In this document: positions 1 to 36,950 of the stretch, piece by piece
Numbering within the stretch: position 1 is the stretch's first letter
Layout: each line of letters opens with the position of its first letter
Virus record (IMG/VR): IMGVR_UViG_3300021963_000337
Span: 1-36,950 of that record
Reading direction: 5' to 3' (one strand)
DNA from: a virus
Length of the DNA: 36,950 bases
The notes under the pieces: model-generated
What the model was told of the DNA's origin: nothing
What the model saw: only the letters and a program-made list of their open reading frames with translations
Database searches by the model: none
Made by a program: the position numbers and the translations under genes

Positions 1-359
1 GGAATTGGCCAGTTAATGTTTTCTGGAAATCCTGGTTGTTGAGGAATATCCAGTAATGCCTGACGATAAGAAACAAAGTCATCTTTTTGTTGTTGAGATA
101 GACTTTGCCATCTTACAGCATTCATAACATCAACATAAACTTGTAGATACTTATTTCTACGATCTCTCTCTTGTTTTTCTAAATCTGGAAGAACTTCTGG
201 ATTATACCATCCAGAACCAGTCCAAGTCCATCCAATTTCACCATCGTGTTGTGGAGCAACTTCTATTCCTTCTTTATAAGGAATAAACTGTTCTGGATAA
301 TCCAGACTTACAATATTTTCTACAACTTTTGTTTGAGAGTTAAGAATACAAACTTTCAT
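1..359 (-). CDS. Tail fibre assembly chaperone-like protein (partial, 3' end outside window)
   Basis: About 119 codons are visible from an ATG at 359; the gene runs off the left edge with no stop. The N-terminus begins MKVCILNSQTKVVENIV and is followed by a Trp/Gly-rich stretch (GWTWTGSGWYNP). The visible C-terminal part holds the block YRQALLDIPQQPGFPENINW, preceded by a charged helix with RRNKY. That block is characteristic of the phage tail assembly chaperone family (Pfam Phage_tail_APC / DUF4376-like), whose members help fold or attach distal tail fibres. Its position immediately downstream of a large fibre gene, the usual place for a fibre chaperone, supports this. A strong Shine-Dalgarno overlaps the stop codon of the preceding fibre gene, suggesting coupled translation. 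The family assignment is from motif recognition; which fibre it serves is inferred from adjacency. Confidence 0.75.
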   Translation of the reverse strand, partial: MKVCILNSQTKVVENIVSLDYPEQFIPYKEGIEVAPQHDGEIGWTWTGSGWYNPEVLPDLEKQERDRRNKYLQVYVDVMNAVRWQSLSQQQKDDFVSYRQALLDIPQQPGFPENINWPI

Positions 360-366
360 TTACCTT

Positions 367-373
367 CTCCTTA
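367..373 (-). promoter_or_regulatory. Shine-Dalgarno overlapping the upstream stop codon
   Basis: On the minus strand the bases TAAGGAG contain both the TAA stop of the collagen-like fibre gene (373-371) and a near-perfect AAGGAG ribosome binding site. It lies 7 nt before the ATG at 359. This fixes the start of the chaperone-like gene and suggests translational coupling of fibre and chaperone. Confidence 0.7.
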
Positions 374-3121
374 TGAACCGTATTCAAAAATCCAGATTGC
401 ACCACTAGCACCAGAACCACCAGCAGCACCACCAGTAGCAGAGTTGTTTGTGTTAAGTGATGCTCCACCACCTCCTCCAGCACCATAAGTGACTGCAGTT
501 TCACCAACACTAACACCTGCAGTTGTTCTAAATCCACCTTTACCACCACCTGCATAGTAAGAAGCACCACCATTTCCACCAATCGCACCAGTAGAAACAG
601 AACCAGCACTAAATCCATCTTGCCCTGAAGCATTAATATCTCCACCTGTCGAAGAACCACCACTACCACCATTTGCATATACAGCAGTAGCAGCAGTGGA
701 GTTTCCTGTTCCTCCAGTACCACCATTTGCGGTTAGTGTTGCTCCACCACCAGAAGGAGTAAATGTTGTTGCTCCCCCCGTTCCTCCAGTAGCACCTGCA
801 GTAGTTCCTCCATTACCTCCACCACCAATAGAATACGATGCTGAAGCACCTATTTCTGCAACAGTATAAAGTTTGATTGCAGTTCCTCCCGCTCCACCAC
901 CAGCACCAACACTGGAGTTTGAAGTATCAGTTCCTGATGCATTTCCACCGCCACCTCCACCACCAGTAGCATAAACAAGAACATGTGTTGTTCCTGATGT
1001 TGGGGTGTATGTAGTTCCAGAAGTGAATAAAAACTCTCTTACTGCTGATATTCCCGAACCACCCGCAGAGGATGGTCCCTGAATACCTTGAATACCTTGA
1101 GAACCTGTACCAGTAAATCCTTGGATTCCTTGAGAACCTATAGCACCTTGAGTACCTGTAGCACCTTGGACACTTATTCCTTGAATACCTTGAGAACCTG
1201 TAGCACCTTGGACACTTATTCCTTGAATACCTTGAGAACCTGTAGCACCTTGAGATCCTGTAGATCCTTGGATACTGATACCTTGAATTCCTTGAGCACC
1301 AGTAGCACCTTGAGCACCCGTAGCACCTTGAGATCCTGTAGCACCTTGAGCACCTGTGGTTCCTTGAGTTCCTGTGGTTCCTTGAGTTCCTGTGGTTCCT
1401 TGAGATCCTGTAGCTCCCTGAGTTCCATCAGTACCTTGAGCACCTGTGGTTCCTTGAGTGCCAGTTCCTGTGGTTCCTTGAGTCCCTGTGGTTCCTTGAG
1501 TCCCTGTGGTTCCTTGAGTTCCCGTCGAACCTTGAGATCCCGTCGAACCTTGAGATCCTGTAGCTCCCTGAGTTCCATCAGTACCTTGAGTTCCTGTGGT
1601 TCCCTGAGTTCCATCAGTACCTTGAGTGCCAGTTCCTGTGGTTCCTTGAGTCCCTGTGGTTCCTTGAGTCCCTGTGGTTCCTTGAGTTCCCGTCGAACCT
1701 TGAGATCCCGTCGAACCTTGAGATCCCGTCGAACCTTGAGATCCTGTAGCTCCCTGAGTTCCATCAGTACCTTGAGCACCTGTGGTTCCTTGAGTTCCTG
1801 TTCCTGTAGCTCCCTGAATCCCATCAGTTCCTTGAATACCTTGAGAACCTATGGTTCCTTGAGAACCTGTAGTTCCCTGAATACCTTGAGAACCTGTAGT
1901 TCCTTGAGTTCCATCAGTACCTTGAGTTCCTGTAGCTCCCTGAGTTCCATCAGTACCTTGAGTGCCTGTAGCACCTTGAGTGCCAGTTCCTGTGGTTCCT
2001 TGAGTCCCTGTGGTTCCCTGAGTTCCTGTGGTTCCCTGAGTTCCATCAGTACCTTGAGTTCCTGTAGCTCCCTGAGTTCCATCAGTACCTTGAGTGCCAG
2101 TTCCTGTGGTTCCTTGAGTCCCTGTGGTTCCTTGAGTTCCATCAGTTCCCTGAATACCTTGAGAACCTGTAGCTCCCTGAATCCCATCAGTTCCTTGAAT
2201 ACCTTGAGAACCTGTGGTTCCTTGAGTTCCATCAGTTCCCTGAATACCTTGAGAACCTGTAGTTCCTTGAGAACCTGTGGTTCCTTGAGTTCCCGTTCCT
2301 GTAGTTCCTTGAGTTCCATCAGTTCCCTGAATACCTTGAGAACCTGTAGTTCCTTGAGATCCCGTTCCTGTAGTTCCTTGAGTTCCATCAGTTCCCTGAA
2401 TACCTTGAGAACCTGTAGTTCCTTGAGAACCTGTGGTTCCTTGAGTTCCCGTTCCTGTAGTTCCTGTAGTTCCTTGAGTTCCATCAGTTCCCTGAATACC
2501 TTGAGAACCTGTAGTTCCTTGAGATCCCGTTCCTGTAGCTCCCTGAGATCCCGTAGAACCTTGAGTTCCTGTGGTTCCCTGAATACCTTGAGAACCTGTG
2601 GTTCCTTGAGTTCCCGTTCCTGTAGCTCCCTGAGATCCCGTCGAACCTTGAGTTCCTGTGGTTCCTTGATTTCCTGTAGTTCCTTGAGATCCCGTCGAAC
2701 CTTGAGTTCCTGTGGTTCCCTGAATACCTTGAGAACCTGTGGTTCCTTGAGTTCCTTGATTTCCTGTAGTTCCTTGAGATCCCGTCGAACCTTGAGATCC
2801 CGTCGAACCTTGAGATCCTTGAATCCCCTGGATACCTTGAGATCCTCCACCACCTCCAGAAATACTAATGTCTATAGTGGTTCCATTAACTGCAAAAGTA
2901 TTTCCTGTCCCAACAAAGTTAAGTGTTTTTATTGGACCAGTGGTTACAACTGATCCTGCAGAGGAAATACCAAGATTTAAACCTCCAGATGCGGTTACTA
3001 CTCCACTTACTTTTATATCACCAACAACATCAAGTTTTGATTTTGCAAAAGTGGTCCCTATCCCAACATTACTGTTGGTAAGAACTAAATCACTTCCAAA
3101 ACCAATCCTATTCTTAAACAT
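371..3121 (-). CDS. Collagen-like tail fibre with glycine-rich C-terminal tip
   Basis: A 916-aa probable receptor-binding fibre. The ATG at 3121 lies 18 nt after a late-promoter core. Residues about 1-90 are a head domain with the fibre motif VGIGTT followed by KLDVVGDIKVSG. Residues about 92-682 are nearly 200 Gly-X-Y triplets (GTQG, GSQG, GIQG, GTDG, GTTG), interrupted about 11 times by an extra Gly-Thr step (TGTGTQG or TGTGSQG). The triplet region has no proline, so a collagen-type trimer would lack the usual stabilisation. Residues about 700-916 are extremely glycine-rich, with runs of seven glycines and many GG pairs, ending IWIFEYGS. This resembles the polyglycine-sandwich adhesin tips of T-even-like phages. 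A chaperone-like gene follows. Trimerisation and receptor binding are inferred. Confidence 0.85.
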   Translation of the reverse strand: MFKNRIGFGSDLVLTNSNVGIGTTFAKSKLDVVGDIKVSGVVTASGGLNLGISSAGSVVTTGPIKTLNFVGTGNTFAVNGTTIDISISGGGGGSQGIQGIQGSQGSTGSQGSTGSQGTTGNQGTQGTTGSQGIQGTTGTQGSTGSQGTTGNQGTTGTQGSTGSQGATGTGTQGTTGSQGIQGTTGTQGSTGSQGATGTGSQGTTGSQGIQGTDGTQGTTGTTGTGTQGTTGSQGTTGSQGIQGTDGTQGTTGTGSQGTTGSQGIQGTDGTQGTTGTGTQGTTGSQGTTGSQGIQGTDGTQGTTGSQGIQGTDGIQGATGSQGIQGTDGTQGTTGTQGTTGTGTQGTDGTQGATGTQGTDGTQGTTGTQGTTGTQGTTGTGTQGATGTQGTDGTQGATGTQGTDGTQGTTGSQGIQGTTGSQGTIGSQGIQGTDGIQGATGTGTQGTTGAQGTDGTQGATGSQGSTGSQGSTGSQGSTGTQGTTGTQGTTGTQGTTGTGTQGTDGTQGTTGTQGTDGTQGATGSQGSTGSQGSTGTQGTTGTQGTTGTQGTTGTGTQGTTGAQGTDGTQGATGSQGTTGTQGTTGTQGTTGAQGATGSQGATGAQGATGAQGIQGISIQGSTGSQGATGSQGIQGISVQGATGSQGIQGISVQGATGTQGAIGSQGIQGFTGTGSQGIQGIQGPSSAGGSGISAVREFLFTSGTTYTPTSGTTHVLVYATGGGGGGGNASGTDTSNSSVGAGGGAGGTAIKLYTVAEIGASASYSIGGGGNGGTTAGATGGTGGATTFTPSGGGATLTANGGTGGTGNSTAATAVYANGGSGGSSTGGDINASGQDGFSAGSVSTGAIGGNGGASYYAGGGKGGFRTTAGVSVGETAVTYGAGGGGGASLNTNNSATGGAAGGSGASGAIWIFEYGS
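1075..2848 (-). repeat. Degenerate 9-bp tandem repeat encoding Gly-X-Y triplets
   Basis: About 1.77 kb of nine-base units (plus-strand flavour ccttgagat / ccttgagtt / cctgtggtt) coding for collagen-like triplets. Longer higher-order blocks recur, for example the segments coding GTQGTTGTGTQG and GSQGIQGTDGTQG. The repeat lacks stop codons in several frames, which explains long overlapping shadow reading frames on both strands. Copy number could change by slippage or recombination. Confidence 0.9.
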
Positions 3122-3139
3122 CTATGGAATACTTTTTAC

Positions 3140-3147
3140 TATTTATT
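3140..3147 (-). promoter_or_regulatory. T4-type late promoter core AATAAATA (collagen-like fibre)
   Basis: The minus strand reads AATAAATA, one base from the T4 late consensus TATAAATA, 18 nt before the fibre ATG at 3121. It lies in the 33-nt gap after the shaft gene. The same core and spacing recur at six other structural genes in this window. Confidence 0.65.
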
Positions 3148-3154
3148 TTATAAA

Positions 3155-4804
3155 TCACAATCTAATAACCTGCGATACAGTTTTGATAGTTGCGGTCGAA
3201 GCAGAAGACATCAAAACCTGTAGTGAAACATTACCAGAACTGATTACTGCATCAAAAGTTCCAAGATAATCATTGGTGGAAATAGAAGCATACTCAACAA
3301 GATTAGCATTCGTTCCATTATGAATTACCAAAACATCGGAGGTTTGATAATCAGATCCTTGAGTAATCTGAATTTGAATTCTTGCAGAACGATATTGAGA
3401 AGCAGAAAATGAATAAATCTGTGTTGGTGACGATGAACTGATCGTAATAGTATCAGTATCAAAGTGTGCAACGGTATCAATATTTAATGAAATTACAGTA
3501 GTAACTCCAACGGACATTCCAAGAGAGGAAGTGTTTCCAAGTTGAAGAGTATCATCAAGATTTTGGGAACCTGCGCCAACGGATGCAAACTCGAACTTAC
3601 CAATACTGTGATTATACTTTAGAAATCTATTGTCATAAGCACTTGGATTTGTTGCAATACCAACAACATCATCAAGATACTTAAGTTGAGTTTCACCACC
3701 ACCACCGATTGAGGCAAGTTGTTGCTGAATACGATTGATGAATAAATTGTAATGATTTTTTAAGTCATCTATGGTTGCAAAGTTAGTATTTGTGAGAGGA
3801 TCTTCATTTACCTCTTCTTTTATTGTTTGTGATTCCTCTAACTTTGTTTCATTAAGTTTTATTCTTTCTGTAAGATTTTTTATATCATTATAAAGATTTT
3901 TTATATCTTCATCATAATATTTTACTTCCGGAAACTTTGGTAATTCGGGAATTTCTGGAATTTTTATATCAAGTACTTTTTCATTCAATGAAGATATTGA
4001 TTCTTTTAAATCTTTAATTTCAATATCATAATACTTTACTTCGGGAATTTTTGGAATTTCTGAAATTTTTTCTAAAATTTTTTCTTCCGAAATTTTTAAA
4101 GATTCCTTTAGAGAAATTAAATCATCATTTAAAACTTCAATATTATCATCAATAATTTTTTTAAATTTGTTATATTCTTCTATTTTTTCCTTGAAATTAT
4201 TATTATCTACTTTATTGTGAAAATCGATAACATCAAGTCTATCTAAAATGAAATTAATATTATTTTCAAAATTTAATACAGACTCTGAGATTGAAGAATA
4301 AAATTCTTCATTTATCCATTCTGGAACTTTTGGTATAGAATTTTTTATATTTTTTAAATTCTCTTTAAGTTCATCTATTTCATTATCATAATATTTTACT
4401 TCTGGAATTAAATTAATTCTTTCACTAAGTTCTAAAAGTGGATCTTCATAATATCTTATTTCTGGAATTTCTGGAATGTTATCTCTAACATTTTCTATCA
4501 TCAAAACTAACTCTTCAAGAGTTAGACTATTTTCAGTTTCTTCTTCAAAAATTTCTTCTGAAATTTCCTCCGAAATTTCTTGCACATCTTTTTCTACTTC
4601 AACTTCTAAAAACTCGTGAATTGATGGTAAGTCTTCGTCAATTGTTTCTTGTTCTGGTACTACATCTTCAATAATAAATTCATCTATTGATGGTAAAGCA
4701 TTGTGATTGATTTTTTCTATAGATGGAAAATGATCAGACGAATTAATATAATCCTCCACTGATGGGAGATGATCAATATTCAAATCAAACTCATTTTTAA
4801 ACAC
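3155..4804 (-). CDS. Coiled-coil, repeat-containing virion/fibre shaft-like protein
   Basis: There is no in-frame ATG near the beginning. I choose the GTG at 4804 (549 aa, starting MFKNEFDL) because a late-promoter core ends 20 nt upstream, as at the other late genes; a TTG at 4843 would give 562 aa. Residues about 12-70 carry four acidic repeats (LPSVEDYI, FPSIEKI, LPSIDEFI, LPSIHEFL). The middle is highly charged and helical, with four copies of a PEVKYYD-type motif (IPEIRYYED, then IPEVKYYDNEI, IPEVKYYDIEI, FPEVKYYDEDI) at roughly residues 111, 132, 251 and 290, each leading into a predicted coiled coil. About residues 438-549 form a Ser/Thr-rich beta domain (SASQYRSARIQIQ, VLVIHNGTNANLVEYAS) related to two segments of the giant baseplate protein. 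It sits between gp16 and the collagen-like fibre. A structural role is inferred; no T4 counterpart is recognised. Confidence 0.75.
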   Translation of the reverse strand: MFKNEFDLNIDHLPSVEDYINSSDHFPSIEKINHNALPSIDEFIIEDVVPEQETIDEDLPSIHEFLEVEVEKDVQEISEEISEEIFEEETENSLTLEELVLMIENVRDNIPEIPEIRYYEDPLLELSERINLIPEVKYYDNEIDELKENLKNIKNSIPKVPEWINEEFYSSISESVLNFENNINFILDRLDVIDFHNKVDNNNFKEKIEEYNKFKKIIDDNIEVLNDDLISLKESLKISEEKILEKISEIPKIPEVKYYDIEIKDLKESISSLNEKVLDIKIPEIPELPKFPEVKYYDEDIKNLYNDIKNLTERIKLNETKLEESQTIKEEVNEDPLTNTNFATIDDLKNHYNLFINRIQQQLASIGGGGETQLKYLDDVVGIATNPSAYDNRFLKYNHSIGKFEFASVGAGSQNLDDTLQLGNTSSLGMSVGVTTVISLNIDTVAHFDTDTITISSSSPTQIYSFSASQYRSARIQIQITQGSDYQTSDVLVIHNGTNANLVEYASISTNDYLGTFDAVISSGNVSLQVLMSSASTATIKTVSQVIRL

Positions 4805-4823
4805 TTTTATACTGACTTTTTTA

Positions 4824-5255
4824 TTATTTATTTTTATCTTCAATTCCGTTCTTCAGTAACTTTGATAACTCTGCTGTAGAACCAACAAAAAGTGCATTAG
4901 TAACATTTGTAGGCCCTTTAACTTTTTGTTCATCAATATCTTTAAGTTTCTTCTGAAGATCAATAAGTTTATCTGTAGCATCTGCAACATTCTTAATCAG
5001 CTGCCCTGCAACCTCATAAGCCCTTGGCATTTCACTTTCTTGAGCAAGTTCTAAGATCCCATTAAGTGCCTCTTGACCTTTCTCAATAATAGAATATAAG
5101 TTACCTCTGGTGTACTCATAATCTTTTTTAAGATCATTTGAAACTGATGCTATTGATTCTACCTTTTCCTCAATAGACTCTACTTCACGAGATACTATGT
5201 CGCCCGCAACATTAAATGCATCGTTTAAATCATCGAATTTTTTTGTCATTTTCAT
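4824..5255 (-). CDS. 16: Terminase small subunit gp16
   Basis: A 143-aa, almost entirely helical, charged protein beginning MKMTKKFDDLNDAFNV. It has the features of T4 gp16 and cyanophage homologues: an N-terminal FDDLNxAFNV element, a long central coiled-coil hairpin with MPRAYEVAGQLIKNVADAT, and a C-terminal NALFVGSTAELSKLLK segment. In the T4 family this subunit regulates the gp17 motor-nuclease during DNA packaging. Its position after gp13-gp14-gp15 matches T4 order. Two ATGs are possible (5255 and 5249); neither has a strong ribosome site. T4 gp16 is slightly longer (164 aa). gp17 is not next: tail-fibre genes follow, and the large subunit must lie outside this window. Confidence 0.9.
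   Translation of the reverse strand: MKMTKKFDDLNDAFNVAGDIVSREVESIEEKVESIASVSNDLKKDYEYTRGNLYSIIEKGQEALNGILELAQESEMPRAYEVAGQLIKNVADATDKLIDLQKKLKDIDEQKVKGPTNVTNALFVGSTAELSKLLKNGIEDKNK
4825..4832 (-). promoter_or_regulatory. T4-type late promoter core AATAAATA (shaft gene)
   Basis: The minus strand reads AATAAATAA. The last TAA (4826-4824) is the stop codon of gp16. The core ends 20 nt before the GTG at 4804. Spacing equals that of the other late promoters and is the main argument for the GTG start rather than the TTG at 4843, which lies upstream of the core. Confidence 0.55.
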
Positions 5256-5264
5256 ACACTTTCA

Positions 5265-6263
5265 TCAGAACGAACCACTAAATCCAAAGTCATCACCAAA
5301 CTGAATAAGATCTGCATCTGCGGAAGTAATTAATTTAACCTCAGAACCAGATACATGAGCAGAAGATGATGTATTATTATATGATCTTTCAACAGTTACT
5401 TTATTTCCTGATTTTGAAGCAACTCTAAAGTTTTCGTCATCGATAACAAGAACACCCCCAACAGAAATTGAAGATGCATCATTAACCTCAATTATAGTTG
5501 CAATGTCTGTAATATCCTTGGAAAGATTTGTTATGACATTATCAGTATAACTCTTAGTCGCAACTGGTTCGACAGAGTAAGTAACTTCTCTTGTTGGAGT
5601 ATTTGTACGATCTCCTGCAATATAACCAACAGAAACTTTTTGGATGATATCTCTGGAAACATCTGCAACGGGACCAAACAGATATGTTTTGGCAGTAAAT
5701 CTTAAAGTATAGATAAGAGCTCTCCTAGTTGAGTAGTCTCCTTCATAATCATCTTGCATAGAGATTCCTTCAAGAACAACAGGAATATCTCTTTTCTCCC
5801 CAATAGTTTCTACCAAATCAACACTCATCGTATATGCGGGTTGAAAGTATGGAATAATCTGTTCAATAATTTGAAGCATGTCATCATTCAATTTAGCCAT
5901 GATATTAAGTTCAAATGACATATTATAAGGAACTGGCATATAAGACTTTCTTGGTTTAGTCTTATCTGCAGTTACTGCTGATAAAAATGTTTGAGTAGTC
6001 GTAACTTTTCTAGAGGTATCATAAGTCAATCCAGTAAATTCAAATGACATTCTAGGAAGTGACATTTGAACGGGTTGATTTAAGTTTGGTGCCTGCTCTA
6101 AACGTGCCAAAAACTTTTGAATTGGTCCATAAGCAAGAGGAACTTTCATGTTGCTTACAACCACATCAGAGTTGTTTTTATGTTGAATTGAAATATTATT
6201 GAACAAAGAACCAAATGAAACAATAGTTCTTCTTAATATTTCGTGATAAAAATATTCAAACAT
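5265..6263 (-). CDS. 15: Tail sheath stabiliser / tail completion protein gp15
   Basis: 332 aa beginning MFEYFYHEILRRTIVSFGSLF, a start typical of cyanophage gp15. The conserved body includes KVPLAYGPIQKFLARLEQ, LPRMSFEFTGLTYD, YMPVPYNMSFELNIMAK and YSTRRALIYTLRFTAKTYLFG. In T4, gp15 forms the hexameric cap on the tail tube and sheath that joins the tail to the neck. T4 gp15 is 272 aa; the roughly 60 extra residues are at the C-terminus. They form a separate module (VGGVLVIDDENFRVAS, then VERSYNNTSSSAH) of the IDxE...R(G/S) type, also found in the 844-aa and giant proteins here. The gene follows gp14 behind its own late-promoter core, and gp16 starts 9 nt downstream. Confidence 0.92.
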   Translation of the reverse strand: MFEYFYHEILRRTIVSFGSLFNNISIQHKNNSDVVVSNMKVPLAYGPIQKFLARLEQAPNLNQPVQMSLPRMSFEFTGLTYDTSRKVTTTQTFLSAVTADKTKPRKSYMPVPYNMSFELNIMAKLNDDMLQIIEQIIPYFQPAYTMSVDLVETIGEKRDIPVVLEGISMQDDYEGDYSTRRALIYTLRFTAKTYLFGPVADVSRDIIQKVSVGYIAGDRTNTPTREVTYSVEPVATKSYTDNVITNLSKDITDIATIIEVNDASSISVGGVLVIDDENFRVASKSGNKVTVERSYNNTSSSAHVSGSEVKLITSADADLIQFGDDFGFSGSF

Positions 6264-6285
6264 TTGTCAGGAGATTGTGATAAAC

Positions 6286-6293
6286 TATTTATG
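6286..6293 (-). promoter_or_regulatory. T4-type late promoter core CATAAATA (gp15)
   Basis: The minus strand reads CATAAATAG; the TAA at 6291-6289 inside it is the gp14 stop codon. The core ends 22 nt before the gp15 ATG at 6263. It matches the late consensus NATAAATA of T4-like cyanophages. Confidence 0.7.
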
Positions 6294-7671
6294 GATTTCC
6301 AAATGGATTGGACTCACTAAAATCTATTATAGAATCCGCTTCAGTCTCAATAACATCATTTTCTGCATATTTATCGACAGTGTTATATGTAGATACAATT
6401 CGAACTTTGTAAGTTGCTCCTGATTCGGATCCTGTCAAAATATCTCCATTTACAAAAGTTCCTGAAATATTAGAAACCTGTAAGATATTATTTACTGAAT
6501 CCCAATCTCTTACGACTGCTTTTGTGGAACTAATGCTACCCACAACCGTTTCGTTGTAAATATAAGTTCCTGTTCCCGAAGAGTATGGTGATGAAATAGT
6601 AATAGTAGGTGTTACTGTATATCCTAAACCAGCGTTAGTGATGTATATCGCAGTAACAATACCTGCAGTGTTTATGCGGGCCCTTGCCGTTGCTGTAATT
6701 CCTGCCCCTGGAGCTCCAGTAAACGTTACTACAGGTTCATTTTCATAACCAGAACCTCCAGATGTAACTGTAATAACTCCAACAACACCATCTCCTATGG
6801 TTGATGTTGCAGCTGCTCCAGCACCTCCTCCACCAACAAAAACTACAGAAGGTGCAACAGTATATCCATATCCCGGATTTACAACCTCAACTCCCTGAAC
6901 TTTATAATTTTCGGTATTTCCATTACAATCAACTAATCCACCAATAAGAGTTGCGATTCCGACAGCAGTGAGACCACCAGAAGGTGCAGAGGAAATTGCG
7001 ACTCTTGGTGCCGATGTATATCCATTACCTCTATTGGTTACAGTTATAAATCTTACACCACCATTTACAATTCCCGTAATTGCTGATGCAGTGACACCAG
7101 ATCCAACCATAGTAAGTGATTGAATATATCCCTCTTCTTTAATGTTATCATCTATGTTCTCCACACCAGTGTCAATAATTTCATCTTCATATCTAAAGAG
7201 TTCACATCTTAATTCATAAACATAAGTTTTTTGAAGTTGATAAAATGGTTTTTCGTGTTCGACAAATTTAATTTCGAACAATCTATCTCCAAGGGGAAAA
7301 TAAATTAAGTCTCCCTCTTTCGGTCTTGTTGATAGTTCTATATTTGGTATGTTCTTTATAAGTGGTGTGATATAAGTTTCATATCTTTCCTTTGAAATGA
7401 TCAAAGTCAAATCATTTAATGGTTGAACACCAAATTTTGAAAGTATAGTTCCCTGACCCTCATAACCATCGTAAGTATCAACATAGGCCTCTAATGGATA
7501 TGCGTTATCAAATTTTGATTCAATAACTTCTTTAATGACAGTATTTTCGGTAATATATCTTCTAGGAATATAGTAAACTTCGACTCCATACATGCGGAGT
7601 TGTTCGTTAATCAGACTTTGAATCAACGATTGTTCTGAACTGGATCCTTGAAGGAAGAATGGATTTAACAT
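6289..7671 (-). CDS. 14: Neck protein gp14 with inserted GxGY repeat modules
   Basis: 460 aa from the ATG at 7671; an in-frame TTG at 7680 would overlap gp13 and is not needed, since MLNPFFLQGSSSEQSLIQ is the usual gp14 beginning. Residues 1-180 are the conserved gp14 core (LINEQLRMYGVEVYYIPRR, GDLIYFPLGDRLFEIKFVEH, YVYELRCELFRYEDE), and the family tail IDFSESNPFG is kept at the end. Between them lie about 170 residues with four copies of a beta module (GNGYTSAPRVAI, GYGYTVAPSVVF, GSGYENEPVVTF, GLGYTVTPTITI). This explains why it is much longer than T4 gp14 (256 aa). gp14 with gp13 forms the neck that joins tail to head. The gp13 stop TAA ends one base before this ATG (GGATAATATG), so translation is coupled. 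Confidence 0.92.
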   Translation of the reverse strand: MLNPFFLQGSSSEQSLIQSLINEQLRMYGVEVYYIPRRYITENTVIKEVIESKFDNAYPLEAYVDTYDGYEGQGTILSKFGVQPLNDLTLIISKERYETYITPLIKNIPNIELSTRPKEGDLIYFPLGDRLFEIKFVEHEKPFYQLQKTYVYELRCELFRYEDEIIDTGVENIDDNIKEEGYIQSLTMVGSGVTASAITGIVNGGVRFITVTNRGNGYTSAPRVAISSAPSGGLTAVGIATLIGGLVDCNGNTENYKVQGVEVVNPGYGYTVAPSVVFVGGGGAGAAATSTIGDGVVGVITVTSGGSGYENEPVVTFTGAPGAGITATARARINTAGIVTAIYITNAGLGYTVTPTITISSPYSSGTGTYIYNETVVGSISSTKAVVRDWDSVNNILQVSNISGTFVNGDILTGSESGATYKVRIVSTYNTVDKYAENDVIETEADSIIDFSESNPFGNP

Positions 7672-7672
7672 A

Positions 7673-8512
7673 TTATCCAATCATATCTAAAGGTGGAAGT
7701 TCATAAGTGTTTGACATTTTTTCCATAATGTCATCAAGTTCTTTTTGAGCATCATCATAAATTTGCCTTCCATTAAGTTCTACTCCACCTGGAAGTTTTA
7801 CTCCTTGGAACTTAATTAAGTTTTGACCCCACTGCTTCTTAATCAGTGCAGTTAAGTACATTTTTAAGAATGAATCATTCCAAACTCTAGAATAATCACC
7901 AGGATCTAATGTTCTATAGCAATCAATAATCAGATATGTTCCAGCAGTAACAGATCCCCAATCAATATCCAAATATAAACGATCTTGTCTTTTATTGAAT
8001 CTAATCTGTTTTTGTGTTGTGAGTAAAAACTCAATATCTTCAAGATAAGTTTTTACCATCGCATAAGTAAGAAGTTCAGTTGATCCCCAGTAGTAAATAT
8101 CATTCAAGAATAACTGATACTTCACACTAAACATGTTATTAGTGATGGTGTTAGTACCATCAAAATGAAATATTTTATTAACTCCTATTACGGAAGGTGG
8201 AATTTGTAGATAGTTACCACCCTCATAAAAATTAAATTGAGTTGTTAATCCAACGTTATGATCTACTGTTATTGTGCTGATACCAACTCCCGAAGTAGGT
8301 TGTGCCTTACCTCTATTAATATCATCATCAGTAATTTGATATTTTAAAAAGGTTGGGTATACTCCATCAAAATGTCTTTCCTGGAAAAACTGAATAGCAT
8401 CATCTACCAAGTCTTCTATTTGCTCATCCGCAACATTAATCTCTAAAACTGGAGCTCCCAGTTTTCTCTTACAATAATTAATTAACTCTTGCCTAGATGA
8501 TGGTTGTGCCAT
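7673..8512 (-). CDS. 13: Neck protein gp13
   Basis: 279 aa beginning MAQPSSRQELINYCKRKLGA, the standard start of cyanophage gp13. It continues with VLEINVADEQIEDLVDDAIQ and FFQERHFDGVYP. The C-terminal half has the conserved block TAGTYLIIDCYRTLDPGDYS and the helix FLKMYLTALIKKQWGQNLIK. T4 gp13 (309 aa) is the head-proximal neck protein that seals the packaged head and, with gp14, receives the tail. It has its own late-promoter core and is followed directly by gp14. The ATG is preceded by TTAAGGGGTAATTGGATAA; the AAGGGG is a plausible ribosome site. Confidence 0.93.
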   Translation of the reverse strand: MAQPSSRQELINYCKRKLGAPVLEINVADEQIEDLVDDAIQFFQERHFDGVYPTFLKYQITDDDINRGKAQPTSGVGISTITVDHNVGLTTQFNFYEGGNYLQIPPSVIGVNKIFHFDGTNTITNNMFSVKYQLFLNDIYYWGSTELLTYAMVKTYLEDIEFLLTTQKQIRFNKRQDRLYLDIDWGSVTAGTYLIIDCYRTLDPGDYSRVWNDSFLKMYLTALIKKQWGQNLIKFQGVKLPGGVELNGRQIYDDAQKELDDIMEKMSNTYELPPLDMIG

Positions 8513-8533
8513 TTATCCAATTACCCCTTAAGG

Positions 8534-8541
8534 TATTTATG
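8534..8541 (-). promoter_or_regulatory. T4-type late promoter core CATAAATA (gp13)
   Basis: The minus strand reads CATAAATAC, ending 21 nt before the gp13 ATG at 8512. The TAA at 8539-8537 inside the core is the stop codon of the preceding 128-aa gene, the same arrangement as at gp15 and gp8. Confidence 0.7.
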
Positions 8542-8923
8542 GTGCTGATGATATTCCAGGAATCACTAGTACGTTTCCACTAGCAAGTCTGTATACTGTG
8601 GATCCAGAACTAACAAGGATATCATAAATGTATCTTCCTTCAGTTAAAGATCTTGTTTCTGTTGATCCCAGAGAAATATTAAATTTTCCTGCAGCGGCAC
8701 TAGTAAATCCTACATTAAAAGTTGCGGCTGCATAAGAAGATGATCCAATAGAAACACTCTTTGCTATCTGAGATGATCCAGTCCAACCTTCAAAGTTAAA
8801 AGAAGAACCGGAGGTAGTCTTTACGGTAAAACTATCAGTAAAAGTTGCTCCAGTGTTAATAGTAAGATTTGCTCCATATGCAACACCAGAGGATGGGTCA
8901 AATGTGATTGTGTGAGAAGCCAT
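8537..8923 (-). CDS. Small beta-rich virion protein, BppU/Ig-like in appearance
   Basis: 128 aa, beginning MASHTITFDPSSG, with no signal peptide, membrane segment or cysteine. The composition (Ser/Thr/Gly, alternating hydrophobics) and the pattern TFTDSFTVKTTSG, FNFEGWTGSSQIAKS, TRSLTEGRYIYDILVSSGST, YRLASGNVLVIPG resemble the N-terminal beta-sandwich of phage baseplate upper proteins (BppU/DUF2479-like). In those folds a YDI/YDV strand after a T-x-x-L-x-x-G-x-Y turn is typical. The start overlaps the stop of the 54-aa ORF as TAATG, and the gene ends inside the gp13 late promoter. A structural role is likely from context; the fold assignment is a pattern-level guess. Confidence 0.75.
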   Translation of the reverse strand: MASHTITFDPSSGVAYGANLTINTGATFTDSFTVKTTSGSSFNFEGWTGSSQIAKSVSIGSSSYAAATFNVGFTSAAAGKFNISLGSTETRSLTEGRYIYDILVSSGSTVYRLASGNVLVIPGISSAP

Positions 8924-9087
8924 TAGAATTTAGATACAACTTCTTGTTGTTTTAGATATAATTTAATATAAGACTTTGCATAATTTTTAAGAACTTCAAT
9001 GTCATCTACACTATCTATATCTCTAGAAAGTTTCTCATATTCAAACATTTTATTCACATCTTCTAATTGTATTTGATCGGGATTCAT
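8923..9087 (-). CDS. Conserved small cyanophage-type protein, unknown function
   Basis: A 54-aa ORF starting at the ATG at 9087. It begins MNPDQIQLEDVNKMFEYEKL and ends YIKLYLKQQEVVSKF. It is acidic at the N-terminus, basic and helical at the C-terminus, and has no cysteine or membrane segment. Both ends overlap neighbours in translation-coupling fashion: ATGA with the 72-aa gene upstream and TAATG with the 128-aa gene downstream. Short proteins of this type are familiar to me from this part of T4-like cyanophage genomes, but I know no function. Tight coupling within the structural operon argues that it is real. Confidence 0.75.
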   Translation of the reverse strand: MNPDQIQLEDVNKMFEYEKLSRDIDSVDDIEVLKNYAKSYIKLYLKQQEVVSKF

Positions 9088-9302
9088 TTTGATAGGTTCC
9101 TTAGTAAGTCTTTAATTTCACTCAAATCATTTTTAACTTCACCAATATCATTTTCTAGTTTCTCAATTCTTTTTCTTTCATTTTCTTTATTTTTTCTCAA
9201 ATTAACATACGATTCATATGATCCCAAATCAGAATTAATGATCATATTTGTTTTAGAATCTCTATAAAGATTTGGGTGATTTTCAACTTTTACTTTTTCC
9301 AT
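9084..9302 (-). CDS. Small coiled-coil protein, unknown function
   Basis: 72 aa. The N-terminal third (VENHPNLYRDSKTNMIIN) is followed by a Tyr-rich turn and then a highly charged heptad-like helix (NKENERKRIEKLENDIGEV, then KNDLSEIKDLLRNL). The helix is suited to an oligomeric coiled coil. The start is one base after the stop of the 844-aa gene (TGATATG), and the end overlaps the next ATG as ATGA. It looks like a small structural or assembly cofactor of the neighbouring virion genes, but no function is known to me. Confidence 0.75.
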   Translation of the reverse strand: MEKVKVENHPNLYRDSKTNMIINSDLGSYESYVNLRKNKENERKRIEKLENDIGEVKNDLSEIKDLLRNLSK

Positions 9303-9303
9303 A

Positions 9304-11838
9304 TCATGCTAAAGCAATAATTCTTAAATTTTTAACTCTTGGTGGATATGCTTGATTTGTAGATGATCCAATAATTTTAATACTAAAGTTTTTAAATGAT
9401 GCTAAGTTATCAATTGTAAATTCATAATCTTTAAATTCAATATCAGAACTTTCGAATCCAATAATATCAGTTTTACTAAAGAATATATCTGGTGTTCCAT
9501 CACTTAATGAATCATCAATATTTAATCCAGAATCTAATCTTTTCTTATTTGCATATCCTGGGAAAGGATAATAAATCAATTCTTCATCTACATTATTTAC
9601 AATGGAGTATAAAACTCTAAGATCAGAGTAAATGTTTACATGAGCAGAGAGTAATACTTTTATAGATGTTGCTGCATTTTCTAAAGATAGAATTTCTGTA
9701 GCATAGACGAATGAAGATGGATCATCTCGTAATGTTGCTACTTGATTATCAGTTGCATAATTTGATATTGGATTATTGATCCTATTAGATGTAAATACTA
9801 TACCAACTCTTTCCAAATCAATAACTGGTGACAAATATGGTGAATATGTAAATAAGTCTGCAGTCAAAGTAAATGATTTATTTCCAGGAAGATTTGGTAA
9901 TTTTGAGGACTCATTTATTTTAGAGCAAACTACCCTAGGTGATGAAAAATAATTATTGGCAGTTAAATCTATATCTTGGAATCCTTGATCTAAGAAAGTA
10001 GATTCAAAACCATCAACACTTCTACCACTTACAGTTCTAACTGAGGCGTTGATTCCTGTTCCCGTTAAAGTTAAAGTTTTAACCAATGGCCTTATCAATT
10101 CATATTGAATATTCTGAGTTGATTTTATAAACTGACCTCCAGAAGATTTTGTATCCGATATGAATAATTTTGGTAAAGATGAAGAATTTCTATTAGTAAT
10201 TCCTTGTGGTAATGCTCCAGTATAATCCGTGTTTGATGTGTTTATTTTTAAAGTGTAATAATCCAAATCTATAGGATTGGATGTTGTTGAATCGGATAAA
10301 ATATGTTGTTTATTAATTCTTCTTAGAGAAATTCCCGATAGTTCATATTTAAGCACTTTTGTCCCTGCACTATAAGAGAAAGGTATTGTGCTATCAATTC
10401 CTCTAGTAATTCCGGTCAAAGTATTTGAAGAAACTCCCTCATATGATATGATCTCATTGTCAATCAAAATATATCCGGGATTTGTTGAAGATACTCCTAC
10501 ATTTTCAAATAATGTAAAGTTTGTTGCATCTTGTATGGAAATACTAGATGTTGAAGTAGAATCATAAGAGATTGTAAGATTTGTTGGAGAAATGTCGGAA
10601 ATAACATCAGACAAAATTACAGAATTTTCTGTGGCATACATTCCATGATTTTTATGATTTACTTTAATGTGTAAACCATCAGTTATTGTGGAAATTCCAT
10701 CATTTAAGATAGTTACATTTCCCCCAACAGAAGAATTTAGATATGTGGTTATTCCAGAATTATTGATATATTTTATGGTTTTACCTATACCAGTTTCAAA
10801 TGAACCTTGAACTTGATCAATAATTAAAGTATTGACTCCAGAAATTTGAGAAACAGAAAACTGAGCATTTAATCCCAAAGATGCTATGCCAACCTGCGCG
10901 GGAGATAAAACATCACCTACTACATATCCAAAACCGCCATTAACGACAGTTGCAGCAATTGCAACTCCCCCCGATATTGTGATATTTGCTGTAGCACTCG
11001 TTCCACTTCCAGTGATACTACTCAATAGAACATTATTAAATGTATAACTTGCCGATGGTTCTGATGGTGTATATCCAATTCCCGAATTAACCAAAGTTAA
11101 AGTCCCAAATGCCGATCCCGCAGATCCTACATAATTTCCCGTTCCATCAGTTCCGTCTTGTAATATTGTATTACCAAAAGTTAAATTTGAATCTTGGACT
11201 GTCGTTCCTAATCCAACTCTAATTTTTCTCGAAGTTAATTCTAAAGAATCTTTAAGTAATGTTGGTATTTGTGAGTTCCCAACAGATAAATCTGGGTTAT
11301 AAAAACTAATATTTCCTGTTGATTGGGTAAAGTTTGCTCGGTAAAGATTATATTTTAAATCTTCATTAATAGATTCATTCCACACAAATCCATTTTGACT
11401 TTTATACAATCCACCAGAATTTGGTTGTTTTGTACTTTTGGGTAGTGATTCTATTGCAGTTGGTGATAAAAGAGTTTCATCAGAAACTCCAGTTATATCA
11501 TAATCTCCTATTTTAGAAGACCATGCTATATAAAAATCAGATGTTGACGATACAACTAAGCAATGAAATGTATCACCTTTAAGATAAACGGGAGACTCAA
11601 AAGTAAATTTAGTTGGCACAGAAGCATTTTCTGATACGTTTACTTTTTCCGGATTTAAAACAACCTCACCAAATGGATATATTTCTCGAGAAGGAGATCC
11701 CAAATCAAATGGTCTCAATTGAACAGTAACTGGTATTTGATCATCTTTTTCGAGAAAATAAAGTTCAACAGAAGTTACAAAAATACCACTGGGAGGATTT
11801 ACAAAAAATGTTTGTGCTGTAGAATTTATTAATGCCAT
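9304..11838 (-). CDS. Large virion structural protein (baseplate/tail-fibre associated)
   Basis: 844 aa. Residues about 1-175 form a beta-rich domain with AQTFFVNPPSGIFVTSVELY, FLEKDDQIPVTVQLR, ENASVPTKFTFESPVYLKGD and GLYKSQNGFVW, ending in LKYNLYRANF. I recognise this domain from T4-like marine phages, where it is linked to DUF4815 structural proteins; here the DUF4815 protein is encoded just upstream. Two GxGY modules lie near residues 256-310 (SGIGYTPSEPSA, GGFGYVVGDVLSP). One IDxE module lies near 470 (YILIDNEIISYEG, LTGITRGIDST). The remainder is beta-rich without known motifs. It has its own late-promoter core 30 nt upstream. It probably occupies the role of T4 gp9-gp12 peripheral baseplate proteins, which are not recognisable here; that is inference. 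Confidence 0.8.
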   Translation of the reverse strand: MALINSTAQTFFVNPPSGIFVTSVELYFLEKDDQIPVTVQLRPFDLGSPSREIYPFGEVVLNPEKVNVSENASVPTKFTFESPVYLKGDTFHCLVVSSTSDFYIAWSSKIGDYDITGVSDETLLSPTAIESLPKSTKQPNSGGLYKSQNGFVWNESINEDLKYNLYRANFTQSTGNISFYNPDLSVGNSQIPTLLKDSLELTSRKIRVGLGTTVQDSNLTFGNTILQDGTDGTGNYVGSAGSAFGTLTLVNSGIGYTPSEPSASYTFNNVLLSSITGSGTSATANITISGGVAIAATVVNGGFGYVVGDVLSPAQVGIASLGLNAQFSVSQISGVNTLIIDQVQGSFETGIGKTIKYINNSGITTYLNSSVGGNVTILNDGISTITDGLHIKVNHKNHGMYATENSVILSDVISDISPTNLTISYDSTSTSSISIQDATNFTLFENVGVSSTNPGYILIDNEIISYEGVSSNTLTGITRGIDSTIPFSYSAGTKVLKYELSGISLRRINKQHILSDSTTSNPIDLDYYTLKINTSNTDYTGALPQGITNRNSSSLPKLFISDTKSSGGQFIKSTQNIQYELIRPLVKTLTLTGTGINASVRTVSGRSVDGFESTFLDQGFQDIDLTANNYFSSPRVVCSKINESSKLPNLPGNKSFTLTADLFTYSPYLSPVIDLERVGIVFTSNRINNPISNYATDNQVATLRDDPSSFVYATEILSLENAATSIKVLLSAHVNIYSDLRVLYSIVNNVDEELIYYPFPGYANKKRLDSGLNIDDSLSDGTPDIFFSKTDIIGFESSDIEFKDYEFTIDNLASFKNFSIKIIGSSTNQAYPPRVKNLRIIALA

Positions 11839-11868
11839 TTATCCAGAACTGATTTTTATCATTATTAA

Positions 11869-11876
11869 TATTTATC
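11869..11876 (-). promoter_or_regulatory. T4-type late promoter core GATAAATA (844-aa gene)
   Basis: The minus strand reads GATAAATATT in the 54-nt gap between the DUF4815 gene and the 844-aa gene. It ends 30 nt before the ATG at 11838. It does not overlap the upstream stop codon, which ends 16 nt further upstream. Confidence 0.6.
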
Positions 11877-11892
11877 TTCGAATAATTAAGAG

Positions 11893-14800
11893 TTAACGAC
11901 GACGACCCCCACTATCTCCACCGCCAGAAAATCTTCTACCTTCATTGCCCCTAGCAACCCTAGGAGAATTTGGATTTGTATTAACTCTAGGTTGATTTTT
12001 TTCTCTAGATGCTTGCCGTTGATTTTCCCTATTCCTATCTCTACTTTCTTGTTCTCGTGCAGTCAATCCCGTAACTGGATCTAAAGGTCTTCCGGTTGAA
12101 CTAAATTTAACAGCATTTGTCCCAGTATTTGCAGATCTTCCACTAGAAACAGACCAAGTTCCAGTGCTTCCTGGAGAATAAGAAATCCATCCATCACCAC
12201 TTACACTACAGTTTTCACAAGTTCCATCGGGGTTAATAGTTACCCCATAAACAACAGATCCTCCAGCTACATTATATGCTCTTGAAGTATCTCCAGCATG
12301 ATAAACTTTAGTCACTCGAGGATTTTTCGATCCTCTAGCTTCAGCAACTTTAAATATACCTGGGGATCCTGTTGAAGTGGAAATTGGTGGATTTTGATCT
12401 GGATCATCTGGAAGTGGTTCTGGGTCACTGGGTTCCTCTGGATAATCTATAGTTGGGAATCTTATTAAAGTTTCCCTAGAACTTTCTATCAGACCATCAG
12501 CATGATATCTTTCTTCGGCATAAGTTGATAAGAGAGACTCAGATCTTATATTAATGTCACTACTTGTAATTCTTAAGAATTTGGATCCTACTTGGAACTT
12601 TGGATTTGATGCTATATTTGGATTGGGTATAAAGAACGATCCTATCAAAGTTCCATTTTCATCAGTTACTAAATCTGAAGATGTAATTACAGCTTGAGCG
12701 CCACTCGTCAATCCTCTCACAATACTACCTTTTTCAACATATCCAAAATATTCTCCCTGAACAATATTTGACATTGAATATGTATCGATATTAATTATTG
12801 TTGATGATTCTGAATAATTGCTAGGAATTTCTGTGTTTTTATTATATGGATTTAGAGTAAAGATTTCTGTTGGGTTATCATAAGGTCCGTACTTGTGATT
12901 TGGAGTAGAAACTTTAAAATATGATGTCGGATTATTTCTTAAGTCAATTCCACTAGTTCTGGTCACAGAAATTTTTTCTCCAACTTGGAAAATACCAGAT
13001 ATCATATTAATTTGCAATAATTTTGGAGAAATAAATTTATTAACATCAACTCCATCAAAGAATCCATAAACTCTAGTAAAAGGTTTTAATCTTCTAGCAG
13101 TAAATTCAATATTTCTAGATCTGATGTATGGAGCAACATCAATACTAGTTATAGATTCTCCCAAAGAAACAACATTAGATAAATCGGGTGATGGTTGTAT
13201 TGGAGCACCTGAAGTTCTTACTCTTCGTCCTATTGAAACCTGATTATTTCCTGCAATAAATGGTTTTCCTAAAATTGAAGAATTTAGAGTTGTATTATTT
13301 GGCGAATTTAAAATTCTTCCCTGAGTATTTACTGATCCTGATTTGCGAGCATTAGATGTATTTCTCCCGCAGAAATATTTTTCCCAAGAATTCCAAGTAA
13401 CTCCACAGAATCCTGTTTGAGGATCATTGCCTTCCTTATCTAATTGCTCAGTTGTTTTAATGTAATTTCCATCAGCATCAATTGTATTTGCAATTAATTT
13501 GACTGGATCTACCCAAGTATCTGATGCTGGGAAAAGACTTAAAGATCCAACATAATAAGAACTTCTAGAAGGTGAGAGTGTAAAGAATTGAGTTGCATAT
13601 GGTTGATTAGATTCTAAAACTTCTTCATAATCTAAAGTGAGAAGTTGACCTGTTTTTTTAACTCCACTTCCAACTAACTCCTCTAAAAATCTTTGATCTA
13701 CAGTTTGGTTTGAAGTTTGAGTTAAACCTAATAATGACTCCGATCCTATCTGTAAATCTAATTGTGTAGTGTAGTGTGTTGGTCTCAATTCGGAATTTTC
13801 TAAATCGATAGAATTTTTAACTTGAGTTACTTTTCTTTGGAAGAGAGTTCCACTAAAGTTATCTACAAAAAATCCAGACTTAAATCTATCTAAACCATTA
13901 GAATCTTTTACTGAGAAACTAGCAGTATCTGCTTCCAGAAGAGAAAGTGTCGTATAATATTCTAAATTTTTAATTCTATCTTCGAGACCTTGAATATCAG
14001 ACATTCTAAATCTCTTATGTTTTACCAACGAAACATCAGTTTCATTAATATCACACAAGTAAGCAGGCAAAGAAATAGTTCCAATTTCTATTGCATCAGA
14101 AATAGAGAGTGGTGGTTGTGGAACTTCAGCTGGTTCTCCTCTTTTTAATTGGAAAATACCATCTTTAGTTAAGAATATTTTGTCTATTCTTGGAAGATAG
14201 AAAGAGTATGATAATAAAATAGATTCATCTGATGCTAATATTTTTGTTGATGCATTTTGTGGTGACTCAAAACTTCTTCCAAAAAATTCAAATGGAGATC
14301 TAGCACCTTCCGAAACTGAATATGGAGCAACTCTAGGTCTAATATCAATAATATCAGAAACTTTATTTGAATTGATGGAAGTTAAATCGCAATAGTCAAA
14401 TTGCCTGTACGAGTCTACAGTAGTAATATCTCCAAGATCCGATACTGGTATTTCGGCAGACTCAAATATAATTTTTAATCTTTTGTTGGATTCTGAAGTA
14501 TTTTCTTTTCTTACAATCCTAGAATAACCATAAATTGTGTTATTTTGCCCGTTAATAAGTGTATATCTGTTTGTTATGTCATTACTTCCCGTATTAATTT
14601 CAGATATGGTTGCTTCTATTCCAGAATTTTCAAATCGAATAACTTCACCAACACGGAATGTATTTTCATTTAAACTAAGATATCCTATCGAAAAATCACT
14701 ATTTTTTTCAACATATATTCCAATAGCCTGACCGGAATCACTTATTATTCTTTCTCCAATAATAGCATCTGAGGTAGTTGCTGTTGGTCCAGTAAGTGTG

Positions 14801-17358
14801 GAAAAAACTATTGAAGGAAGAATGGGATCATTTACATCATTAGACTCTAGTACTGCATATAATCTAGTTACGTCTGGATTTAACAAGCAAATTTCTTCAT
14901 CCTGAACTCTAGTTCCATATGGATAATTGCCATATGCCAATCCATCATTTAATGTGGTATTACCTATTCCCGACCCTTCATATTTCGAATTTGAAATAAT
15001 TACTGATTTTACTCTATTTTTATTTTTTACTTTTTCGGTTACATTTATTTTTCTTAAGGTAGCAGTTAATTTTGCTCCACCGTTTCCGGATAATCCATTG
15101 ATTTCAAGACCTCTTCCTCCAGTATTAAAAAGTAACTTATCCGAACTTAATGGTTCAATTGTTCCATCATTTCTTATTAAAGTATATCTCTCTTCATCAT
15201 ATGGTAAAAATGTTTCATTTTCAGAAACTATCGAAGGTGAAATAGTTACAGAACCTGAAGATATTGTCACATCATATTGTCTTCTTATTGTCAGATTTGA
15301 TTCTGTTAAATCTAATGAAGATACTTTTTTCTTGGGTAATACGGTGTATAAAGTATCACTGCTTGTTGGTTGAAGAGCAGTTGATAATATTCTAAAATCA
15401 CTAGGAGAAATCTCTGTAATTGGTAAAGCTCCGTCACATATTCCGGATACAGTGGTCACTCCTGAAATAGTCAAAGTTGATCTAGTTACTGAAGTAACGG
15501 TTGCAAAAGTCGGAACATCTAAACCCGGATTAGAAAATGCAACAAGATTTCCTATAGTAGCAATTCCAACAAAATAAAAATCGGATGTAGTTACAGTGCT
15601 TATTCCTGATGATATATCTTTAGGTGAAATAGTTACTGGACCTATGAATTTAGAAGTTGATGGAATAATGTCACCACTAAACGTGGTTCCTGTTCCAACA
15701 TCAGAATATATTGATTTAATATCACTTATACCATAAGAAGTTACTGCTGTTGATACTCTAGTGTTTTCTATGCCATCAAAAATCAATCTTTCACCAATAC
15801 TAAACCTACCAGAAATATTATATGCTGTAATAATTCCAGAATTGGATGCATTATATCTTAAAAATGCAACAGCACCACTAGATTTTCCTTTTATTTGAGT
15901 TGGAGTTGATAATGTTATTGGTTCATTTAAAGAAATTTCTGTATATGTTTGAATATCATATAAAGAAATATCCCACTGGTTTAGGTCTAAGTTTAAAGAA
16001 TCATAAGAACCAGATTCAAGGGCAAAATCATAAACTCTAGCAACTCCAATTTCTTTTCCTGAAGAGGACACATTGGAAACACCTACCCTACTGTCTCTTA
16101 AACTGACATAGTATGAAGTAGATATTCCAATTGTTGGACATCCATAAACTCTATTCAAAGTAAATGATGATCCGACAGAGTAAATTATTTCTTGATTATT
16201 TGCCGTTTTTGTAGTTCTTGGTTTGGGAAAATCTAAAAATGTTGGTGCTATAGTTTCAACTTCAAATCCCTTAACATAGGCTTTAAGAGGTGATATTTGA
16301 TACGTACCTAAATCTTCTGATGGAGTATTTCCCGAATATGTTGATTGTCCATTATTGAAAACACCATTATTTCCAAGGTAATCATTTAAAGTTTCTCTTG
16401 ACACTAAAGATGGTGCTGATACATAATAATCACCAGACTCATCATAAGTTCTTCTGGCAAATTCTTTTTTTAACTCTCCAAGTTGAGGATTATTATTTTT
16501 TTGCTGAACAATACCGTTTATAATAGATCCAATTTGAACAAAGTTTGATGGATTATCAACTCCAATGGGAACTTTTTCTAGATTTGCTTGTATAGAAAAA
16601 CGGTCAGATCCAGGCGCAGCATAATTTAAAAAACCATTAGCATTGTCATTTAGTGTTGGATCCTCATCACTTGTAATGATTTTTTCTTCTATATTAAATC
16701 CAATTTTATAACTTGAATTATTTTCATATTGATCGAGTATAATTATTTGACTCGGAATGTATATAAAATATCCACGGAGATACCAAGTTCCATTATCAAA
16801 AATTACAGCAGATCCTATAGAAGTTGCATTTTGTGATATTGTCCTAGCAAAAGGTTCTCCTGCAGGTATTATGACTTGACCATTTACAATAACATCTGTG
16901 TTTGCAGTTAAAAGTTCTCCATCTGCAAAAGTAGTTTCTCCATTTATTCCACCATCCAAATAATTAACATAAAGAGTATTATTTCCTCTCTCAGAATCTA
17001 TCTCATCTATTGTTAATGTTACTTTTGCTGTTACTCCACTGGTTAATCCTGTAATAATATTACTAGTGATATTGGATGAAAGATATTCATATATTTCGAT
17101 TCCATTAAATGTATTTTCTAATTCTACCGCAAAAAACTGATTTTCATAATCCCAAGATCCACTGTCTACAGAAGTTCCATCATCCTTTAAAACAAAATTA
17201 GAAATACTTTCAATTTGATTTTGGAGAGTTGATTGTAGAGTAGTTAACTCTCTTGCTTGTACTGGGTATCCAGGTTTAAATAAAATTTTTCTATAATTTT
17301 TTCTCGAATCAAAATCATCAAAGTATGGAAAGGTGTTTAGGTTAGTTTGCTGTGGCAT
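11893..17358 (-). CDS. DUF4815 virion structural protein
   Basis: 1821 aa. The N-terminus (NTFPYFDDFDSRKNYRKILF, then KPGYPVQARELTTLQSTLQN) is the hallmark of the DUF4815 family of large phage tail/baseplate proteins. The interior is beta-rich, with recurring Ig-like stretches (GLTSGVTAKVTL, GLTSGAQAVITSSD) and motifs such as RFRMSDIQGLEDRIKNLEYY and LASDESILLSYSFYLPRID. A Pro-rich linker (EEPSDPEPLPDDPDQNPP) leads into a small domain with a CENC pair, then an unusual Arg/Gly-rich tail (QPRVNTNPNSPRVARGNEGR ending SGGRRR). The start lies 6 nt after the gp8 stop with no late promoter of its own, so it is probably co-transcribed with gp8. A peripheral baseplate or fibre-attachment role is inferred from position. 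Confidence 0.85.
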   Translation of the reverse strand: MPQQTNLNTFPYFDDFDSRKNYRKILFKPGYPVQARELTTLQSTLQNQIESISNFVLKDDGTSVDSGSWDYENQFFAVELENTFNGIEIYEYLSSNITSNIITGLTSGVTAKVTLTIDEIDSERGNNTLYVNYLDGGINGETTFADGELLTANTDVIVNGQVIIPAGEPFARTISQNATSIGSAVIFDNGTWYLRGYFIYIPSQIIILDQYENNSSYKIGFNIEEKIITSDEDPTLNDNANGFLNYAAPGSDRFSIQANLEKVPIGVDNPSNFVQIGSIINGIVQQKNNNPQLGELKKEFARRTYDESGDYYVSAPSLVSRETLNDYLGNNGVFNNGQSTYSGNTPSEDLGTYQISPLKAYVKGFEVETIAPTFLDFPKPRTTKTANNQEIIYSVGSSFTLNRVYGCPTIGISTSYYVSLRDSRVGVSNVSSSGKEIGVARVYDFALESGSYDSLNLDLNQWDISLYDIQTYTEISLNEPITLSTPTQIKGKSSGAVAFLRYNASNSGIITAYNISGRFSIGERLIFDGIENTRVSTAVTSYGISDIKSIYSDVGTGTTFSGDIIPSTSKFIGPVTISPKDISSGISTVTTSDFYFVGIATIGNLVAFSNPGLDVPTFATVTSVTRSTLTISGVTTVSGICDGALPITEISPSDFRILSTALQPTSSDTLYTVLPKKKVSSLDLTESNLTIRRQYDVTISSGSVTISPSIVSENETFLPYDEERYTLIRNDGTIEPLSSDKLLFNTGGRGLEINGLSGNGGAKLTATLRKINVTEKVKNKNRVKSVIISNSKYEGSGIGNTTLNDGLAYGNYPYGTRVQDEEICLLNPDVTRLYAVLESNDVNDPILPSIVFSTLTGPTATTSDAIIGERIISDSGQAIGIYVEKNSDFSIGYLSLNENTFRVGEVIRFENSGIEATISEINTGSNDITNRYTLINGQNNTIYGYSRIVRKENTSESNKRLKIIFESAEIPVSDLGDITTVDSYRQFDYCDLTSINSNKVSDIIDIRPRVAPYSVSEGARSPFEFFGRSFESPQNASTKILASDESILLSYSFYLPRIDKIFLTKDGIFQLKRGEPAEVPQPPLSISDAIEIGTISLPAYLCDINETDVSLVKHKRFRMSDIQGLEDRIKNLEYYTTLSLLEADTASFSVKDSNGLDRFKSGFFVDNFSGTLFQRKVTQVKNSIDLENSELRPTHYTTQLDLQIGSESLLGLTQTSNQTVDQRFLEELVGSGVKKTGQLLTLDYEEVLESNQPYATQFFTLSPSRSSYYVGSLSLFPASDTWVDPVKLIANTIDADGNYIKTTEQLDKEGNDPQTGFCGVTWNSWEKYFCGRNTSNARKSGSVNTQGRILNSPNNTTLNSSILGKPFIAGNNQVSIGRRVRTSGAPIQPSPDLSNVVSLGESITSIDVAPYIRSRNIEFTARRLKPFTRVYGFFDGVDVNKFISPKLLQINMISGIFQVGEKISVTRTSGIDLRNNPTSYFKVSTPNHKYGPYDNPTEIFTLNPYNKNTEIPSNYSESSTIINIDTYSMSNIVQGEYFGYVEKGSIVRGLTSGAQAVITSSDLVTDENGTLIGSFFIPNPNIASNPKFQVGSKFLRITSSDINIRSESLLSTYAEERYHADGLIESSRETLIRFPTIDYPEEPSDPEPLPDDPDQNPPISTSTGSPGIFKVAEARGSKNPRVTKVYHAGDTSRAYNVAGGSVVYGVTINPDGTCENCSVSGDGWISYSPGSTGTWSVSSGRSANTGTNAVKFSSTGRPLDPVTGLTAREQESRDRNRENQRQASREKNQPRVNTNPNSPRVARGNEGRRFSGGGDSGGRRR

Positions 17359-17364
17359 GATAGT

Positions 17365-18921
17365 TTAGAATTGCAAAATTACTTTGATATCTTCTTTTTG
17401 ATTTGATGACCTAGTAATAGATGGTCTATTATCAACATAAATTATATTTCCCGAGTGTTTTTGAACCTCTGGAGTTGCAACACCATTCTCAAAATACTGC
17501 CCAAAATAGTATGTCCTACTATTTATTACAGTAGAAATACCACTAAATGCAGTATCTATACTTAGTGAAGTTCCACTAGATCCAACGACAACTGTGGTTC
17601 CACCAGAACCAACAGAGGAAGTAAACCGATGCAAATCAAATCCATAAGTTGGATTTGTATTGCGGGTTCCATCAGTATTAAATCCTGCTACTGATCTATC
17701 CTGCCAATATTTCAAAATACCAGTATTTTGATCATAAGAAATTACTCTTCCAACTGCAGTTGATCCTAATCCTACAGTTTGAGTTATAATAGAATCTGCA
17801 TTAAAGGTTGTTGAACTATATCCAATACCGGTCAATTTTATTGCAGATAAAGCACTAACTTTATTTGCGGAAAGAATTGATGTTGAATTATACGACAAAG
17901 GATTTTCAATAATACCAACTCTTGCTATTTGGTTTCCAATAATAAAATCTGGATCTTGGAAATCATTCTCAATTCTGGAATATAACATTACACTATAAGC
18001 ACCAAGTTCACGATATATATCATGTCCATGTCCACCTTGAGGTGGAATAATTACATCAAACGTTGGTCTTATGGTCCCAGTAGGAACGTTACCTGATTCT
18101 AAATCTACACTACCAAATGTATAACCAGAACCTCCATTTGAAATTGTAATAGATTCTATTTTAGAATCTGCGTTTACGGTAATAGTTGCTTCAGCTCCAG
18201 AACCATCACCTTTAATTGGAACATTAAAATATGTTGTATTTGCAGTTCCAAGACCAACTCCTCTATTGGTAATAGTTATAACTTTCAACTGCCCACTTGA
18301 TGTTGCATTATTTCTTACGGCAGAATCTGCAGTATTTGTTTCCCAATCTTTTGGAACTGGTATGAAGTTTAGAGAATCAAACTTGATAATATCACTAGGT
18401 TTAATAGTATATAGATATTTCCATATATATCCATCTCCACTATTTCCCGCAGATCTTGGTTCTAAATCTGTAAAAGTTGGTTCATCTAATGAAGATCTAC
18501 CCTCTGGATTTTCTGGAGAAACGCCATTATTTAAACATATATAAACCCTATAATCACTATTAACAACATAATAATTTGCAGAATATATACTAGTTGCCCC
18601 AGATGGTTTTGATGTATTTGTTCTACTTATATCATGACGATACATGTCATAAGTAATTCCAGAAGTCCAAATATTTTTTCTTACAACCTGGCAAACATCA
18701 CTTGCATTAATTTTCTTTAATGCAATCATTGTATCCCAATAATCATTTTCCTCATTAAAATTATCTTTGGGTGCTGGAGGAGTTACATCCCAAGTTGTAG
18801 AATAATCCGTTGCATTAGGAAGACCAACGAAGGCATAATAAGAATTTGAGGAAGAAGTTGCAGCAGAAACAAAATTCTTCGCATTTAATATTCTTAATTG
18901 GTCAGTTATAATTGCAGACAT
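17365..18921 (-). CDS. 8: Baseplate wedge protein gp8
   Basis: 518 aa. The C-terminus KHSGNIIYVDNRPSITRSSN followed by QKEDIKVILQF aligns with the end of T4 gp8 (HSGEMIYMENRPPI...). The N-terminal half has the gp8 features YWDTMIALKKI, VVRKNIWTSGITYDMYRHD, SDYRVYICLNNG and the strong GDGYIWKYLYTI motif (T4: GDGYVWEYLFEI). It is longer than T4 gp8 (334 aa). The extra part includes GxGY-type repeats (NRGVGLGTANTTYF, NGGSGYTFGSVDLES) and a segment ITQTVGLGSTAVGRVISYDQ. gp8 dimers sit in each baseplate wedge, bound to gp7 and gp10 in T4. The gene has its own late-promoter core, overlapping the giant gene's stop. Confidence 0.92.
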   Translation of the reverse strand: MSAIITDQLRILNAKNFVSAATSSSNSYYAFVGLPNATDYSTTWDVTPPAPKDNFNEENDYWDTMIALKKINASDVCQVVRKNIWTSGITYDMYRHDISRTNTSKPSGATSIYSANYYVVNSDYRVYICLNNGVSPENPEGRSSLDEPTFTDLEPRSAGNSGDGYIWKYLYTIKPSDIIKFDSLNFIPVPKDWETNTADSAVRNNATSSGQLKVITITNRGVGLGTANTTYFNVPIKGDGSGAEATITVNADSKIESITISNGGSGYTFGSVDLESGNVPTGTIRPTFDVIIPPQGGHGHDIYRELGAYSVMLYSRIENDFQDPDFIIGNQIARVGIIENPLSYNSTSILSANKVSALSAIKLTGIGYSSTTFNADSIITQTVGLGSTAVGRVISYDQNTGILKYWQDRSVAGFNTDGTRNTNPTYGFDLHRFTSSVGSGGTTVVVGSSGTSLSIDTAFSGISTVINSRTYYFGQYFENGVATPEVQKHSGNIIYVDNRPSITRSSNQKEDIKVILQF

Positions 18922-18938
18922 TTTATGAGTTTTTTATC

Positions 18939-18946
18939 TATTTATG
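18939..18946 (-). promoter_or_regulatory. T4-type late promoter core CATAAATA (gp8)
   Basis: The minus strand reads CATAAATAG, ending 17 nt before the gp8 ATG at 18921. The TAA at 18944-18942 inside the core is the stop of the 3978-aa gene. Confidence 0.7.
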
Positions 18947-21900
18947 AGGTATAGTCTTCGTATTTTAGAGGATTGTACCTCTGAACAATTGGAGAACTAG
19001 AAATTCCGGAAACTCCATTATTATAATATACAAATGATTTTGCATCATCTCTAGTCATGTTGTATATTCTTCCCCAACTATATTCTCCATAGAAAGAACT
19101 GAATCCCAAACCAGTTAGTCCATTATAATCAGACACACTGACTGTTACTTTTGCAACATATGTTAATCCAACTCCAGTAACATTAGTTTGTCCGATAGAA
19201 ACTGCAGCAACTTGATATACATTATCAATGAATGAAGTTCCTATTCCAATAATAGAACCATTTTGATTTATAGATGTTAGTCCTTTACCGACATTTGATT
19301 TATTAACAACAAAGTAGTATCCTGTTTGAATCCCACTAATTCCTGTTGTTGCAATTCCAACAGAGTTAACACTAAGATCTCTAAGGAAAGAATTTTTAGG
19401 TATGAAAAGATCAAATACAATCCCCGTTGAAGCGACACCTACAGAAGTTGTCTTTATTCCAGAAATAATTCCAAAATCACCTTCATAAGAAACCCTATTC
19501 ACAACTTCTCTAGTTATAGATGGTGATTCTATCAATACAACTGGTGGATTTGTTGTGGTATATCCAGTTCCAGGAGAATTTATGGATATTGAAGAAACTG
19601 TTCCACCAACAGACACTGTAGAAATAGCAGATGCTCTTTGAGTTATTCCTAATCCAATAGGATTTTCAATAATTACAGTAGGTGCTACTGAATATCCAAT
19701 CCCACCATCCGATATGATAATAGAACTTATTGTCCCAGCAGCAGAGACTATTGCAGTTGCTGATGCAGAAACCAAATTATCTTGAGACGTTATAATGATT
19801 TTTTTCTGAGGAATTTCTGTAGTTCCATCTTGGAAATATTCATCAGCACTATCAAAGAAGGTTTTAACACTTTCTACAAAAATTTGAGTAGATGCTGTAG
19901 AAACATTTTGAATAATATTTGTGGAGGGATTAATCAATGCCTCATATAGGATTCTATCCTTTGCAACTTGTTGACCATTAACAATTTTATCCTCAGTTTG
20001 TTTACACCAAATAACAGGTCTACTGTAGTTTGGATCCTCAGAAACACCTGGAGAAGTGTATACATTTGTTTTAATAGTATCGGTAGAAACAACCTCAGTT
20101 ACAGATCTGAAATTTTCTTTAAATGCAATATTATCGTCATTTAATCTTACAGTATCACCAACTTTAATTGTTTCCAGAATATCAATATCAGCAGTATCAA
20201 CTTCACTGGTTCCTCTGTAGAATATAATCTTACATCTATCACCTTCTTTTGGAGCCTCTGTAAAAGTTATAACACTTCCACCATTAAATATGTAACCTTG
20301 ACCGGGAACTTGTAAAATATCATTCAAGAATATGAGAAGAGTTGCTTCAATATCAATATTAGATCCTTTTCTCGATCTAATTGTAGTTCGATTGCCATTT
20401 AACTGAATTGGGAAAGTTACTCTATTTCCGTCAAAAAGATCATCAATTACATCAAAAACTTGAAGATCTCCAATAACCCAACCATTGAATTCATCATCAA
20501 TAGTTCTATCAATAGTAATTTGGAATTCATTAAATGTAATTGAAGAATCCGTTGGAATTCCTGTCAATGATCCAACATCAACTGTTAAGATTTCTCCCTG
20601 TCCGTAACCATATCCAGTATTTGTTATTTCAAAAGATATAACACTAGAACCTTGTCCTACAACAATATCTGCAATAGCACCAGTACCAAATCCACTAGAT
20701 GCTGAACTATAAATTAAAGGAATGTTGGAGTATGAAAGAGGAGAATCAAATATTACTATTGGTGGATTTGATGTCGTATAACCAGTTCCTGGATTAGTAA
20801 TTGCAACACTTACAATATGACCACCACTAACTGCAGCGGTTCCGATAAATTCAATATTGTAATTTCCTGTATTTGATGTTGTTACTCCTACATTAACAAC
20901 TGTCTGAATTCCAACTCTATATCCAGATCCACTATTTCCAATTGATATTGCAGAAATAGTTCCAGCAACAGAAACAATTGCTGTGCCGCCAGCAGAAACT
21001 AAAGGTTGATAACCAAGTCCTGCAGTAGAACCAACAGAAACAATTATTCCTCCTTTGGGGATTGATGAAGTGTTAACATCATATGTTGTAGATGATGCTG
21101 TTCCGGTAAATGTGATAGAAGTTATTCCAGAAGTTTCTGTTAGATCATAATCGCCAACAATAGAAATTGCACTAGGTCTTGCTGGACCCTGGAAAATATC
21201 ATTAACTAAAACTATTGCATTACTTGTTGAGAATCCTGAAATATTATCATTATTTGAAGTTAGTGTAAACTTGTTTGTTTGTCCATCAAACTCTGTAGAT
21301 AAACTATCAAATATGTAGTTCTTAGAATAAGGATCAGAATCTGTATTTGGAACTGCGGATCTCATAAATACTCTTCCACTAAAAGTAGAATGAGTTTCAA
21401 TACCAATATAATCTCTCTGATCTGGTGGATTTGAAGTAGACCCAATAGGAGTTAGTCCATAGGGAGCATCAACAAAATGTACTGTATTCTCTATAATATT
21501 ATAATTACCAGAAATCTTCGTTATAATAGAATCTTTTGCATGAGTCGCAATTCCAGTACCAAGCCAAGATCTTCTGACTGTTACTGTGTTCGGATTTGTT
21601 CCGAGACCAATAGAAGTAATTTTCATAATTTCATCATTAATCTTAATCAAATCTCCGCCAAAGAAAGATGTGATTCCTGTGAAATCAAATCTAAAATCTG
21701 CTCTTCCAATAGATGATACTAAAGATGAAGTTATTGCAGTAGAAACAATCGGAGACTGTATTAAATTATCAATACCAAGAATAACTCTAGAATTTTGATT
21801 AGTTGACAAGAATCTATGCGAAGTTCCAATACCAACACTAGTAAACTCTACGGTATTTGGTGGAACTGCTAATGCATCTGCAGTAGAAACTGCTACTTTA

Positions 21901-24900
21901 ACCCTAAGTTCATTTTGTTTTACAATATAAAGAGTATTCGGTAACTTATCTGTTAATCCTATACCAGAAACAGAAGTAGTTGCAATTCCAATAGCAGAGG
22001 TTGTTCCTGCTCCAGAATAAGAATAAGTAACTTTTTCGCCAGTAACAAAGAAGTTTTCTGGAATTGCGATAGAAGAAGTTGATCCTAGACCAACAATCGC
22101 AGAATCACTTCCATCAAAATATCTTTCAAAGATTGGTCTTTGATTATGCGTAAGATTAAAAGATTTTCTAAGATCGGATTCAGTTCCAGTATAAAAACCC
22201 TCTGCAGTGTCTATAGATGCATTTGTGAAGTCTAATGTGTCAATACTAATTGCATCATCAGTTTCTCCAATAGAACTTGTAAATACAACTACTTCAGTAT
22301 CAACATTTGGATTGGGTGTGAAGTTTAATTCAATTTCTCCAAATCCCGTTATAGTTGCTCCAATAGATCCAAGTGAAGATCCTGTCTGAACTATTCCAAA
22401 TTCGGAAATATATGCATTTGAATCATCATCTAATACAACTAGTTCGGAAACTTGATATTCATTATTTGTTGTATCTTTTACAGAAACAATATAATATGCT
22501 CCATTATAGTTTGTAGAATATGTTGAAATAGTTGTAATTCCCGGAGTTGGTGATGAAGTTATTGCAACATAACTTGATTCAATTTTAGAATTATTAAAGA
22601 TATAAGAACCTGTGGAGGAAGGATTATCTGAAAGTGAAATTCTAAGAGTATTGATATTATATTCAACTGTTGTAGTATTATATGGGGTAAAATCTAGATT
22701 AATATTTGAACCAGAATAATAAACCTGATAAGTTCCCAATCCTGCAGTTGAATAGGTTTGCAAACTTGGTGTATTTAATTGACCATACTCTTGGAAATCA
22801 ACATTTGTTCCATCATGCAAAATAGTAATTTCATCCATTTCATAATAAGAGCTGTCTGTAGATCCAATTTGAACAAGGACTTTAGATGCTCTATATGTAG
22901 ATGCAATACCAACAACAGTTATTGCTGAAGAAGTTGCCGATGGCAATGTAGTTGTGCTAGATCCAACATATACAGAGTCACCTAAATCTGTGTTTCCGAC
23001 ACCAATAATAGTATCTTCGACACTAAATCCTAAAATATTCACAACATAATCATTGATCGAACTCTTTACTGGATAGAATAACAATTGTCCTTCAGATCCA
23101 CTAATGTTAAAATCAAATGATCCTAAATCTAAATTAGATTCAACTCTTGCGTATTGATTTAAGAATCCAACAGATTTATTATGTAACAGAGAAACTAAAA
23201 GAATTTGCCTCTCTTCAGTAAAAATTCTATCTTTAGTGTATGTTATAAATTTGTTGTAAGTTTTATCTAAATCAAATGTATAGACAACACTAAATTTAGT
23301 TGACCTTGGGTTACTGTTAAATTCCCCACTAAAATCATCAATATTCAATACCCTATTTCCAATAGATTCTGTGTAGTCTTGAAGAATTCTGGAATTAAAT
23401 ATAACTTCATTAGATTTAGTGTTACCATCAATTATGATATTATTTTCTCTAGCAAGATCGAAATCATATACACAATTCAAATCAATAACAGATGAAATAT
23501 CAGTAATTCCGACAAAATCACCATCATTTTGATCTGTTGAAATTCCTGAAAATTCAGAAGTAGAAGAAAGAACCTGAAGATCACTAAACTTTTTAAATCC
23601 TGCAGTATGATTGAGAGAACTTACTGGTTCTTCCCAAGTATCATATTGTACTTCGGACTTAATTGAGTATGAAAAATACTGATAATAATCCGAATCATGT
23701 ATACGTTGAGTTTCATCATTTAAAAATCCTTTATTATTTTCCCATCCATCACTCTTTATTGTCGAAGAACTTACAGAATATGTTAAATCGGGATTGGAGG
23801 TAAATTCAGTCGCAAATCCTATTGTATTAGAGGTTAATCCTTTGATCGCAGATCCATTTATGAAGTCATCAGAACTCAAAACTCGTAGAATTCCTTTTTT
23901 AGAATTCCATTCTTGAACTATTCCTGAATAATTTTCAGAAATTACTTGTTCATTAGAATAAAACTCATTAGACTTTAAAGAAATATCAAATATTGGAAAA
24001 TATCTTTCGGGTACAATGTGACCAGAAGAATTAATTGAATCATAATTTCCTGGATATTCATTTTTGCTAAGATATTCACTTAAATTATATGAAATAGTTG
24101 CTCCAATTCCTCCAATATTTGGATCAATGTTGACAACAGTGAAAAGAGAATAGTTGTAAGATGATGAATTATATCCTTTGGCAGTAGTTCCTATTCCAAC
24201 ACTAACATTTTCTACTAATATTTTTTCACCAACCGCAAATGGGAAATCATTAATGCTACTAAAACTAGAACCTAAAGTTACAACGACATCTTTAGAGTTA
24301 TTATTGAAACTAATATTTGTTATGCTAATTCCGTTACTGTTATTGACTGGAATTATAGTGGAATTCTGTCCGTTTATTCCCTTAGTATTATTTAATATTG
24401 TTACCTCAGAATCTCCCAACGAATACGTTAAATCAACCTCTGGTAAAATAACATTATCCGAGTTTTTTAATATTAAATCGGGAGCAAATGTATAATTTCT
24501 ACCAATAGAAGTTATGCCGATTTTTTCCAGAGAATAAAAGTTGTTTACTTTCAAAATATCTGGAAGTTTGCAAGTTGGCCTCAAAGTCAAATCTGAGGGA
24601 TAATCAAAACCAATATCATCAACGTCAATCCTCAAAACATTTCCGGAGTTTTCTGAATTTAACTCTAGTATAGCACCAGATCCAAATTCAGTTACAATTG
24701 TAGAGACTCCAATATTTTTATTATACTTTTTATTAGCAAAACTATTATTCAGATCAATAATTCCACCAAATGCGGTAGTTGAAGTTGTTGTGTAGTTAAT
24801 TAATGCATTAGAATTACTATAAAAATCTACTTCTGGAGTTCTTGTGATATTATAGTTAAAAGTGGTGCTTCCAATTCCAACCAATTCGTAAGAACCACTG

Positions 24901-27900
24901 TATTCACTATTAACTATTGTAATTTTATTTCCTACAATTTCATCTTCTTCAACTACTTGTTTTTTACTTGTTTGGTTAATACCTAAGTTTATTGGAGTAA
25001 GTTTATAATATAAATTTAACGGTGTTGTATCTGTAATTTTTAAAGAAACAGTGGCATTCGTAGAAATTCCAATATTTCCTACTTTTACAACTTCTCTTTC
25101 AGAAAAACTATTAGATAGTTTGAAAACATCAACAAAAGCATCATCATAATAAAAATCAAAATCAAAAGCAGAATAAATTTGTGAGTTATTTGTAAAAGAA
25201 AGGGAGGAATGGGATAGATCAAATACTAAAGTGGAATTTTTAGTTACTTTGATGATTGGATTTACTTGAGAAAAAGATCCACTCCCAGAAGATGTTAAAT
25301 CGATATTTTCTGGAATATTTTTAGTTGCTTGATAGTAACTATCTGCAACTTTTATTGAATTTGGATTGTTTACAATAACATAATAAATTTTTTCTGTCTT
25401 CAATCCACCAATAGGAGATGTTGAAATATATAATATTTTTTCACCTGTTATATAACCATGATTTTCTATCTCGATAGTGTTTCTTGAAATATCAACTTTA
25501 TCCGATGTAAATGACCTTTCATTGATGGTTAAAACTCTATTATTATCATTATATTTTACAGTTAATGTGCTTGAAATACCAGAAAATACATTAACTTGAA
25601 CACGATCTCTGAGAGATAAACCATGAGTTTCTCCTGTAGAAACTGTGACTGTATTTTTATATACATTTCCTCTTAAAATATTATCATAATTTGTAGAAAA
25701 ACTATGATAATAACCACTACCTACATTTGTAAAGTAAAGAGTTGATTTTCCTACATTTGTAGAACCTAACCCAACTATCGATCCTTCAGTTCCAAATCCT
25801 ATTTTTACTGTCGATATTCCAATTAAGTCATTTGAAATTTTTGCTGCATATACTATTGAATTTTCTTTAAGAGTAAAGCTAGATGCACCATTAGTGGAAA
25901 CTGATATTGGATTTGATCCATTAGAAGAATATATTAATTCTGTATTTGTGTCTAAATTATGATTTGGAATAAAAATCGTTTTTGAAGGAATAAAAATTTG
26001 AGTTACTCCCGCACCTGGATTTGCGAATGATAAGGTAGTTCCTATACCAGTTCCAAAAATCGTTCCTACACCAATAGACTCTATTGGATTAAAATAATAT
26101 TGTTTGTTCAATGAATAATCATAATCTGTATTAATTCCGGATTTGATTGCAAATTTTCTAGGTCTTTCAGTAATGGCTATGCCAACAGGAAATGTGGAAA
26201 ATCCGGATACAGTGTTATTATGATTTCTTAATACTCTTATTCTAGAATTTAATCGATCAATATTTAATACTTTAATCTGTTCATCTAATATTTGATATAC
26301 ATCATTTTCTCTTACCGCAGATAAATTGCCATTTACATTGAAATATGTGACAATTCCAGTATAAGAAGTTGATCCTATTCCAGAATTTAATTTAAGAATA
26401 TTTCTATTTAAAATAATGTTTGATGCATTAATATAATTTGGAATTGATATTGTAACTAAATCATTATTAAAATAACCATGAGGGATTGTAGTATAACCAA
26501 TTAAAGAATTTTGGGAACCATTCAATTCAAATTCAAGATCATAAAAATCTGATTTGGATACACTAACATGGTTTACACTCTTACCAGTAATTTCTGAAAC
26601 TTTAGAGAATCCCGAAAGATTATCATACCTTACAACATCTCCAACTTTATACCCCGATCCAGATGTTATAATTCCCACTTTCGAGATAGTTGATGCTGAT
26701 ATAGATCCAATTTTTGAAATCTGATTAGTATTTTTTTTATCTATTGAGAAAAAATTATACGCACTATATGGGCTATCAAAATTATATGGGGTTATATTTC
26801 GTAAGAAGTTAGTAATATCAAAGTCATTTTGATTTGATGAGTTTAAAAAATTAAAATCTATTCTCTTTGACTTGAATGTATTTCCTATAATATATGGAAA
26901 GATTGGTTTCTTAAATCCATAGAACTTACCTCTTGTTTCCGAAGGTCCATCATTTATTGTACAAAAATACGCATAAGTTCCATCTGGAAATTCTGGAGTA
27001 ACACAAAATCTTCCATTATGTTGATCTAAGTCTCCACTATTGGTAAACTGATAATCTTCAACAAAGAATCCTAATGGATATATTGAAGATGATGGTCTAT
27101 TAGAATTTGCTATTAAAGAGTATCCAGACTTCAAGCACTTGACAGTTGATGATCCAGATGCAGATGAATATCCATATGGACCATATATTGGATTTCCATC
27201 ATATGCCCAACCAATTATGGGAGAGTGGGATGTGGAATTAACTTCGACTCCATTCGATTTTGTCAAATCTGGAACATAAATTATTTCATCGTTAACATTC
27301 TTTTTAGATAAAATATATTTTCTTAAAGTTCTTGGTGCATATTTATGGGTATATTGGAGTCCATAATTATCATTAGAACTGCTTTCCACAAATCCATCAT
27401 CATTTACAATTTTACCTGAGAGTATCATTCTTTCAACATCATTAACTTTCCAACTCTTTATCTTAGCATTAAGGTTAAGTAAAGATCCTGCAGGAATTAT
27501 ATTAATCGATGTTGTTTCTTGAGAATAACCAAATCCTCTATTTTCTATAATTACGGATTTAATTTGTCCATTGGATAAGATTGGTACAATTTTTCCCCCA
27601 TATCCAGATCCTACAACTTCAATTTCAGGTATAGATGTATATCCGGATCCAGAATTAGTTATTATTACGTCTACAATAAATCCATTATTAATTACCGGAA
27701 TAAGTTGAGATGCTGTTGGTTTTAATACTGAAAATTCTGGTTGTTTGTCAAAATTGATAATTTCAGATCCATATGAAGATCCTCCAGAGTTTACAAAAAC
27801 TGACTGAACAGATCCTCTAAAAACTGGTTGAACTATTGCATTAAAATTTTGTTGACTTAATGTAGAAATTCCTATATTTCCACTTACAGTAACTGTAATA

Positions 27901-30878
27901 GGTTCATAATCAAAAATATGATCTCCAGATCCAGTTGATGTAATATCTACATATTGTTTTGTTTTATAATAAAAATCCTTTTGTTCGGAAGTTAATCCAA
28001 CAATTGATAACTTTATATTATCATTATCAATCTTTGTTACATAATAAGATGTTGCTGATAGTCCAGAAGCAGGGGTTCCTGTATAAGAATATGTAATTAT
28101 TTCCCCATTAGAATATCCATGATTTTTTAATGTAATTTGATTGAGTGATGTATTGATACCTGAAGAAGAACAAGAAGTTTTTTTGCATTGATAATCAAAT
28201 CCAGAATCAACAACAGTTATTGATGATATTTTTTTCTTTAATGCAGATGATTTAAAAATATGATTTCCAACACCATAGGAAGTTAATGATATAGTATTGA
28301 TACCAGAAACACTATCTAAGTAAGATTTATGTATTTTTATAGTAAACTGATCTTGAACAGAAACAAAATATGCGGAAGTTGTAGATAATCCACCTACACC
28401 ACTTTGCCCATTAGTATAATAGAATACTTCCTCATTATTTCTAAATTTGTGATATGTCGAAAATGAAATTGTATTATTACTCAAATCTACAAGTGTAGGT
28501 GATGATGCATTGAACTCTAACTCATGTTCGAATGAAATTAAATTTGCTTTAGCGGTAGCTCCAAATCCATTTCCACCATTGATCAGTACCTTAGGTTCTT
28601 CTAGATAATCAAATCCCGAGTCAATGATATCAATTCTAGACAAACTACCTTTAACTGATGCATAAACAGATGCTCCGAATCCTACAGAATCTGTTATAGT
28701 GATAGTTGGTGGATTGATAACATCAAAATCATCCGACGATGATAAAACATCAACATTTTCGATCGGTCCATAGTAAATATTATCTTTTGACTTATAGCTA
28801 TAAGCTTCGACACCATTTAAAAATATTCCAACTTGACCTACTGGAGTTTCATTTTTTATATCTCTATCAATAGGATTTTGTATTTTTCTTAAAAGATTTT
28901 GTGGTTGAATATATTTTCTATCTAAAGATTTTGTTGTTTGACTTTCTAAAACAAAAATATCATTTGTACATGATCCGGTAATAGAAATATATCTTTCATT
29001 ATCGATGTCATTTCTACTTCTACATAGTCTAAAAATATTATTGTCTATTTTTTTAATAAAATACCTAGATTCTACTAAATCCAAAGTGCTATTTGATCCT
29101 TGGTAGTATACCACAGAATCCCCATTATAAAGACCATGATTTTGAGAGTAAATATCAAAATCTTCAACAAAATTTCCAGAAAATTTTATAGATCTATCAT
29201 CTGGTGCAATTTCATCATTTCCATAAAATGGCAAAGAAGATGCTGCAACATAAATTGAGTTATCATCTTCAGAATAATAAGTATTCTGAACATCAGTATT
29301 AAAAATGCTTAAATCATTGCCAGAATAAACAAATTTAGTCTTAAGTAATACTTTTTCTAAAGAATACTTTAGTTGTAAATTTAGTTCAGAACTTACTCTA
29401 ATTTCTACTGATTTTTCGTTTATATAAGATACTGCTACAGATTCATATATCTGACCATTTGAAGCAATTAAGTTTACATTATCACCAATTTTGATATTAT
29501 GGTTATCATAAAAAGTTACTTGATAAGTTGGAGCAGATGAGGAGTCTTTTCTATTTAAAGAAAATATTTCATACCTAATCGGAATATTATAGAACCAATT
29601 TGCCCTAACATCATCTAATAATTTTTTACCTAAAGTTTTTACTTTGATAGAGTCATCCTTTTCATATCCGGATTGAATAATATTACTTTCTATATTGGAT
29701 AATATTCCAGTAATTCTTACAGATATGGTTTCATCAAAAAACTTTGAATATGCAAATGCATTTAATCTTATAAAGTTTTGTTTTGGTATTCTTTGATTTA
29801 TTCCAGAACATCCTAAAAATTGATTCAAGTTTTTGGATGTATATGAAACTAAAAGAGATGTTCCATTGGGTAAATTAATAATCAAATCTCCCTGATCAGG
29901 AAACCCCACCGTAGAATCTACATCAATATATGTGGTTCCTATCTCAGTATCAGTTAAAGTTTTTGTATTTGAATGAATAGTAAATTCACTAAAAACTGAT
30001 TGAATATTAGTGTCATAATAATAGTCTAATCCTAAGAGATAATATTCTTTATTATCTCTATTGAAAGGTTCTACACTTACAACAGTTCCCTGAGATTTTG
30101 GAATATTATAAATTTGATCTTGATATAAAGTAAGATTTTCTAAATTTCTAGGATCACCATTGATTGCTTCTACAACTAAAAACTTATAGTTTCTAAATTG
30201 AGCTGTAGACGGTTCAATTAAGTAATCTCTTGGTTTAATTATTTCAATATCTTTTCCATACAATGATCTAAAAAGAATTTCAAAAGACTCATCAGATCCT
30301 TTGGTTTTATAAAAATCCTTTGCTTGTTTTACAAAAATTCTTTGATTTAAATCTTTGTAAAAAGTTCTATCTTCAAATCCTGGAGTTAATTGAACTTTTA
30401 ATTTTCTAAAAAACTCTTTTAAGAAAACAACACTTAAATTTATTACACTAGTTCCGCTAATGTGAGTTTCGGAATTAGTTTGCTCAAATACTAACTCATT
30501 TGAGTATTCAGTTATTCCACTAAATCCTCGTACACACCCATCAAATGAGGTATTTGTCTTTGATTTATATGTGATAATCTCATTATCAATTAAAATCAAT
30601 CCATATTTTTCAGGAAATCCTGATGTAGAAATGACATTTATTGATTGATCAAAAAAACTTACGTCACTATTTAAAGTAGTAGAGTCTATTAGATTAGTTA
30701 AACTATCTACCTTTACATATTTGTCAATATTTTGTATTAAATCGGAAGGCGCTCCTTGATTTTCTAAAGATCGATAATATTCAGATAAAAATTCTGAGAC
30801 GAGAGGAAACTCCTCCTTTACAAAATCTGGAAGTTGATTTTGAAGTATTGAATTGATCTGAATTCTTGTATTGTTCAT
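18942..30878 (-). CDS. Giant gp7-like baseplate wedge protein with YHYH domain and many repeat modules
   Basis: 3978 aa (very roughly 430 kDa), by far the largest gene here. The N-terminal region resembles the C-terminal part of T4 gp7: FVKEEFPLVSEFLSEYYRSL, then QRIFVKQAKDFYKTKGSDES and FEILFRSLYGKDIEIIKPRD, matching T4 ...FYSTKGIEASYKFLFKVLYNEEVEIE. Its place between gp6 and gp8 is exactly the gp7 slot. Residues about 1215-1310 form a YHYH-type domain (GWAYDGNPIYGPYGY, then DQHNGRFCVTPEFPDGTY) in which the namesake motif is YAYF. The rest is modular: GxGY modules near 713-760, 1026-1145, 3270-3450 and 3700-3785; GExVxY modules near 580, 810, 920, 1640, 1807 and 2943; IDxE modules near 95 and 3075; and two copies of a beta domain near 2655-2860. 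T4 gp7 is 1032 aa. The start follows the gp6 stop by 4 nt. Confidence 0.88.
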   Translation of the reverse strand: MNNTRIQINSILQNQLPDFVKEEFPLVSEFLSEYYRSLENQGAPSDLIQNIDKYVKVDSLTNLIDSTTLNSDVSFFDQSINVISTSGFPEKYGLILIDNEIITYKSKTNTSFDGCVRGFSGITEYSNELVFEQTNSETHISGTSVINLSVVFLKEFFRKLKVQLTPGFEDRTFYKDLNQRIFVKQAKDFYKTKGSDESFEILFRSLYGKDIEIIKPRDYLIEPSTAQFRNYKFLVVEAINGDPRNLENLTLYQDQIYNIPKSQGTVVSVEPFNRDNKEYYLLGLDYYYDTNIQSVFSEFTIHSNTKTLTDTEIGTTYIDVDSTVGFPDQGDLIINLPNGTSLLVSYTSKNLNQFLGCSGINQRIPKQNFIRLNAFAYSKFFDETISVRITGILSNIESNIIQSGYEKDDSIKVKTLGKKLLDDVRANWFYNIPIRYEIFSLNRKDSSSAPTYQVTFYDNHNIKIGDNVNLIASNGQIYESVAVSYINEKSVEIRVSSELNLQLKYSLEKVLLKTKFVYSGNDLSIFNTDVQNTYYSEDDNSIYVAASSLPFYGNDEIAPDDRSIKFSGNFVEDFDIYSQNHGLYNGDSVVYYQGSNSTLDLVESRYFIKKIDNNIFRLCRSRNDIDNERYISITGSCTNDIFVLESQTTKSLDRKYIQPQNLLRKIQNPIDRDIKNETPVGQVGIFLNGVEAYSYKSKDNIYYGPIENVDVLSSSDDFDVINPPTITITDSVGFGASVYASVKGSLSRIDIIDSGFDYLEEPKVLINGGNGFGATAKANLISFEHELEFNASSPTLVDLSNNTISFSTYHKFRNNEEVFYYTNGQSGVGGLSTTSAYFVSVQDQFTIKIHKSYLDSVSGINTISLTSYGVGNHIFKSSALKKKISSITVVDSGFDYQCKKTSCSSSGINTSLNQITLKNHGYSNGEIITYSYTGTPASGLSATSYYVTKIDNDNIKLSIVGLTSEQKDFYYKTKQYVDITSTGSGDHIFDYEPITVTVSGNIGISTLSQQNFNAIVQPVFRGSVQSVFVNSGGSSYGSEIINFDKQPEFSVLKPTASQLIPVINNGFIVDVIITNSGSGYTSIPEIEVVGSGYGGKIVPILSNGQIKSVIIENRGFGYSQETTSINIIPAGSLLNLNAKIKSWKVNDVERMILSGKIVNDDGFVESSSNDNYGLQYTHKYAPRTLRKYILSKKNVNDEIIYVPDLTKSNGVEVNSTSHSPIIGWAYDGNPIYGPYGYSSASGSSTVKCLKSGYSLIANSNRPSSSIYPLGFFVEDYQFTNSGDLDQHNGRFCVTPEFPDGTYAYFCTINDGPSETRGKFYGFKKPIFPYIIGNTFKSKRIDFNFLNSSNQNDFDITNFLRNITPYNFDSPYSAYNFFSIDKKNTNQISKIGSISASTISKVGIITSGSGYKVGDVVRYDNLSGFSKVSEITGKSVNHVSVSKSDFYDLEFELNGSQNSLIGYTTIPHGYFNNDLVTISIPNYINASNIILNRNILKLNSGIGSTSYTGIVTYFNVNGNLSAVRENDVYQILDEQIKVLNIDRLNSRIRVLRNHNNTVSGFSTFPVGIAITERPRKFAIKSGINTDYDYSLNKQYYFNPIESIGVGTIFGTGIGTTLSFANPGAGVTQIFIPSKTIFIPNHNLDTNTELIYSSNGSNPISVSTNGASSFTLKENSIVYAAKISNDLIGISTVKIGFGTEGSIVGLGSTNVGKSTLYFTNVGSGYYHSFSTNYDNILRGNVYKNTVTVSTGETHGLSLRDRVQVNVFSGISSTLTVKYNDNNRVLTINERSFTSDKVDISRNTIEIENHGYITGEKILYISTSPIGGLKTEKIYYVIVNNPNSIKVADSYYQATKNIPENIDLTSSGSGSFSQVNPIIKVTKNSTLVFDLSHSSLSFTNNSQIYSAFDFDFYYDDAFVDVFKLSNSFSEREVVKVGNIGISTNATVSLKITDTTPLNLYYKLTPINLGINQTSKKQVVEEDEIVGNKITIVNSEYSGSYELVGIGSTTFNYNITRTPEVDFYSNSNALINYTTTSTTAFGGIIDLNNSFANKKYNKNIGVSTIVTEFGSGAILELNSENSGNVLRIDVDDIGFDYPSDLTLRPTCKLPDILKVNNFYSLEKIGITSIGRNYTFAPDLILKNSDNVILPEVDLTYSLGDSEVTILNNTKGINGQNSTIIPVNNSNGISITNISFNNNSKDVVVTLGSSFSSINDFPFAVGEKILVENVSVGIGTTAKGYNSSSYNYSLFTVVNIDPNIGGIGATISYNLSEYLSKNEYPGNYDSINSSGHIVPERYFPIFDISLKSNEFYSNEQVISENYSGIVQEWNSKKGILRVLSSDDFINGSAIKGLTSNTIGFATEFTSNPDLTYSVSSSTIKSDGWENNKGFLNDETQRIHDSDYYQYFSYSIKSEVQYDTWEEPVSSLNHTAGFKKFSDLQVLSSTSEFSGISTDQNDGDFVGITDISSVIDLNCVYDFDLARENNIIIDGNTKSNEVIFNSRILQDYTESIGNRVLNIDDFSGEFNSNPRSTKFSVVYTFDLDKTYNKFITYTKDRIFTEERQILLVSLLHNKSVGFLNQYARVESNLDLGSFDFNISGSEGQLLFYPVKSSINDYVVNILGFSVEDTIIGVGNTDLGDSVYVGSSTTTLPSATSSAITVVGIASTYRASKVLVQIGSTDSSYYEMDEITILHDGTNVDFQEYGQLNTPSLQTYSTAGLGTYQVYYSGSNINLDFTPYNTTTVEYNINTLRISLSDNPSSTGSYIFNNSKIESSYVAITSSPTPGITTISTYSTNYNGAYYIVSVKDTTNNEYQVSELVVLDDDSNAYISEFGIVQTGSSLGSIGATITGFGEIELNFTPNPNVDTEVVVFTSSIGETDDAISIDTLDFTNASIDTAEGFYTGTESDLRKSFNLTHNQRPIFERYFDGSDSAIVGLGSTSSIAIPENFFVTGEKVTYSYSGAGTTSAIGIATTSVSGIGLTDKLPNTLYIVKQNELRVKVAVSTADALAVPPNTVEFTSVGIGTSHRFLSTNQNSRVILGIDNLIQSPIVSTAITSSLVSSIGRADFRFDFTGITSFFGGDLIKINDEIMKITSIGLGTNPNTVTVRRSWLGTGIATHAKDSIITKISGNYNIIENTVHFVDAPYGLTPIGSTSNPPDQRDYIGIETHSTFSGRVFMRSAVPNTDSDPYSKNYIFDSLSTEFDGQTNKFTLTSNNDNISGFSTSNAIVLVNDIFQGPARPSAISIVGDYDLTETSGITSITFTGTASSTTYDVNTSSIPKGGIIVSVGSTAGLGYQPLVSAGGTAIVSVAGTISAISIGNSGSGYRVGIQTVVNVGVTTSNTGNYNIEFIGTAAVSGGHIVSVAITNPGTGYTTSNPPIVIFDSPLSYSNIPLIYSSASSGFGTGAIADIVVGQGSSVISFEITNTGYGYGQGEILTVDVGSLTGIPTDSSITFNEFQITIDRTIDDEFNGWVIGDLQVFDVIDDLFDGNRVTFPIQLNGNRTTIRSRKGSNIDIEATLLIFLNDILQVPGQGYIFNGGSVITFTEAPKEGDRCKIIFYRGTSEVDTADIDILETIKVGDTVRLNDDNIAFKENFRSVTEVVSTDTIKTNVYTSPGVSEDPNYSRPVIWCKQTEDKIVNGQQVAKDRILYEALINPSTNIIQNVSTASTQIFVESVKTFFDSADEYFQDGTTEIPQKKIIITSQDNLVSASATAIVSAAGTISSIIISDGGIGYSVAPTVIIENPIGLGITQRASAISTVSVGGTVSSISINSPGTGYTTTNPPVVLIESPSITREVVNRVSYEGDFGIISGIKTTSVGVASTGIVFDLFIPKNSFLRDLSVNSVGIATTGISGIQTGYYFVVNKSNVGKGLTSINQNGSIIGIGTSFIDNVYQVAAVSIGQTNVTGVGLTYVAKVTVSVSDYNGLTGLGFSSFYGEYSWGRIYNMTRDDAKSFVYYNNGVSGISSSPIVQRYNPLKYEDYTS

Positions 30879-30882
30879 ATTA

Positions 30883-32787
30883 TTATGATCTTACTAAATC
30901 TCCGTTGACAAAACTTGAACTTGACAAATATGTTGTTCCAGATGTATCTGCACCTGATGAAATTCTATCGGATATCATACTTATGGTGCTATTACTAATA
31001 TTTAGTTGTAGATATAGATCTTGTAATCCAATGACATCATTTGATTTTGGTATTGCTGATATTTCAATTATTGGTGATCCATTAATTGTTTTTGAAGTAG
31101 ATACAATTTTTATAGGAGACAGCACAATCTCTCCCTTAACATAATCAATAGTTCCAATATCCGAAAGTATAATTTTAGGAATTTCTGAGTTTACAAAAAT
31201 ACCTACTTTTCCAGTTCTCAAGTCTTGATTTGGAACATCAAAAAAGTATACAGTTTCTACAATCCCTTCAACATTAAATCCTGAAGATTTAATGTTATAT
31301 CCATTTCTATCTTTAACATGAAATTGATTTCCATAACAAATTTCATAAGTAGAAATTGAATTTAAAATGGGTCTTAAATTTCTTCTAATCTGGATATTAG
31401 TAATATTTGAAGTAACTGATGAATGACTATCATCTATAATCTTTAAAAATTTACTATATTTAAATCTAGCTCCATATCTATTCAGTTCTGTAGAATCTGC
31501 ATATTTGGAAATATTGTTAAATATCGTAGTTCTTGTCTCTTCAGAGTCTTTTGATAGGTTTGGATTATAATATACGGATGAATCAAATTCAACATACAAA
31601 TACTTAAGATCAAGAATTTCCGGAACTATTCCTGCAACAGAATATTTTCTTAACTTGTTTATAATATTTTGTTTCACTGTTGTTGAAATTATCTCACCGT
31701 TATTTGGTTTAATTGAAATAAAAACTTTACCAAATTGGGGAGGTGTTAAATCTTCACCACCAAATACAGAAACCGATTCTGTTTCTGGATAAATTTTAGG
31801 AATTAATGCCTCATAATCTGCTGATGTAACAGCTCTCATTTGAGAAGCATAAATTTTTGGTGCATACTTTTTAATTGAATCTATAGACTCAATTTCCTTT
31901 CCACTTCCAGATTCTGTATTTGTAGTAATTAGAGAAATTCCCGAATTTACAACACGATTCCTGTTGTCGAGTATTCTTCCACTATAAGTAAATGATCTAA
32001 CTCCATTTGCATTTTCGCCACTAGTTGTGACATAAGAAACTTCTACAAAGTTTAAATTATCCAGTTTTTGACCAAATATTCCATCACCAAATATTAACTC
32101 ATATCTTTGATCTTCTATTTCCTGAATGAAGAAAACTCTAGAGTTTGATGTTATTTCAAATAAAGAGTCTGCGAGGGTAAATTCTCTACGAACAGTACTA
32201 GATTGAGTATTTCTTACGGTTACTCTTATCAAAGAAGTATCAATGTTTGGATTTCCTAAAATAAACTTTTGATTTGGGTTATTTGAATCTACCGTAAAAT
32301 TTTCTAAAATAAATGTTCCCTCATAAATTTCTATATTCTGAAATAGAGCGATTCCATTTACTACAGGAACAGTAACATCTTGGGGAATTGTAAATGAATA
32401 ACTTGTTGATCCAAAAGTAGAAGAACTTGTACAAACAGTTCCACTTTTGAGTGTAAGTGTTTCTGGATTTGTCGTTAATGCTCTTGTATCGACAAAAAAA
32501 GATATATTTGCAGTAGATGCAGTTCTAGATCTTGGAACATATCCAATGTTTCTTGCAAGAGATACTACATTCTCTCTCAGAGTCGCACTATCAATAAAAA
32601 CCTCATTACTAACCATGTTAGCATTATATGAGGAAATGTATGTATTATATGCTAATACATCTATAATAGTTGAAAGAGTAGATCCCTCAAAATCATAGTC
32701 AGTAAAGTTTGAATTCGATCTAAGATAATCCTTAATCGAAGTCTTTATTTGATCGAAGTCTAAGTTAGTGAAATTTACTAATGCCAT
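30883..32787 (-). CDS. 6: Baseplate wedge protein gp6
   Basis: 634 aa, close to T4 gp6 (660 aa). The N-terminus MALVNFTNLDFDQIKTSIKD and SNFTDYDFEGSTLSTIIDVL, then YNTYISSYNANMVSNEVFID and SARNIGYVPRSRTA-type sequence (here ARNIGYVPRSRTASTANISF), is the standard gp6/gpJ-like region. Later blocks include YELIFGDGIFGQKLDNLNFV and the cross-phage motif AVTSADYEALIPKIYPE, then GEDLTPPQFGKVFISIKP. gp6 forms the continuous inner ring of the baseplate that drives sheath contraction. The ATG overlaps the gp25 stop as TAATG. Its order behind gp25 is the same as in T4. Confidence 0.95.
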   Translation of the reverse strand: MALVNFTNLDFDQIKTSIKDYLRSNSNFTDYDFEGSTLSTIIDVLAYNTYISSYNANMVSNEVFIDSATLRENVVSLARNIGYVPRSRTASTANISFFVDTRALTTNPETLTLKSGTVCTSSSTFGSTSYSFTIPQDVTVPVVNGIALFQNIEIYEGTFILENFTVDSNNPNQKFILGNPNIDTSLIRVTVRNTQSSTVRREFTLADSLFEITSNSRVFFIQEIEDQRYELIFGDGIFGQKLDNLNFVEVSYVTTSGENANGVRSFTYSGRILDNRNRVVNSGISLITTNTESGSGKEIESIDSIKKYAPKIYASQMRAVTSADYEALIPKIYPETESVSVFGGEDLTPPQFGKVFISIKPNNGEIISTTVKQNIINKLRKYSVAGIVPEILDLKYLYVEFDSSVYYNPNLSKDSEETRTTIFNNISKYADSTELNRYGARFKYSKFLKIIDDSHSSVTSNITNIQIRRNLRPILNSISTYEICYGNQFHVKDRNGYNIKSSGFNVEGIVETVYFFDVPNQDLRTGKVGIFVNSEIPKIILSDIGTIDYVKGEIVLSPIKIVSTSKTINGSPIIEISAIPKSNDVIGLQDLYLQLNISNSTISMISDRISSGADTSGTTYLSSSSFVNGDLVRS

Positions 32788-33188
32788 TATCGTGTTGGCT
32801 GTAGTGCGAATGATAATTGTTGCGGAAGAACATCAATTCCGACGATATAATAATTGATAGTCACATTAAATTCGTTATTGTCATAGTCTGGAGAGACATC
32901 TACTGATATTAAATCTACTCTTGGCTCATAATTACGAATTGTATTTTCAATTTCATCCTTAATTACAGAAGCAGAAATCTCATCCATGTTCTCAAAGAGA
33001 ACTTTAGATACTCTTGAACCTAAATTTTGATTAAAAAACCTTTCTCCAGGAAGAGTAAAGATGAGATTTCTTACTGAACGTGCTATAGCAGTCTCGTTTG
33101 TAATCGAGATCAGGTCATTATTCAGGGGATTAACCTGAAATGACATGCTAAGATCTTTAAAACCTTTACTTAGCCGTTCTACAGGCAT
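32787..33188 (-). CDS. 25: Baseplate wedge protein gp25
   Basis: 133 aa, the same length as T4 gp25 (132 aa). It has the gp25/lysozyme-like (GPW_gp25) fold signature: DLSMSFQVNPLNNDLISITN, ETAIARSVRNLIFTLPGERF, then FFNQNLGSRVSKVLFENMD and the C-terminal strand VDLISVDVSPDYDNNEFNVT. The EPR-like motif EPRVDL is present. gp25 binds gp6 in the inner baseplate and nucleates the sheath. It leads the baseplate operon, with its own late-promoter core 21 nt before the ATG. Confidence 0.95.
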   Translation of the reverse strand: MPVERLSKGFKDLSMSFQVNPLNNDLISITNETAIARSVRNLIFTLPGERFFNQNLGSRVSKVLFENMDEISASVIKDEIENTIRNYEPRVDLISVDVSPDYDNNEFNVTINYYIVGIDVLPQQLSFALQPTR

Positions 33189-33208
33189 GAAAATATTATA
33201 AATCTATC

Positions 33209-33469
33209 TTATTTATCACCGTTTTTTGATTCGTAGAGTGGTTCTGTCCCATACTCCCAATCGTCATAATCCTCATCATTGCGAATTTTTGCATGAAGTT
33301 CATTTTGAATCGTAAAATCATGCTTTTTGGGAGTTAGATCATCATTACTGATCTCCCTAAGCATCTTTTTGTCTTGAATTTTCTCAAAAATGCCATAATC
33401 TGATGTTAAATTGGTGGTTCCCCAGAGTTCGTACATATAATTTGGGTCACGATCTGATGGTTTTCCCAT
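33209..33469 (-). CDS. Conserved cyanophage-type hypothetical protein
   Basis: 86 aa, strongly acidic and rich in Asp, Glu and Tyr (SDRDPNYMYELWGTTNLTSD, KIRNDEDYDDWEYGTEPLYE). No membrane segment, cysteine or known domain is visible. It has the clearest ribosome site in the window, CAGGAGAGC five to nine bases before the ATG, directly after two small hairpins. Its stop codon TAA forms part of the gp25 late promoter. The function is unknown. The strong translation signal implies it is made in quantity, and its position suggests a link with virion assembly, but this is inference. Confidence 0.75.
   Translation of the reverse strand: MGKPSDRDPNYMYELWGTTNLTSDYGIFEKIQDKKMLREISNDDLTPKKHDFTIQNELHAKIRNDEDYDDWEYGTEPLYESKNGDK
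33210..33217 (-). promoter_or_regulatory. T4-type late promoter core GATAAATA (gp25 baseplate operon)
   Basis: The minus strand reads GATAAATAAG, where GAT AAA TAA are the last codons and stop (33211-33209) of the 86-aa gene. The core ends 21 nt before the gp25 ATG at 33188. It probably drives gp25, gp6 and the giant gene. Confidence 0.7.
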
Positions 33470-33479
33470 TTTTGCTCTC

Positions 33480-33522
33480 CTGATCCGTTAAATCAGAACT
33501 TTTTACGGGGTTGCTATCCCGT
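33480..33522 (-). promoter_or_regulatory. Two tandem hairpins in the leader of the 86-aa gene
   Basis: Hairpin 1 has arms ACGGG (33522-33518) and CCCGT (33509-33505) and starts at the stop codon of the 199-aa gene. Hairpin 2 has arms CTGAT (33496-33492) and ATCAG (33484-33480), and its 3' arm runs straight into the GGAG ribosome site. There is no T-run, so it is not a typical terminator. A role in mRNA processing or in timing translation is possible. Confidence 0.4.
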
Positions 33523-34121
33523 TAGTCTATGTAAAAACCTCTTCTCAAGTAATCTTCATCCTCAATGAACCTAAAATTTTCAATATTTTCCACTTTTTCA
33601 TCTTTCCAGACAGGAATTGCAACTGTATTTCCGTATCTAAAGTCTGGATTTCTTCTAAAATGAACCTCTATAAGTCGATTTCCAATAAATTCACAGTTAA
33701 TCCACTCATAATCACCTTTCAAACTATTTAATATTGTAGGAAATGGAACCTCAGCTTCTATTTTAGTCCATTTCTTCCATCGGTAAAAGGGATCTTCTTC
33801 ATCTCTCTCACCTAATACTACTAGATCCGACTTTTTATTGCGATAGTCTATACTATAGTGATCTCCATAGAACATCTCACACCAAAATTCTGATGGATGA
33901 AATCGATCAGTGCTCTTATAAATCCACTCCTTACGAGAAAATCGTCCCATACCAAGTAAATTAATACTTGGTCGGACGATATAATATCCTGAACATGGAA
34001 CAGGCACCCCTGTAGGTCCACAGAGATGCCTTAGACGTTGATTTAAAAAGAGTTTATTGTAGACCCACAGATCATCGGGATGTATTGAATTCCATTCATC
34101 TTGTGGATCTAAGTGATACAT
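33522..34121 (-). CDS. Conserved hypothetical protein, possibly ATP-grasp-like
   Basis: 199 aa, rich in Trp, Tyr, Arg and Asp. It begins MYHLDPQDEWNSIHPDDLWV. The segments CSGYYIVRPSINLLGMGRFS, EFWCEMFYGDHYSIDY and NCEFIGNRLIEVHFRRNPDF resemble, in order, the nucleotide-binding, substrate and metal-binding (E...N) elements of ATP-grasp ligases. The protein is short for that family and a lysine-containing central loop is not obvious. It is encoded next to a glycosyltransferase, and its ATG overlaps the 44-aa gene's stop as TAATG. The ATP-grasp link is a weak motif-level inference; treat it as unknown. Confidence 0.75.
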   Translation of the reverse strand: MYHLDPQDEWNSIHPDDLWVYNKLFLNQRLRHLCGPTGVPVPCSGYYIVRPSINLLGMGRFSRKEWIYKSTDRFHPSEFWCEMFYGDHYSIDYRNKKSDLVVLGERDEEDPFYRWKKWTKIEAEVPFPTILNSLKGDYEWINCEFIGNRLIEVHFRRNPDFRYGNTVAIPVWKDEKVENIENFRFIEDEDYLRRGFYID

Positions 34122-34255
34122 TACTTGCCTTGACCCCGATACTTCTTCTTACGACCATTACGAGAGGTTGGAGAGAGAAGGGTCCGGGGAGAACGGCCTT
34201 GACGTGTCTTCTTCGGTGCTCCTTTTTCAAAGATAGTCTTATTATTCAGTGCCAT
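34121..34255 (-). CDS. Very basic 44-aa protein, unknown function
   Basis: MALNNKTIFEKGAPKKTRQG, then an Arg/Ser-rich middle (RSPRTLLSPTSRNGR) and the end KKKYRGQGK. About one third of residues are Lys or Arg, and only one (Glu10) is acidic, so it should bind nucleic acid or an acidic partner. Translation is coupled on both sides by TAATG overlaps with the 48-aa and 199-aa genes. Small basic proteins of this pattern (NNKT...KKTRQG...SRNGR..KYRGQG) are familiar from T4-like cyanophages. I know no function. Confidence 0.75.
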   Translation of the reverse strand: MALNNKTIFEKGAPKKTRQGRSPRTLLSPTSRNGRKKKYRGQGK

Positions 34256-34401
34256 TAGATTTCCTCCAGTTCGAGTTGTTCAATATCAAATTCCTCATCA
34301 GTGTAGTACTTAGAGGAGAGTTCGTCAAGAACCTCAGCACATTCTTCATGACTGAGGTTCTGATATATCTTACGTCCTTTATATAAGATATTAAATGCCA
34401 T
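34255..34401 (-). CDS. Acidic 48-aa conserved hypothetical protein
   Basis: Begins MAFNILYKGRKIYQNLSHEE and ends in a very acidic stretch (YYTDEEFDIEQLELEEI). The N-terminal NILYKGRKIYQNLS pattern followed by a helix (EECAEVLDELSSKYY) is a recurrent small cyanophage protein layout. It joins the glycosyltransferase stop and the 44-aa gene by TAATG overlaps on each side. The function is unknown; an acidic partner beside a basic 44-aa protein is noted. Confidence 0.72.
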   Translation of the reverse strand: MAFNILYKGRKIYQNLSHEECAEVLDELSSKYYTDEEFDIEQLELEEI

Positions 34402-35168
34402 TAGATCACACGAGTTTTTTCATGTCCCACACGAATACGAGGATCACACCAAATCTCATAACCAGCTTCTTTTGCATCAAGACAGAATGAAACGTCTTCA
34501 CCGCACATATCTTGAACTGCACCAGATTCAAAGACTTGCATCTTAGGTGCAAACCAAGGATACTCAAGATTCTCAAAGACACCCTTCTTAATCAGGACCC
34601 AACCAAATCCAGTATAATCAACAGTAAAAGGTTTACGACGCTTCGAGATGCCTTCTACGTTTTCATGATTCATGACTCCACCATTCTTACGGAAGTCATC
34701 TTCTTCTAACCAGTGTGCAACAGAGGTTGTATGACCATCTTCAGTTGCATACCAACCTGCTACGATTTCTTTCTCTTCACCTTCTTCTGGAAGTGCTATA
34801 TCACAAAGTTGCCAGAACTTTTCAGTATTGAATACAATGTCACTATCAATCCAGAGTTGATAATCATATTCCAACTTACCATCCCAAGGAATCTGCTTAG
34901 GACCACGCAATACATTTGCTCCAAGAACTTTACAACGAGCAAAGTTAACCATGGAAGAATAGTCTTGAGAAATCTGAATACTCATTCCATTTTGAACAAG
35001 ATCAAAACAAAGTTGTACAAATGCCTTTAGAAAAGTAAATGAGCACCCACGACCAGGAAGACAAAAGACAATTGATTTGCCTTTCATTCGTTCCTTGATT
35101 GAATCATAATCCCATTCCAACTCTTTGGGTTTTGGTGCATTAGCCTTCAAAGTAAATCCTTTTGCCAT
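34401..35168 (-). CDS. Glycosyltransferase, GT-A fold (GT2-like)
   Basis: 255 aa, cytoplasmic by appearance (no signal or membrane segment). The sequence GKSIVFCLPGRGCSFTFLKA followed by SQDYSSMVNFARCKVLGANV is the start of a nucleotide-sugar-binding GT-A domain. The DxD-type metal motif is in QLWIDSDIVF (about residue 106). The C-terminal acceptor-side motif CGEDVSFCLDAKEAGYEIWC ends with DPRIRVGHEKT, giving the ED...H arrangement typical of GT2-like enzymes. It would transfer a sugar from a nucleotide donor; the acceptor (virion protein, host glycan or modified base) cannot be told. It is preceded by a good TTGACA promoter and followed by four coupled small genes. A cupin related to mannose-phosphate isomerases lies just upstream. 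Confidence 0.82.
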   Translation of the reverse strand: MAKGFTLKANAPKPKELEWDYDSIKERMKGKSIVFCLPGRGCSFTFLKAFVQLCFDLVQNGMSIQISQDYSSMVNFARCKVLGANVLRGPKQIPWDGKLEYDYQLWIDSDIVFNTEKFWQLCDIALPEEGEEKEIVAGWYATEDGHTTSVAHWLEEDDFRKNGGVMNHENVEGISKRRKPFTVDYTGFGWVLIKKGVFENLEYPWFAPKMQVFESGAVQDMCGEDVSFCLDAKEAGYEIWCDPRIRVGHEKTRVI

Positions 35169-35191
35169 AAGAAAAAATAACCTTCAGATCA

Positions 35192-35221
35192 ATTTTAACA
35201 GTCTATATATGCTCTTGTCAA
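35192..35221 (-). promoter_or_regulatory. Sigma70-type promoter for the glycosyltransferase operon
   Basis: A perfect -35 TTGACA (35221-35216), an 18-nt spacer and -10 TAAAAT (35197-35192; 5/6 match) on the minus strand. The -10 is 23 nt before the glycosyltransferase ATG. The -35 overlaps the TGA stop of the 63-aa gene (TATTGACA). It resembles a host-type (early) promoter rather than the late core. Confidence 0.6.
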
Positions 35222-35409
35222 TAGGAACTATCGAGAGAGACTTTCCGGTTCACCATAAGTTCCTCATAAGATAAATCATCAATCTCATAGTCAGTTTTCA
35301 TAATACCAACCATATTATTTAAGGTCCTCCAAGTAACCTCAAACTCATCCTCTTTGATCGAATGAAATAAACAACGATCCTTTGCGTATATGTGATAAAT
35401 CTTTTCCAT
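35218..35409 (-). CDS. Conserved small cyanophage-type protein, unknown function
   Basis: 63 aa from the ATG at 35409; a GTG one codon earlier is possible. It begins MEKIYHIYAKDRCLFHSIKE and continues DEFEVTWRTLNNMVGIMKTD, DYEIDDLSYEELMVN. It has a mixed alpha/beta look, is acidic, and has one cysteine. The pattern YHIYAKDxCLFHS followed by TWxTLNxMVG is one I associate with small T4-like cyanophage proteins of unknown role. A GGGAGG ribosome site lies within the end of the cupin gene, and the start overlaps its stop as TGATG. Confidence 0.78.
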   Translation of the reverse strand: MEKIYHIYAKDRCLFHSIKEDEFEVTWRTLNNMVGIMKTDYEIDDLSYEELMVNRKVSLDSSY

Positions 35410-35747
35410 CACTCTACCCTCCCGTAATGATCCTCTAAACGTACAATATCATCCTCCTCACATAAACCAATCTGTGTCTCAATAATCGTAATACCATTCT
35501 TACCAGCTTTGAGACGATGTAGATCTTCCTTACCAATAAAAACACTATCACCAACCTCTACAGTCCTTACAGTGTCCTCATGAGTCAATTCTCCATCACC
35601 CTCAACAACTATCCAATACTCTTCCCTATGGAAATGATATTGGAGTGATATTGATTGATTTGGTGAAATAATAATTCTCTTCACCTTATAATCAATCTCC
35701 TCTAATAAGTTTTCAAATAACCCCCATGGGCGAACCTCTGTAGTCAT
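35409..35747 (-). CDS. Cupin, mannose-6-phosphate isomerase type II-like
   Basis: 112 aa single-domain cupin. The opening EVRPWGLFENLLEEIDYKVK and RIIISPNQSISLQYHFHREE match the ManC/type II phosphomannose isomerase C-terminal cupin. YHFHREEYW supplies the metal-binding His-x-His...Glu set and GDSVFIGKEDLHRLKAG the second motif with its His. The end, ETQIGLCEEDDIVRLEDHYG, is also family-typical. It probably interconverts or binds a sugar phosphate feeding nucleotide-sugar synthesis, consistent with the glycosyltransferase gene downstream. It is the first gene after an intrinsic terminator; a TATAAT lies 33 nt before its ATG. Substrate is inferred only. Confidence 0.85.
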   Translation of the reverse strand: MTTEVRPWGLFENLLEEIDYKVKRIIISPNQSISLQYHFHREEYWIVVEGDGELTHEDTVRTVEVGDSVFIGKEDLHRLKAGKNGITIIETQIGLCEEDDIVRLEDHYGRVE

Positions 35748-35779
35748 AAAATTTTTCCGGGAATTTTTTATCTCACAGC

Positions 35780-35785
35780 ATTATA
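35780..35785 (-). promoter_or_regulatory. Possible -10 element for the cupin gene
   Basis: A perfect TATAAT on the minus strand between the terminator at 35799-35839 and the cupin ATG at 35747. No TTGACA-like -35 is found at 15-18 nt. Placement right after a terminator favours a promoter, but the element stands alone in AT-rich DNA. Confidence 0.35.
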
Positions 35786-35798
35786 TATCAACACAAAC

Positions 35799-35839
35799 AA
35801 AAAACCGACAGTGCCTCCGAAGATCGTAAAGCACTGTCG
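35799..35839 (-). terminator. Rho-independent terminator after the 35-aa gene
   Basis: Perfect 9-bp stem CGACAGTGC (35839-35831 on the minus strand) with GCACTGTCG (35814-35806), a 16-nt loop, then G and six T residues (35804-35799), all in minus-strand orientation. It closes the small transcription unit upstream of the cupin. Confidence 0.82.
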
Positions 35840-35894
35840 TGGATATCTTATTAACCATCCCGCAAAGACTACCTTCCAGAAACTCCAATAAGGA

Positions 35895-36002
35895 TTACTT
35901 CTTCTTCCTCTTGTTCGCACCATTTTTCTTTGCTTGACTTTGATAGGCTTTACACCTTTTATCTGGTCGGGATTTATTGTTCTTATGAATCCATCTGAAC
36001 AC
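35895..36002 (-). CDS. 35-aa lysine/arginine-rich protein with GTG start
   Basis: Begins MFRWIHKNNKSRPDKRCKAY and ends QSQAKKNGANKRKKK. Nearly half of the residues are Lys, Arg or His and there is one Asp, so it is very basic. The start is GTG at 36002, supported by a strong GGAGG nine bases upstream; no ATG start is available nearby. It is the only coding sequence I see between a good promoter (36164-36192) and an intrinsic terminator (35799-35839). A nucleic-acid-binding role is a guess from charge. An alternative is that the transcript acts as an RNA and the peptide is secondary. Confidence 0.6.
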   Translation of the reverse strand: MFRWIHKNNKSRPDKRCKAYQSQAKKNGANKRKKK

Positions 36003-36042
36003 GTTTTTAATCCTCCGGAAATTTTTTATGTTCGTGATATTT

Positions 36043-36063
36043 AGAGGTCGAATTGTCACCTCT
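36043..36063 (-). other. Leader hairpin upstream of the 35-aa gene
   Basis: Arms AGAGGT (36063-36058) and ACCTCT (36048-36043) with a 9-nt loop. No T-run follows, so it is not a terminator. It lies 40 nt before the GTG start and may belong to a structured leader. Confidence 0.45.
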
Positions 36064-36097
36064 GTAGGTTAGGAAGGACCCAAAATTCTTATAACCC

Positions 36098-36144
36098 CCC
36101 GTTACGCCCGCAGGGCACATAACCGCAACGGGCATATAACTGCC
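36098..36144 (-). ncRNA. GC-rich structured leader or small RNA candidate
   Basis: On the minus strand two adjacent hairpins can form. The first is GGCA/TGCC (36144-36141 with 36134-36131). The second has a 9-bp stem CCCGTTGCG (36132-36124) with CGTAACGGG (36106-36098), including one G-T pair, around a GC-rich loop in which GCCC/GGGC can compete. The stretch is far more GC-rich than its surroundings, lies 12-60 nt downstream of the predicted transcription start, and has no T-run. It could be a cis-regulatory leader; cyanophages are known to carry such leaders (for example the wcaG and PhotoRC motifs), but I cannot match this to either. Confidence 0.4.
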
Positions 36145-36163
36145 GAATACGCATACGAATAAG

Positions 36164-36192
36164 AGTCTAACATAAGGGTGCCAGAGTGTCAA
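36164..36192 (-). promoter_or_regulatory. Sigma70-type promoter with extended -10
   Basis: Perfect -35 TTGACA (36192-36187), a 17-nt spacer, and -10 TAGACT (36169-36164; 4/6) with an upstream TGT forming an extended -10, on the minus strand. The transcription start should be near 36157. It would drive the structured leader and the 35-aa gene, ending at the terminator. Confidence 0.62.
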
Positions 36193-36203
36193 CCCCAGCA
36201 CCC
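36176..36203. repeat. Inverted repeat flanking the -35 element
   Basis: Arms GGGTGC (36176-36181) and GCACCC (36198-36203), separated by 16 nt, bracket the TTGACA of the promoter. This is the layout of an operator site. No T-run follows, so it is unlikely to be a terminator for the 46-aa gene. Confidence 0.45.
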
Positions 36204-36213
36204 ACAGTTAACA

Positions 36214-36354
36214 TCAGAACTCGATCACATCTGCAGTCGGTTGAGCATAAGCAACTGCACTCTGATTGTCTTCGATAAGAGTATCGAGGATCTGCAGAAT
36301 CTCGTTGCCGTTGTTACCTTGTGCCAGCAGAGAAAGCATCACGGACTTGGACAT
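36214..36354 (-). CDS. 46-aa conserved small protein, unknown function
   Basis: Begins MSKSVMLSLLAQGNNGNEIL and ends LDTLIEDNQSAVAYAQPTAD, VIEF. The acidic, helical layout with the block LLAQGNNGNEILQILDT is a pattern I know from small T4-like cyanophage proteins, which supports its reality despite its size. There is no Shine-Dalgarno; the leader is CA- and T-rich and shares a 16-nt motif with the leader of the 93-aa gene. It lies 70 nt after the 93-aa gene and 22 nt before the promoter of the next unit. The function is unknown. Confidence 0.68.
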   Translation of the reverse strand: MSKSVMLSLLAQGNNGNEILQILDTLIEDNQSAVAYAQPTADVIEF

Positions 36355-36368
36355 AATAAAGAAGAAAA

Positions 36369-36384
36369 GTGTTGTGAACTGTGT
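36369..36384 (-). repeat. Leader motif copy 1 (before the 46-aa gene)
   Basis: The minus strand reads ACACAGTTCACAACAC, 14 nt before the ATG at 36354. It matches copy 2 at 36711-36726 in 13 of 16 positions. Confidence 0.4.
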
Positions 36385-36424
36385 TGTGCCTAGTTTATAC
36401 TCTTGCGACAGGAGTTGGTGTTAC

Positions 36425-36706
36425 TTAGGCAGGAACAGAGGTGTTGCTCTGTGCCTTATATTCGTTCCACTTGTTGATTGCTTGCTCCAGGTCTTGGACA
36501 TCAGCAAACAGAGAAAAGTTCTCCTTAAGATCTAACTGACCAGTGATACCCAGATAGTTAACGAACCCCAGAATCTGCATCGATTGCTCATACTCATAAG
36601 CATCAAAGATACGGGAGAGTTCTTCACTACGAAAATCAGAACATGCGATCAGGTCGAACACATAGTAGAAGGGACGACGGATAGCGTAAGGGATGAAGTT
36701 CAGCAT
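36425..36706 (-). CDS. Hypothetical protein, 93 aa
   Basis: Begins MLNFIPYAIRRPFYYVFDLI and continues SEELSRIFDAYEYEQSMQIL, NYLGITGQLDLKENFSLFAD, ending NKWNEYKAQSNTSVPA. It is aromatic-rich, with an N-terminal amphipathic or weakly hydrophobic stretch (about residues 4-22, FIPYAIRRPFYYVFDLIA) too polar for a convincing membrane span. No domain is recognised. It sits in a run of small ORFs with somewhat higher GC than the structural block. The start is ATG at 36706 without a Shine-Dalgarno. Confidence 0.68.
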   Translation of the reverse strand: MLNFIPYAIRRPFYYVFDLIACSDFRSEELSRIFDAYEYEQSMQILGFVNYLGITGQLDLKENFSLFADVQDLEQAINKWNEYKAQSNTSVPA

Positions 36707-36710
36707 CAGA

Positions 36711-36726
36711 GTGTTAGTAACTGTGT
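36711..36726 (-). repeat. Leader motif copy 2 (before the 93-aa gene)
   Basis: The minus strand reads ACACAGTTACTAACAC, 4 nt before the ATG at 36706, where a ribosome site would be expected. It is nearly the same as copy 1 before the 46-aa gene. Confidence 0.4.
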
Positions 36727-36746
36727 GGTCTTAAGTGTGAATGAAC

Positions 36747-36950
36747 TCAGAGATCTTTCATCATCTCGTTGATCTCAAGACCATCGATCTTTGCATCGTC
36801 CCACTTAACACCATCAGGGGTCTTTGTGGAACCACAATCATACAGAAGACTCACGAGTTCCTGATAGTTAGTGCAGGTACGAGCAGCATCATAAAGACTC
36901 TCATCATTCTGAATCCACAGTGCTACATTCCAGGTCTCGTAGTTAGCATA
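36747..36950 (-). CDS. Conserved phage protein with NYETWNVALWI motif (partial, 5' end outside window)
   Basis: The last 67 codons are visible, ending KDL and TGA at 36749-36747; the start lies beyond the right edge. The segment YANYETWNVALWIQNDESLY is the signature of a small conserved family (DUF7249-like) found in phages and some bacteria. It is followed by AARTCTNYQELVSLLYDCG and the end VKWDDAKIDGLEINEMMKDL. The function of the family is not known to me. Expression relative to the next gene cannot be judged because the gap (40 nt) contains only the leader motif. Confidence 0.78.
   Translation of the reverse strand, partial: YANYETWNVALWIQNDESLYDAARTCTNYQELVSLLYDCGSTKTPDGVKWDDAKIDGLEINEMMKDL

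Follow-up and report, generated by a model that had tools for sequence, protein, structure and literature searches.

A single-copy conserved site of T4-like cyanophages as a candidate early/late control region ahead of baseplate genes 25 and 6

T4-like cyanophages rank among the most abundant marine viruses. In T4, late promoters consist of an 8-bp TATA box, devoid of any upstream or -35 element, and the late activator gp45 is not bound to a sequence (PMC2988020). Cyanophages contain neither MotA nor AsiA; the timing of their early and middle genes in the absence of these proteins has been described as unclear, and the accepted view is that their middle genes are served by overlapping early and late promoters (PMC2984593). 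An early and late promoter pair has also been reported for psbA of S-PM2d (PMC5931967). Because T4 late promoters have no upstream element, cyanophages have no MotA or AsiA, and a model with paired early and late promoters exists, we propose for the locus described here a composite promoter served by a dedicated site-specific factor. An early sigma-70 promoter would be followed by a late promoter with an ultra-conserved protein-binding site at a fixed distance upstream. On the strength of sequence comparison, we lean towards this reading, taken as a whole and including the view that the locus controls an operon situated where the early and late parts of T4-like cyanophage genomes meet.

The window (the whole stretch of DNA that was analysed, a virus record of 36950 bases) is a contig of a T4-like cyanophage (Kyanoviridae). 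Nearly all of its genes are on the minus strand, and they include those for a tail fibre, a tail sheath stabilizer, a head-tail adaptor, and baseplate genes 25 and 6. The region studied adjoins the right end of the window and reads on the minus strand from 36203 to 35799 (Table 1); its conserved element precedes an operon that runs into the two baseplate genes. A preliminary description had presented this region as the one unit in the window with its own start and end. This did not hold, since the terminator lies inside an ORF (see below) and another strong sigma-70-like promoter is found at 35192-35221 (minus strand; TTGACA, 18 nt, TAAAAT with TG, 11/12 matches), ahead of a 255-aa glycosyltransferase-like gene, so that the studied unit is not the only one with its own start. 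The operon also comprises a phage-borne cupin (35409-35747, minus strand), which matches the C-terminal domain of mannose-6-phosphate isomerase (PF01050, E 2e-27).

Table 1. Positions of the features of the control region and of the genes behind it, in coordinates of the window
Feature	Position	Strand	Remarks
Sigma-70-type (early) promoter, predicted	36164-36192	-	TTGACA 36192-36187, 17 nt, TAGACT 36169-36164, TG before -10; predicted start ~36157
12-bp inverted repeat around -35	36176-36203	.	GGGTGC..GCACCC; putative operator-like or terminator-like
G+C-rich block (-30 to -22)	36095-36103	-	composition conserved, sequence and structure not; part of the previously described double hairpin 36098-36144
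Box A, A-tract position TATAAAAA	36085-36091	-	degenerate in the window: TATAAGAA
Ultra-conserved core	36053-36077	-	family consensus CTACCCTAACCTACARAGGT, window CTTCCTAACCTACAGAGGTGACAA; ACCT-N4-AGGT dyad; proposed protein-binding site
Nearly invariant G (+24)	36049	-	
Box B TCTAAATA, late-promoter-like -10 box	36038-36045	-	predicted start ~36031-36029
GGAGG ribosome-binding site	36012-36016	-	
35-aa basic peptide MFRWIHKNNKSRPDKRCKAYQSQAKKNGANKRKKK	35895-36002	-	GTG start at 36002; conserved family
51-aa small protein (YWSFWKVVFAGWLIRYP..)	35768-35923	-	hydrophobic C-terminal stretch; starts inside the 35-aa ORF, out of frame
Terminator-like hairpin and T run	35799-35839	-	stem ~35839-35805, T run 35804-35799; inside the 51-aa coding sequence
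Baseplate gene 25	32787-33188	-	
Baseplate gene 6	30883-32787	-	

The truly conserved stretch of the region, at about 36091-36036, had been overlooked previously. It is a gapless element of about 52 bp, made up of an A-tract, the core, an invariant G and an ATATA/TAAATA box. If CCTAACC is numbered with its first C as 0 (window position 36073; offset p corresponds to 36073 - p), the grammar of the element, which has no gaps, reads: G+C block at -30 to -22, AAAA at -15 to -12, ACTACCCTAACCTACARAGGT at -5 to +15, G at +24, and ATATA/TAAATA at +30 to +36. The spacing from A-tract to core to box B was gapless in 118 + 64 + 21 distinct copies, and CCTAACC followed the A-tract at a constant 10-12 nt. 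The contig sets were selected for an identical core of 20-24 nt, and only the flanks are informative there; the isolates were gathered by BLAST with mismatches allowed and show the core independently, the final alignment anchor again requiring CCTAA-CTA-A. Between the two promoters, the stretch at 36091-36150 and its equivalent in relatives are A-poor (12%) and G- and T-rich on the gene strand; this stretch drifts fast and keeps its composition.

This site of about 50 letters is unannotated, is common to most sequenced T4-like cyanophages and occurs once per genome. When phage records were searched with the region, only a short, mostly intergenic stretch was returned beyond chance-level matches, with 100% identity over 37 nt in Synechococcus phage Bellamy. 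The exact 28-nt pattern was found in 31 IMG/VR stretches, the 20-nt core in at least 120 and a sister variant in at least 120 more; more than 230 IMG/VR contigs carry the element. With short-query BLAST, 294-300 phage records were found to contain the core, cyanophages accounting for nearly all of them (two Bacillus phage records were chance-level matches), and, with one or two exceptions, it occurred at one place per record. Gene 6 is present in about 458 cyanophage records. S-PM2, S-CAM9 and ACG-2014f, which were examined as possible lackers, had diverged candidate copies with the same internal spacing, each of which is weaker evidence when taken alone because it was found with loose patterns; in MA10, no element was detected in the 7 kb around gene 25. 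The core was unique within genomes (35 bits vs 9-17 for the next-best site in six genomes), nearly all of the 22 records scanned had one true core site, and two-mismatch matches to the core were overall at control level. An inverse near-match at about 145 kb was discarded, being inside coding sequence.

The isolates examined carry the element between genes or nearly so, with a few annotated small ORFs overlapping it. It always stands in one orientation before the first gene of a co-directional run, about 0.9-5 kb upstream of gene 25. The identity of this first gene varies (the 35-aa basic peptide, the YHIYA family, the T4-GC 389 protein, the YWNFWKVV protein and others), and the genes on both sides differ between phages, the core remaining almost unchanged. 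Conservation that is independent of the adjoining gene argues for a control site. A search for the core sequence in the open-access literature gave no match; a 5' end at this site may already have been mapped in the transcriptomes of Syn9 and P-SSM2.

The upstream end of the region agreed with the preliminary description, in which a TTGACA/extended -10 promoter with an inverted repeat around its -35 had been pointed out. The predicted promoter scores 10/12 matches and lies about 90 bp upstream of the element. Loci of relatives were collected with fixed core words, and among the matches listed 59/137 distinct relatives had a sigma-70-like promoter (at most two mismatches), compared with 2/137 shuffles, their -10 boxes being mostly 80-100 nt upstream of the core. 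A TTGACA-N17-TATAAT-like promoter of the early type is thus kept in relatives as a class. The description of the unit as 'early' was right as regards this conserved promoter, but not as regards the late-promoter word that directly precedes the peptide.

This word, box B, is a T4-type late-promoter word of the TATAAATA type on the gene strand, 36 nt before the 35-aa gene, and the diverged copy of S-PM2 has GATAAATA at the same spacing. Late words were strand-biased in six cyanophage genomes (62/2 for TATAAATA, 74/0 for GATAAATA and 133/9 for CTAAATA), a bias that could in part be codon usage since one strand carries nearly all the genes of these genomes, and that was less extreme when compared with reversed words. 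They were also enriched outside long ORFs in these genomes. In the window, late words numbered 12 vs 1 on the gene strand, most of them 18-36 nt before a gene start; those found on the minus strand 18-31 nt before gene starts (33217, 18946, 11876, 8541, 6293 and 3147) offer a usable late-promoter map of the contig. Box A, which was also considered as a late promoter, showed no strand bias genome-wide and no enrichment between genes, unlike the late words, and was rejected in this role. Among the matches listed, only 41/137 relatives had TAAATA in box B, the others having GATATA-like or other A+T-rich boxes (the GATATA-type ones with the spacing of box B), so that the late assignment is firm for the window and presumptive for the family. 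Furthermore, because the core and the A-tract are conserved upstream at fixed spacing, we class the box B promoter as a variant rather than as a standard member of the T4 late type.

Behind box B, the GGAGG and the 35-aa ORF with its GTG start are present as previously described, and the peptide belongs to a conserved family with a pN/pS of 0.10-0.13 (34 loci, among the matches listed), compared with 0.25-0.30 for the 51-aa family (70 loci, among the matches listed), values that the overlap of the codons may slightly distort. To judge from this ratio, the 35-aa peptide is real and strongly constrained. At 35895-35923 (minus strand), its lysine-rich tail and the arginine-rich start of the 51-aa protein share A/G-rich DNA, and this out-of-frame overlap recurs in relatives. 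The hairpin and T run that had been taken for an intrinsic terminator do exist, but they encode CFTIFGGTVGFL of the 51-aa protein, and the hairpin is found only where a relative has identical or nearly identical residues, being absent from most 51-aa relatives. Because it lies inside a conserved ORF, the unit does not end at 35799, and the hairpin was rejected as its end. In its subclade it may still act as a weak terminator.

The suggestion that the region might be a riboswitch or another regulatory RNA found no confirmation. Rfam gave no match at the gathering threshold or up to E 5, including for wcaG and PhotoRC, the models with which a comparison had been proposed. The leader hairpins previously drawn can form, but not beyond chance and without covariation. 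The GC-rich ones (36144-36098) fold no better than shuffles (z of -0.35 in the window; mean of -0.37 in the 137 relatives listed), while folding of the predicted transcript gave a z of -1.8. The hairpin AGAGGT..ACCTCT (36062-36042) forms in the window and in 36/137 relatives, among the matches listed; its 3' arm drifts freely and its arms paired as in column shuffles (452/822 cells vs 445). A helix scan of 158 distinct sequences disclosed no helix above a parallel-strand control that keeps relatedness. The covariance analysis in relatives therefore counts against an RNA, and we rejected a conserved RNA structure, arm pairing, covariation scan and folding z-scores all being negative. The ACCT-N4-AGGT dyad of the core was fully kept in 15/19 isolates and, by inspection, uncompensated in the broken copies, which suggests that it may be the dyad of a protein in DNA.

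In the mechanism that we propose, the TTGACA promoter would serve host RNA polymerase at the early stage, and polymerase carrying the phage sigma factor gp55 would later start at box B, about 28 nt before the 35-aa gene. A putative protein, most likely phage-encoded, would bind the core, at a fixed distance upstream and beside the A-tract, and would activate or gate the box B promoter alone. With box B as the -10 element, the core would extend from about -47 to -28 and the A-tract would lie near -60, which is where a class II activator site and an A-tract upstream of it would lie. We infer the timing of the promoters, the binding of a protein and the sign of its effect (activation or repression) from this arrangement. 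No binding protein for the core was identified, and the obvious local candidate, a MazE/AbrB-like small protein (T4-GC 390), failed in this role, being acidic and absent from the variant-1 genomes scanned. T4-GC 390 is an acidic 55-aa protein of the MazE/AbrB type, encoded by the second gene behind the element in one cyanophage branch (L161:3325-3492, L171:4348-4521 and L174:2610-2774); it has relatives elsewhere in the genome in DSL-LC02 and S-CAM4. More tentatively, this once-per-genome control site could couple two programmes, either as the first late promoter known in T4-like phages to be activated site-specifically, through a putative family-wide regulator, or as the origin or clamp-loading site at which both replication and late transcription begin, a suggestion that we regard as possible but doubtful.

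The element could by itself be a replication origin or clamp-entry site, which we consider unlikely. The sigma-70 transcript would then cross the G/T-rich block into the A+T-rich stretch and prime leading-strand synthesis as at T4 oriF/oriG, with the core as initiator or nicking site, possibly as the point at which the gp45 clamp, which is also an activator of late transcription, enters the DNA. This would fit with one site per genome, with an invariance of the core beyond that of ordinary promoters, with the A-poor, G/T-rich block upstream, and with the composition of the locus, in which A+T-rich DNA, a would-be unwinding element, comes after the predicted promoter, an arrangement known from T4 minimal origins (PMC3016281); a single origin has been predicted for Syn9, in a report that does not give its position (PMC2984593). 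However, T4 R-loop origins share no sequence motif (PMC3016281), so that an invariant core would not be expected in such an origin, and the element is always found at a gene start in one orientation. No GC-skew switch was observed at the element in six phages, either cumulatively or at fourfold sites, although this is a weak test as the genes are nearly all on one strand. Synteny with T4 oriF was rejected, uvsY and uvsW being elsewhere and the upstream helicase resembling RAD25 by a weak sequence match only. Quite improbable, in our view, is a leader RNA, for which box A would be the promoter and the transcript, beginning near AACUACCCUAACCUACARAGGU, would bind through its 5' end a protein or small RNA controlling translation or stability. 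The constant interval between the A-tract and CCTAACC speaks for it, as does, by inspection, the resemblance of AGAGGTGA in one variant to a ribosome-binding sequence. Yet the sister variant does not retain this RBS-like part, TATAAAAA does not share the distribution of the late words, no structure is conserved, and the fixed distance on to box B would be unexplained.

We give very little credence to the model of the preliminary description, in which a transcript of about 350 nt would stand alone, complete with promoter, structured leader, peptide and terminator. Promoter, ORF, and hairpin with T run are indeed there, but the terminator is in a conserved ORF and missing from most relatives, the hairpins show no covariation, and downstream genes continue on the same strand; a self-contained transcript is not supported. 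It appears just as improbable that the element is an integration, recombination or module-exchange site kept identical by frequent exchange. Flanking genes that differ between phages around a constant element would be in keeping with this idea, but exchange by itself would not account for the fixed spacing of boxes that are separated by variable sequence. Moreover, no exact 20-bp core was found in the species genomes searched, two MAG contigs excepted, which argues against a host attachment site; a host-derived sequence was rejected on the same ground. In these two contigs (L157 and L158, with the labels Gammaproteobacteria and Woesearchaeota) the match to the cyanophage core is exact, and they are probably misbinned phage DNA.

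The present analysis recasts the locus as the head of an operon leading to the baseplate genes rather than as a riboswitch or free-standing small RNA, and provides in the element a ready bait for the missing regulator, or for an origin. Like a T4-type late promoter (gp55/gp33/gp45), it has in box B, both in the window and in S-PM2, a late word at the usual short distance to the gene start; unlike such a promoter, it adds an invariant core of about 20 bp and an A-tract, at fixed spacing and once per genome. To our knowledge, the core does not resemble the MotA box. T4 middle (MotA-dependent) promoters similarly have a phage-specific site upstream of a -10 box, whereas the cyanophage core is present in a single copy, at about 20 nt from box B, in phages that have no MotA or AsiA (PMC2984593). 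Like T4 oriF and oriG (R-loop origins), the locus has a predicted promoter and, after it, DNA of A+T-rich composition in about 100 bp, but it has neither a MotA promoter nor uvsY synteny, and its sequence is strictly conserved. Rfam wcaG, PhotoRC and other cyanophage RNAs are also intergenic, cyanophage-borne and upstream of genes, in contrast with which the element has no Rfam match up to E 5 and no conserved structure. The middle genes of RB49 and cyanophages and psbA of S-PM2d have, like this locus, a sigma-70 promoter and a gp55-type box before one gene, but the published accounts say nothing of an ultra-conserved core lying between these promoters (PMC2984593, PMC5931967).
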